Origin: Prostheceraeus crozeri
Lineage: Eukaryota; Platyhelminthes; Polycladida; Euryleptidae
Length of the DNA: 64,000 nucleotides
Assembly (NCBI GenBank): GCA_907163375.1
Contig: CAJQUW010004458.1
Location: 248,001-312,000, forward strand
Direction of reading: 5' to 3'
How positions within the stretch are numbered: the stretch's first letter is position 1; each line of letters opens with the position of its first letter. This document shows, in pieces, positions 1 to 64,000 of the stretch. A model generated the notes under the pieces. It ran no database searches, was not told the origin of the DNA, and was given only the letters and a program-made list of their open reading frames with translations. Position numbers and translations under genes: made by a program.

Positions 1-1
1 G

Positions 2-226
2 GTTTATGAATGTGAAGCAACTGAGCGATGTTCCACTGAGCAACAGCTACTTATCGAGGAGCTCGACAGCAACTGTGCAATGATCATGTTGCTAGACGAC
101 GAAGAGAAAAGTCTGGTCCAGTACATACTCATTGGACGACGCCTGCTGAAGCGAGATGAAATGAAGATGATGTTGATGTCGCAGCAAAACGGCTTACAGG
201 ATCTGGACATTAAAATTAGGATGTAA
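2..226 (+). other. Open-frame fragment at left edge, unrecognised
   Basis: A 74-codon frame is open from the window edge to a TAA at 224-226. It is acidic at first (EELDSN, LLDDEEK) and then basic (IGRRLLKRDE). The style recalls the N-terminus of Harbinger-type nucleases, but no diagnostic motif is present. It has no PKA similarity and no clear splice acceptor. It may be a transposon remnant or chance. Confidence 0.2.
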
Positions 227-3200
227 TCAGAATGAAATGGTATGGTTTCATAATTGGAAATGATTTTGAAGCTGGTTGAAGGACTGCACCGTCTGCACCC
301 CTATAGGGAAAGACTTAGCGGAAAACACGTAATAAAGGAAAATGGTAATGTGATCAAGCAAAATTTATATCAAATTTGTATGAGTAAAATTTTACTTCGT
401 AAAGGTCGATAAATGATTCTGATAAAGGTTTCTTCTGATATTTGCTTTGTCCTGTCTCATCTGCAAAATAGCAAATGAGAAGGCAATCACTTACTGATTC
501 AGAAGAAAGCTAGCTCAATTTCACTATTTCATCTTTCACTTCCCGTACTGATGTCACTAAGTACATTGCAAAGCCAAATATCCGGATCTTATCGCTTGCA
601 GACGGATGAGTTTTCAGTCTGATTAACAATTTTCGCGATCAAGTATCGTGTCCTCGCTTCAAATACTTTCAAAATTGGTCGAACATTTCAGGTCCGAGTG
701 GTATATAGATCATGGAAGGCAGTCGATCAGTTGTACAAAAATACTGATTTCAATATACTTACTTATCTAATGTTCATACAGAACATGTGACATGGATCAT
801 TCACCAGTGAGATTTAACTGATGACATTTCAAAAATATTTAACTGACGTAGAAATTGTTTGATTTATTTGTTGTTGGTGCGGCGTTTAAAGGCTATGCAT
901 GAGTCATCTTCAGTGTAAAATCATGTCAGTGCGTTAGCTAAAGAAGTATAAAAATACATTTACATTTGCAAATTATGATTAACTGATAATGATTTTACTG
1001 TCACTCGTATGGTAATCATGATAATAATTATAAAAGGATTCATCATTAATAGTGCATCAATAATGACAAAGCGGACTAAGCTCATTCTTGTATAAAAATG
1101 GAAAATGTATAATATTTTCTGCATAGACGCAGTATGTACAATATGCAGATGACGTATCATTTTTTAGCCACTAAATTACGTGAGCATTTGGCGTCTAGTC
1201 AAATGCACTATCTAAGTATGATAACCAATCAACCAATATAATGCTAATTACGACAAGGATCCCATTAGATCAATTGGCTGTTATTTTTTTGGAGCGCTGC
1301 ATTTTGTTTGAAAGTGTGCAATATATCACATCAATGAATTCGATGCGTTCCACATCTATGTAAGCGTCTTTATTGTGTTTTCATCAAAGCTATGCTTCAG
1401 TTGCATTGATCTGAACTAGATGTCTGCAATCTTGGTAAATTTACCTTCAACGACGCACGAACGCGACTAAACAATTTAAAGTGGATTAAAAGTTCAGTCA
1501 AAGGGTCAAAGGGTTGTGGATGTGTACGATATAACAAAAAGCTTTTATCAAATTTTATTTATGACAAACCCCGCTGTGGAAAATGCACTCTATTTAAATG
1601 ACAATAAGCACGAATGCGACACGAATAACACATTAATCCCCTTCCGATAGCGCAATCGCCAATCACCCACGTAAAAAAACCCGGGGTACTGAGGCATCTT
1701 TGTAATTTACTATATTTTCAACTAGCAGTAGGCCTATATGATGCACTAAGTATTTCAAGCCGTTTTCATTTTCATGCATTTAATGACGGCGATGACATAC
1801 TACAGCGTTCACTATGACTTAGAGGTTAGATTAAAATATTCCTAAAGCGTATGAATTTTAGCACAGAGTATCTGAGAGTGTTTAGTAAAATCGCCCATTT
1901 TTAGAGGATACAACTCGTATACAACTAATCATTTAACTGATTGAACATAATATTACAGCGAAATAAACTAACAAATATCACATTTAATTACGGTCTAACT
2001 GAATTTCATGTGTTAGACACGATTTGATTCCTGAGACTCGCACCGCTGAGTTAGAGGTTCCTATTTCGCGCATATTGCCGTAGATATCTATCGACGTCTT
2101 GGTGCATCGAGGTTCCCATCCAGAGCTCTAATATTTAAGTTCTTATTAAGCGCTTGAACGTTCACAATGATGACATATTTGTCATTGACATTAAATTTTT
2201 TTTTAGTGAAGTATTAATAGGTACTAATAATAATGTTGATAGGCATTAGCATTAATTAAGTTGTACTAATGCACGTGTACTTTTTGTATACTATCCGATG
2301 TCCTTTCATTGATTGTTCTCATTTCTTTTGAATTTTTCTAAAAATATCAAAAGATGCCGTACCTCTCAACAAACATAAAAACTCAAAATAAATGCAGTTT
2401 ATTGCCACAAAATTTCCGATGAAGTGATTCGATCGATCGTTGCTGGAATTAGACATCCTTGGAAAGAAAAACTAATGCCGCATCAGGAACCATCAGAGTT
2501 CAACAGGGCAAATCAGTTAATTCCCTATTTATGATCAGGATTATTCTTGTATCGATCTGAAGAACGTTCTACCTCACCGTATGATGAATTATTCAAAAGA
2601 ACATCTTTGGCTTCTTTAATCTAGCAGCACTGCTGTTGTGAGAAAGTTCTTCCAATCGATTGATGAACTTATAAATGGTGAATCTATTGAAGACAATCAA
2701 ATGAAGTCACTGTTGAATGAATGAGTCGCATCATGTTATTTTTATTTCATAAATCGGCTGGTAGTAGGAATGTAAATTATTTCGAAACGCTTCAGTTCAG
2801 AGAGAGTGGGAAAGCGTCGATCGCGTAGAGGGAAGGAAGAAGAAAAAGAGAAACGGGAGAAAGAATAATAGGTGCAGACAATCGGTGTGTTGTTGCCTGC
2901 CTGCTCCTGCTTCTACCCTGTTTCGTCCTTGTCGCACGAGTCGTCTTCCCTCAGGGTGAACTGGTTCGCTCGTCTACGCTGTCCTGCCAAGAAGGCAAAG
3001 CTTAGTTAGGGAAGAACATTTTCTATCCCTCTCTGCCTCGTTTCCCTTCTGTCTCACTTCCCGATTCCAAATTGAAGCAATCCATCGATCATACATCTTC
3101 CCAGCTACAATCCTTTCGCTATCCCTACTTCTCCCCTTCCTAGCAAATAATGCTTTCCTTGTGTTGTCATACAGGCAAGTTAGCGAACAGCACATGTACA

Positions 3201-3534
3201 TACATGAATTTTACTTGGTTAATTTTTATCTTAATGTCGAGGATGTACAAGCGAACATAACTTCAAAGTCTGACTCCTGAGTAGATACACTGATTGAGGC
3301 ATGTCAGTGTAACTTGAATGCTGATCTTCACTTAAAATACATGCGTTGATTGGGTGTCTTCGGAATTTTCTGATGTGTGAAAATCGATCTGGAAAATCTG
3401 TCTTTTGACACGATGTTCAGTGTACCAGTCAGCAGCGAAATATACTAGGTTTTTGTCTGAATTTGCATTTTCCATTTCTTCTTTAAATGTATCGTTGTAT
3501 TTTTATGAAGCTAATGCCGACTTCTTTATTTCAG
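227..3534 (+). other. PKA-C intron upstream of exon 4 (3' part)
   Basis: Non-coding sequence leading into the TTCTTTATTTCAG acceptor of exon 4. The only compositional feature is a strongly purine-rich block at about 2799-2873, followed by a pyrimidine-rich, less AT-rich stretch to about 3190. I found no glycine-loop exon here, so exons 1-3 of the kinase lie before the window. No mobile element is recognisable. Confidence 0.5.
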
Positions 3535-3633
3535 GTGGTGAAGTTGAAGCAAGTAGAACACACGTTGAATGAAAAACGAATTCTTCAAGCCATTACCTTC
3601 CCCTTTCTGGTGAACCTCGAGTATTCCTTCAAG
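3535..3633 (+). CDS. PKA-C: PKA catalytic subunit, exon equivalent to mouse exon 4 (residues 79-111)
   Basis: This exon is 99 nt (33 codons, phase 0 at both ends) between a TTTCAG acceptor and a GTAATA donor. It begins [14 protein letters not shown] and ends NLEYSFK. It encodes helix C and beta 4 of the kinase N-lobe. It keeps the helix-C glutamate (Glu91) that salt-bridges Lys72, and the regulatory-spine leucines Leu95 and Leu106. The kinase phosphorylates Ser/Thr in Arg-rich sites once cAMP releases the R subunits. The borders match the vertebrate exon as I remember it. The ATP-lysine exon must be upstream of the window. The identification is very secure; only the ortholog name (Pka-C1 or PRKACA-like) is inferred. 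Confidence 0.96.
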
Positions 3634-5745
3634 GTAATAATGATAAAATAACACTATTTGGAAAATCCGACATGATGGATTGCACAGTTTATTTTGAAAC
3701 ACCATTAATCGATGAAAACTCGATGCTCACATTAATCTCGCATGAAGTTGAAAGGTTGTGACATAATGAACATATGAATTTACGATTTTCACATGTATGC
3801 GAATATCTCATGAAAAGTCTCAACACCCGGATTTTAATCACATTTTGCTTCAAATGTTGATAAGTGCATTTGCTTCTCATGAGCGGTAATCGCATGCTAT
3901 TATGCATCCGTTATCAGGACTGGCATGAAAATGCATTTACATCATGAAAGAGATTCATGATGCTTGTGTTATTGCTGAATATGGTTCATGTTTTAATTGC
4001 ATGTTATTATTGTATAGATCACTTGAAGATATGCCGAGTTCAAACAACAGCATTAATCCACATCATGATAGGCGTCATTGTTAAAACAGACACATCGAAA
4101 CGCTGTCTTCAGCGTCTTCATTGCTTTATGTAAAGATTAAAGTTTTCTGTGACTTAAAAACGGTCAGAAGCCACGTTTTAATACCTAAGGTGTAATACAG
4201 AGATGCACCTGATTTCAAATCCGGCTGGATTTTTTGCTACAATGTTAATAAATGAGTGTGTTTTGCATGACACGATTGCATTACCTTTCTATCAAGCATA
4301 GCAATATTAACAGAAGTAATATTGAGTCATGTGTTTGCCATTTAGTATATAATTTGTCTGACTCCTAGGTAACCCCCCCCGTATAGGATGAGACTAAATT
4401 GTTTATGAAGTTATCTTCGTTACCACAGCCCGATGCTCCTAATGATGGATATTAATTATTTCTGATAAGCTCCTTTGAACAGGTAGGATCGCGAGGTTCA
4501 CGTCGTATAGATAGACAGAATGTCCCCTTATCAATATCAATATTATGAGATGAACTAATTGTTTACGGTTTATAGGAACGCAATTGTCTTGTCTCATATT
4601 CTAGCAAACATTGGTGTCTGACTCAGGAGTTTTCTTTGCTTAAGAAATCGCAAAATCTCGCACTTTTGTAGATTCAAATTAAGAAATTTCGCCACGACGC
4701 AAGAGCATAATTCATAAAACAATAGGCCCACATTGTGAAAGTGACCTTGTATCTCGAGCGGCTTGTTATTATCCTTAATTACAATCGATCTCTGATAATT
4801 TGTTATCGATTGATTATTTACAGTCCGGACCGATTCCTTCAATAATCTGAAGTGACATTGATATTAAAGAAAATGTGATCAATTTAAGCATGATGAGGAC
4901 ATTTTCTGTCCTACAAGATATTGCTCCTCAATTTTCAATTCCCTAAATGAACTATGTATATCCGGCGCAGTGTTATGCTTTTCAGCCGCAGAAAGCGGTT
5001 ATGGACATGGTGCAGTTTTTAAGTATGCAAAACCAGACTCAACAATGGCATATTTGGCCGACAAGCTTCTGTGAAAATGACAGTATATGTATTAAGGTTG
5101 TCCATGTCTTCGTCAACTTTCCAGTCAGCGATGAATCCTTTCCTGTTCGATGAATCGTGTATTTAGCACCGCAAAACCGTCTATGTAATGACTCCTGTTC
5201 GGCGCAGGTTTAAATTCAAGACAATGATGATTAGGAGTTCAAATCCAAGATATGGACTCTTCAAGTTTTGAAGAAAATCTTACATAGAAATCAATCAATC
5301 TTCAGCATCTTCCTTTGCATCTTGGTTTAGTTGAAGTCGAATAAGAAGCACAGGGTGTTGTTGTCATACACAAACTTGTCACTTCATCTTAATTTTGAAT
5401 TTAACTTGAAAAATATCCATTTTTGTTGGTTACAGACCATTACAAACCTAGCCCAGAATAGATGACATCGTTATCGTGGAACTTTGCTTTCTTAGGGTGG
5501 AAGATGGTATTCATGTTTGGGCGTTGGCAATCATAATCGTGATAAACACGTGTTTTCAAAAAAAATAATTTCAAATCAGATTTGATGATTATATAAACCA
5601 GCATATTTACTTTGATATCGATGCAGCCGTAGGCACATAAGTGTTGTTATCAAACCGCATCAAGATCCCCTGGCCTTCTATTATAAATTATTCAGCTATC
5701 CGCATTATGCTTTGTAGAACTGCACTTCAAAGATCGACAATGATA
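3634..5745 (+). other. PKA-C intron, proximal part
   Basis: AT-rich non-coding sequence after the exon 4 donor. The short open frames have no recognisable domains. A C8 run at 4373-4380 is the only oddity I see. Confidence 0.45.
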
Positions 5746-6474
5746 AAATGATGTCATTTTACATCATTTAATTTTTGAAAAATGATATAAAGTGATGTCA
5801 TCAAAAATTTTTGTTCCATTATATTTTCTAATGATAGATTCTTCGCATTTTGTATTGTAGCAGATTTAGTCTCTTTCGATTGTTCTACCAATCTCCTTCC
5901 CCACTGGTTGATTCAGGTAGCAAAAAGCAGCAAGCTATTGTGTCAGTCTGTCTATCACGCATATTGTCAAATAATGACGGACTGCAGGTGCGCTAAGAAA
6001 CAGATGTGACTCACACATCGAAATTTGAAAATGCGAGTCCGGTCAAAGCTCGACATTTCGCACTTGGACAATTATGATTCTGGTTAATAAAGACCGCCGT
6101 TTTCTGGGATTAACTCTATATGTACAGTGTATATCTCATATATTGCTGGTTACTTGAGACTTCCAGTAGACCTATGATTGAACATTGAACTAATTTATAA
6201 CTGTCTTGATGTTTTTGAAGTCTTGACTGTAATCTATATATTTTTACTCTTTTTTCGTGCTCTAAATACTGTTGGTCTAACCAACTGCATATTGTAGACA
6301 TATTTGTAATTCGAATGTACGAGTACAAAGCTTAAATCAAAACTTGCGATGTGTAATGTATGTGTTCGTATCGTATGACTAGATCTATTTACGGTGTATG
6401 CCTGCATATATTTCACTAAAAAAATGGTGCATTTTTGTTATAAAAAATTAAAATGATATAAAATGATATCATTT
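5746..6474. repeat. Possible AT-rich element with about 30-bp terminal inverted repeats
   Basis: The sequence AAATGATGTCATTTTACATC at the left recurs in inverted, slightly diverged form at 6443-6474 (reverse complement starts AAATGATATCATTTTATATC). The roughly 730-bp interior is non-coding. Each end is also a local palindrome, so chance similarity between AT-rich palindromes is possible. No target duplication was established. Confidence 0.3.
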
Positions 6475-8841
6475 ATTATCATTTTAAAAATAAAATGATG
6501 TTATTGCCGATCATAGCTACACTTTGCATGACTATATAATTTTCTATGCATTCATTTTCCTCACTGTTCCACGTTGCAACTTCTGTCTGAGTGAGACATT
6601 GCAGTGAGTGATGCACTTCTGTTTAATTTACATGGCATTTTCATTCAGAAGACTATCTGCAATTCACATGCGTTTTATCTTTCCGCCACTAAATGGAAAC
6701 AGTACATTAGTACGTACTACAGCAATGAAGCCTCAGACGAGAGGAGTTAGTAGTAAATACCTTGAAATTCCCTTGGCAGTGAAGAATGCTCCCATAATTT
6801 CAGCATCAAACTATCAACTACTGCAGTTTCTGATTTCACTGCGCGCACGTTTCCCTCAACCTTAGCTAAAAAGCGCCAGTGACAGGCATTGTGACTTTTT
6901 AAGTAGTACACTGTTGTGGATGAATTCTGCTTTCTGCCTCATTAATTTGTTTCATTAACATTTCAAGTGATATAGATCAGATCGTAATTGATAATTTGTT
7001 TAAATAATCGAAGCTGAAGACCTTATGTCAATCTGAAGAGAATTAATGCAATGATGAGCTTGACAAATGTTACTTACGATGTTGAAGTCAGCCTGATCAT
7101 TGAATGCATACGATGACAATTATCGTTGAATGCATTTTTGGATCCTTATAATAGACAATGAAAGTTGTCTTCACAACGATGACAGTGCATGAATTGCGAT
7201 GTAGAATCATGATGTCTCCTGGAAGTATACAGTATTTGCACCACATCACGGTCATGAGGTCTCCGTTCTAAAGAAGTCATTGAAAGATTTTTTATAGTGC
7301 GAGATCTCTCTGTAATTGCACTGTTGACTACTGCGGTCACTGGGCGAATGAGCATCGTAGAAGTAATAAATTTGGATTTAAATAGATGAGTGCATCTTCT
7401 TTCTGAATTGAAAATGCCTTTGCGGGTATGAATTTTGACAAAATCCTCGCTCTATGTCTAGAATCTGGTGATATTGATGACAAACGAAATATTGGATACT
7501 AATTTAAGTCAAGCTGCTGCAATGGATGTCTTAATTTCATACTGATAAGTCGGTGTAAAAACCTTATATCGAGATAGTCGCACAATAAGGAAGCTAAAGT
7601 CACTGAAAGCTCAATATTAGATTATCAGATAAACTATGGCTTAAAATTGAATGCAATCGTATTCGTCATCGGAGTCAATCTTGTAGCGCTTAATTACATC
7701 GATTTACGTAAACGTATATTTTTATTCACCATTGCTGATGTTACATGTAGATGGTACAGCTGATCTTGTCCTTTAATTCGTGCATTCAAATCCATTCGAT
7801 ATATGCCAAAATAGAAAAAATAAAAACGAATACGAAGTGCTTTGGCTTCTGTGTAAATCGATGAATTCACTTCAACAGTGGGCTAAATAAATATCAAGCA
7901 CATGAACCAAGTATTGCGAATCAGTTTGGTAGCAAAACCTGCGAGTTGCACGTACTGAAACGACCTGATTTGCACCACTATCACACCTTACCCAATCCGT
8001 CGATCGGTTCATTTTGTAATGCTCGACTCATGTACAACTTTGTAATAGTATAGACTTCTAAGATAGAATGTAGAAAAGTAGCAGATCAAGTGGTGACAGA
8101 GGGTAATATTGTTAAAATTGTTAACATTTATCGTAATTTCTAGCATCTCATAAAATCCCGGTTTGCTCTTTCTTCTGTGACCTTTATTCTTTCGCAATAG
8201 GCTTTACTAAGCCATCCCTTTGCAATTATATATACGCAGATGCTACACGCAACATTGTCAAACCTCTCAACTCAGTATTTCTTTAATGCATTTTAGCCTC
8301 ATCCATCAAAACAAATAAGTTGCCTCGTTGATACATTAATTGTTTCGTTAAGAAGAGTAATTTAGAACTCGCAATTCTGTGGGAAGGATGCGAAATCGTT
8401 GATGCATGAACTTGCGTTTGCAAATATAGCAAACGTTTCCTAAAAAAATCTATCCTTTTGACTTGCTCATATTTGATTCTTCTGTAACACAGTATGATCG
8501 AATGATTTCATTCATGGAACTATATGTAGTGAATGTCTCAATTGTGATCAAATATTTTGTCTATAGTTTGGAGAATCAGAACTTTAGAGAGTTGAAAATG
8601 AGACAAATTATATTTATCAATAGAATAACATTAAACAGTGCAACAATAAGTGATAACACAAAAAATTGAAGGTATGAGTAAAAGTACGTGGAAGTCAGAA
8701 AAATGTAAAAAAATCAGCTCGCTCAAATGCCAATACCAACGGCTGTCCCATCAGAGAGACTGAGACCACCGATACGACGGTCAGTTCCGCGGAGCCTCAG
8801 ATTGACGGCCCTAAAAATCGCAAACTGTGGTTGAACCCTAA
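6475..8841 (+). other. PKA-C intron, no recognised gene
   Basis: Mostly AT-rich non-coding DNA. The last 130 bases (8711-8841), just outside the 3' end of the LINE insertion, are noticeably more GC-rich and of unknown origin. Confidence 0.4.
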
Positions 8842-11757
8842 TTTTTTTTACTGAATTTTCACCCCTAGCACAGCTATGAGCCATGAACGAAGCTAGGGGT
8901 TACTCAATGAAAAGTAACAAATTGTATTATTTTAAATAAATTTTAAAAAAAAACAGATCTTCTAATCTGATTAAGCTGTCCCCATCAGAAACCTATTCGC
9001 ACGCCTCTTGAAAGTATCAAGATTGTATTGGTCAGGAAAAGTGGTGTGGAGAAGCTGATTCCAAAGCTGTGCCGTGCGAACAAAATAGCTTTTCGAGCGA
9101 CTCACAGTACGTGCGCGTTCTAAGCTCACATTATAGCATGTGAGTGCATTAGCTCTGCGTGTGCTTCTGGAGAAGATCTTAGGTTTGGGTACGCACTCAT
9201 TTACTGCAGAGCTGCTTCTACCGAAATAGTACCTGTAGAAGAGACTGAGTGAAGCAACATCCCGTCTGACGGAGAGCGGCTGCAACTTGCTAGCAAGTTT
9301 TTCACCCATGAGATTCTTGACACGTTTCTCAACCCATTCAAGGAGGTTAAGATGCGTTTGTGGGGCGCCTGATGACAACAATACTCCATCAGAGGACGAA
9401 TAGTGGACTTGTAAAGATAGCAGACAGTCTGTGGTGGAAGATAGCTGCTGGCACGATAGAGACTACCAATGCGTTGAGCTGCCTGCTTGCTAATGGATTG
9501 GATGTACGGTTTCCATGACAAGTCTTTCGTAACCGCCAATCCAAGGAAGGAGATGGAATCTTGTTCTCTGATCCTATTATCTGACATCTTAATGCTATGA
9601 TCATCATCTCCTTTAAGTCGTGAGTGCAGAATACTCTTGAGTTTTTGAAGGATTGAAGGAAACAAGCCAATTGGCGCCCCATTCTGAGACCCTGTGTAAG
9701 TCTTCATTAAGAACGTCGCATAACTGCTGACGTTGCTGAGTGTTCTTAGCGAGTCGCTCATTGGAATTGAAGAGTGTTGTGTCATCTGCATACATCACCA
9801 ATTTACTCACTAGGCAGTCTGGGAGGTCGTTGATGTACAGCAGAAAAAGAGTGGGTCCCAAAATTGACCCTTGAGGAACTCCTGCATTGACAAACTTGGT
9901 GGAAGACTTTTGGCCATCCAAGACGACAGATATCTGCCGGTCACTAAGGAAAGAAGCAAGAAGTTTGTGGAGTTGATCAGCAACTCCATAGGACTTCAGC
10001 TTCATAAGGAGTCCCTGATGCCAGACTTTATCGAATGCCTTGGAAATATCCAAGGCAACTGATCTCGTCTCACCTTGTCTGTCAAGGACACGACTCACAT
10101 GTTCAGTGACATGAAAGAATATCTGCAGTTTATCGAGAGTGCTTGAAGCCATACTGTTCTTCTGATAGAAGGTTCTGAGTTTCAAGGAAGTTAACAATGT
10201 GTTGGTTAATCACTGCTTCAAAAATCTTGCCAGCAATTGGAAGCAGGCTGATAGGACAGTAACTAGATGGAAGAGATGAGTCAGAACCTTTCTTTGGAAC
10301 TGGAACCGCGGAAGCTACTTTCCAACAAGAGGGAAACTCACCGGTGGATACACATCTACTGAACAGTTTAGATAAAAGTGGAGAAAGCTCAGGTGAGGGA
10401 TGCTTGAAGACCGAAACCGGGATGCCATCTGGTCCACTAGACTTAGATATCGAGACCGGCGATGATCTTTTTGACGTTTCGGACTGTGACTGAAGGAGGA
10501 CTAACTGTCTCATCAGTGCGCGTGGGAATTGGAGGTGGAATTCTACCTCTATCGTCTAATGAAGAATTATTCGCAAACTCCTTGCAAAGAAGCTCGGCTT
10601 TGTCTGCTGAGGTTGTCGCCATAGAAGTACTGACTTCCGCATGACGGAGTGCTGGGATGGAGGATTTGTTCCTATTGGTGACACTGTTGTAAATCCTCCA
10701 GAAGTCCTTAGAGCCAAGCTTTTGGGTAGCAATGGATTTCCGTACATACAAAGCGTAACGGCTTTTGGCCTGATGTATGGTTTCCTTGCAATGTCTACGT
10801 GCGGTTTTGTACAATTCAAGATTGCCAGCGCTACTGTCACGCTTATACTTATGGAAAAAGTGGTCACGCTGGCAACTTGCAGCTGCACATTCTGGTGTAA
10901 ACCAAGGTTGTGAGTGGGGCTTCATTTGGAAAGTACGGTGATGAATGTAGGCCAACATCCCTATCTGAAGCCACTCTGTCTGTCAGTTCTTGCGCCGACT
11001 TGTGGACGTTCTCCCTCAGAATCAAATTCTCAGCTTGAACTTGACTAAGAAAAGTGCGGAAGCCACACCAGTCTGCTTTGAAGGATTGATAGACTTCTAT
11101 GGAAGGGTGCAGACGGTATGGAGCAAATTTGTTTGCCAGAAACTGTGATAGCACAGTGATCAAACGTGCCGAGGGGAGAAGTAACCTTGTGTGAAAAACA
11201 AGTTGGATTTGAGGTGAGAAACAGGTCAAGGAGATATCCAGTATCCCCAGTTCGGTCAGGCACTCTGGTAGGACAAGTGACAATTTGACAAAGGTTGTGA
11301 GAGACAGCGAAATCCTGGGCTGCCTGACCGGAGAGATCGGTGGTGCGTGAGTGCACAAGCCAGTCAACATTGTGCACGTTGAAGTCACCAAAAACGGCAA
11401 CTTCAGCGCTGGGATACTCTTGTAGAAGAGAATCGATCTTGTCAGAAAGAACATTGAAAATATCCTACGAAACCTTCTCAAGGGAAGGCTTGTCTTGGCA
11501 TAGACTCCAAGACCATGACAAGGTGCTTTATCCATCCGGTGAAATATGTATCCATCAGGATTAACGTCGCTTGATGACACAATGGGATCTAACCTGTTTT
11601 CCGACAGGGCTAGAAGATCTGGTGACTTACCTTGCAGGAAGATGTTGATGTCGTCGTAATTGGACCTCAGTCCTCTTACGTTGCTGAAGCTGATCCTGAG
11701 AGGGGTTTTGAGCTTGACGGCTTGACTACGTTTCTTGTGTGTCTTTCTCATTTTCAT
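8842..11757 (-). mobile_element. Non-LTR retrotransposon (LINE) copy, endonuclease plus reverse transcriptase, decayed
   Basis: On the minus strand, pieces of one LINE ORF occur in order but in different frames. First is an APE-type endonuclease (about 11757-11045, with ISFSNVRGLRSN and a late FDHCAITV). Next is a linker and reverse-transcriptase fingers (10958-10130, SSGPDGIPVSVF). Then comes the palm (10197-9613) with ALDISKAFDKVWH, GVPQGSILGPTLFLLY and the catalytic YADD at 9792-9781. Last is the C-terminal region (9791-8971, LFYRYYFGRSSS). At least five frame changes separate the pieces, so the copy is inactive. The 3' end is marked by an oligo(A)8 on the minus strand (8842-8849). It lies antisense in the PKA intron. 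It belongs to the Jockey/CR1/I group of LINEs in the broad sense; I cannot fix the clade. Confidence 0.88.
8861..8900 (-). other. Stem-loop in LINE 3' UTR
   Basis: Nine-base perfect inverted repeat ACCCCTAGC / GCTAGGGGT enclosing 22 bases, ending 11 bases before the oligo(A) tail of the LINE. A terminal stem-loop at this position is the usual place for recognition by the element's own reverse transcriptase. Confidence 0.6.
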
Positions 11758-12345
11758 AATTTCTCATAGAATATCAATCAAATAAACGAAAATTATACTG
11801 TACAACAAAGTGATACAAGAAACTTTGGAAGGCATCAGAAAAACGTAAATAATAGCAACAAAGCTGCAATAAATAATACGCAAAAAGACACTTATAGGCA
11901 CAGTTCATGTCGCAAAAGCTTGAAGAAACCCAAATGAGAACCCCTTTGCCGTAACAATGGGTACAAGTCAGGTAGGCCACAGAGGAACCGGATACAGCTA
12001 CACGGGCTAAACCCCTCAGTAAAGCTACCCACGCATGTCCGTGGCAGTGGAACTGTACCGCCTTTGTTAGAGCAATTGACCGGGCCTTCCTCCCAAAGCA
12101 TTACCAGTGGGTTCGGGACCCTCGAACTACCTGATGCCCGTATGCCGTGAATACGTTGGATCTGTCACACCTTAACCTGCAACAAACGGGAAAGTGCAAA
12201 AGAGAGCAGTGGATCTCAAATGAGCCAAATAAGTGCCATGCCCAAAAACCTGATTCAACAACATGAAACATCTGATGACTGTTCATATCTCGCAAACCAG
12301 GGGGTGGTGTTAATTGGGACGGCCGAAGCCTACCACGCATTTAAA
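11758..12345 (-). other. Probable 5' region of the LINE
   Basis: Moderately GC-rich sequence directly upstream (in element sense) of the endonuclease frame. Three short minus frames (11774-11980, 11892-12101, 12101-12340) have no recognisable motif. Base composition and position suggest untranslated leader or a decayed first ORF of the LINE, but this is inference. Confidence 0.35.
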
Positions 12346-12429
12346 ATAAACAAACGTGGAGAATAAGAATGAAAAATTAATCAAACATAAATAAATTCAA
12401 TGACCAGTAAAATAAAAATAATAAACCTA

Positions 12430-12737
12430 ACCAGACTGTGAATGAAACCTAACCCAGGACATGGTCATAGATCATGGCTTGTCCCATTGGTTGATTAGTC
12501 GACGAGCCAATCGCTTTTGATAAGCGACATATTCTCTGTGGAGCACTCTGTCCGTAGAGCATATCAGAGGAGTGAATGACCCACGGAGTTTTTCAGCGGC
12601 TTTGCAGTATTTGGACTTCTTCACCCCTGTGGCACGATTGAAAACGGCCTCCAATGAAACTTGATAAACTATGATTAAAAGGCTGCTCTCGTATTCGAGA
12701 AAATATCTCACTCCCTTGAATTTTTACCAATCCTTCG
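12430..12737 (-). pseudogene. Unclassified mobile-element ORF fragment, copy A
   Basis: Minus-strand reading gives EGLVKIQGSEIFSRIREQ, then after a frame change RATGVKKSKYCKAAEKL, CSTDRVLHREYVAYQKR and INQWDKP. A stop codon follows, then SMTMSWVRF. I recall similar HREY...QKR...KW.KSY proteins from repetitive ORFs of corals and other invertebrates, but I cannot name the superfamily. The frame change and in-frame stop make this a relic. Its upstream 67 bases are repeated in inverted orientation at 13040-13106. Confidence 0.5.
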
Positions 12738-12836
12738 TTCAATAAAAATATATTCTTCTCGACGCTTCGGGTCCGGACCCATCGTCACAGTTATGTGAAA
12801 CAGCAACTCCTGCACCCAAAAGGACCTGAGTCATCA

Positions 12837-13140
12837 GTTGAGCGCCATCCGTCACCGAGAATTTGACCCATTAAGCTCAGTATCTCTCAAGATGGTGGTC
12901 CAGGTCCCTAACGCAAAGTTGCTGCCTTCTTCCGCCTTTGCACTCAACCTATTGGTGGTGAACTTCACTCTTTTAACAAGAAATCTCCTCACCGATGGAT
13001 CAACGAAGCCACGGCAAAATTAGGCAAAAGTAACTTGAGCGAAGGATTTGCAACAATTCAAAGGAGTGAGATGTTTTCTCGAATACGAGTGCAACCATTT
13101 AATCATAATCACGATCTTCCCGTTTGCTGCCATCACTTAT
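12837..13140 (+). pseudogene. Unclassified mobile-element ORF fragment, copy B
   Basis: Plus-strand reading includes ATAKLGKSNLSEGFATIQ followed by RSEMFSRIRVQPFNHNHDLP, aligning with copy A over EGxxxIQxSExFSRIRxQPFNH. The earlier part (HREFDPLSSVSLKMV) is in another frame. The two copies face in opposite directions. Their shared 67-base segments match at 59 of 67 positions by my count. Confidence 0.45.
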
Positions 13141-14361
13141 ATTTAACTTTTGTTCAACGACGGAAGACAAGGAAGGCTTCAAAGCGCTAAAGGCGTTTGT
13201 TGTAAATACATTACTTTTTGACAAAAGTAATTTAGTGAAGCTTTGTTTCAGTTTATTTGCGACTTGTGTGCAGGCAGCGGATCGAGAAGTTGACTTCTAG
13301 TTAAAGGAAAGATCATTGCATCGAGTTCTATAGACCAATGCAAAAGCGGTTGTTGTCGATCTGCTGACATTCGTTCCTTTTTAGAATTTGGAATTGTTCT
13401 GAAAACTATTTCATGAAGGAAATGCTTCTCTTTATGGCCACGTGAACGTTTGGAGGGTAGCACGTGGTGATTCTTCATTAGTTGTGAAGGCTATCTACAA
13501 TATCTATGATACTTCTGCACTGTCCTCCCCTACAAAGAATGGATAATGGACGTAAAACGAAAACAATAACTAAGACTGTACAATTTTATGGCAAACTTTT
13601 ATTATTCAGCACATATTCCGCAATTAGACTGAAAACTCGATGAAGTCTTTCGAATGAAAACTCGAATTAAGTTTTCGGGTCACTGAGTGACGAATACGTG
13701 ACCTCGTTCCATTGTTGCCTTACAGACACAAACTCAGCATCTACAGAGATCAAATTTTTCATTCTTTTATTGTTATTATTACAGTACCTATTCACTTAAC
13801 CTCTTAGTCAGGTTACAGTTTCGCTATCGTTGCTATGTAACCCAGCACTACATACCTCATTACTCTCCGTTTCTCTTCCCATTTCTAGATCCATCTCCAT
13901 TCACATGTATAAATTTCTGATTTTATAACCAGCATTTTCTCCATTCGTTCCGGGGGATAGCTTATTAACAGCAGATCATCAACCTTCAATTCTTCAAAAT
14001 TTTGATTTAAATGTTCAACTTTGTATGGGAAAATAGAAGAAAATAATCAAGGGAAGCGGCTTTGTTAAGTACATGCGTAATAACTATGTAGTTAGAAAAG
14101 GTGTCAAGTGATTTCTCACAGTTTCTAATTCAAAACATAAGTGGTTTTTGACAGAACTTTTAACGATTTCAGCTATTGAATTTCCTCACTACAAAGTTGT
14201 AGACCTTATCAAACATACAATTCATGTAAAATGTACAGTTGCCGGTATAACATTACTGTAGTTTGCAGTCACTTAAGTAAGTTAAACTCTAAATAATTGT
14301 TCAATGTTTGCTTTTATATTCATGACAGTCTTGCCATTGAAATCCGTCACACCAATTTCAG
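13141..14361 (+). other. PKA-C intron, distal part before exon 5
   Basis: Non-coding sequence ending in the acceptor ACCAATTTCAG. No element recognised. Confidence 0.45.
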
Positions 14362-14444
14362 GACAACAGTAATCTTTACATGGTGCTCGAATTTGTCAAT
14401 GGTGGTGAAATGTTCTCCCATCTCCGCCGAATCGGACGGTTTAG
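14362..14444 (+). CDS. PKA-C: PKA catalytic subunit, exon equivalent to mouse exon 5 (residues 112-138)
   Basis: This 83-nt exon runs from TTTCAG to GTAAGT. It encodes [17 protein letters not shown] then [10 protein letters not shown], plus the first two bases (AG) of the next codon. It covers beta 5, the hinge and helix D. It contains the adenine-contacting Glu121-Val123 hinge and Glu127 of GGEMF, which binds ribose and the P-3 arginine of substrates. Phase 2 at the 3' end is matched by both downstream copies of exon 6, each supplying a C to make AGC (Ser139). The borders agree with vertebrate genes. The reading is clear and has no defects. Confidence 0.96.
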
Positions 14445-15549
14445 GTAAGTTCAGGTTGAATTCATCCCAATTTTTGTATCAAAATTCTTGAATCTTTATT
14501 TTGTAATTATTTAGTAGCAAAAGTTCATCACTTACGTCAAACGCTAATTTACCTAGGTATCTATGATTACATAAGTCATCAGGTGAAAATCCCTGACTAA
14601 TGATGTTTTTTCAAAATCAGTTTAGTGAAATGTAATCGCTGAATTAAGTCCGCAAGAATTGAAGACGTTTTGAAAGAAGCATATGCGCCTGTTCCTATTC
14701 GCTTCATGGAAACAAGACGGCAAGAGCGAGGAGACAGTTTGGCCAAAAACCCAGTTTGGAGATATTTTCAAAATAGAGTGGATAACAAGCAAGTGAATGA
14801 CATCCTGTTTGCAGTGCATCATTGATGACTTCAAATCATTAGTCACCGTGCATACTTGTCGGCAACGCAAGATGTAAAACATCGATCATATTGTTTGAAT
14901 GTTCTTCTGTATTTTGCAAAATCGTTACAGATTTTTCGTTAAACAAAATTGCTTTCTTAGATAGTCAGCTGTATATTTGGAAAGAAGGCACTTAGAATTT
15001 TTGTTTTCTGGCTTGTTTGTATAGCAGGCTGATTATGAAAGCAATTGCGTAATATCCAAGCACGCGTCTCCCTTCACAGATATTCCCTGCGACAGCTCAT
15101 TAGTCAGATCGTGTGCCTGTCATTCTTGATAACTATTATGATATTCATGAAATAGCGCTCTGTGTAGGAATATAACTATGACAACAGAGCATTGTAATCG
15201 CAATTGTTGCTTTGAATCAATCAAAGTATGTGCTTAAGATAGAGTTTTTTTATATTGAAATGCTACACATGCATGACACAATAATAGAGTATTATGAAAT
15301 TCTGGTAATTGGATTTGCACACCATATCTTGAATAATAAAAGCAGATAAAAAGTAAGAATCTAGAAGTGTAATGTTTGTGAATGTCATTCACGAACTAGC
15401 TGTCAATGTATCCTATTAAGTAACTTTTAGTATCTTTGATTTTAAAAATTGATGTTTTTGAAGCGTTTGGTGACATGTTTACCAACGTTTATAGTAAACT
15501 GCTGCACGGTAAATGTATTTTGATATATATAGTAAGAAATTTCACTGAT
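14445..15549 (+). other. PKA-C intron 5, proximal part
   Basis: Non-coding; no recognised feature up to the hAT target duplication at 15550. Confidence 0.45.
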
Positions 15550-15557
15550 TGCTGATT

Positions 15558-17829
15558 CAGTCTTCCCAGTCAGGCGCGAATTTTGCCATCAGAGGCGCGA
15601 ATGCGCGAATTCTGTGGGCAAGGCGCGAAAATATTTGAATGAAATGCGCGAATTTTGGGACAAGCAGATTATCAGATTTCAGTAAAAACTCTCAGATTTA
15701 TTAACATGCAAGTTTGCTGTACTTGTCCTAGGAACACAATTTATTGAAAAATGCATGTTTATTACTTTCAAAATTGCTACTCTGCATGAATATGACTGAA
15801 TGTGATTATTGACTTATCACTATTTTCTGATTTCCCATGCTCTGCGCTCGTATAGATATCCTATTTCCTGTTTATCGTTGATGACCTGCTGCCCATTTAA
15901 GCTTTTTCCGCACATGCAGCAATTGATATTTAGCAATGAGCAGCACATAATTTTTATCGGCAGTTTCACGGAAATAAAGGAAGCTGTCTTCCTACGCCCA
16001 GTTGATACTCGGTGGTTGCAAATTGTTTCCGTCGTGGAGCGTGTGCTACATTTATATGAACCGCTGGTTGAGTTCTTCACAAAGCAGACCAGAAGAGGCA
16101 CAAGTTCTATCTTCACATCTATCCAGGAAACACTGAAAGATCCAAAGGTGAAGTTTTTTCTTCTCTTTCTCGCAGAGGTTTTGAAGCCATTGGAAGAATT
16201 CGAATTACTGTTCCAAAGCGAAGGCACCCAAATTCACATTCTTCACAGTCGTATTGTTGCACTGATGAAGCGCTGGCTCCTCTGCTTCATGAGACCACGC
16301 AAGCTCACTGACAAAATTTGGAAGCTTGATTTGGCAGACGCTTCTGTATGGCTTCCACCTTATGAAATGTCAGTCGGAGAGCCTACAAAGAGTTTGTTTG
16401 CAGATCTTTCAGTGAGTGATCAGCAGGCGTGTCTCTCATCAATGAAATCCTTTTTCAAAGCAGGAACACAGAAGCTGAAGGACTATCTGCCGTTTTGCAA
16501 TAGCTTCTTGGTTGCTTGTCAGATGCTTGATCCGAAGCACCAAAAGCATCCCAACTTCGTGAAATGGGTCGGAAATTTGGCGCGTTGTCTACCCAATGTG
16601 TTTGCTGACACAGAGATCGGCAGCTTGGAAGTCGAGGCTCGCCTGCAGCAGACTGAATTTAAAATCACTTCTATTGATGACAGCGACGTACTTGACTTGT
16701 GGAAGAAAGTTTCAGACGACAACAACAGGTCTCTCCTGACTCGACTCATCCGTGCGCTCCTTGTCCTGCCTCACGGCAATGCCGAGGTCGAGCGTGTGTT
16801 TAGTTCACTGAACGACACGGTGACAAAGAAGCGCTCACTACTCAAGCCAGCCACTGTCAAGGCACTGATTGTGTCGCGTTCCTGCATGGAATCAAGGAAG
16901 TGGACTCCAGCCTCACTTCCTGTGACTGCATCCTTGATTAGCATGTGCAATAGTGCCCACGCTTCCTATCGCCAAAGATTAAAAGATGAAGCAGCAGAAG
17001 AAGAAACGAAGCGTGCGAAGGAATTGGAGGCATCTCTTATTGCCGAAGTCCAGATAGAAAAGAAGTGCAGCAAGCGGATTTCGAGTCTCGAGGAGGAGCT
17101 GTTGCAGAAGGAGAAAGAAATCGAAGCGAAGTTGAAAGAGAAGGAGGCAGCTCACCAGTTGTTGCTCAGCGCACACAGAGCAACTGCCAGCCGTGACGAA
17201 GAGATTGAAGCTTTGCGGAAGGTACAGGGGCAGCTACAAAAGAAAAGGGAAAAATGAATCGGTTCGAGTAACTCAAAACGTTCTAAAACGGAAAGCCTGT
17301 GAAATGGCAATGATCGGCTTGTCCAAGATTCCGAAGAAGGACTGATGTATATTTAGATACTTCAATGCTTTATTGGACAGCCGTGTGTTTCATGAATTTA
17401 CGCTTGCTGCTCACTAATAGTTGTTTTCCACTCGTATTTTCCATGGGTGTATGAGGTTCTGTTGTTTCTGATGCTGCATTAGGTACAATCCGCCTAAGAA
17501 GACCCGCAGGGCCATCCACGCGGTCCGTGGAGATTGCTGAAAAATAGGCATCTGAATCGCACAAGTAAAATCAAACCTCTCATTATGATGTCTGAATATC
17601 AGTTTTGAATAGGTATTATTGATTAACTTAGCTGTTGTTTTTTACAATTTGTTTTTTGCTAACATGGTATGTGGCATGTTTCCCAGGAATAGTAGTGCAC
17701 GATGTGATCATGCTGAAGTAGTAGGTGAAGAGTTGACCCCACGATTGCTAGTCTCCTAAGTCATTTCAGTTAGGCGCGAAAATTTTCACCAGGCGCGAAA
17801 AATTGCGCCACTGCCGACTGGGAAGACTG
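15558..17829 (+). mobile_element. hAT-superfamily DNA transposon, complete insertion
   Basis: The 2272-bp insertion is bounded by perfect 14-bp terminal inverted repeats, CAGTCTTCCCAGTC, and flanked by an exact 8-bp target duplication TGCTGATT (15550-15557 and 17830-17837). The 8-bp duplication is the hAT hallmark. Inside the left end are five GCGCGAA motifs (15574, 15595, 15603, 15623, 15646); the right end has two (17774, 17793) and a related GCGCCA. These are likely transposase-binding subterminal repeats. The element carries one transposase frame in the same orientation as the kinase gene. It is shorter than autonomous hATs, and the transposase lacks its N-terminus, so it is probably a deleted copy. 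Confidence 0.93.
15809..17257 (+). CDS. hAT transposase, N-terminally truncated, with C-terminal coiled coil
   Basis: A 482-codon open frame begins at a TTG; recognisable homology starts near residue 53 (SFTEIKEAVF, then RWLQIVSVVERVL). It follows the layout of ZNF862/KIAA1586-like hAT transposases (recalled family resemblance): an RNase-H-like core with its helical insertion, then the dimerisation motif LPHGNAEVERVFSSLND at about residues 320-336. From about residue 385 to the end it is a charged coiled coil (KRISSLEEELLQKEKEIEA, EEIEALRKVQGQLQKKREK). That tail is not part of the usual hAT ending. The BED zinc finger and the first catalytic residues are absent, so the protein is probably inactive. 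It could also be a domesticated fragment, but the intact TIRs and target duplication argue for a plain transposon. Confidence 0.85.
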   Translation: MTYHYFLISHALRSYRYPISCLSLMTCCPFKLFPHMQQLIFSNEQHIIFIGSFTEIKEAVFLRPVDTRWLQIVSVVERVLHLYEPLVEFFTKQTRRGTSSIFTSIQETLKDPKVKFFLLFLAEVLKPLEEFELLFQSEGTQIHILHSRIVALMKRWLLCFMRPRKLTDKIWKLDLADASVWLPPYEMSVGEPTKSLFADLSVSDQQACLSSMKSFFKAGTQKLKDYLPFCNSFLVACQMLDPKHQKHPNFVKWVGNLARCLPNVFADTEIGSLEVEARLQQTEFKITSIDDSDVLDLWKKVSDDNNRSLLTRLIRALLVLPHGNAEVERVFSSLNDTVTKKRSLLKPATVKALIVSRSCMESRKWTPASLPVTASLISMCNSAHASYRQRLKDEAAEEETKRAKELEASLIAEVQIEKKCSKRISSLEEELLQKEKEIEAKLKEKEAAHQLLLSAHRATASRDEEIEALRKVQGQLQKKREK

Positions 17830-17837
17830 TGCTGATT

Positions 17838-20520
17838 ATATAACACATGCATATCTCATTGTCTATCCTTTTCTACATGCAGTCTACTTTTTGAGATACT
17901 GTATGTGTGTAATGATGTCTATGTCGTGCGAACAAATCAGTAACTTTGGATTCTGACTACTTCGGTTAATTGTCAATCCAACTGAGAGACATAAGAGTAC
18001 ACAATGGTGACTCCAGTGAAATCAGCGAATGGTAGAAATGATCGAAAATGTTGAATTATCGAATTTTGTTTCACATTGAACTACACTTAAGCATGATTGA
18101 AAAATAGGGGTCAAGAGCTCAAAATTTAAAAATTTGTCATGTATATTAATTTTTCATAATAAACATTTTAATTGCCCTTTCTGTAAAATTCAATCCGTCA
18201 TTTGCCCTGTCATTTGAGGATTAAGCATGTGCAAATATCGTTAACAAGATATCGTACACAGAAATTATTGACTATGTTTCTTGTAATTTTGTAAGGTTGA
18301 CCAAACTTGCAAGTATTTTCTGCACTACTGACAAGTTTTCAGAGAGCATCAAAAATTAATGTAATGAGTCTAGATGCGTGCCATATACCTTGCTTCACCT
18401 TGAACAACTTCCAAATAGACAAGATTACTCATGACCGCAGTCCGATGAATGATGATCGAAGGCGAACAGTTCGAGTCGATGGTCGTAGAAGAAGGGAGAC
18501 ACCTTGTGATTTTAGGTAGTTGCTTATGCATCAAAATATCAGCAGCTGAACACTTTTTGATTTTGCTGTATTTGAACCAGAGTATAATATTTACCACTTT
18601 TGCATTTCTGTTATTCGTCTGTTAGACACAGTTTGGGCCCTAGATATTGGAGTGCCATATGTGCGATGGCAAACGATATGATTTTTGTGATTGATTGTAC
18701 GATTTACTGTTGCATGTTCATATAGGTATAACTGACATTTTTCATAAATTGTTCAATTATAGAAAGTGGAATTTGACATAATGTAGATTGTGTGGTAGAT
18801 TTACTACGGCTTTTAATTCTTTAATAACCTTTCAACTTCCTCTGTTAATGAACGGAACTTAGCATCCATGCTTTACTGCAACTTACTAACGAATTGTGAC
18901 ACATTCGTTCTGTTCAGGATCCTGTGCTTTGATGTACCGGTATTCATAGCATAAATGAACGAGAACATTCTAGTAACTTCATAAAGCAAGTGTCTTTTAA
19001 TTTTTAAGTCATATCAGTCATCGGCTTTGAATCACAGCATATATAGCAACACATTTTCTTAAACATATCTCAGCAAAGATGAAGAAAACAATATTCATCC
19101 AATATACCATGATATCATGTTTTACACGCACATCATGCATTTCGGAAGCTCCATTGATGCTTTTATCACTGTGCATCCAGTTGTTTGATCATTATAAACA
19201 GAAATTCTATGCATCAAAGTTTTGGAAAAAGATTGTTTTTCACCTTTTGAATCTTGATTATCTCAGTATTTGACCTGACTTTTTTCTTAAAAAATAGTAG
19301 AGATTCCTCATCAAATTGCAGAATAAAACTTTACTATTTTTATTACACCAATGATAAAGAGTAATAGATATACATGTAAAAATGGATCACTAAGCTCGAT
19401 GCATATGACTTGTGAACGCGACTTCCGGTGCTAGTGAAGGACTAAACTATGCGTTCGTCTTTTACATCAAAGTGATTTTACGTCTATTGTCACATTGACC
19501 GATAGATGGTCAGGGCAGAAAATTCGATCCTTACTTTCTTAGGTGATGGCGTGACCCAATCAAGAAAATCATGGTTTTTAAATTTATCTTAAACACCTGC
19601 TTATCACGTGACTGTTTGAAAAGCGCAGTTGCATGATAATGAAACTGCGTGATATTTGCATGGACTATCTAAGATTCCTTCCATGCGTTGTGAAAATTGC
19701 GATGTCGCGTTCAGCCATAAATTCTTCAACCGCGACCTTAAAATGAAACCTGGATACACGGGGAACGTTAGTGAAATAATATCTCTTACAGAAGCATGAA
19801 ATCATTAAGATCTAGATAACTTGGTCTACTCTACGGTACCTATGCTCTCCACTTTAGTCTTACATCGATATGTTTGAGAAGTACTAAGAGAAAAGAAGCT
19901 ATGGTACCTAATTTCAAGTCAAATTTCAGCATCTAAATCAGGAGTTATGCAATTTCCCTGATTTTTATTCTGAAGCAGCCAAATCTGTAAGATGGAATAA
20001 TATTAATTTAGGCTGGCAATTGATTTCAGTTATTAGGTACAGCTACCTTCAGTCACAAAAGGAATTTGTAATAGCTGGGTGAGATAAAAAATTCTCATCA
20101 TTAAGTAGGATATATAAACTTCAGATGCAAAAAATAAAACTATATAGGAAGAGTTTAGACAGCTATGGAAGAGTGTGAGGTATATGGCAAGTAGTAGATG
20201 GCTACATAGTACCAAGAGTATTTTGTTAAATTGATCGTCACTTAACAAAATGAATGATCGGAAGAATGAAACCAGTATCTTCTATTTCCCGGTCTCAGCT
20301 AGGAATATTCGCTTCAGGAATTCTGAGAAAACTTCAGAAATGTTTTCTGACCTAGAATCTTAAGTGGTCCAATAGATGCCGATTTACTATGCCTGTTGAT
20401 TTTGTGAAGGTTTGTGTATTTTGGATCAGTGGATTGCAACGATGAAGTACGTCGTAGTCTTTGTCTGAAGGCAAGTGTGGAATTGTTTTATCTACTGGAA
20501 GCTGCTTTACTGACATACCG
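17838..20520 (+). other. PKA-C intron 5, middle part
   Basis: AT-rich non-coding DNA; no gene or element recognised. Confidence 0.4.
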
Positions 20521-20720
20521 TGGTCTCCATGGCACAGTGATTAAGTGATAGGCCTATCGATCTTTCGGTCCTGAGGTCGAGGCCCGAGAGTGTCATCGGA
20601 AGTCGTCAGGAAGGGCATCCGGAATAAAAGATCACAACGCTCCAGTTAAAAATTCTGACCATGTTAGTACCGTCGAAGATCCCAGTGTGGGGGAGTAGTG
20701 ACGTTAAACCATCACCCTAC
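20521..20720 (+). mobile_element. tRNA-derived SINE
   Basis: A pol III A box (TGGCACAGTGATTAAG, from 20530) and B box (GGTCGAGGCCC, 20575-20585) have tRNA spacing. They are followed by the GTCGTCAGGAAGGGCATCCG block, which I recall as a widely shared SINE segment in invertebrates. The 3' end is uncertain (near GTAGTGACGTTAAACC). It is in the same orientation as the kinase gene, about 350 bases before exon 6a. No target duplication was identified. Confidence 0.75.
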
Positions 20721-21071
20721 CGTAGCATAGAATGATCAATCAGTCTTCAGATAGCTGCACTGCTCTTTTAATGTCGGCCACATTACGAGAAACGTCTCAA
20801 CTGACATCAAGCTGATCATCTCCAGACCCTTGCTACAATTTTTTGTGCTTGTCGAAGCACTTTCACTCGAAGTAGGCAACCTACCATTGGTAAATCGAAA
20901 TCCTTCCTTGTGTTCAAACTGAAGACATCAGTGCATGCTAGAATTGGTTAGTACAATGAAGGAAAGTGCATTTGTTAATAATTTGTGTCGAAATAATGTG
21001 TCATGATTTATGATGTTTTGAAATTTCTGAAAGTTCATTAATTTAATGCTTTAATCCCTTTTTATGTACAG

Positions 21072-21198
21072 CGATATCCACACTCGATTTTATGCGGCAC
21101 AAGTAGTATTAGGGTTCGAATATCTGCACAATTTGGACCTTGTCTACCGAGATTTAAAGCCTGAGAACATCCTCATCGATTGCACTGGATATTTGAAA
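21072..21198 (+). CDS. PKA-C: PKA catalytic subunit, alternative exon 6a (residues 139-181)
   Basis: This 127-nt exon lies between TATGTACAG and GTGAGT. Its first base completes Ser139, followed by [32 protein letters not shown] and [10 protein letters not shown]. It encodes helix E, the catalytic loop and beta 7/8. Catalytic Asp166, Lys168, Glu170, Asn171 and the R-spine Tyr164 are kept. Compared with exon 6b it differs at 12 of 42 positions, including Ile for Pro141, Arg for Gln144, Gly for Ala153, Ile for Leu172 and Cys-Thr for Ser-Gln at 176-177. It is open, correctly phased and has normal splice sites, so it looks functional and not decaying. It is less typical of the family than 6b and is probably the specialised isoform exon. 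Confidence 0.93.
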
Positions 21199-22791
21199 GT
21201 GAGTTTTCTAACTTATAGGAAATTGACTGTTTCGAAATCATCAACATTTCTCCTCGAAAAATGAGAATGGAATTGATATTTACATACGTTAAACTGGAAA
21301 TCGAGGCAGAGCAATGTCATAACATGCGAATGGTTTAAGAAAAGTTAACCCTGTCTCAGGTGGCATCTAATTATTGTGATTAACTGTGCGATGCGCGGAG
21401 TTGGATTTTTGCTGTTCAAATATGGCTGACAATTCCATCTGTATTTTAATGGAACTTTTGGTTGCAGCGTCAACGAAACTGTCTTTACCGTGTGCGTGTG
21501 TGCTTGCGAACTTAACTAAATAGCGTTATTCTGCATACTTTATTGCCATTGATTTGTGTGGATTCCACTCATAGTCTTTGAATTACAGCACAAACAACAG
21601 TGCATATGTTTTCTGATACTGATAATCTAATCCCTATAATTTGTTCTTACATGTACGTACAGTACATTTACCATTTAACCAGTACAAGTATAATACGAGT
21701 GATACAGCAGCATTCCTTGATGTGTTTTTATATTATACAGCGTTTGAATAAAATGCGTATTTTGTTAGTGTGTCGAATTTCCAAGAAAATAATTAATCGA
21801 TTTCGAGCATGTCATTACGCGTTAATTACTTTGAATGAGTTGGTTTACTCTATAAGATGCTTTAATTTGTTTGGAAACATTTGGCTTAATATGATTTACA
21901 CTACGAGACACTCGCTCTTCATTGCCTTAATCGCTCTCCTATCTTGTACAAATATATCATGTTCGTTCGTATTCGTATATTAAACTTGGGAATACCGATT
22001 TTTGCTCAAAAGTGGTGTTATCATTCTTTTCTTATCGACTCTACTTTAGATTAATTGTTTCATTATGTAACCACTTCATTGCCTACTAATATTCATCCTT
22101 TTAGAATTAGACAGATGTCCAGCTTAATCTGTCGCAGTAGTTTTATGTCTGCTATTATAACACTTCGACTTCAGCACAATACCCGTTAATGAACTTCTAC
22201 TTTTCAATGTTAATGAAATTCTGACCGCACTCACCTAGCTTTTTAACAAAATGCGTTACGATGAAGTAATGAAATGTCATGTTCTCATAAAAACTACTTT
22301 ATTTCAATGTCAAATTTCACAGAAAGAACTGAGATAACTTTCACATGTCACTACAAACTGTGATGAGAAAATTCAAAGCTAAAACAGAAGCACGACAATG
22401 CAACAGATGCTAGAGGGTTTATATTTCACCATATTTTCCATTAAAGCTACAGATATTTGACTTCCTTATGCTGATGATAATGGTTCGAATCCAACTGTGT
22501 CTCTAAAATCAGCCAGGCAGAATTTTATGAATTTCAAGAGACCAGAGACTTCTGCCCAAATTCCTCGAGTCACTGATCGGTAATAAGGTTGGCATCCGTT
22601 GCAATTCTGCGAATTATTCTACGCAGCCTTTTGCAATCATATTTGACAAGATGTGAGATGACATGATGTTCAAAGCAGTTAGTTTTGACGTGTGAAAGAA
22701 AGTGAAAAATTTTACTTTTAACCTACAAATGCCTGTTAACTCACCCTTTGGCAGGTCTATGACCAGCAGATTTATTTTCGCTTTGTTACAG
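21199..22791 (+). other. Intron between alternative exons 6a and 6b
   Basis: 1593 bases with normal ends (GTGAGT, TTTGTTACAG). The 127-codon frame at 21600-21983 has no domain similarity and I regard it as chance. No mobile element recognised. At this length, simple steric blocking by overlapping splice signals is not the reason for exclusive splicing. Confidence 0.6.
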
Positions 22792-22918
22792 CGAGCCTCA
22801 CTCGCAATTTTATGCGGCTCAAATTGTCCTCGCCTTCGAGTATCTACATTCACTAGACCTGATATACCGGGATCTCAAACCGGAAAATTTACTCATTGAC
22901 TCACAAGGTTACATCAAA
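22792..22918 (+). CDS. PKA-C: PKA catalytic subunit, alternative exon 6b (residues 139-181)
   Basis: Also 127 nt, with acceptor CTTTGTTACAG and donor GTAAGA, and the same phases as 6a. After Ser139 it reads [32 protein letters not shown] and [10 protein letters not shown], which is close to the ordinary fly, worm and vertebrate sequence. The catalytic loop is complete and C-spine residues Leu172-Leu173-Ile174 are canonical. If 6a and 6b were spliced together, 6b would be read one base out and reach a stop at its TGACTC, so only one can be used per mRNA. This is probably the default exon. Confidence 0.96.
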
Positions 22919-24630
22919 GTAAGATAGCCACTACAAATCGTCTTGCACCCACATTGCGTTTGTCTCGGTGGTTCTGTTAACGTTTCGCGGAGACCATTTG
23001 TGGATGCTTTTATCCCATTCTCGTGATTTTGTTGCTTTTGCTTTGCTTTCTTACTGACAAGAGTTGCATGCTTTTGGTTCCAGCTGCATATTCAGCGAAA
23101 TAGTTCTTATGTTTGTGCTTTTAAGAAATAAGTCGCATTGCATTCCAAGAGATTATTTTTATAAGCACGTGAAAATGTGTTTGAAATGCCTATCCATTTT
23201 TTCTATATGGTACAAATTTATTTGGTGTAAAATTAATGTGTTCTACAATCCATCACCTCTTATTTTGCACTGATGCAATGTGACTATTTCTAATTCTTAT
23301 AAACCAAACACTTTTATTTAGCTTTTGATGTCGTTGATTTGTAGTAGATAAAATTTTAGTTACATGAACTTGTAATATTCTGCATTGTCGCTTGTCTGCT
23401 ACACCCTGAATAGAAACTGAGCAATTTGAGTCCTGTCAGTTTAGCTGACTGACATTTGTCAAAATGTTTTAGACACTGTCGAATTAGTGTATATCATTAC
23501 AACTTAGTAAATGCTGTAGTTTGGAATGTCTTTGATCGGAGCATCCATACTTTTGTTTAAATGCAACATTTCTGAATGAGCACATTTGTAGAATGTATCT
23601 CTTGATTTTTAGTAAGTTGTTCTAAAGGGCATCAGTACAGGATAACTGAGTGACTTTTCGTCGCTAGGTCTATATTTGACATTTGTGGGAGATGCTGATT
23701 ATCAAAATTCACGTGTTTGTTCCGTCGTTCACATTTTAAATACGAAAAGGTCTTTAATTGTACGCCAGACATACATTGTATATGAGGAATAATCTGACAG
23801 TTTCCGGCTTCTTCGGGAGATAGTTGAACGATATTAAACATTATGATCATAAACAGTTCTCGAGTTTTTAACATCGACTAACGTTTGATCTAACTAATAT
23901 GTCATAACATAACCTATCCTAACCAAGACTTATACATTCGAAGATATCATTTGTTTTGTTTTTATGCTATAGCGACAGCTGATGAAAATTGCATTCTATC
24001 GCATCCCTCTTCAAGAATTTTCACTAAAATAATAGTAGCAACACATATTGAAATACTTTTGCAACTGTATCTTAAATTTGGTTTTCTTAGAGCTTAATTA
24101 GATCAGAAATGTTTTCCAAAATGCCAGGTGTTCGTAAAAGCCACGCAAGTAAGTAAAATGCTCACTTGTGTAACTTTACACTCGGTATTTGTTGGTTTCA
24201 GTCAATTATTTTCAGTGTTTGTCATTCCACTTACTTAGCTCTTAAGACTGCTGCCTCAACCTTATGTGAACATATTTCTGACGTAGCCGATATTGGGAGA
24301 ACAAAGCATAAACTATCCTTACTAAAGAGCACTGGAATGTTTGTGATATTTGATAGCGTATATCCACACTCAACCGTGCACTATTATGCATGATATATAT
24401 AATTAACCCTAAAGTGGCGACACAATTGGTCATGTTCAATACAGCTTCTGTTGCTAGCCAGTCCATATCACCGATCGTCTTGTATCTTTCTAGCATCGTT
24501 GGTATCAAATGGTTACAATCAGTGTTCAGAAAGGCATCACACTCACAGTCAAATTGGAAATATGTTTAAACTTTACACTCGTATGCTTAAATACTTTGGA
24601 GATTCAAAGAGCGAGAATATCAAAGTTTTC
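22919..24630 (+). other. PKA-C intron 6, proximal part
   Basis: Non-coding; nothing recognised before the foldback at 24631. The intron runs 22.4 kb in total to 45337. Confidence 0.45.
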
Positions 24631-25078
24631 CATGAACATCAATAAATTGATGAACACCAATAAAAATTTATTGTCAATAAAAATGTTCAATATTTCGGCA
24701 TGCGCCTTAATCATGAACTATGAAAAGAAAGAGCATAGAGTAAGTAAACTAATATACAAAATTCAAGTGCAAAAGCAGCTGTCATAGATGTAAAAGACCA
24801 CATAGAAATATTGCAAGATCATAGATGTAAAGAAGACCGCTTTACCCGCCCAACCTCCCAACATCTATGATCTTGCTTTTCTATGTCATTTATGCCTTTC
24901 GAAGTACTTTTACATCTATGACAGCTGCTTTTGCACTTGCATTTTGTATATTATCTTTGCTTACTTTATGCTCTTTCCATAGTCAATGATTAAGGCGCAT
25001 GCCGAAATATTGACATTTTTTATTGACAATAAACTTTTATTGGTGTTCGTCAATTTTTTGATCTTCACAAAGTTCATG
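24631..25078. repeat. Foldback element, 448 bp, arms of about 200 bp
   Basis: Left-arm segments such as CATGAAC..., TATTTCGGCATGCGCCTTAA and AAGCAGCTGTCATAGATGTA recur as reverse complements in the right arm, which ends GTTCATG at 25078. An inner pair, CAAGATCATAGATGT / ACATCTATGATCTTG, closes around a short GC-richer centre near 24840-24860. There are scattered mismatches and small indels. No coding capacity and no clear target duplication. Confidence 0.8.
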
Positions 25079-28000
25079 CCAATGACGCACAATCTGAATA
25101 GAATTTCCATGGACAGTCATGATGATCTGATGCATTTACATATCGAATATGGTATATCGCAGTCGTCTATCTCTTGATCGGCTTTTAATTTTCATACAAA
25201 GTGCGTCGAAGCAGTTGCAAATTAAATATGATCAAGGTCGATCAATAAATCCAACTGAATAGATCCTGATGAAAAACATGATATTACGAATCAGATGAAG
25301 AGTTTTTCAGATGTAAAACATTATCAATTGCACTCCGCTGACATCTTTTGATACTTGAGAAATCTGAACACTCATTGAGATCATATGCTCACAAGTACAT
25401 TGTCGTTAGATTTACTCTAGTTAGTTGCTTACCGAGAAATGGGATCAAAACTTTGTATAAATTTTCTGCGATGTCTCCAGATATAATATCTGAATAGGCC
25501 TATACCATGGCGGCGCAACGATGCTATTTTCTAAGCAGTTTGACGTTGCTTAATTTATGTAGATGTATCCGTAGTTAATGTACCAAAACGTAGGGACCAT
25601 CGGCCAGTCATTATTAGCTCTGTATGTTTGCTCTTTTAACATTAAAAATCTTACTTTTTTAATATATGTGGTTCTAGGGTATCTGACATAATAATAATAT
25701 AAATATGATTTTTCTGCGTGAATTCTGGTTGCCCCCTCCAGTTGATTTAAAGTGCAGTTAATTTTATCGGTATGCGCCCCCTTCCAATATTTATTTCCGG
25801 TATCATAGCATCATCCTTTTCCTACCTATCACATCCCTACATGCAGGAAAAGTAGTTTTGCGTGCAAAGTCATGATCACACAGTTGACACATGTTTCTGA
25901 AAGAGATAAGCGAACAAGGCATTAAAAGACACTCATGGAGCAAGCTTGTCAGTATTCATCATAATTTAAGACGTATCACGCTCTCTGTGGTTCAGTGAAA
26001 ATCGTCTGCTGTCTCCTGTTCACGAGATACATGTATAAAAATCGAATGTCTGTACTTCTGAATAATGCTGATGCAATGACTTCTGAAGGATATAGAGGCA
26101 AATGGAACATTCCACAATGTGGTTGGATGTATCTTATGCGCTATTTCCTTAAGTTACCAAAAGTTTGATTTATGCATTCAAAAATTGGTTTGTATTATTC
26201 TGGCATTATTGTTCATAATGTACATAAAGTCTTCCTGTATCCTTAATCTCATATGAAACTCATGTGTTCACTTGCTTCTTCTTCCGTTATTGTCTCAATC
26301 CGTTAGTCAATCAGAAAATGATAACTGCTCTATACATTCAACTTCATGAGGAAAGGATTTTGTTCAGATTGTGTCAGATTATGTGTATTAAGTATATTTA
26401 CGACATCTTCTTTTGGTCTATAGTCCATCGTCTAGTCAATCGTGAAAGGCTTAATGTGAAAAATGAGGAAGCCTCTACACGACTTGAGTGACAATACATT
26501 GAGGTGAAGGCTTAGAGAATCATAAATAAATAGTAAGTGTCTAACTGAACGGTAGCTTACTCTCATGATGTTTTCGTTATTTCCATTCTTTAAATACATG
26601 TAGGAATATGAAAAGGTTATGTGACACTTTTATCACCTGAAGATTTGCCATTCAGAATGTAGCATCATTGTCTTAACTGAAGTTGTTAATTGCGAGTATG
26701 GCATTTTATCTGAATTGACAGTAGATAGATGAATGCTATAGACAATCGAATTTTTGAAGAATCTGTATCATTGTATTTTCTTACTTTTGTGATTACCGTA
26801 TTGTGATAACAGAACATGTGAACATTTTAGAGCTAGTCATGAAAAACAGACCATCCGAATTATGTCGAAATTCATTCGATTTTCTTGCCTTCCAATCGTG
26901 TCATACATCAGTGCCATGAGTGTATGCTTCGAGAGTCCGCACCCAATCCTAAGATCTCCGGAAGCACTAGCAAAGTCAACGGACTCACGTGCTAACATGT
27001 GTGTCAAGAGCCTGATCGTAAAGTGAGCCGCACGATGACTTTTTGTGCGCACGGCTTCACATTCAATGTTCTTCTATAGACGACTTTCCCTGACCAGTAC
27101 AGTCCGAATACATTTAAAATTGACTTCAAAAGTGACTTCAAGAGGAGTGCGGGTATGCGTCTGATGGCGACAATATTGACAGAATCAGAAGACCTTTTAT
27201 TGTCCTACTGTTGATTTACAAAGTAGTCAAATTCATAGATCTCCTCACTTTGAGTAACCCTCTATAGTGGATTTTCTATGATTGGATGATAATTAGAAGA
27301 AGCTGTAGACTGATTCGATATTACCTGGAAAGTGAGGCCCTTCTACTTAACAACTCTCATTTTTTTTCCATAATTGGAGTCATATAGTGGGAATTCAATT
27401 TTCTGAAGGTTTAGTAACATTGTGGGAATTCAATTTTCTGAAGGTTTAGTAACATTGTTTAATTTTTCTGATTTTTTTATAAATCAGCTAGCTTGTTGAA
27501 TTGATCAAAAACGTATCACAAGTTGCAATCAAATGATGCGGAAGGCTTCTTAATTCACAATCGCTGACATGATGGTTCATCGGACTTCACCTGATAATGA
27601 GAAATGAGAAAGTAGTCAGCCATTTTCAGTACACTCAGCAAGTCAAAATGATGTAGGAGGAACTGCTTTTATGACAAATTGTCGATTATTTATCGTTTTC
27701 AGATTTGCGAAATGCATGTTCGCTAGTGTAAGATGAACATATGAATGAGACCTAAAAAACCAAAGGCTTGATTCTGATCAAACCTATCGATATCCAAGCC
27801 ATTTTCGAAACTAGGTATTTTCTATATAAATGCAATTTATGGACATCCAAATCATTATACGACTATGGGAATGGTGGCATTTTAGTTGCGTTGATCTTCT
27901 GTCTTTTGGTTGCGAATTTTTGCCATTCTGGGGCTTCAGGTCTGTGACGTTCAAAAAGGCCACATTGGGCATTAATGGGTTGAAGAAAGAATATCCAAAG

Positions 28001-30035
28001 CTGGACCGAAAATGTGATTTAGCTAGTTAGTGCTTGTGTGCTCATTTCTCTTCGACTTTTTTCATATCCAATGATGTTCTAAGCATCGTCGGGGAACGTA
28101 CGAAAAACGTCGGTGTTTTACCTACGTGTAAATGTAGATCATCATACATTTGCTGTATGATTATAAGTGGACAAATAAAAGTGATATGTGCATGCAGCAA
28201 TGCATTTTTCCATTCACATGAGGTACGGATATCTGGGGAGCCGCTTTCACATGAATATTGGTGTGTAATCACGAATATTCACGGATTTTCAAAACAAATG
28301 GAAATTTACCTGAATTGTGCTAGAATGTTGGAACTTTGTGCCGTCAAACCTGTTTCTCAGAACGATTTTTAGCATCTATTGATTGCGATTAGATAGCTAC
28401 ATACTGCTGCTGATCAGAATTATGTCTCAAATCATTTTATTTATTGTATTTTCATTCTTGTATCCGAAATGTTGGAAATGTCTCAGAAACTCCAGAATTT
28501 TTGATCTGAGGATATCGTATTCAATCTCATCGGTCATTTCGTAATTTCATGCTCTTGCATGTTCGAACACATTGAACAAAAGACAAAGCAAGATAACCTT
28601 CAATCTTTTTCGAAACTAGGCTTTGTGTCTACTTACTTAACTACATGCTTGTGCAATGTAGATGGTAGTTTGAAATGATGCATATGATTCAATTTGAGTT
28701 TGAGTCCTTGAGGTGCCACCACTCTCTTTGTGGGTCAATGAACATAACAGCACAAGAAATTCTAACTAGTGTGCAAAAGTCGTCCCATCCCTAACTTGCT
28801 GGTTTTGCTGCAAGCATATGACGTAGCATGCGATTGTTGACATGTATAAAAATATGTCACACTGTATACTGCATATACAAAGTAGTTTACTCCCAGTCTT
28901 GAACCGTCAAATTTGAAGTGATTGTCGTGGTGTTGGAACTGTCTTCCATTATATTGCTCTCTACTCAACTTCCCGAAATATTATCAAAAATTATATGAGT
29001 GTTCATGTACATTGCCTGTATTCTGAAGGAATTTTGCAAGTTAGTGAAAGAAATCTATTACTCTATTACCTTTAGTGGTGACAATTTTTCTGTTCGTCAA
29101 TCCTTGCTATAGTTTGATGAATGCTCATCGTATTTACGTGATAGTGGGAATGGGAAAATTCTCAAATTCACTTCATGGATAACTTTCATGTTCCTTTATC
29201 AAATTTCGAGTATGGTGCGTTGAACTTTTGTGCAACGTAACTTTAATCTGTTGACGATTTTATGATAATGTTTGCTGATTATGTAGTTATGTGTAATTGA
29301 ATTTGAATAATCACACATCTGACTTATGATCTCCTCAATTAAATTCCATGCTCTTTTTTTCCAATACACACACTCCTGGAATATGCTCCTTACGGCAAGC
29401 GCCATCACTTTCATTAATTAATAGTTGTTTTTTAATGTATTTTCGAAAATAGGATAAGATATTTATTTTATTTATTAATTTACATTTCAGAAATGCAGTT
29501 AAACTTGCTGAAAATATCTTGCTGCAGTTAAATAGTATTTGTACAAATATCAGTAGGTTCTGTAAATATGTGATGTACATGTACTATCAAACATTAGAAA
29601 GATATTTGCAAATACAGGTGGTGCTGCCAATTTGCAGTCAACAGTTAAGCAAAGTGTGTTTGTATATTACTTAAGAGTTTCATGTATTTCAGATTTCAGT
29701 ACAACGTGCGGTGAGAGAAGTATATTTTAAGAACCCTTCTAAGCTGTCGAAATTCAACTTGTCTAGTTGTGACCGCAAATTATTCTCGTTGTTAGAATGA
29801 ACTTGAAAGCTGTGGCATAGGTCTGGTTTTATCGGTTGCTGGGAAAGTGTAGAATCTACATGATCGTTTTAGATAGCTTATACCTCACTGTACATGTATT
29901 TTTTAGCTATAAGCCAAATAGTTTATCAATCGTAACCGGGCTCTAATTCGGAATCAATCATATTTCATATTCATAAGATGTATTTTTGTTCCGCATCAAG
30001 TATAACTTATAGCGAAAAACATAGGGAAAATACTC
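25079..30035 (+). other. PKA-C intron 6, no recognised gene
   Basis: AT-rich non-coding DNA. Frames at 27830-28030 and 28034-28372 are open but match nothing I know. The only clear structure is the small tandem repeat at 27387-27456. Confidence 0.4.
27387..27456. repeat. 35-bp unit in tandem duplicate
   Basis: The unit starting GTGGGAATTCAATTTTCTGA occurs twice head to tail with no visible mismatch, indicating a recent slippage duplication. Confidence 0.9.
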
Positions 30036-30168
30036 GCTCACTTCTTAATTATGTATTGGTGATCAAAGAAAGATAAAACAAATATCAACAAATAATTTTT
30101 TAAGATTATATTTGTTCATATCTATTTTATCTTTCTGTGTTCACCAATGTATTATTAAGGAGTGAACA
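30036..30168. repeat. Short foldback (MITE-like), about 133 bp
   Basis: The left arm (CACTTCTTAATTATGTATTG... AAAGATAAAACAAATAT) and the right arm are imperfect inverted copies of about 55 bases around an AT-rich centre. The family is unknown. Confidence 0.65.
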
Positions 30169-31020
30169 AGCATTTATCACTGACTATAATGAATAGACTC
30201 TTGTTCTTGACCAACAATTGATTAACTTACATTGAACTTAGCATCTAGTTTTCCACGACCTGTCAGTCGTACCCACTAGCTTCAGAAATGCATTAGTAGT
30301 CATCGAGTTTGAAATGGAAAATTTTCTAGTTCGAAGGCTCCTTCAAAACATATGAGTGTAATGCGTCGCATCGGTATTATTGATGATGTCTCATCAATTT
30401 TTGTCGACTTATTATTGATCATCAGCAGGTGTTTGGTTTGGTTTTTTTAATAGGATGACCTGCTACTAAAAAAATGTAAACCAAGCGAAGTCAGCACTGC
30501 CTCATAAGCTTCTAAGTAATCGGAAAATTCGGAAGTCTAACGGAATCGAGAAATCATTCAGTAAGCAATTTTTCCAGTTTGTGTAACAAACGCATCCGTT
30601 TCTAAGACATTACCGTTTTCCTGTGACAAAGCTGTGACAGATACTACTCAGAATTCGTAAAGTAAGACCAACAGAAATCCTTGGGTTGAACGAAGATCAT
30701 CTGTCGATCAATAAGAAGATATCGATCTCGAAAGTATTATGCACCAAAATTTTGAGGCAAGAAACCATTATTAAAATAATACTTGCACTGGATAATCATT
30801 CGACGGAGATGAATAATCGAGTTTCCAAATTCCATGGTATAATCAGAAACTGTGAAATTATCACATTTATAAAATTTTTGTAACTAAGATTGTATCAACC
30901 TCTTTTCTATATGTTGCAAAGCAAAATAATTGCTAAAATTCAGAAGATGGTATTATGTAAGCCGGAATAATACATTGTACTTTAGTGTAATAATTTGAAA
31001 ATGCCACCCTTTGAAATCAT

Positions 31021-31141
31021 GATTTGATAAGGTTACATTTATCACGGCGTTTAAAGAGACAACTGCTAGTACTAAAGTCTTCAGCTTTCACTTGAGAATG
31101 AGATAGTTGTCTCTTCAAACTCCGTCCAACCTTATCAAATC
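31021..31141. repeat. Short foldback, about 121 bp
   Basis: GATTTGATAAGGTT at the left is the exact inverse of AACCTTATCAAATC at the right. An inner pair AAGAGACAACT / AGTTGTCTCTT is also exact. The segments between the two pairs do not match, so it is an interrupted hairpin. Confidence 0.65.
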
Positions 31142-34117
31142 GCTTTTTCAAATTATTTGTGATATGGTCATTTTGTAATCGAAAACATACGAAATGTAAA
31201 TATTGATTCGAGTTTCTAATAAACCGGAAAGTAGTCGGAAATTTAAGATATAATTATTGGCGAGAATGGGCCACTTGTATGTTCCTATTTCAGATCGTTT
31301 GATATGTAATGTCAAAACATTTTGGCACAAGTGCTTTGACCCGCACATGAAGGACTATATGATCTGCAGCAGTTCTGTACATATGCTATCTTTAGTCGTA
31401 TTCTGTAATTTGCTGAATGTTCCTTTGAGTGGGTAAAATTCATTACGCATCCATGCGCTAGCAGTACTATAACTTCGCACCAAATAGTTCAACCAAGCAG
31501 ATGTTGCATTCTTAATGGCCAAAGGCAAGTATTCTAAATACTTTCATCATTCCTAAAGTGACATTTCTGCTAGAAGTAAAATGTTGCCGATAAAACGCCG
31601 ATGCGTTATTTATGAAATTGCCATTTACCGGATTCCATCGAGACAAATCAACTGCACCAGAAGTAATCAAATAAGAGAACTCTGATTGTGTACTGATAAG
31701 GAGTTTGAAAAATGACAGTGTAACTCACATTCGATTAATACGAGTATACATGTATTTGCTTAAATATCATGTAAATGTGAAAACTATGAAATGCATATAC
31801 AGCGAAATGTTAAATAAATCGAGTGACTTGGAAAATTGCAAACGCAGTTGAATGATCTCGATCACTCATTGATCAATTTATTTATCACAGAATTGCATTG
31901 CAATCGCTTTTTAGAATTTTTTCAAGTAGAGAAACTTTTGTGCACTGTAGTGTATCATACTCGACATTCCGGTGGAACGAGTTTGGATGGAGTGTCTGTG
32001 TGGGTAAATACGTTAGTGACTTAAGACCTGGTCCACAATAGCCGTATGACTTTCGAGAAAAGTGAAAATATTCAAAGAAAAATTCGCAAATCTCTTGATC
32101 TTATGTGAGAAGAAATGTAATCGAGTAGGATCAAGGTATCTCTCGACTTTCTCTCTCTACGAACTTAATGACTTTCTCATTAAAAGTTAAAGTCTCGACT
32201 TCTCTGATACATATGCGAGGGGAATCATCTCGGAAGCAGTCTAAATTTTATTTCCAAATCTGTCAGCATGCTCCATTTCAAATCATTGCTTTATAAGGGC
32301 AGACATGCGGTCTGTATATACGTTTAATATGTTTACAGTCAATACCATATATCGTACCTGGTGTTACAGCTTCACAACAATGAATATTTTGTTATCACAC
32401 AATAATATTGTCGTTGATGGAATGTGCCTCTACCTGGGGCACTACTCTGTACTTTACTTTTTTTCATGTATAAGACTATACATAAGCCAGAGGTTGATCA
32501 TTGTTATTGTATTGCATGATTTACATACTGTCATTTCTAGTTTTCTACATTTTGAACTTCGCAGAATTTGATAATGTAGTACAAAAATAAAGAAAAGGGA
32601 GATAGCAACTCCAACATGAAACAGATTCTAGTTATTTCAGTAGAAGGAAACATTGCAACTGAAAATTCATTTCCGAAATTCTTGGATTAAGCTGATCTTT
32701 AATTTCCTGGAACACAGATCTTCTGTCGTGTATCAAATATCAAATAAATTAAAGATGATCGTCTGATCGAGTTGCATGAATTTTGAAACCCGACTCCAGC
32801 TACATGTAAAAGACAACATAAAACCCGAGATCGTGTTGGGTCGAAATGTTTTACCGTATCCCGATAAAAGATTAAATAACCTAGCCCGACCGGACCAAAC
32901 TAGATCCGATAATCAATAATGATACTATGAAAATGCTCATGCGTTTCGAAAATAGTCGTGTTGCAGAAATCGGTGTAATTATTGAACTGAAGAGCCCGTT
33001 GTTCAAATGGACCTAAAAAAACCTAGACAGTCTTCAGGAAGGACATCAGACTTAAATGCACGCTCCTGCGAAAGTCTGACTTAACTACTGCACCGTTTTA
33101 TTCTAAAAAAGACCGACAAAGCTGCAAAATATGAGTTTTATTAAAAGAGCTATGAAACATTTAACACGGACGTTAAGGATTGTATTACATATATGTTGTT
33201 GTTAGATTATCCATCTAGTCTCGTTTTTTGGCTAAGTTTATAGTGCTATATTCATCGCTTTATCAAAACAATGAAACATTACTTAAATTTCATTTTGATG
33301 TTACATAAGGCTAACCTGTTCCTTTTTATGGGATTAGCGATTTACAACAGAAGAGAGTCAACAAGTTAACAATGAATAGCATCAATAAAAAGTAAGCAGT
33401 ACGAATTGTCATGTTGTTTATGGACTCATTGTGTGCCATACATAGTAGATTGCACTTAATTGTTATCAGTAGCATTGAAAATATCAGATAGAATGCCCAC
33501 GAAAATTTTAGAATAACGAAATACGAGCAGAATACATGCTTGCATTTAAGATTGGCATGTGAGTTTTTAATGTAACCCATTAATGTGCAGGAGTGCTAAA
33601 AGAAATGAGTTATTGAAGCAGTGCAGCAAAGTTTCAATTGTTGATAGCTCCATGCAGTATGTCATAGCATTGCTTTGACAATATTCTTGGAAAGCTTATT
33701 TTCCATGTAGAAATAAAATTGAAGTACCCCTTTCACATTATTACATGGCCCGAAATAACTTACAATTTAAATTAAGCGAGAATAAAAGAGATTGCACAAG
33801 CAAGAAATAACATTTATTCACCTAATTCATATATTTTTCATTATAACAATGCAGAGGTCAAGGTATTTGATCGAATCTGTTGCATAAAGTTGCACTGCAT
33901 ATGAGAGTGAAATTACAGCAAAATTTTTGAGAAATTGACAGGTTCTAGCAGATTTCCAAAATTTGTGTACTCCAACACGGAAAATCCATAGTTCGGGTTT
34001 TTGTGGGTTTGCTGCAAGAGAAATAATCCTACCCGATTTCAATTTGTTTCACCCGAATCCGAGCTTTCGGGCTTCATCTTCAGCATCAACACACCCTACC
34101 CGTAGACGCTTTGTTTT
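31142..34117 (+). other. PKA-C intron 6, no recognised gene
   Basis: AT-rich non-coding DNA without recognised elements. Confidence 0.4.
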
Positions 34118-34937
34118 AGGGTTCGGAAAAATAATTAGTCAAAAGTATCAAAGTATTTAAATATTTATTTACTTCAAAACCTCTGAATATTAAAAAAAAT
34201 CGTCAAAATATTTGAAATGCTTAGAAATCAAACTATACTATTGTGAATTATAGTAATGACTCCACAGGCCTCAAGTAAAAAACTAAGTTCATCCCATCAA
34301 CATATTTAGATAATTATCCCAAAAATTCTAAACAAAGAAAACATTAAAAATGCAAGAAGGCCCTATCTTTTTCCAATCATTGGTAAAAACAATTGCAGGC
34401 TAATATTTCAGAGATTTTCTGGAGTAAGTCTCCGGCAATCATCAGATAAAATCGTTCTATCTGTCAAAGACGTGCGCTCAGCGTCGAACCTGGTGAACGG
34501 TGTAATGTTGTAGGTGGCCGGGAGTTGTTGTATTGTCCGGGAGTGAATTCTCGCCACCTGACAACATTAATTCAATAGAGCGCAGGATTTAGATGTCATA
34601 GACGTCAGTCAGATGCAATAAAAAAGCCTTTGATTTTGCGACAAAGGCGTGTACATCTATCAACTAACTAAATTTGATAAAACAGAGTCAAAGACAGAAG
34701 ATGTTCATAGCCTTTATATATGATGACAGCCGATCTATCCCAATTTTCAGTATTTTGCCTCTAGTATATGATTAAATCAAGGGTTTTTAACAAAATGCAA
34801 AGTATTTGAATAAGCCGAAATGTATTTGAGTCCACAAATCATAGAAATATTTAAATTAATGTTTGAGAAAATCAAGATATTTAAAATAGCACAAAAGTTC
34901 AAAAATATTTTTTACTTAAAAAGTTATCCGAACCCTG
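34118..34937. mobile_element. Possible non-autonomous hAT-like element
   Basis: The left end AGGGTTCGGAAAAATAATT faces the right end TTATCCGAACCCTG (inverse CAGGGTTCGGATAA), a hAT-style terminus. The interior is AT-rich, with several AAGTATTT/AAATATTT-type subterminal motifs and no ORF. Flanking 8-mers do not match, so no target duplication supports it; the left terminal base also differs. Confidence 0.45.
34473..34584. repeat. Nested GC-richer hairpin inside the hAT-like element
   Basis: Outer inverted 7-mer TGCGCTC / GAGCGCA encloses a longer inverted repeat AATGTTGTAGGTGGC / GCCACCTGACAACATT, which has one bulged base. The composition differs sharply from the surrounding AT-rich DNA. Confidence 0.65.
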
Positions 34938-37900
34938 ATTATAATATTATTATTTATTACTTATTAGCTAAATAACATTTGAGGATTCTACTATATATAA
35001 CATGCATTAAATATCTTTCATATCATTCATCAATCGCATTGATAATTCTATGGAATATATGAAAGCTCAAAAATAATTCTATTCTTTATGTTTATCAAAT
35101 ATTATCTCTAATATTATCTAAGAGTGTTAATTGAAATAAGCGGAGAACTAGAAAATGAAGGCAAAGAGCTATCTGTTATGCTGTTTGATGACTTTTTCGT
35201 GGATGAAATTCAGATGAATGCCGTCTTCCCTTTTCAATCACATTTGCTCAAGCGAGTGGTGAAAGTAGCCTTGAACTTAGTTGACGTCATCTAACGTCAA
35301 AGCAAAACAGGGATAAAATCAGCGGGAAGATCTCAGCTGCTGAAATGAGTGTCTTTCGGAGCTGTCAGAATGAACAAACCTTCTTTTGGACACGCAACCT
35401 TAGAAGTTATCAAGATTTAGTCTGTTGCAATTAATTGATTGGTGTCAGTCAATGATTGCAGTTAATTGTTTGTGTTATAGTGGGATAAGATACACGTATT
35501 TAATTGACTGATTTACTTATAATACCGTCACCACACACCATCGCTACGTAGGCAAGACATCCCAACTTCGTAGATATATTTAGCTATTAAGTTTACTGAG
35601 CATATCTCGTTCCCAGCTGAACACTTCCTGGATTCTAATCAGGATCTATTTGGTGCATAACGTGTTTAGCATGTAGTTGTATGTATTTCATGTAACGGGT
35701 CGATTCAAGATACTCCAAATTGATGATAAGCTGCTATGCGACTTGCAAATCATGTAGGCCGCCCATGTAGGCCATTGAAATAACAGAGTGAAGAATTCAA
35801 AATGAAGAATGTCTATTCTAACGGTGATGATAATTAATTATAATAAATTGATTGATTACATCGATTACATGTAATTAATTGATTACTTGCCTGCCCAAAA
35901 TTAATGGCAATTAATTTTCGATGACGCTTACGTAATGTGGATAGCAGTTAGTGTTAATTACAGGTGCATGAACCCTGTGGAACTCGAATTGAAACGCTTC
36001 TATTTAGAGCAGAGTATTTGCAGTGTACTATTACTTTTATCGTTTTTAAGATCGAGTTTAAAACAAATTGAGACGAGATCTTCGTGACATACTGCTTGCT
36101 TTGTCATAGTCAAGAGTGCTGGAGCCCTGCCGCAAGCATTCTTGTTGGGCCTCAAACTGATAAATCAGGTCACCAATCAAGCTTCATGAATTTTCGCAAA
36201 TCCGGTCAACCGCTAGAATCCGGAAATTACGGAAATCCAATTTTTCGTTGTTTTGGTGGAACTAGAATGAAAAACTGTTTGTTGATGGTAATTTCAGGTG
36301 TTCGGCCGCAATAGTTATGCATTCATGGCGCAATGTGATATATTACGTGCTACTTAGCAAAAATGATTTTATATTCAGAGAATAAAGATGCTAATCGTTA
36401 ACCATCGCGCAAAGTCACTTCCAAGGTAGCATTACCTAACCATTTTCAACCACTGGAAGTCGCCATCGTTCAGGCACAGTTGTTGTAATGACAACGCATG
36501 TCCAGGAAGTAGCATTGCTTCCAATGAACGCATCCGTTCTACGTCAGTAGTATTAATTGTAGGATTTCTATGGAAAATGCACTACTGTGAAACTGAAAAT
36601 TGCCTATCGAAAGCATCACTTATACTACTTCAGTAGTCAAATAATCTTACAACACTACGAAGCTCGTTTGTCTGGAGTCAAAACATGCAATTTGAATGGT
36701 TCAGGCTTTCCACAAGCTAAAATCAACCAAACTTGTTGAAAAAGGACACATGTACTTGCGTATGTGGTGTAATTTCTCAGTGGTCTACGATCTGTAATAA
36801 TTGCTAATTGTTTTGCAATATTTTACGTGTTTTCATATTGTTTATGATAGCCAGTTCATTGTGTTAGGTAATGTGTGCATAAATTAATTAGGGCTGAGCA
36901 AATTTAATGTAGCTGGTTCCTACAGAGTTTTAAATCGAGATTAAAAATGACATGAAAATTTCCTCGCATGTAATCAATCAGTTATTATTCAATTATTGTA
37001 AATGAGACAGTCAGTTGTGAAAGAAGTGGTAACATATTTTCGTTGGTTAATCGTCATTATTCATAATACTTAGTATGTGCGTTTAGTCAAGTGACTTTGT
37101 TTTGTAAAATTTAATCAGTTCGAAGCCCCTCCTATGTAATTGAATTTATCAGCCTAATGGCACGTTGAATGCTTGTACATTTTTTGACGAAGACCTTTCG
37201 CTGTCTATGGTTTTGATGAAGTTCAATATTTTTGACTGAATTGCCTCGAAAGTCATATTTTGCTCTTACCGTGCTCTTGTGCTTCTGACTATCATCGGAC
37301 TCATTTAGCACAATCATTATGGACTCTGTAAAATAACTCGATTAAGTTCATTACGATTTTTCCTAATTTTTTGTGAGGAAATTGTGTGATCACTATAAAA
37401 TAAGAAATATCCAGTCTGCATAAGCCGATGTTCATGTCGTGTATCGTAACGAATCATATGAATCATTAATCGTCATCGCATATTTTAATCCCCGTTTTGA
37501 CCGCTTTAACCGACACGATTTAAATCATCAAATCACCAGTGTTAGGACTTGCTAAACAAAATATCCACAAGCTTTTGCTTAAATTGAAATTTAATGGACT
37601 ATCCTTGAATTATCCTTGACTAGTAAATCACCCAAGAACTTTATGCGAACATCCCTCCAGTAGCTTTCACATCGAGTTCGCATGTTTGCATTCCCAAATG
37701 ACCTTCTATTTCTTCGTCCCGTAGAAATAGCATTTAATTAGGCTTACATAGTGGCACAAAATTCACTTGACATTGCAGACATAATGTATCATCAGTCATC
37801 TGTATGCGTGATGCTGATGAACATTTGCTAAGCCTTGTTGCTTCTCTATTCATTCTCGATCAATTTTCATTGACATGTCATTATTGTTACGATTTCTCTA

Positions 37901-40389
37901 TACGTAGCTCTTTACACTTCAGATTAAATGATTGTCAGATCACCAGCATTTGACAAGTGCTGATTGCATTTCCCAAATAACTGACGTCAGTAATTGCTTT
38001 ATCTGCATGCAATGCGGACAATGGCTAAATGAATATTTCGATAAAGCACTCTCATTTTGGTGGTATATATTTTTAGATACACATTTAATATGCTTGACCA
38101 ACGAATTTGATATATAGTACGGCAACTTTTCCTGCCATTTCTGCAAAGTGATGTCAAATTAAAGTCTGAACGTAAAAAATGTGATTTCCATGCGTTTTCT
38201 TCGTAAAGATAATCCTTTCTTTTCGATTAGCTTCCTTGCTATATGCTAGTAGAGGTCGCCACTTTATGCTCACTATCACAGAACCGTTTTTTCTGATGTG
38301 TCATCCTGTATAGTAATCGGATGATTTGCATTAGTATTGTATGAATGAATTATAATGAATGTGCAATAATTATATTTTGCATTCATTGCTTATGTAAGTG
38401 ACTCATTACAAAGAATTCGGTGAGAATTGGGATTTCAATCCTTTCACAGCGAAAAGTCGTGGTAGAAGCCTACATACTGGTCATAGTCTAAATTAAGCGC
38501 TTATTCAAAGTAGTTGATATTTTTCTTGCTATCTGAGATGCTCATCTTGAAAAATGCGTGCTTATCAGTCTGTGGCTCCGGAAATCAATTTTTGAAACAC
38601 AAGCGCTATAGATTAACGTGTTGTTCGACATTCTCACTACCTGTATAACCCGTAACCTGAAAACATTTTTCATTGCCTTTTTGTCCTTCGGCTTATCGCA
38701 CAGATGCTGTTTAGTGCACTTTCAAATGGAAGTCATTGTCAGTTGTTTTCCTTTACAATTCGTGCCATCGTATATCTACGTCTATCTGTACGAAATCAGC
38801 AATTTTCATTTAGATGAGGAGAAATTAATATGCTGCGACACGACGATGGTTAGTAATTTTCAAATCCATGAATTCAAGGCCTTCAACTTACAAGAAATGC
38901 GACACAAATCGACAAGGCAATGCATTAATAGGGGCCTTACGGAATGTTTTGTCATTTATCTGCGCCAGATGCCGCCGTCCCCATAGTTGACACTCCTCAA
39001 CATAATAGCTTAAGGGATATTTAAGTTTATAGTTCCTCATCGGCTATATAGTGGCCTCTGCCTTTCAAGTGCTCTAAGCTCGCATGACAACATATACTGA
39101 CAAACCAACTTTTCGAATCCTTTTGGAGCTGAAATTCACTTTGGGCGCGCACTTATTTGGTGTGAAGCTTCCATTGCGAAGTCGTATCAGTGAAAGAAAC
39201 TAAAGGACGCTTGTAAAGGAAATAAATTAATTAGAATAAATAATTAAAAATATTCGTAATTATTTAGATTATTAAATTGAATTATTCAATTGAATTGAAT
39301 GCTGTGAGGAAATTATATTTTGAGCTTTGAATTAATTTAATTATTTAAGCATTTTTAACCATCTGAATTATATGAGCTACATCAGCATCTGACAATATTT
39401 TCATAATTTTCTCCACGGCAGCTCCGATATTCACACAACAAGCAGTCTTGCCAGACATAAGAAGGTACTTTTTGATTCCCTCAAAAACTACCTCCGATTC
39501 ATCGCATAATAATATTACATGTCGGTCATATCAGGTATCTATCCGGTATTTTCGTTATCTTGATAATCCGCATTATCTTAACATCTCTGCTGTTTCCTTA
39601 ATTCGAATTTCAATCAAGTCGCATGCAAAAATTAAGTACATATTTGTCGCATTTGATTGATATACAGAGCGTTTGACAAAAAATGGATCATCCTCTTATT
39701 TCTTTTATATCGATGTATTTAAGTTAGATTGATGCATTTGCTATGGAATTGTGTTGACATATATTGATGAAAAATCCTGTCTAAAATTTTGTGATCCTAC
39801 CCTGATGATGAATGGCCTCACCGACTCGATCGGACTTGATTCTGTCAAATTATGGATGAGACCCTGATCAATTTTTCGAGAATGATGCAAATGTCGTGGA
39901 ATTCGTTTGTCAAATTTCACCCAGTCTCAATTGACCGTCAATCTTTTAGACTAAGTGAGACTGACTCTGACCAGACAAAATGATACAATTGATGTCGCCC
40001 ATGGCCCATCTTAATCGAGCTTCAATTTGTTGATCGTGTATATTTCAACTTCAAATGGCCGTTTACGCTTTTGTTTCCTGATCTTGTCAAGTCAAATAGA
40101 GTTTTATTTAAGTGGCATATAATTGCATATGGCTTCAAGACCATTGTACAATGAATAGAAGGCATCTATATAACAAATCAAGACAAGAAAATTTCATAAA
40201 AGTACTCGTACTTTTTAAGACGTCTCTTGAATATCGACAGAGAATCAGTATGACGCAAATGACAAAGGATATCATTCCAAGTGTGACTCATGTAAAATGG
40301 GTTTTATGTGATTTTTTCGTAGCGAATATTCAAAAACGCTTGCCGAAAAAATCAATTCTCAAGATCACTTAATTTTGCTTTTAGACACC
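34938..40389 (+). other. PKA-C intron 6, no recognised gene
   Basis: AT-rich, with low-complexity ATTAATT tracts near 35830-35910 and 39230-39350. Two perfect cAMP-response palindromes TGACGTCA occur at 35282 and 37982, a number compatible with chance. Confidence 0.4.
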
Positions 40390-41389
40390 ATCTAGGCGAT
40401 CGCTTAATGCCACTTATGTTGCCTGTTGGGCTGTCACCAAAAATGAACGGCCATCGAAAGTAGAGCGACGAGTAGAGGGCACTATCATCAGAGAAGCATC
40501 TGCTGAGCGAAGGCAAGATCTACCTGAGATGGAGGAGACTTTATGAATTTCTTCTGTAAGGTTTTTCGGTGCCAAATGATCACAGCAACAGAACATGATA
40601 ACTGCTAACCGATACTTGATCCGGCAAACGACAGGAAGCCAATGGAGATCTTTCAGCAGTGGCTTAATGGCGCAGAACTTTGAAGAGCCAAAAGTCAGGC
40701 GCGGAGCTGCATTACAGACTTGAGTCTACTTAGTTTGCATGCCGTCAAACCTGACAAAATCGACAGACAATAATGCAATGTGAGTAATAACCAAAGAGGA
40801 AATCAAAGTTTTCAGGACAGGATCAGGCAAAGACGACTTGATTGATCGAATTTGCGGCTTTATAGCAAAGCAAGAAGCGACTCGTTTAGTGATGTGGATT
40901 TTGAGGGACAGTTCGTATTCTAAGTAAACCACAGGCAACGAACTGAAGAAACAAGCAATAATGACGATGATCCAATACGAATTCTCGAATGCGGTACAGA
41001 TTGTCGACGCTTGCTTGAATGATACCAGATGAACTCAGTTTTATCTTTGTTTAGGAGTAGATTGTCATACTGGAACCATAATATACCATCGTTCAAACAA
41101 TTTGACAGACGAAGAGATAAAGCATCCGTTGATGGAGGACAAAAGCCATATATCTGGACATCATCTGCGATTAGATCATGATTCTAAACAAGCTTCACAA
41201 CATCATAAATATAGAGTATGAATAATGGAGGCCCCAAATCAGACCCCTGCGGAACCCCATAATGAACCAATGATTTTGATGTGTAGAACCAATATAGACA
41301 AATTGAGATCGTCCAGAGATGTATGCGTGAATCCAATCGGATGTAAGATTCTTCCGTAGAAAACAGAAATTAGGGATGGACCTCATCAA
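40390..41389 (-). pseudogene. Second LINE fragment, CR1/L2-like reverse transcriptase 3' part
   Basis: Minus-strand translation gives SDWIHAYISGRSQFVYIGS, then the catalytic region DLIADDVQIYGFCPP (IADD where YADD is usual), LLLNKDKTEFIWY and VPHSRIRIGSSSLLLVSSVR. Towards the 3' end it gives LRSADASLMIVPSTRRSTFD. These match the order seen in CR1/L2-type LINEs. Stop codons and frame changes interrupt it, and the endonuclease is absent. It differs in sequence from the LINE at 8842-11757, so it is a separate family. It is antisense to the kinase gene. Confidence 0.8.
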
Positions 41390-44300
41390 AAATGTAGTGT
41401 GAGAACGTGTAAAGATCCTGATTCACTCATTCGTCCTCTCGTTGACTTGGATGGATATTGATGAATCACGAACCGCAGCCGTTACAGACAGACTCGGACA
41501 AACTTCAACAAGTCTTACTATCTGCCGCTCTATACGCTTCATGCTTGCGAGAGAGAGAGAGGTGGAAGCTGGAACTTATCGTGATGCCATCAATGCACAT
41601 CTGTCTACGGTGTATTTAGCTTTTTGTGGCAATTATTGAATCCGCTAACTCAAGGAAAGCTGACACTTAACCATTAATGAACTTTTTTCTCACTTGTAGC
41701 AGTTACTGTAGTAATTAATTGATCAGAACTATTCATTTTCCATTCATTGGCAGTAGTGCGCATCAAGTATCCCTGACGCAACGAAGCTGAAGCCAGGAAA
41801 CCAGTTGACTAACTAAGTAATGACACAAACTATGCTCTTGACGCTTGATTCTTAATGAAAAATAGTTGATCTTCACTTCAAATGTATCGATTTTCAATTT
41901 TTTCTGGTTTGATGGCCATTCACTTACACCACAAGAACTGAGAGAAGAAAGCGTTTTATTTTGTTTAGAAATTTGATCTATCCAATGCATTTCAAACAAA
42001 AAATTGATAAGTTCGTCGGTAATGTTTGATCTGCAGGATGAAAGCGGGAAGCCTTCGTGATCACATACCAATCAAGCAAATCTGATATATATACTCTACA
42101 AATTTTAGAGAAACGCATGTAATGTTCAACAAGCTACAATGGATTGAAGTTCAGTTCAAGTTGGAGGGTGATCTGTTTTTTATGAACCAATCTGTAGAAT
42201 ACAGTAATCCGAAATAGAATATGTTCACACTAGAAAGCATACATTTTGGACATCAAGAGATAATCAGGTTAACATGCAACCTGTATCTGTTATCAAGATG
42301 TTTTATACTTCGTATGTACTAGCCTTATTCAATACTTTTTCAATGTAAGCTGAACATATCATCAGTTAACCTCGCAGGTGCATTTAGAAGACAGACCGAT
42401 ACGTTACTTTTTCATAATGAGTTCACTGATAAGGGCATATTTCGATGATGTATTGGAAATTTAGAAATAAAATATTCTATTTAATGTTGCAACCTGTTTA
42501 AAGTGTATTTTTGTGATTTAAATAGTACTAAAGCGGTGATTTTAGTATTTTTAATGAAAGCTGCACTTTCTTTTATATGGAGTTAAGAGTATCAAATATT
42601 ATTAAAAACAACATTCAGATATTGGATTTACGTAGTTAGCGTAATTAATCTTTTCTTTAATCGACATTCTGTTTGTTTACAATCTTCAAGGTTTTTAAAA
42701 TAGAAACGTTGAGGAACTGTGCCGTAATAATCATCAGTCATGTTTTGTGATGGACGTTGTGATGCATTCCTGAGTTTTCGAATGGGATTATTAATAATTA
42801 GGCTTAAATATCAACATTCGGTCACAAGGAAGTTATGGAAGATATGTTGATGATTGAGAAGTCATTGGTTTTAAGGCCATTTGGATGTCGGTAAGTAATG
42901 ATCCCATTGCAAGTGCACTGTTCTGAATAGAACTACAGCAAAATCCGTATAATTCTCCCCCTAGTGTCTTGTATGTGCTGAACCGTACAAACTGCCGAAT
43001 TAAACATGTAAAGATAATAATAATAATAATAATAATAGTCATTCTTTTTCAGACTAGCCTCAATACTGAAAATCGTGAGGCGTTTCACAAATCATTTACA
43101 GGCATTATCATTAAAATTGTTTCATAACAACAGATAAAAAGAAAAGTCGGAAAATAACACAGATTATTGACATTCAACATATAAAACCACTGTTGTAGAG
43201 GCGTATCATCGATACTATGTATGAATTGCTTCTGAAGGCACTTCTACACACTGGCACACAGAATTTCTTTGAATGTCGCAGACGCCTGGGAGTCAGGTGA
43301 ATGTTCCTTGTTGATACTCAGAAGCACATTCGGCGCACATTGCTCTTCCATGTGGCCGAATGTTTGGTGTTTCCTGCAATAAATTACGAATCGGTTGACT
43401 TACGCTTCACATAGGACTACTTGTACACTAAGGTACCACAAACCATGCTGCATATGTTGACCTACATACAACTTACTTCATGAATGCAGAGAAGAGTCGA
43501 TGCTCTAGAGGCTTGTGCAAGGGAGTAAGACTAGCAGGATTGTTAAATGTGCAATCTTAAATCATTCATTAAGATTAGTTTTGACTTCATTAAATCGAAA
43601 TATTTCAGTGTTCTATGAATCACGTTTACATGTTGGCTGTTTGTAGTAATAACTTTTTCTAAAACAACGAATTTTCAAGAGACGCATTTTCTATCTTCGA
43701 AAAGCTAGTCCCTATTCTGTAATGAATTAGTTTGTACGTTTTGTCTGCAAAGTATGTGTATTTTCTAAGTGTTCCAACGCAAACTGATGAGAAGCTGCAC
43801 GTATTTCATCCAAATCTGAAAAAGTACACATAATTAGCCGTCTCAGTGTTGTAAAACACATATTTTATACGTTGACTATTCAAGCGGAGGTTTTGGTACA
43901 CGTTTCCACGGGCCTGAATGAAATTGTCGAATTATGTGAAAGACCAATTTATGCGGATTCTACTTCATCAAAATGAATCCATGTGGCGCATGAGATAGGT
44001 AAACAGCATAATGTGGTTTGCAATTATAAACGATTATACAAGTAATTTCTTCATTCCGTATCTGTCGTCCGGCTGCTGTTCAAATAAAGCAAATCTTTCT
44101 ATGATGGGACATTCCAATTCAATCAAGAAAGTTACTGAAATTATAATGGGCTCATTCAAAGCTACGCTTGACACTCCCATGACAGAACAAATGCATTGCA
44201 TCATAATATCGACTTAAAAACAAAAAATTGTATTCGCGCCAACTCTATTGTCTTTGCTTACGTAACAAGTATTATCAGTGACGTTACAAGAAAGTTAGCA

Positions 44301-45337
44301 GATGATTGTTCACATTTTATTTCATTCAAATGTCACACAACTTTCGTTCATTGATTTTGCCTATTTCTATTACTTACACAAATGGTTTACCATATCATTT
44401 CGCAAATTTTGTAATACTTAAGGTTTGACAACCGACGCTCAATTTGACTAATCAAAGTGATTGAACTAGTTTTCCACGGTTCGGTGTGAGTTTTCTGATT
44501 TTATGCTACCAGTACATGTTTTCAAAGCGCACCTACTTAAGTACGATACTTGCTTTTTGATCCTCTAAAAATGTGTAATTGAATTTGTGAGAATTCGAAA
44601 GAACTTTTGATAATTTGAATCAAAGCAAAATAACCCAATGTCGAGCAATCAAAATACCGTTTTTTAATATAAGCGGGTTGCACAGCGCCAACTAGCAGTG
44701 ATTGAATTCATTAATACACAATATTAATATGATTTCAAATGTGTGTCGACTTCTCACTCAATCCGGTTTCAAAAAATGGAGGATGCTGGCGATAATGTCT
44801 TATGAGGCTCTTTTCATGTTCGATTATCAATGAATTCTGCAGAATTTTTGTTATGATTGTTTATGTGAGAATAATGCTCTGGTGACAAAATCCCCAAGAA
44901 ATTGAAATAGATCGTTATGTGACTATTCATTTGACTACCAAGCATATGCGGACAAGAAGTGAAAAGCAGTTTTCTGATTAACCTATAAAAGTGCTAATAC
45001 TGTTTAGTAATCAATTGCGATATTAGCAATAAGTTGTTATTTTTCACATCATGTAAGTGACGGTTGTTCCTACTTAGACACCGATGCTCAGTTTCTACGT
45101 GTTAGCTGTTTTTGATGTGTGAAACTAATTGTGAATCATCTAATCTATGCTTCACATTCTGGTTGTGATACATCTAAATGTGACAGCTAAATGTATAGAT
45201 TGTGTTTTAACATTCTTTTACAAATAAAACTATTACTCCGTGTCAGGAAAATCGACAATCAGAAATGTGATGATTTTGAAACAGTTTCCTTATTTTAAGT
45301 AATGAGAGAACGATAGTAACTGTTGTTGTTTCCACAG
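41390..45337 (+). other. PKA-C intron 6, distal part before exon 7
   Basis: Non-coding; ends in the acceptor GTTGTTTCCACAG. Contains an ATA/TAA microsatellite at 43013-43037. Confidence 0.45.
43013..43037. repeat. (TAA)n microsatellite
   Basis: About eight uninterrupted trinucleotide units. Confidence 0.9.
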
Positions 45338-45433
45338 GTCACCGACTTCGGTTTTGCCAAACGCGTGAAAGGTCGAACTTGGACGCTTTGTGGAACTCCC
45401 GAGTATTTGGCTCCCGAAATCATTCTCAGCAAA
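45338..45433 (+). CDS. PKA-C: PKA catalytic subunit, exon equivalent to mouse exon 7 (residues 182-213)
   Basis: This exon is 96 nt, 32 codons, phase 0, between TCCACAG and GTAAGA. It reads [20 protein letters not shown] then [12 protein letters not shown]. It contains the Mg-binding DFG (Asp184), the activation-loop threonine Thr197 in TWTLCGTPE that must be phosphorylated for activity, Cys199, and the APE motif ending at Glu208. It is identical to vertebrate C-alpha over this stretch as far as I remember, so selection is intense. No second copy of this exon was found in the flanking introns. Confidence 0.97.
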
Positions 45434-46361
45434 GTAAGAATATACGAGTTACTGTCTGATTATGTTCGTAATGAATGTAGTAAGCTAAATGCTCAAACCC
45501 AAATGCATTGATATTTACCGATTTCAAAACAATTACGCAAAATCTCTATATGCACAATAAATTAACATAGACAGTTTTACAATCCATTCACAACACGATT
45601 AGCAGGCACAAGTGTTAAATACCAAGAGAAGGAAGGAGATCGTTGTGAAAATTCGCACACTCTGAAAGTTTTAGACAAACACTTGCAATTTTAATTATTC
45701 CGAGTGAACACGCCGTACAGTGTGCTTACTGTACGTACAAGACTTGGATGTTTAAATAACTCAATTGAAATTTGATATCTTTTACTGTGATCCAAACACG
45801 AATGACTAGAATTTCGATTTTGTGTTCAACGTAGGAGTAAAGCATGCATTATCTTTTTATGTTTGAAATTAAACAATTTACCGATTTTTGTTTCGCTTTG
45901 TACAACAGGGTTTGCTATCAAGTGATCCAAAGTATGACATGATCTATGGCTACCATCCAAAAATGGTATAAATGACATTGGTGCCGTTGTTCTTACACTA
46001 CAACACAGTGGTTTGTCAACGCACCACCGTGTGTGTGATGTCTTCTTATGCTTTACTCCTTCAGAGTTTTCACTTTTCTGGAAGTTTTAGAACGAAACGA
46101 ATTATTATTTTTAGCTCTTACCACTTTCGAGATCTGTGAAATAGTGTGCCCATATTGTCTGTAAATTAGAAAGTCACACATGTTGAGTTTTAATTTCTAA
46201 ACTTTCTCCATTACACAAAAAGTGTGCTGTTTAGTCACTTCAAAATGAAAAATGCAACAAATACTTATAAAACTTTTTGCTGTGACGTGAAGGCAACTAG
46301 TCGACACCATTATTAAATTAGATAAAATCAGCAAAGGTGCGCTCAGAAGCGACATTGATGC
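45434..46361 (+). other. PKA-C intron 7, proximal part
   Basis: Non-coding; nothing recognised before the tandem duplication. Confidence 0.4.
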
Positions 46362-46921
46362 GTGAAACTGTCGAATTTAAAAATTGACTGTCATCCCACA
46401 TCATGAGATGTACAGATGAATGGTATTGCTCTTGTGTTATTCTTTTGGACTACTGTATTACTTTCGAATCTGCTTAAACAATGCGGGACACAAGGGAGGA
46501 AGATACCTAAGAAGTGCACTTAAATTGACAAGTTAGATATCAGGCAGATTTTAGTGATAAATTTAAAATATCTTTATATAAGTTGAATTAGCAAAAATGA
46601 TTGATCATTTTCTCTCCTTATGTCTGAAGTCCATGATGTTTGTGAAACTGTCGAATTTAAAAATTGACTATCATCCCACATCATGAGATGTACAGATGAA
46701 TGGTATTGCTCTTGTGTTATTCTTTTGGACTACTGTATTACTTTCGGATCTGCTTAAACAATGCGGGACACAAGGGAGTAAGATACCTAAGAAGTGCACT
46801 TAAATTGACAAGTTAGATATCAGGCAGATTTTAGTGATAAATTTAAAATATCTTTATATAAGTTGAATTAGCAAAAATGATTGATCATTTTCTCTCCTTA
46901 TGTCTGAAGTCCATGATGTTT
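46362..46921. repeat. 280-bp tandem duplication
   Basis: The unit beginning GTGAAACTGTCGAATTTAAA at 46362 starts again at 46642 and ends near ATGTTTGT at about 46921. Only a few substitutions are visible (for example CGAATCTG versus CGGATCTG and GGGAGGAAG versus GGGAGTAAG). It is non-coding and a recent segmental duplication. Confidence 0.93.
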
Positions 46922-49485
46922 GTTTTAAGATTGTGATTTATTTCTTCTGTTGAAAAAGAGATAAAATGGAGCGAGATTCACTCATTGAAATAATCCAAAT
47001 CCATTGTCAATCAGTAAAATGATAAAGGACTATTGACGAGGACTGCTTTGACGCGTCTTTCCATAATTAAAGACAATCACATAACTGCTGTTTTTACCCA
47101 AGATACAATGACGATCTTTAGATATAATTGAATGACATGCCAGACAACTGTGGTGATGTTCAATCTAGATCTGTGTGTTCAATACACATTCACATACGGC
47201 ATTTTGCGCTTGACGGATGTAGACAGCTCAGCGAACAAATGATGTCATTTCACTGTCGATGAATGAAAAACATTGATTATTAAAATGTGTCTTCCAAATG
47301 CGGAAAAATTTTATGAGCGCTTTGTACAGTAAGAATTATGTATTGATCATTTGATGGATTAGATGAAGAACAAGTTAATCTCATGATAGTCCTCCATTAT
47401 GCGTGTATAATAGCACATGAATTACTTAGTAGATAATTATTACTAGTACATGAATAGCCGGAATATCAATGGAGTCCGACAGCTCTGGCTGTAAAATTTA
47501 AGTGATATTTTTAATTCCTCGATGTAACAGATTCCACCTTTAATGCCTACTTACTATTGCGCTTCTGCTTTAAGTTGACTTACATCACAAGTCCCCTATT
47601 AGCTACGTGAAAGATGTTATTTACACATTCTTAAATTAAAATTTGAACGCTGCTATTTATGTGATAAAGCACTCCGGAGAAATGAGGTGCTCACTTAAGA
47701 AATCACAACAATGAACTCGACATGACATTGTCCAGAATCTCTAGATAAACGAGAAGAGGAACACTGAAGCTGCCTTCCACTTGAGCTGGTCAAACGTTTG
47801 AGACGGTAAAAGTGCAGATCTTTATCTATTGCGTGACTAAGTCAAGTAATTTACTTCATCATGCCTGCCATATCAAACTTGATAAACTGAATGAAAATCT
47901 AAAGTGATTATATAATCAGCTGGCGAATTTTGTCCGGGCTTGTGTTGAAGTATATGTGACATATGCGAAGCACTAATGTTTTCAGATGATCGAATTCAGA
48001 TACACCATCCCATATGTCGATAGTCGATGAATTTGCAGTTTGTGACAACGATTATGTCATCTTGGTCTACATGAATTACTTGCGTGTGTAAATCGGATTT
48101 AATAATGTGGATTAGCACTCAGCAACCGATGTGTAGCAAAAATAAGCGCACATTCAATTCTTAACATCTTCAATGGAGGATCGAGACTTTTGAGATAGGC
48201 AGCCGATGTTCTCGTACAAAATGTTTATGAGGAAACTGTCTCATAGAAAGTCTCAAAATAAAATTCAAATGACAGACGCGCTCTCAGAAGTATCTGAAAC
48301 CTACAGTTCTGCTAAAATTTAAGCAGTAATATCAATGGCCTCAGACAGCTTGAAGGAAGGCCTAGTAATCTTGACATGCTAGAGACAAACGATCTTCCGG
48401 TTAAATTTTTAATAGAAAAATAGGTTTTTGAAGCAACTTCGAATTTTTCTCACTTTTTTAAATTTTATTTTGCAACTGAACCCGTTTTAATTAAACAGAG
48501 TTTCAGAACCATTTTGTGAAAAGACCATTTTGAGGAACCGGACAACATCGAATTTGAAGCGTCAAAATGACACCACTAAACCTACTATATAAGCTAATTG
48601 TGTATAGAGAAAGAGACATTTTTACTGCAATTATTCAGGCAAATTGTTTTGGCCAATATGTCCATTTATCACAAATCAAAATGCTAGATTATCAGGAATG
48701 ATTATAATCAGTTTCAGTGTGATCTGCGTTCTGCACTAGGTTGCTGGAAGTACTCACTCCAGAAGATAACCGTGTGTAGTCATCAGTTAGTCATACTGGG
48801 TTTTCGAAAGAGCTCATTTAGTACAAGAATAAAAGCTCGAATAAATCAGGATAAGCTACATGTAGACCATTGATTTTTGATGCATGAAATCATGCAGACC
48901 TATACCGGTGATCTTGCTTAGTTATTTGAAGCAAGTTGTCTTCGTGAACATCTCCCAAGATTCAAAAGCCATAGTTTAGTGTTGTTCGTTTTATTAGTCA
49001 TAAACATGCTTGCATATTGGGTATAATACACTAATGCCGCTTGTGATTGCACCGAATTCGAAATTACATTCAATGAGAATGAACTACGATTCCACACGAT
49101 TAGTGCACACAAGCCGCACGGCATTTACGATTTCATGGATAGTTGCGGTGGTAATATCGATTGCAGTTTCGCACTTGATTGATCAATTAAAGTTTAGTCT
49201 GATTGAATTAAGGTCATTGCCACTGGTAGATTGGAGAAGCATCCATGAAAATGTCAGTCTTTAAATAGGTCATTTATCTCAATCAATTTTTTATTCTGAT
49301 CGAGGTAAATAATTTTTTATACGGATATCACTGTTAGAGTCGTATACCTAGATATAACTGTGCGATCCATTCAAACTTGCAGGCGATTGTTAAACTTTCC
49401 ATGTTATGAATGCATTTTCAGTTTAGAATTGTTTTCTCACGAACGACTCCAGAGGCGACGGATCGGATGAACTATGCGTTATCAA
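46922..49485 (+). other. PKA-C intron 7, no recognised gene
   Basis: AT-rich non-coding DNA; no feature recognised. Confidence 0.4.
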
Positions 49486-49919
49486 GTTTTTAGAAGATGA
49501 AAACGTCGCAGAAATCAAAAACTGAAATAATTATTTAGTCTCTACCGGTTTCAATTGGCAACAAGATGACAGAAATTGACCAATCTTCATCAGGAGAAAT
49601 ATGAAAAGAGGACATTTAGTCCCTACAATTTTAAACGACAAACAGTTTTAAAAAATTCCATTATATGCATTATATGCATTTAAAAAAATTCCATTATATC
49701 TTGGAATATATCTTAGAATATCTAGGTAGTCTATGCATGCATATAATGGATTTTTTTAACTGTTTGTCTTTTAAAATTGTAGGGACTAAATGTCCTCTTT
49801 TCATATTTCTCCTGATGAAGATTGGTCAATCTCTGTCATCTTGTTGCCAATTGAAACCGGTAGAGACTAAATAATTATTTCAGTTTTTGATTTTTGCGAC
49901 GTTTTCATCTTCTAAAAAC
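49486..49919. repeat. 434-bp foldback with hammerhead-like core in each arm
   Basis: Arms of nearly 200 bases begin GTTTTTAGAAGATGAAAACG and end with the inverse at 49919, around an AT-rich loop with TATATGCAT repeats. The right arm on + (and the left arm on -) contains CTGATGA (49812-49818), then ATTGG...CCAAT, then GAAACCGGTA (49853-49862) and GAGA, which pairs with the TCTC just before CTGATGA. That order resembles a type I hammerhead. A 17-base direct repeat ATGAATGCATTTTCAGT lies at 49406-49422 and 49920-49936. Confidence 0.75.
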
Positions 49920-50406
49920 ATGAATGCATTTTCAGTCATTTATCAAGAAAATAAAACTCGGTTAGTTGTCATTACGGTTGATCAATGCCTAAATTTAAAT
50001 ATGTGTATAGTAATCCATTTCAAGACGGTGTGCAATTATTTTGATTTTGAACCACGATAATCGAACTAAACAATGGGTAGCCTAAAATAAGAAAATGATG
50101 TCACAATTGAGTTAAGTAATTTGAATCTAGCAACATGGTAATAGGGATCATGCATGCTAAAAAGCCTTTCTACAAAAATGAGTAATAACTTACTTTAAAT
50201 TTATGCTACTGAAGTCAGTATGATCAAATTTTAATCACACATAAGGATGTACATCTCACTGTTTAAACATAAACTCACTTCGTATTCCCTACAATGATAA
50301 CTCGCAGTCTATTACAGTTAGATAGCACAATGTACAAGTAGCCAAACCTACGTTAAGGATGGTCAATATATTTCCACTCAATATATTGCGTGCTATGGCA
50401 TATATA

Positions 50407-51776
50407 GGGTTCGACAAAAAAAGTGCGTTTTTTGTAATCAACATCTATTTATCCAGACAATCATTCACATCACAGATAGTTACCATTTTCCTCTATAACT
50501 TTCTCAATATGCCACTGGAATTCATAAAACTCCTTCTGTAACTGGGTGATGGTCATTCCAGCAAGAAATTGTTCAATACATGCCTCAATTTCAGCAAATG
50601 AGTCGAAATTGCGTTGACGACGATGAACTTCAAAATTTCTGAAGACATATCGATCGAGCAAGTTGTAATCTGGTGAATAAGGGGGCTGTTTCACAAGACT
50701 CATGCCTTCGTGGTCGATCCACCGTCGAACCTGCATTGCTATATGTGGTCTTGCATTATCATGCTGGAGACCCATCTCCCAACGAGGTAAATTGAGTTGC
50801 TGCTCGAACGCTGCACACATGTTTTGCAGGAATGACAAATATCGATCACCATTTATGCTTCCACCATCATGCAGCACTTCGGTATAGGAGAATGACTTTG
50901 CATAATTGAGATCAACCATTATTAAGACCTTCCTATCGGCTATTGTCCTGCGCGATACTTGAGGTCTGTCGCCTGCGCGATCGACCCAGACTCGGTTGCA
51001 TTCCTTGGGTGGGATGCTTTTGTAGTAGACCCACTTCTCGTCCACGACGACAAGTTTACTTTTGATTTGCCGACGTCGCAAGGTTTCCAAAATGCTTCTG
51101 TCATACTCAATACGTTGCTGCTTATTTCGATCACTCAGTTCATGCGGTACCACTGACAACACAAGAATTTCTTATTCAGATGATGAGAAAGTATCCGATG
51201 AACTGCCCTCTCCTCAACACCTGTCTGCAGTGAAATGTCAGCACAGGATAAGTGGTTGTCATCTTCGATTACTTCTTTTACCTCTTCGATGTTTTCATCA
51301 CAGCAGCTTGATCGTGGTCTTCCAGATCCTTCCTTTCGTGTCACCGTTTCACGTCCCTCGACGAACTCTCTTACTATTGCTTGAATTCTTCTCACCCTAA
51401 ACATTAGCAAGCAGCTGATGAATTTTTGTTGCTGAGTAGCCATTTTGAGACAGTGTTCGGATGAAGAAGTAGACATCACACTGCTGAAACTCCATGACTA
51501 TCAGGAAAGAAAATTGGATGATTGATTAAGAGCATATCTTATGTCTATGTTCGGAGATAGTCGGAAAGCACTCTAGAGACATGACGATCGGGAATCAAAA
51601 ATACACTATGTTTATATCTATGATTCCAACATTAAAGCGTATGCAGTGCAGAGAACAATGCCATAGACATTGCCTTTGAATAAAACTTTCATGAACTTTT
51701 AAATGAACACAATCAAACACCATTAAATCTAAAAAATCGAAGGCTGTAGAAAAAACGGAGTTTTTTTGTCGAACCC
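50407..51776 (-). mobile_element. mariner-family DNA transposon
   Basis: The 1370-bp insertion has terminal inverted repeats starting GGGTTCGACAAAAAAA. The two ends differ at 3 of about 29 bases. TA dinucleotides flank it (50405-50406 and 51777-51778), the standard Tc1/mariner target duplication. It carries a transposase on the minus strand with a single frame interruption, so it is a young copy. It lies antisense in PKA intron 7, about 660 bases before exon 8. Confidence 0.93.
50470..51479 (-). pseudogene. mariner transposase (DD34D), one frameshift
   Basis: An N-terminal frame (51479-51135) encodes the helix-turn-helix part with GSGRPRSSCCDENIEEV. It overlaps a second frame (51162-50470) starting MLSVVPHELSDRNKQQR. 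A one-base indel near 51150-51165 joins them logically. The catalytic triad is complete: Asp41 (VVVDEKWVYY), Asp135 (LQHDNARPH) and Asp170 (PYSPDYNLLDRY), numbered in the second frame. Thirty-four residues separate the last two, which defines the mariner DD34D class. Apart from the frameshift, no stop codons interrupt it. Without repair it cannot make full-length transposase, so this copy is non-autonomous. Confidence 0.92.
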
Positions 51777-51778
51777 TA

Positions 51779-52078
51779 TATCATTGACAGGTAATATCTA
51801 ATCTCAGCGATTGCATTGTCACATTATTGAATGCATTGAAAATTTTGATGCAATGCACAAAACTAAAATCCCACACTGAAATCGATTCCGCTACTCAGGC
51901 TTCGTCAATTAATACATTTACTACAGGCCTGTAATTATAACAAAATTTGATCTGACACCAGTTTTAGTCAAAAAAATTTTTTTTGAGGGAGATGGTTTGT
52001 AGAAAGTGTGATGATGAAAATGATGACATCATTTTTCAACTGATGGATAAGATTTGATTCCACCACTTAGTTTGGACA
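51779..52078 (+). other. PKA-C intron 7, distal part
   Basis: Non-coding, AT-rich; nothing recognised. Confidence 0.4.
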
Positions 52079-52200
52079 TCACGTCCTTTAACCCAACGAT
52101 AGAGCAGCTGGTCTAGATAGCAAGGGTGACATTGGGGTCGAATTCCAATTACGCCAGCCATCTTTCACGAGGCAATTTGATAAAGCATTGATTTCTTATG
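52079..52200 (+). mobile_element. Possible tRNA-derived SINE fragment
   Basis: A segment with a D-arm-like GATAGAGCAGCTGGTCTAGA and a B box GGTCGAATTCC about 27 bases further on is followed by AGCCATCTTTCACGAGGCAA, resembling a SINE body. The spacing between boxes is shorter than in a tRNA, so it may be degraded. It lies about 240 bases before exon 8. Confidence 0.5.
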
Positions 52201-52394
52201 ATAGATAAATCGTCACACCGTTATCAAAAATTTCTCATTCTGCGTTGTACTTGCCGAACCCTGTTTTATAAGGTTGATAATGATGAGCCAATTGCAAACC
52301 TATCATTATTTACTGATTGACACTATCATTCGTGTTTGGTAAATTAGAATTATGATTTCATAGTTGTATTTGCTTTCGTTTTAATTTGCATTGA

Positions 52395-54879
<2,485 letters not shown>

Positions 54880-55172
54880 CCAAAATAAATTTTTCATTTT
54901 AAACTTAATTACCTCATTTACAGCCAAAAAACAATAAAGACTATACAAATATGACAAAACTTTTTCGGCAGGCAAAATTCACGCCGTCTTCAATGTCATT
55001 AGATGTTAGAATGAAGACATTAATGTTAACATTAAGATGCTAATTCTAGCATCTAATGACATTGAAGAGGGAGTGAATTTTGCCGAAAAAGTTTTGTCTT
55101 ATTTGTATAATTCTTATTGTTTCTTTACCTGTAAATGAGGTAATAAAATTTAAAATGAAAAATTTATTTTGG
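54880..55172. repeat. 293-bp foldback element
   Basis: It starts CCAAAATAAATTTTTCATTT and ends with the inverse AAATGAAAAATTTATTTTGG. Inner arms CAAAACTTTTTCGGC / GCCGAAAAAGTTTTG and TCTTCAATGTCATTAGATG / CATCTAATGACATTGAAGA are also inverse copies. Arms are about 135 bases with few mismatches. It has no ORF and an unknown family. Confidence 0.8.
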
Positions 55173-56085
55173 ATTAGTTATGGCTCATGGCACGAAATGA
55201 AACAAATTTCGCATTTCACAAATATTAATGCCAATACAAAATTATTAATTTGATTGTTTTAATAGAATGAAAAATTGGATTTCAGTCGCTGCTTTCAGTA
55301 AAAGCAGTAAAACTTCCGATAAATCAACCGAGCGTAAGCAGCAATTTGACATGGCAGAAAGATGTGTGATCGCCGCGTGCCTCGTTGTCGAAACTGTTGT
55401 CACAACGCACACATGAATAACATTAGTTATGTTTCAATTCACAAATTAATGTATTTCAGGGATGCCTCATGTATTTAATATAATTGATTGTGGTATGTGC
55501 TCGTACTTACTGGCATCGCTTATACGAATGGAACTTCTTTAATAACCCAGTTGAAGGAGCTACAATAGATAAGTAAGGTTTCGCATGTACTTGTAGTCTT
55601 CATATGATGTATTCTAGCATTTTACTTTATTTAAGAGCATTTTTTTATCTAGATATTGTACAAGCGTGTAAATAATTTCGGTATATCCAATCAATTGAGC
55701 ATGCTATCAATTCGAAAAGAGGGTTTTATTCAGTGAAATTTACAGCATCATAGCCAAATTTATCAAATTTGCTATCTTTTCCTCACGATTTTGCTGCACC
55801 AACTGAATTTCTTTGATATATATTATCTATACTTTTTCGAGTAAGAAGGTCACAAATCACAGGATTTTATCATCCATTATTTATGTATGATATGATTTTA
55901 GTTTTCATGTGTTTTTCATTAAAACTAAGTTGCAAACATACAGTGCTCCGACAGCGACGCGAAATTTTTGAAAGTCGACGCCAAACGCTAAATTGGCCCT
56001 GGTGACGGGAATTTAAAGATGATGTAAAACGTTTTTTGATACTAAGTGTGTTAATGAGGAAATTATCATTATGGACTACGGAGAG
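55173..56085 (+). other. PKA-C intron 8, no recognised gene
   Basis: AT-rich non-coding DNA. Confidence 0.4.
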
Positions 56086-57313
56086 CATTTTCGAATTCTA
56101 TGATACGAAATTTAAAGACCCAAAAGTGCTCTTCATTCTTGAGTTTCTGTCGTTAATTTGAACTGCTTTTTCAGAAGAGCGACTGCCATGTCTCCGAACT
56201 TCATGACCATCTCGTACATCTCTTTGAGCGATTGTTGCTTCGTTTTATGAAGGGAGAAAAGCTTCACTTAATGCGCTGGAAGACTGACATTTCCGACCAA
56301 AGAAGTTTGCTGGGGTGCTACAACTTCGTCATTGGTGATACTGCAAAAAGAACTTTCTGCAATATGAACTCTTCAAATCACGTTATCTTTATCGAGCAGA
56401 TCCGCAAGTTCTACTCGGTCGGAACTGCGAGCCCTTCGGATTACCTACTGGCTGGAAATGCAGTTCTTCAAAACTATCTCATATTGATCTCTATCATTGG
56501 CTCTATCTCCCTTAGCAGAAATCAGGAATGATTCCAATTTTGAGAAATGGGTTTTGCAATTCACAAGTCATCTTCCGAAAGATATTTCCGGGGAGGAAGT
56601 ATCTGACGTGTCTGTCGATGTCCACATATCATTTCCTCGCAAAAGAAGTTGCCTCCACGGACAACACTTCGGCTGGAACAATTGAAAGCTCCCTCAACAC
56701 GAAGTCTTTCTGTTGGAACTCATTGGGCGATAATAGTACAAAGCAAAAAGTGTCCAACTCTGGTAAAAGCTGCGAAAGCTGCTTTTATCCTCCTTCATGG
56801 CAATGCTGAAATCGAGAAAATGTTTTCAATTCTGCCTAATGTTATAACGAAGAATCGACAGTCTTTGTCACCTGATACTGTTAATGCCCTTGTGGTTTAC
56901 AAGTCAATCATGAAGACCAAAAATTGGTCTCCTGAAACTATTCCTATAAATAAGAAATTTGTGAAGCACTTTGTCTGACAGGGCATCATATGAGCAAGCG
57001 AAACGGGATGAGGAAAAGGAGGAAGTGAGGAAAGGACAGCAGGAAATGGAGAGAATGCTTCAAGAAGAGATCTCGAAAGAGAATGAGACCAGCAAACGGC
57101 GAAAAGTTGTACTTGGCGAAGGCAAACGAAAAAAGAAACGAAAAAAGAAGAAATTGAGGGCAAACTCCGAAAAGAATTGGCTTTTTGATTGAGACGCAGA
57201 AGAAAGCAAAAGAGGCGGATGAGAAACTTGAAGCATTAAGAAATGAAAAAGACAAACTCACCGATAGAGAGAAGAAGTTAGACCGAAAGATGGTTCAGCA
57301 AGTCTTCAAATAG
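56086..57313 (+). pseudogene. Second hAT transposase, decayed, with coiled-coil tail
   Basis: Fragments in order on +: KFKDPKVLFILEFLS (about 56110-56155), CHVSELHDHLVHLFERLLL (about 56187-56243), the dimerisation motif LLHGNAEIEKMFSILPNVIT (inside 56649-56978), then a charged coiled coil in other frames. The coil pieces are RKGQQEMERMLQEEISK (56971-57192) and EKLEALRNEKDKLTDREKK, ending at the TAG at 57311-57313. The order and motifs parallel the transposase at 15809-17257, but the sequences are strongly diverged (about 40 percent in the dimerisation block by eye). Several frameshifts and a stop show it is dead. I could not find its terminal repeats. Confidence 0.75.
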
Positions 57314-57926
57314 CTCTGTACAGACGTTTGCGATTCACAGACTGTCAATCAATTGAAAGATTGAATTGGTCCCATATATACATACATTCATATGTACTGT
57401 TTCATAGTTTATATGTACTTCATTCAAATAAGAAAGTAATAGATCAATCCTTATCGTTCATATCTTCATTTTGAAACTGAGTCCATGTATCACACTGAAA
57501 ACAACGCATTTGAATATCGTATTATGCCGAGCTGTATGAGCTAATCATCCCTCGAACATAAGACGTAATTCTTCCTCAAGCAATTTCAGAGGAATAAGTG
57601 ACAAAACAGTAACCATTATTTTATTCGTCGTCATCATTTCTGTATACTCTACTCGTAGCTCTGAATTTGAAAATAGTTTCTAACGCAGTCCATGTTTGCA
57701 CTTGAATAAGACTAGACGAAATGCTTAGTGCGACAGAATTGGCTATAGTATTAAGAATCTATTGAATATTTCGTGGCTTTATATTTTTATAAGAGATTTC
57801 ATTTTTCAAGAAAAATTTGTGTAATTGTGTTTCAGGACATTATTTTTTTACCAACATGTTACCACCAGAACGACAATAGCACCGGTATATGTGATCTTGA
57901 TATATGTTTCTATTCCAGGATTCGAT
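57314..57926 (+). other. PKA-C intron 8, no recognised gene
   Basis: AT-rich non-coding sequence up to the first TA microsatellite. Confidence 0.4.
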
Positions 57927-57952
57927 TATATATATATATATATATATATATA
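57927..57952. repeat. (TA)13 microsatellite
   Basis: Uninterrupted TA run of 26 bases. Confidence 0.95.
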
Positions 57953-57985
57953 AATTGTAAAAATAACTGTCGAAAATTGGAAATG

Positions 57986-58255
57986 ATATCAATACAAAAC
58001 TGAAACACCCTGACGTATAAAGTTTTTAAAAAACAAACAATTATGCCCAACCGGTTTCACTTGTTTCCAAGCTATTGGAATTATTTTATTCAAAGCTATC
58101 AAATCAAAGGCTTTTGATTTGAATGTACTTCTACTATCTGTAAAGAAAATAGATGTCATTCCACCCATGAATAGCGTGGAAACAAGTGAAACGGTTGGGC
58201 ATAATTATTTGTTTTTATTTAAAACTTTATACGTCAGGGTGTTTCAGTTTTGTAT

Positions 58256-58261
<6 letters not shown>
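57986..58261. repeat. 276-bp foldback directly beside the ribozyme array
   Basis: The left arm starts ATATCAATACAAAACTGAAA and the right arm ends with its inverse at 58261, merging into the TA run. Inner arms contain ATTATGCCCAACCGGTTTCA and the inverse TGAAACGGTTGGGCATAAT. Arms are about 95 bases. The GAAACCGGTT motif recalls the foldback at 49486, but no CTGATGA precedes it. Confidence 0.85.

Positions 58262-58290
<29 letters not shown>
58262..58290. repeat. TA microsatellite, left border of array
   Basis: Uninterrupted TA run between the foldback and the first array monomer. Confidence 0.95.
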
Positions 58291-58294
<4 letters not shown>

Positions 58295-58346
58295 GACAAG
58301 TAACCTGGCAATTGATAAATTTATCAAATCTCAACAGATGTAACCA

Positions 58347-58388
58347 CCACGAGACATGTTTCGGCCTGTTGGGCCTCATCAGTCGTGG
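58347..58388 (-). ncRNA. Hammerhead ribozyme, type I, minus copy 1
   Basis: Read on the minus strand: stem I CCACGA, core CTGATGA (58382-58376), stem II GGCC-CAACA-GGCC, GAAA, minimal stem III ACATGT, cleavage nucleotide C at 58353, and stem I 3' strand TCGTGG. The fold and core match the plus-strand copies exactly. Confidence 0.88.
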
Positions 58389-58649
58389 GTAGGTTTGAAC
58401 CAGCGACGTTGGAGCTAGAGGACGTGCAAGCATACCCTCTAACCACAAGGCCACCGGACCATCTGTTGAGAGCGTGAATTAGCCAGGAAGGCACTGCTTT
58501 AACGCAGGCACGTGGAGGGCGGACTGCTTTCTGCAATCACTTAATACCGCATCCGAGATTGAGGCGCTTCACGCAGGCGCTACTCATTACATGTTTAGAC
58601 AAGTAACCTGGCAATTGATAAATTTATCAAATCTCAACAGATGTAACCA

Positions 58650-58691
58650 CCACGAGACATGTTTCGGCCTGTTGGGCCTCATCAGTCGTGG
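58650..58691 (-). ncRNA. Hammerhead ribozyme, minus copy 2
   Basis: Same sequence as minus copy 1, one 303-bp period away; predicted cleavage after the C at 58656. Confidence 0.87.
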
Positions 58692-58952
58692 GTAGGTTTG
58701 AACCAGCGACGTTGGAGCTAGAGGACGTGCAAGCATACCCTCTAACCACAAGGCCACCGGACCATCTGTTGAGAGCGTGAATTAGCCAGGAAGGCACTGC
58801 TTTAACGCAGGCACGTGGAGGGCGGACTGCTTTCTGCAATCACTTAATACCGCATCCGAGATTGAGGCGCTTCACGCAGGCGCTACTCATTACATGTTTA
58901 GACAAGTAACCTGGCAATTGATAAATTTATCAAATCTCAACAGATGTAACCA

Positions 58953-58994
58953 CCACGAGACATGTTTCGGCCTGTTGGGCCTCATCAGTCGTGG
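58953..58994 (-). ncRNA. Hammerhead ribozyme, minus copy 3
   Basis: Same sequence as minus copy 1; predicted cleavage after the C at 58959. Confidence 0.87.
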
Positions 58995-59255
58995 GTAGGT
59001 TTGAACCAGCGACGTTGGAGCTAGAGGACGTGCAAGCATACCCTCTAACCACAAGGCCACCGGACCATCTGTTGAGAGCGTGAATTAGCCAGGAAGGCAC
59101 TGCTTTAACGCAGGCACGTGGAGGGCGGACTGCTTTCTGCAATCACTTAATACCGCATCCGAGATTGAGGCGCTTCACGCAGGCGCTACTCATTACATGT
59201 TTAGACAAGTAACCTGGCAATTGATAAATTTATCAAATCTCAACAGATGTAACCA

Positions 59256-59297
59256 CCACGAGACATGTTTCGGCCTGTTGGGCCTCATCAGTCGTGG
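59256..59297 (-). ncRNA. Hammerhead ribozyme, minus copy 4
   Basis: Intact core in the monomer that carries the 47-base deletion; the deletion lies upstream of the tRNA-like part and leaves the ribozyme and both pol III boxes untouched. Confidence 0.87.
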
Positions 59298-59511
59298 GTA
59301 GGTTTGAACCAGCGACGTTGGAGCTAGAGGACGTGCAAGCATACCCTCTAACCACAAGGCCACCGGACCATCTGTTGAGAGCGGACAGCTTTCTGCAATC
59401 ACTTAATACCGCATCCGAGATTGAGGCGCTTCACGCAGGCGCTACTCATTACATGTTTAGACAAGTAACCTGGCAATTGATAAATTTATCAAATCTCAAC
59501 AGATGTAACCA

Positions 59512-59553
59512 CCACGAGACATGTTTCGGCCTGTTGGGCCTCATCAGTCGTGG
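59512..59553 (-). ncRNA. Hammerhead ribozyme, minus copy 5
   Basis: Intact core in the truncated monomer next to the array centre. Confidence 0.87.
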
Positions 59554-59865
59554 GTAGGTTTGAACCAGCGACGTTGGAGCTAGAGGACGTGCAAGCATAC
59601 CCTCTAACCACAAGGCCACCGGACCATCTGTTGAGAGCGTGAATTAGCCAGGAAGGCACTGCTTTAACGCAGGCACGTGGAGGGCGGACTGCTGATTTGA
59701 TAAATTTATCAATTGCCAGGTTACTTGTCTAAACATGTAATGAGTAGCGCCTGCGTGAAGCGCCTCAATCTCGGATGCGGTATTAAGTGATTGCAGAAAG
59801 CAGTCCGCCCTCCACGTGCCTGCGTTAAAGCAGTGCCTTCCTGGCTAATTCACGCTCTCAACAGA

Positions 59866-59938
59866 TGGTCCGGTGGCCTTGTGGTTAGAGGGTATGCTTG
59901 CACGTCCTCTAGCTCCAACGTCGCTGGTTCAAACCTAC
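59866..59938 (+). promoter_or_regulatory. tRNA-like pol III promoter (first plus copy; repeated every 303 bp)
   Basis: A box TGGCCTTGTGG followed by TTAGAGG, and B box GGTTCAAACCT, start 52 bases apart, as in a tRNA gene. The T-arm pairs at four of five positions (CTACC after the loop). The segment AGAGG...CCTCT between the boxes can pair. The 3' side of the T-arm runs directly into hammerhead stem I, so acceptor-stem pairing is lost; it is a tRNA relic serving as promoter, not a working tRNA. Other copies: 60169, 60472, 60775 and 61078 on +, and mirrored in the minus half. Confidence 0.78.
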
Positions 59939-59980
59939 CCACGACTGATGAGGCCCAACAGGCCGAAACATGTCTCGTGG
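59939..59980 (+). ncRNA. Hammerhead ribozyme, type I, plus copy 1
   Basis: All conserved parts are present in order: stem I 5' strand CCACGA (59939-59944), C3-A9 core CTGATGA (59945-59951), stem II GGCC/GGCC with loop CAACA and the conserved G10.1-C11.1 pair (59952-59964), G12-A14 plus A15.1 GAAA (59965-59968), palindromic stem III ACATGT (59968-59973), and the GTC triplet with cleavage after C59974. The stem I 3' strand TCGTGG (59975-59980) is fully complementary to the 5' strand. Stem I continues past a small internal loop as AACC/GGTT (59932-59935 with 59982-59985), the place for tertiary contacts with loop II. Stem III is too short for a stable monomer, so dimeric cleavage is likely, as reported for retrozymes. 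Confidence 0.92.
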
Positions 59981-60241
59981 TGGTTACATCTGTTGAGATT
60001 TGATAAATTTATCAATTGCCAGGTTACTTGTCTAAACATGTAATGAGTAGCGCCTGCGTGAAGCGCCTCAATCTCGGATGCGGTATTAAGTGATTGCAGA
60101 AAGCAGTCCGCCCTCCACGTGCCTGCGTTAAAGCAGTGCCTTCCTGGCTAATTCACGCTCTCAACAGATGGTCCGGTGGCCTTGTGGTTAGAGGGTATGC
60201 TTGCACGTCCTCTAGCTCCAACGTCGCTGGTTCAAACCTAC

Positions 60242-60283
60242 CCACGACTGATGAGGCCCAACAGGCCGAAACATGTCTCGTGG
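60242..60283 (+). ncRNA. Hammerhead ribozyme, plus copy 2
   Basis: Same sequence as plus copy 1; predicted cleavage after C60277. Confidence 0.9.
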
Positions 60284-60544
60284 TGGTTACATCTGTTGAG
60301 ATTTGATAAATTTATCAATTGCCAGGTTACTTGTCTAAACATGTAATGAGTAGCGCCTGCGTGAAGCGCCTCAATCTCGGATGCGGTATTAAGTGATTGC
60401 AGAAAGCAGTCCGCCCTCCACGTGCCTGCGTTAAAGCAGTGCCTTCCTGGCTAATTCACGCTCTCAACAGATGGTCCGGTGGCCTTGTGGTTAGAGGGTA
60501 TGCTTGCACGTCCTCTAGCTCCAACGTCGCTGGTTCAAACCTAC

Positions 60545-60586
60545 CCACGACTGATGAGGCCCAACAGGCCGAAACATGTCTCGTGG
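60545..60586 (+). ncRNA. Hammerhead ribozyme, plus copy 3
   Basis: Same sequence as plus copy 1; predicted cleavage after C60580. Confidence 0.9.
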
Positions 60587-60847
60587 TGGTTACATCTGTT
60601 GAGATTTGATAAATTTATCAATTGCCAGGTTACTTGTCTAAACATGTAATGAGTAGCGCCTGCGTGAAGCGCCTCAATCTCGGATGCGGTATTAAGTGAT
60701 TGCAGAAAGCAGTCCGCCCTCCACGTGCCTGCGTTAAAGCAGTGCCTTCCTGGCTAATTCACGCTCTCAACAGATGGTCCGGTGGCCTTGTGGTTAGAGG
60801 GTATGCTTGCACGTCCTCTAGCTCCAACGTCGCTGGTTCAAACCTAC

Positions 60848-60889
60848 CCACGACTGATGAGGCCCAACAGGCCGAAACATGTCTCGTGG
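60848..60889 (+). ncRNA. Hammerhead ribozyme, plus copy 4
   Basis: Same sequence as plus copy 1; predicted cleavage after C60883. Confidence 0.9.
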
Positions 60890-61150
60890 TGGTTACATCT
60901 GTTGAGATTTGATAAATTTATCAATTGCCAGGTTACTTGTCTAAACATGTAATGAGTAGCGCCTGCGTGAAGCGCCTCAATCTCGGATGCGGTATTAAGT
61001 GATTGCAGAAAGCAGTCCGCCCTCCACGTGCCTGCGTTAAAGCAGTGCCTTCCTGGCTAATTCACGCTCTCAACAGATGGTCCGGTGGCCTTGTGGTTAG
61101 AGGGTATGCTTGCACGTCCTCTAGCTCCAACGTCGCTGGTTCAAACCTAC

Positions 61151-61192
61151 CCACGACTGATGAGGCCCAACAGGCCGAAACATGTCTCGTGG
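61151..61192 (+). ncRNA. Hammerhead ribozyme, plus copy 5
   Basis: Same sequence as plus copy 1; predicted cleavage after C61186, 32 bases before the TA run. Confidence 0.9.
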
Positions 61193-61214
61193 TGGTTACA
61201 TCTGTTGAGATTTG

Positions 61215-61220
<6 letters not shown>

Positions 61221-61269
<49 letters not shown>
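61221..61269. repeat. (TA)n microsatellite, right border of array
   Basis: About 25 uninterrupted TA units directly after GATAAAT of the last monomer. Confidence 0.95.
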
Positions 61270-61270
<1 letters not shown>

Positions 61271-64000
61271 GAAAAACACATTAAAATAATGATAAATATC
61301 TTTCGAAGCAAAATTCAGCACTAACCCCATGTCGGAGCACTGAATATACTATTTAAAAGAGTATCGATTTTAGATAAAAAAGCTGCTTAAATAAAAAAGT
61401 TGCACTGCGAATGGCTTACAAAGTTTCCTGAATAATAGAAAATATTGCACTTTAGCAATCTGTTCATATTGTCAGTTTCAAAGTTAATGGATTTAATTTA
61501 TTGATCTATCAAACACACTAGACAATTTCAATTTTTATGAAATTCATCTTTACAATATACCAAGAAGACGTTTGTAGTGTTCTGAAAATGATCTGTTACA
61601 ATGAAAAGCAGGAAAGCGTATCTTTGCATATTAGATTTTGATTTATGAGATTTCCATCGACAACTTAATACCGTTGTCATGCACGTGGTAGATCATATTT
61701 TGGGTGATAATTTTTCAGTCCTTCGTACACTCAGACACCGTTACATCTCGAAAGTCACTATGGCAATGTTGCCTCCGTCTAATTCATACATGCACAAAAG
61801 CTAATAACATGAAATTTCAAACAAGTCCATCTGTCTTTACTATGATAGATCATGGAATCTCTATTATAGAATCAAACAGGCCGTAATTGTCGATGTAATG
61901 ACTGCTGATGCTGGTTATGCAAATAAGCTCTATCGGATTTTATCCTTTTATGTTTACTTAATCTCCATATCTACAGAATTATTTCATTTATTCTGCTTGT
62001 TTGAATTTGGTTATTCTTTCTTCGAAAAGAACACTGTCCGTGTAAGTGTCATGTTCGTGAGAATATCTGTACGTGACATTCTTAACTTAATACGTTGTAA
62101 ATAAATGCAACACAAACTCAGTCCAAACGCAAATTTGACTTACCTGTAATTGTAATGTTTGTCATTTTTTTCACAGACCTCAATCATCCCTGTTTAGAGA
62201 AATTTTACTGCTTGAATTACTGGTTAAACAGGCGAATCTTTGCAGTTTGAATGTATTCCGATTCCGATGCATTATCTCTTTCTTCAAGCTTGCCATATAT
62301 TACGATGCAACGAAATTTAGAATGCTTCTATTTATGGAGGCTTGACTCGATAAACAAATTAGTTGCTTAATCAAATGTTCTGTCAATCTGATACCAGTCT
62401 GTGAATTTCCAGATTTTATCAGTTTTCATCGAAAGATATTTTTCATTCAGGTCTCCTTATCAGGTGACGTGTTTCTTTCAGTTGAATAGTTTTTAGTTGA
62501 CATTTTATTTTTTATGAATTATTGAATAATCATATATTTTGAGAGGCGGATTTCCCTTAGGCACTCTAAAGCGACGTAATGTTTACGTGACATTTTACTC
62601 AGCAGCATTTTACTCTTGAAATCATGTTAGCCAGCCTATTTTTTCACCGTGGTAACAAATGGATTACATGTAGGTCGGACCGGAATAACACGTCCAGTGT
62701 CCCGCGTGCTGTAATAATTTCAATGTTATCTGCGATTTTTCAGTTTTTCACTGATGCAAAATACTTCATTACATTGTCATACAGCCGATATGCCTGAATA
62801 TGATTAATCTATCAGTAACTTTGAACTCATAACAAACCCACAAGTGCATAGGATCATATTGAGATATTTTTATAATTTCTGGAGATTATCTTTTATGAAA
62901 GCGATCAGACAAATTTCTCGCTGCTCAACTGTTGACCTGTGCACTTCGTGAAACTTGCAGCATTGAAGAACAGTACGACGGGTACCTGAATTCATAGCAT
63001 AATTTAATTTGTATTCATATTTCTCATTTGGTTGCCACCTCATTTAGGCACCTATTTATTTTTATGAAATATGGATTTCTTTTTTCATCAGTTACCAACT
63101 GAAAGACAGGGAGTTGATGCATGATTTTGATGCACTTTTTGATATGCTGAATTTTGTTTGCATTCAGAAATAATCAATTTTTGCTTTCTCTATTGTGAAT
63201 TCATATTATTGTCATTAAATCCCCAAGACTTAAATGTAATTAAAGTTACAAAAAATGTGAGGTATTTTATTTTAAAAATACAAGGTATTATTAACAGCTG
63301 AAGGTGCATGCGAAGACAAGATATCACAATTAGTACAAGCCGATGGAGATACATGTATGAGAAGTGGTAGAAAAGCGCTATTTTTCTTTCGCTTCCCCTA
63401 TTTGAATGTGTGTTCTTCCAATAATACCATCCGCGAGGTGTCTGATCAGACTCACTTCCATAGGATTTCTGATTTTTCTTAGTTAACTCTGCTTAACAAT
63501 TAGGCTCTACGCGCACGTTTGGAATAATGATTATAGCTTTGACATTCTTGTGTAGCTTGTGGTAACCCAAAAGCTTTGATCTTCAGCTCAATATTTATTT
63601 TTAGACGGTATGCCGTCTGCATGTTGTTCGTACACACTGTCGTCTAGGTAGTTTAACTTTACATCAGCGGGTGATAATTGTGTAAATCATGAACTGTAGC
63701 TGTAGCCATTGATTTAAGAAAAAACGATTATTTTTGTTTGTCTGTTTTATATTTTGTCTTGAAAATAGATGGAAAAGTTCGTCGTGGGAAATATTGTCTT
63801 CAAAGACCAATGTCAAGACACCTCTGAAGATGTTTGATCATTCATCAACTTAGTGTAACCCAAATGTTGAACTATGAACCCCAACTCTCAGGAGATCCGC
63901 CATTATCTTTCCTGTAACTTAAGCTAATAAGGGACCTAGCTATCAAGTAGCTTTCAATCAACGGTGTGATTCCAGAGAACTCGTAGTCCTCGATTCATCG
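61270..64000 (+). other. PKA-C intron 8, distal visible part
   Basis: AT-rich non-coding DNA. I looked for the next kinase exon (starting V-R/K-F/Y-PSHF and containing LLQVDLTKR) and did not see it, so the intron exceeds 11.4 kb. Confidence 0.45.

Follow-up and report, generated by a model that had tools for sequence, protein, structure and literature searches.

In the genome of the polyclad flatworm Prostheceraeus crozeri, a 303-bp unit occurs in arrays and is likely a non-autonomous retrozyme, whose RNA circle would be reverse-transcribed from both strands of the target by a Penelope-type enzyme. As read from the DNA itself, this rests on arms that lie head to head, fixed outer ends (here termed a and b), target duplications, microhomology or filler at the junctions and, in most informative arrays, one template sequence. 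Each array is probably the fossil of a single event, in which two reverse transcriptions would have run on one circle from a staggered break, starting at two fixed loops and continuing for up to about 15 turns.

The window, that is, the whole 64-kb stretch of DNA that was analysed, contains 303-bp units at 58291-61224 as delimited by TRF (Table 1). The original prediction described a ten-copy array, and ten hammerhead sites of the 303-bp unit are present. They do not form a simple tandem, however: five copies lie on each strand, in two arms meeting head to head at 59693/59694, an inversion that had been missed. One unit of the minus arm is detected with a TRF period of 256. The unit has a GC content of 50.5%, and computation bears out the claim that it contains no TTTT. 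No stop-to-stop open reading frame (ORF) of at least 120 amino acids lies inside the window array, so that a protein-coding region is absent from the unit; shorter open frames are present in units at other loci. The window also holds a hAT ORF. A comparison with phage records returned no match.

A type I hammerhead with a GUC cleavage site had been predicted in every unit. By reading, the core (CUGAUGA / GAAAC / GUC) is intact and includes the G10.1-C11.1 pair, but the description as fully canonical does not stand: only two nucleotides separate GAAAC from GUC, so that in cis stem III consists of 2 bp. ACAUGU being palindromic, the stem could extend to 6 bp, but only in a dimer. Because stem III is this short, the predicted cleavage would probably depend on dimers. 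A hammerhead model, proposed at the outset as a check, recovers all ten copies in a 4-kb scan as matches to Rfam HH9 (each E 8.2e-6 and 33.5 bits), every one below the family gathering score of 52, and a scan of the whole window at the gathering threshold gave no match. The exact hammerhead core was found in none of the viral contigs searched.

The accompanying claim of A and B boxes survives in part. Candidates with one mismatch each are present and are plausible pol III boxes, judged against the consensus. A pair as good or better arose in 15 of 1000 dinucleotide shuffles, the candidate A box has T where tRNAs have A14, and ARAGORN found no tRNA. The outer stem said to surround both parts is upheld, since the predicted fold encloses the tRNA-like hairpin and the ribozyme within 12 bp (11 bp had been proposed). 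In the predicted circular fold, unit positions 10-13 and 36-39 are the loops of two adjacent hairpins, a and b; reverse transcription may start in the loop of hairpin a for site (a) and at the loop of hairpin b for site (b). The tail between them runs from unit position 12 to 40 and is 29 nt long.

Table 1. Features of the array and its surroundings, in window coordinates
Feature	Position	Strand	Remarks
Older head-to-head pair of PLE-like ends	57953..58261		With hammerhead-like motif; beside window array
(TA)n target, left flank	58258..58290		
Minus-strand arm	58291..59693	-	Five units, each with a hammerhead, one of them shortened by 47 bp; its outer 3' end falls on unit position 40, site (b): ...CTTGTCTAAA, then TATATA
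Minus-arm hammerhead	58333..58398	-	HH9; others start at 58636, 58939, 59242, 59498
Head-to-head junction	59693..59694		First unit position is 106 in the minus arm and 1 in the plus arm
Plus-strand arm	59694..61219	+	Five units of 303 bp; the arm has its outer 3' end on unit position 11, site (a): ...GATTTGATAAA, then TATATA
Hairpin a	59697..59712	+	Palindrome TTGATAAATTTATCAA; unit 10-13 unpaired
Hairpin b	59721..59740	+	TTACTTGT-CTAA-ACATGTAA; unit 36-39 unpaired
12-bp outer stem	59856..59998	+	59856-59867 with 59987-59998; predicted fold, z -5.0
Overlapping A-box candidate	starts 59866	+	One mismatch
Candidate A box	59874..59884	+	TGGCCTTGTGG; one mismatch
Candidate B box	59926..59935	+	GGTTCAAACC; one mismatch to 11-nt consensus
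Type I hammerhead, first plus copy	59929..59994	+	HH9, below gathering score; core begins at 59945; cleavage predicted to follow 59974
Other plus hammerhead copies	start at 60232, 60535, 60838, 61141	+	
(TA)n target, right flank	61220..61269		

The same architecture recurs across the genome. From 450 first-look candidate regions, 39 arrays with 217 near-full units were scored, and their ends, target duplications and number of TA sites were judged visually. Units lie on both strands in 35 of the 39, each time with the minus arm on the left and the plus arm on the right; six arrays are one-armed or rearranged. A simple tandem satellite is improbable. Four loci (L047, L052, L057 and L060) include part of a neighbouring array. 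Where both outer ends are readable (29 arrays), 27 have one end at a and the other at b (unit positions of about 11 and 40), two have a at both ends (L055 and L066) and none has b at both, a distribution with a probability of about 1e-6 if the ends were independent (binomial, by hand). Taking head-to-head arms with a one-arm tail of 30-40 nt as the mark of PLE-type integration (PLE, Penelope-like element), the 27 a/b arrays have this form with a tail of 29 nt. In the array to the left of L052, which does not belong to the 39, one outer end falls near unit position 278, away from both a and b. Six insertions at non-TA sites are flanked by target duplications of 8-16 bp (L032, 8-16; L035, 14; L053, 8-11; L059, 9-10; L064, 12; L067, 11-13), lengths that can be fixed only to within a few bases wherever target and unit are alike; the non-TA sites L040 and L058 have no readable duplication. 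Finally, 12 of 54 arm 5' ends fall at unit positions 293-10 against 3.7 expected, a clustering that is suggestive only, as counted in 27 of the 39 arrays (leaving out L040, L052, one-armed copies and L061-L068) over an interval chosen afterwards.

Most arrays also look as though they were copied from a single monomer. Alleles differing from the window unit were tabulated for 31 arrays and permuted over 35. Several are fixed, or nearly so, on both arms of one array: 110G>T in L044 (16/16 units vs 0/205 elsewhere), 211G>A in L050 (14/14 vs 1/233), 67G>T in L051 (12/12 vs 1/205), 37T>G in L048 (8/8 vs 0/236) and 130C>T in L060 (14/15 vs 1/209). In all, 19 non-window alleles in 13 arrays are shared by both arms, against a permutation mean of 1.7, and 10 against a mean of 0.4 once the linked subfamily sites 17 and 159 are removed (0 of 20,000 permutations in either case); it is this sharing that points to one monomer. 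The best reading nevertheless has points against it. The arms of L057 differ in fixed variants, and 15 positions in eight arrays are discordant between arms; most of these concern single or incomplete units, and the four in L031 all lie inside the junction overlap. Variants confined to a subset of an array's units are not predicted by one template (61C>T in 2/18 units of L037, 184C>T in 2/14 of L050, 177C>T in 4/5 of L047 and 211G>A in 1/2 of L061), and L052 is heterogeneous. To these are added the a/a arrays, the end near unit position 278, the one-armed or rearranged arrays, the sub-threshold hammerhead score, the use of unprocessed RNA by a PLE protein in vitro, the failure to find, among the loci examined, a PLE that shares the retrozyme's tail or hammerhead, and the 17C>A subfamily, which has lost one pair of hairpin a and yet retains a/b ends.

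The same PLE-type twin priming might instead have copied a linear, multimeric transcript made from a parental array of uniform units. Multi-unit arms would be expected to give multimeric transcripts, the PLE protein PAc uses unprocessed RNA in vitro (PMC11167929, excerpt), and 17C>A together with 159A>G is common to five arrays (L053, L054, L058, L059 and L064), as if homogeneous parents bred true. Nonetheless, a linear template is unlikely in view of the variants fixed on both arms of essentially one array (L044, L048, L049, L050, L051 and L060), which imply either one monomer template or complete prior homogenisation of the parent, and an informal look noticed no mosaic pattern of units common to different arrays.

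Mobilisation by a Penelope-like or a LINE reverse transcriptase had been suggested originally. The integration footprints favour the former, because head-to-head arms, a one-arm tail, fixed ends in hairpin loops and target duplications are accompanied in this genome by PLE-type insertions with like ends. A PLE in L047 likewise lies head to head in a (TA)n target, with one of its arms bearing a 34-nt tail, and an RT ORF in L049 has 304 relatives, most of the 120 listed carrying GIY-YIG and/or RVT_1. Beside the window array, the arms of the older pair are 93.5% identical over 93 columns, with a tail of about 36 nt on the left arm only (about 57953-57988) and both outer ends in (TA)n; motif and architecture suggest that this pair, which lacks an ORF, is PLE-like. 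Among the loci examined no PLE with the retrozyme's tail or hammerhead was found, and an Rfam scan of seven loci detected no PLE hammerhead; a relaxed pattern search found one, in L055. Twin priming by LINE-type enzymes likewise yields inverted arms with target duplications, and the window itself contains, at 8971-11763, a broken LINE that retains pieces of an RT and an endonuclease. In LINE twin priming, however, the second arm begins at a variable internal site, whereas both arms here begin at two fixed places; the tail, the one-arm rule and the AT-rich targets fit PLEs, and the PLE-type insertions of the same genome show them. A LINE-type enzyme is accordingly disfavoured and quite improbable.

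Inverted arms could also arise if one cDNA folded back and copied itself or an antisense template, which is the authors' preferred reading of palindromic PLE junctions (PMC3846280, excerpt), and a few inner junctions do coincide with the palindrome of the unit or fall close to it (L033, L050 and the first pair of L047). The 29 inner junctions nevertheless all differ in their pair of positions and carry microhomology or filler, some of it visibly copied; most join unrelated unit positions without a palindrome, and fold-back alone would not give unequal arms with different outer ends and a target duplication, which makes self-priming very improbable. Foldback elements are known for inverted arms built of subrepeats, but a foldback DNA transposon, or a satellite made by recombination and homogenised later, is scarcely to be expected where duplications vary from 8 to 16 bp, no two of the 29 inner junctions agree, a one-armed copy (L067) combines a target duplication with a microhomology 5' end, and the private variant of L048 is also present in the incomplete unit on its outer side. 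Amplified DNA often contains inverted chimeras, but an assembly or amplification artefact is barely credible: the arrays have unlike sequences on their two sides, six sites retain an intact duplication, and the same end rule holds in 27 of 29 arrays.

For the preferred reading, a retrozyme circle copied by a Penelope-type enzyme, we infer circularity, the enzyme, transcription and cleavage as follows. The units of an arm would be transcribed outward as multimers, perhaps by pol III, and cut by the hammerhead acting as a dimer into 303-nt monomers, which would then be circularised. A Penelope-type RT/GIY-YIG enzyme would make a staggered cut in both strands of a TA-rich target, and both DNA 3' ends would then serve as primers on a single RNA circle, where reverse transcription would begin at the loops of hairpins a and b, 29 nt apart. 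Each reverse transcription would go round the template, in some cases without completing a turn and in others up to about fifteen times, and end joining would unite the two cDNA arms head to head.

PLEs have been considered strong candidate movers of retrozymes, since both have type I hammerheads and tandem copies and they occur together in the animals surveyed; the same source proposes for retrozymes that priming on a circle yields tandem cDNA (PMC7229834, excerpt). The arrays turn these ideas into testable rules, namely head-to-head arms, one end per adjacent loop and one template per array, and are relevant to the question of why PLE ends are inverted and carry a one-sided tail. If the reading is true, they would provide direct evidence from a genome that animal retrozymes use hammerhead circRNAs as templates for retrotransposition and are mobilised by Penelope-type enzymes, and would suggest why the PLE tail sits on only one inverted end. 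No description of such paired retrozyme arrays was found in titles and abstract openings of the open-licence PMC literature.

Assignment to the animal retrozymes, as originally predicted, is supported. Metazoan non-LTR retrozymes have type I hammerheads in tandem units of about 300 bp (range about 150-450 bp) without a long ORF, target duplications, where present, above 4 bp and expected circles of 170-400 nt (PMC7229834, excerpt); the 303-bp unit agrees in its hammerhead, its size, its lack of a coding region and its duplications of 8-16 bp at six non-TA insertions. Retrozymes of this class also lack LTRs, primer binding sites and polypurine tracts, of which none was noticed in the 303-bp unit, and are expressed as linear and circular monomer RNA. 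It departs from them in its GC content, stated to be below 50% in metazoan retrozymes, in its tRNA-like candidate A and B boxes, and in having arms that meet head to head, outer ends fixed at a and b, and a single template for each array, none of which the available excerpt of that source mentions for them. The schistosome SMalpha, named in PMC8490949, is likewise a short repeat, termed SINE-like, with a type I hammerhead. Plant LTR retrozymes resemble the proposed cycle as mobile elements with a hammerhead-made circRNA but, unlike the 303-bp unit, have a type III hammerhead, a length of about 700 bp and LTR features, with Gypsy machinery proposed (PMC7229834, excerpt).

The closest parallels in integration are with PLEs. 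In rotifers, these have inverted pLTRs, most often head to head, optionally with a 31-bp tail on one, and duplications, where present, of 8-10 bp (PMC3846280, excerpt). Both strands are cut and then extended by PAc, from two neighbouring internal start sites that match the genomic tail; mutating the hammerhead left insertion unchanged, and the RNA used in vitro was mainly unprocessed, so that a PLE need not use circles (PMC11167929, excerpt). PLE hammerheads are minimal (PMC7761336, excerpt). PLEs and the arrays thus have in common head-to-head inverted ends, a one-arm tail of about 30 nt, target duplications, AT-rich targets, two adjacent internal starts, a start in a stem-loop and a hammerhead with a minimal stem III. 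The unit size of 303 bp and the proposed circular template set the arrays apart, as PAc needs no circle in vitro. PLEs, moreover, encode an RT and GIY-YIG ORF, whereas the window array has no such frame; the retrozyme is therefore not a PLE, but appears to integrate like one.

The ten-copy array of 303-bp units announced in the original prediction does hold ten units, but it is not a simple tandem: five lie on each strand, head to head, and one minus-strand unit falls 47 bp short of the 303 bp. The unit has a GC content of 50.5% and, as claimed, lacks TTTT. Fold prediction (z -5.0) encloses a tRNA-like hairpin and the ribozyme in an outer stem of 12 bp rather than the 11 bp proposed. Every unit carries a type I hammerhead core, although the hammerhead as a whole is less canonical than supposed, as stem III has two pairs only. 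The Rfam HH9 match (E 8.2e-6, 33.5 bits in a 4-kb scan) lies under the gathering score of 52, and Rfam run at gathering threshold returns no match in the window. Since ACAUGU is self-complementary, a dimer would form six stem III pairs. Candidates for the expected A and B boxes begin at unit 173 and 181 (A) and 233 (B), each with one mismatch; because an equally good pair is present in 15 of 1000 dinucleotide shuffles, a pol III promoter is only plausible.

A search of the 2.05-Gb genome gave 450 candidate regions, from which 39 arrays were scored, a sample biased toward good matches, and all were read (the window's array and loci L031-L060 and L061-L068). Unit sequence lies on both strands in 35 of the 39, always with the minus arm at left and the plus arm at right. 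Six arrays are one-armed or rearranged (L040, L046, L047, L063, L067, L068); of these, L067 has a single arm, an 11-13 bp target duplication and a 5' end showing microhomology. At L044, L050, L058 and L060 the array runs beyond the stretch read. Both outer ends are readable in 29 arrays, 27 of which pair site a (unit ~11) with site b (unit ~40, range 36-43), while two (L055 and L066) are a/a and none is b/b. TA repeats, judged by eye, adjoin 31 of the 39 on at least one side, and target duplications of 8-16 bp are present at six of the eight others. To the left of L052 lies another array, not counted among the 39. Its plus-strand arm (L052 about 300-320) stops against TA repeats near unit 278, within the hammerhead, a third kind of outer end that is neither a nor b.

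Variants were scored against the window's unit in 31 arrays and then in all 39, L061 adding one 211G>A unit. Several mark essentially one array: 110G>T in 16/16 units of L044, in both arms (0/205 elsewhere), 211G>A in 14/14 of L050 (1/233 elsewhere in the 31 arrays), 67G>T in 12/12 of L051 (1/205), 37T>G in 8/8 of L048 (0/236), 127C>A in 3/3 of L049 (0/220) and 130C>T in 14/15 of L060 (1/209). Across 35 arrays compared, both arms have the non-window allele in 19 cases, spread over 13 arrays, and the arms disagree in 15, spread over eight. Permuting right arms among arrays gave a mean of 1.7 shared alleles and reached 19 in 0/20,000 trials; when sites 17 and 159, which are linked in one subfamily and supply 9 of the 19, are left out, ten remain against 0.4 expected (0/20,000). 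Most arrays would be explained most simply by a single monomer, that is, a circle, which both reverse transcriptases (RTs) copied over and over; the main rival template is a linear transcript from a parent array that had been homogenised throughout. L057 runs counter to a one-template rule, with different fixed variants in its arms, the units of L052 are heterogeneous, and some variants are confined to part of the units (2/18 in L037, 184C>T in 2/14 of L050, 4/5 in L047, 1/2 in L061). Two adjacent arrays make up L057; their inner junctions are identical (174|143), and they probably arose by segmental duplication.

Each of 29 inner junctions inspected joins a different pair of positions, with an overlap of at most 17 nt or a filler of at most 58 nt, as end joining would make; some fillers (L039, L042) are visibly copied from nearby sequence. 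Arm 5' ends fall near the outer stem in 12 of 54 cases (unit 293-10, a post hoc window), clustered at its foot as if the RT had stopped there. In the predicted circular fold, two adjacent hairpins have loops at unit 10-13 and 36-39, and sites a and b fall in these predicted loops.

We infer that units are transcribed outward as multimers, cleaved by the hammerhead in dimer form and circularised as monomers. A Penelope-like element (PLE) enzyme would make a staggered cut in a TA-rich target, both target 3' ends would serve as primers on a single circle, with loops a and b as starting points, and rolling cDNA synthesis round it would yield two arms, joined head to head. A complete circle requires cleavage at two sites, so the multi-unit arms restored in this way would keep copies productive. 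Judged from sequence, the unit has the retrozyme features tested, in line with the class first proposed, and appears to work like a PLE-integrated retrozyme. Of the suggested Penelope-like or LINE mobilisation, PLE-like ends and insertion pattern speak for the former, but the retrozyme tail was not seen in the PLEs of L047, L049 and L055 or in the window's PLE-like pair.

Coordinates of repeats and other elements in the window and at further loci
Feature	Location	Strand	Remark
303-bp units	window 58291-61224	both	repeat detection
Minus-strand arm	window 58291-59693	-	five units, head to head with plus arm
Plus-strand arm	window 59694-61219	+	five units, head to head with minus arm
Older head-to-head PLE-like pair	window 57953-58261		arms 93.5%; directly left of array
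MIR4208 (Rfam, low-scoring)	window 58026-58218		overlaps PLE-like pair; probably a palindrome effect
Broken LINE	window 8971-11763	-	RVT_1 and Exo_endo_phos_2 pieces
hAT transposase piece	window 15806-17257	+	
280-bp unit	window 46362-46923		two copies head to tail, 98% alike
DDE_3 transposase piece	window 50470-51171	-	
Second hAT-like stretch	window 56157-56978	+	by eye only; part tested, no Pfam match
PLE insertion in TA repeats	L047 4580-6912		beside retrozyme array
PLE hammerhead-like motif	L055 about 1003	-	also at L047 PLE ends
634-aa ORF, DNA_pol_B_2	L059 1298-3199	-	perhaps a Polinton-like element

The RT ORF at L049 has 304 relatives, and most of the best 120 carry GIY-YIG and/or RVT_1. 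The name Penelope for the L049 and L047 ORFs is drawn from this domain pair, whose Pfam scores there lie below the curated cut-offs. The L047 PLE arms are head to head and match at 97.3% over 894 bp, one being 34 nt longer (a tail). In the hammerhead-like motif of L055 and the L047 PLE ends, A3/U8 replace the canonical C3-G8 pair and stem III is a palindromic ACCGGT; the window's PLE-like pair has a similar motif, with a ~36-nt tail on the left arm only.

In PMC11167929, the purified PLE protein PAc cuts and extends both strands, and its reverse transcription begins at two adjacent internal sites, mostly in an AC-rich stem-loop, that correspond to the genomic tail; hammerhead mutants leave insertion unchanged, so the ribozyme is dispensable for PLE insertion as such. 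Rotifer PLEs (PMC3846280) have inverted pLTRs, optionally with a 31-bp tail on one, and duplications of 8-10 bp that part of the copies lack; the arrangement is most often head to head, and the authors prefer self-priming as the explanation. The retrozyme's sites a and b, in predicted adjacent hairpin loops, recall the two adjacent, mostly stem-loop, starts of PAc. The retrozyme is not itself a PLE, since it has no RT ORF.
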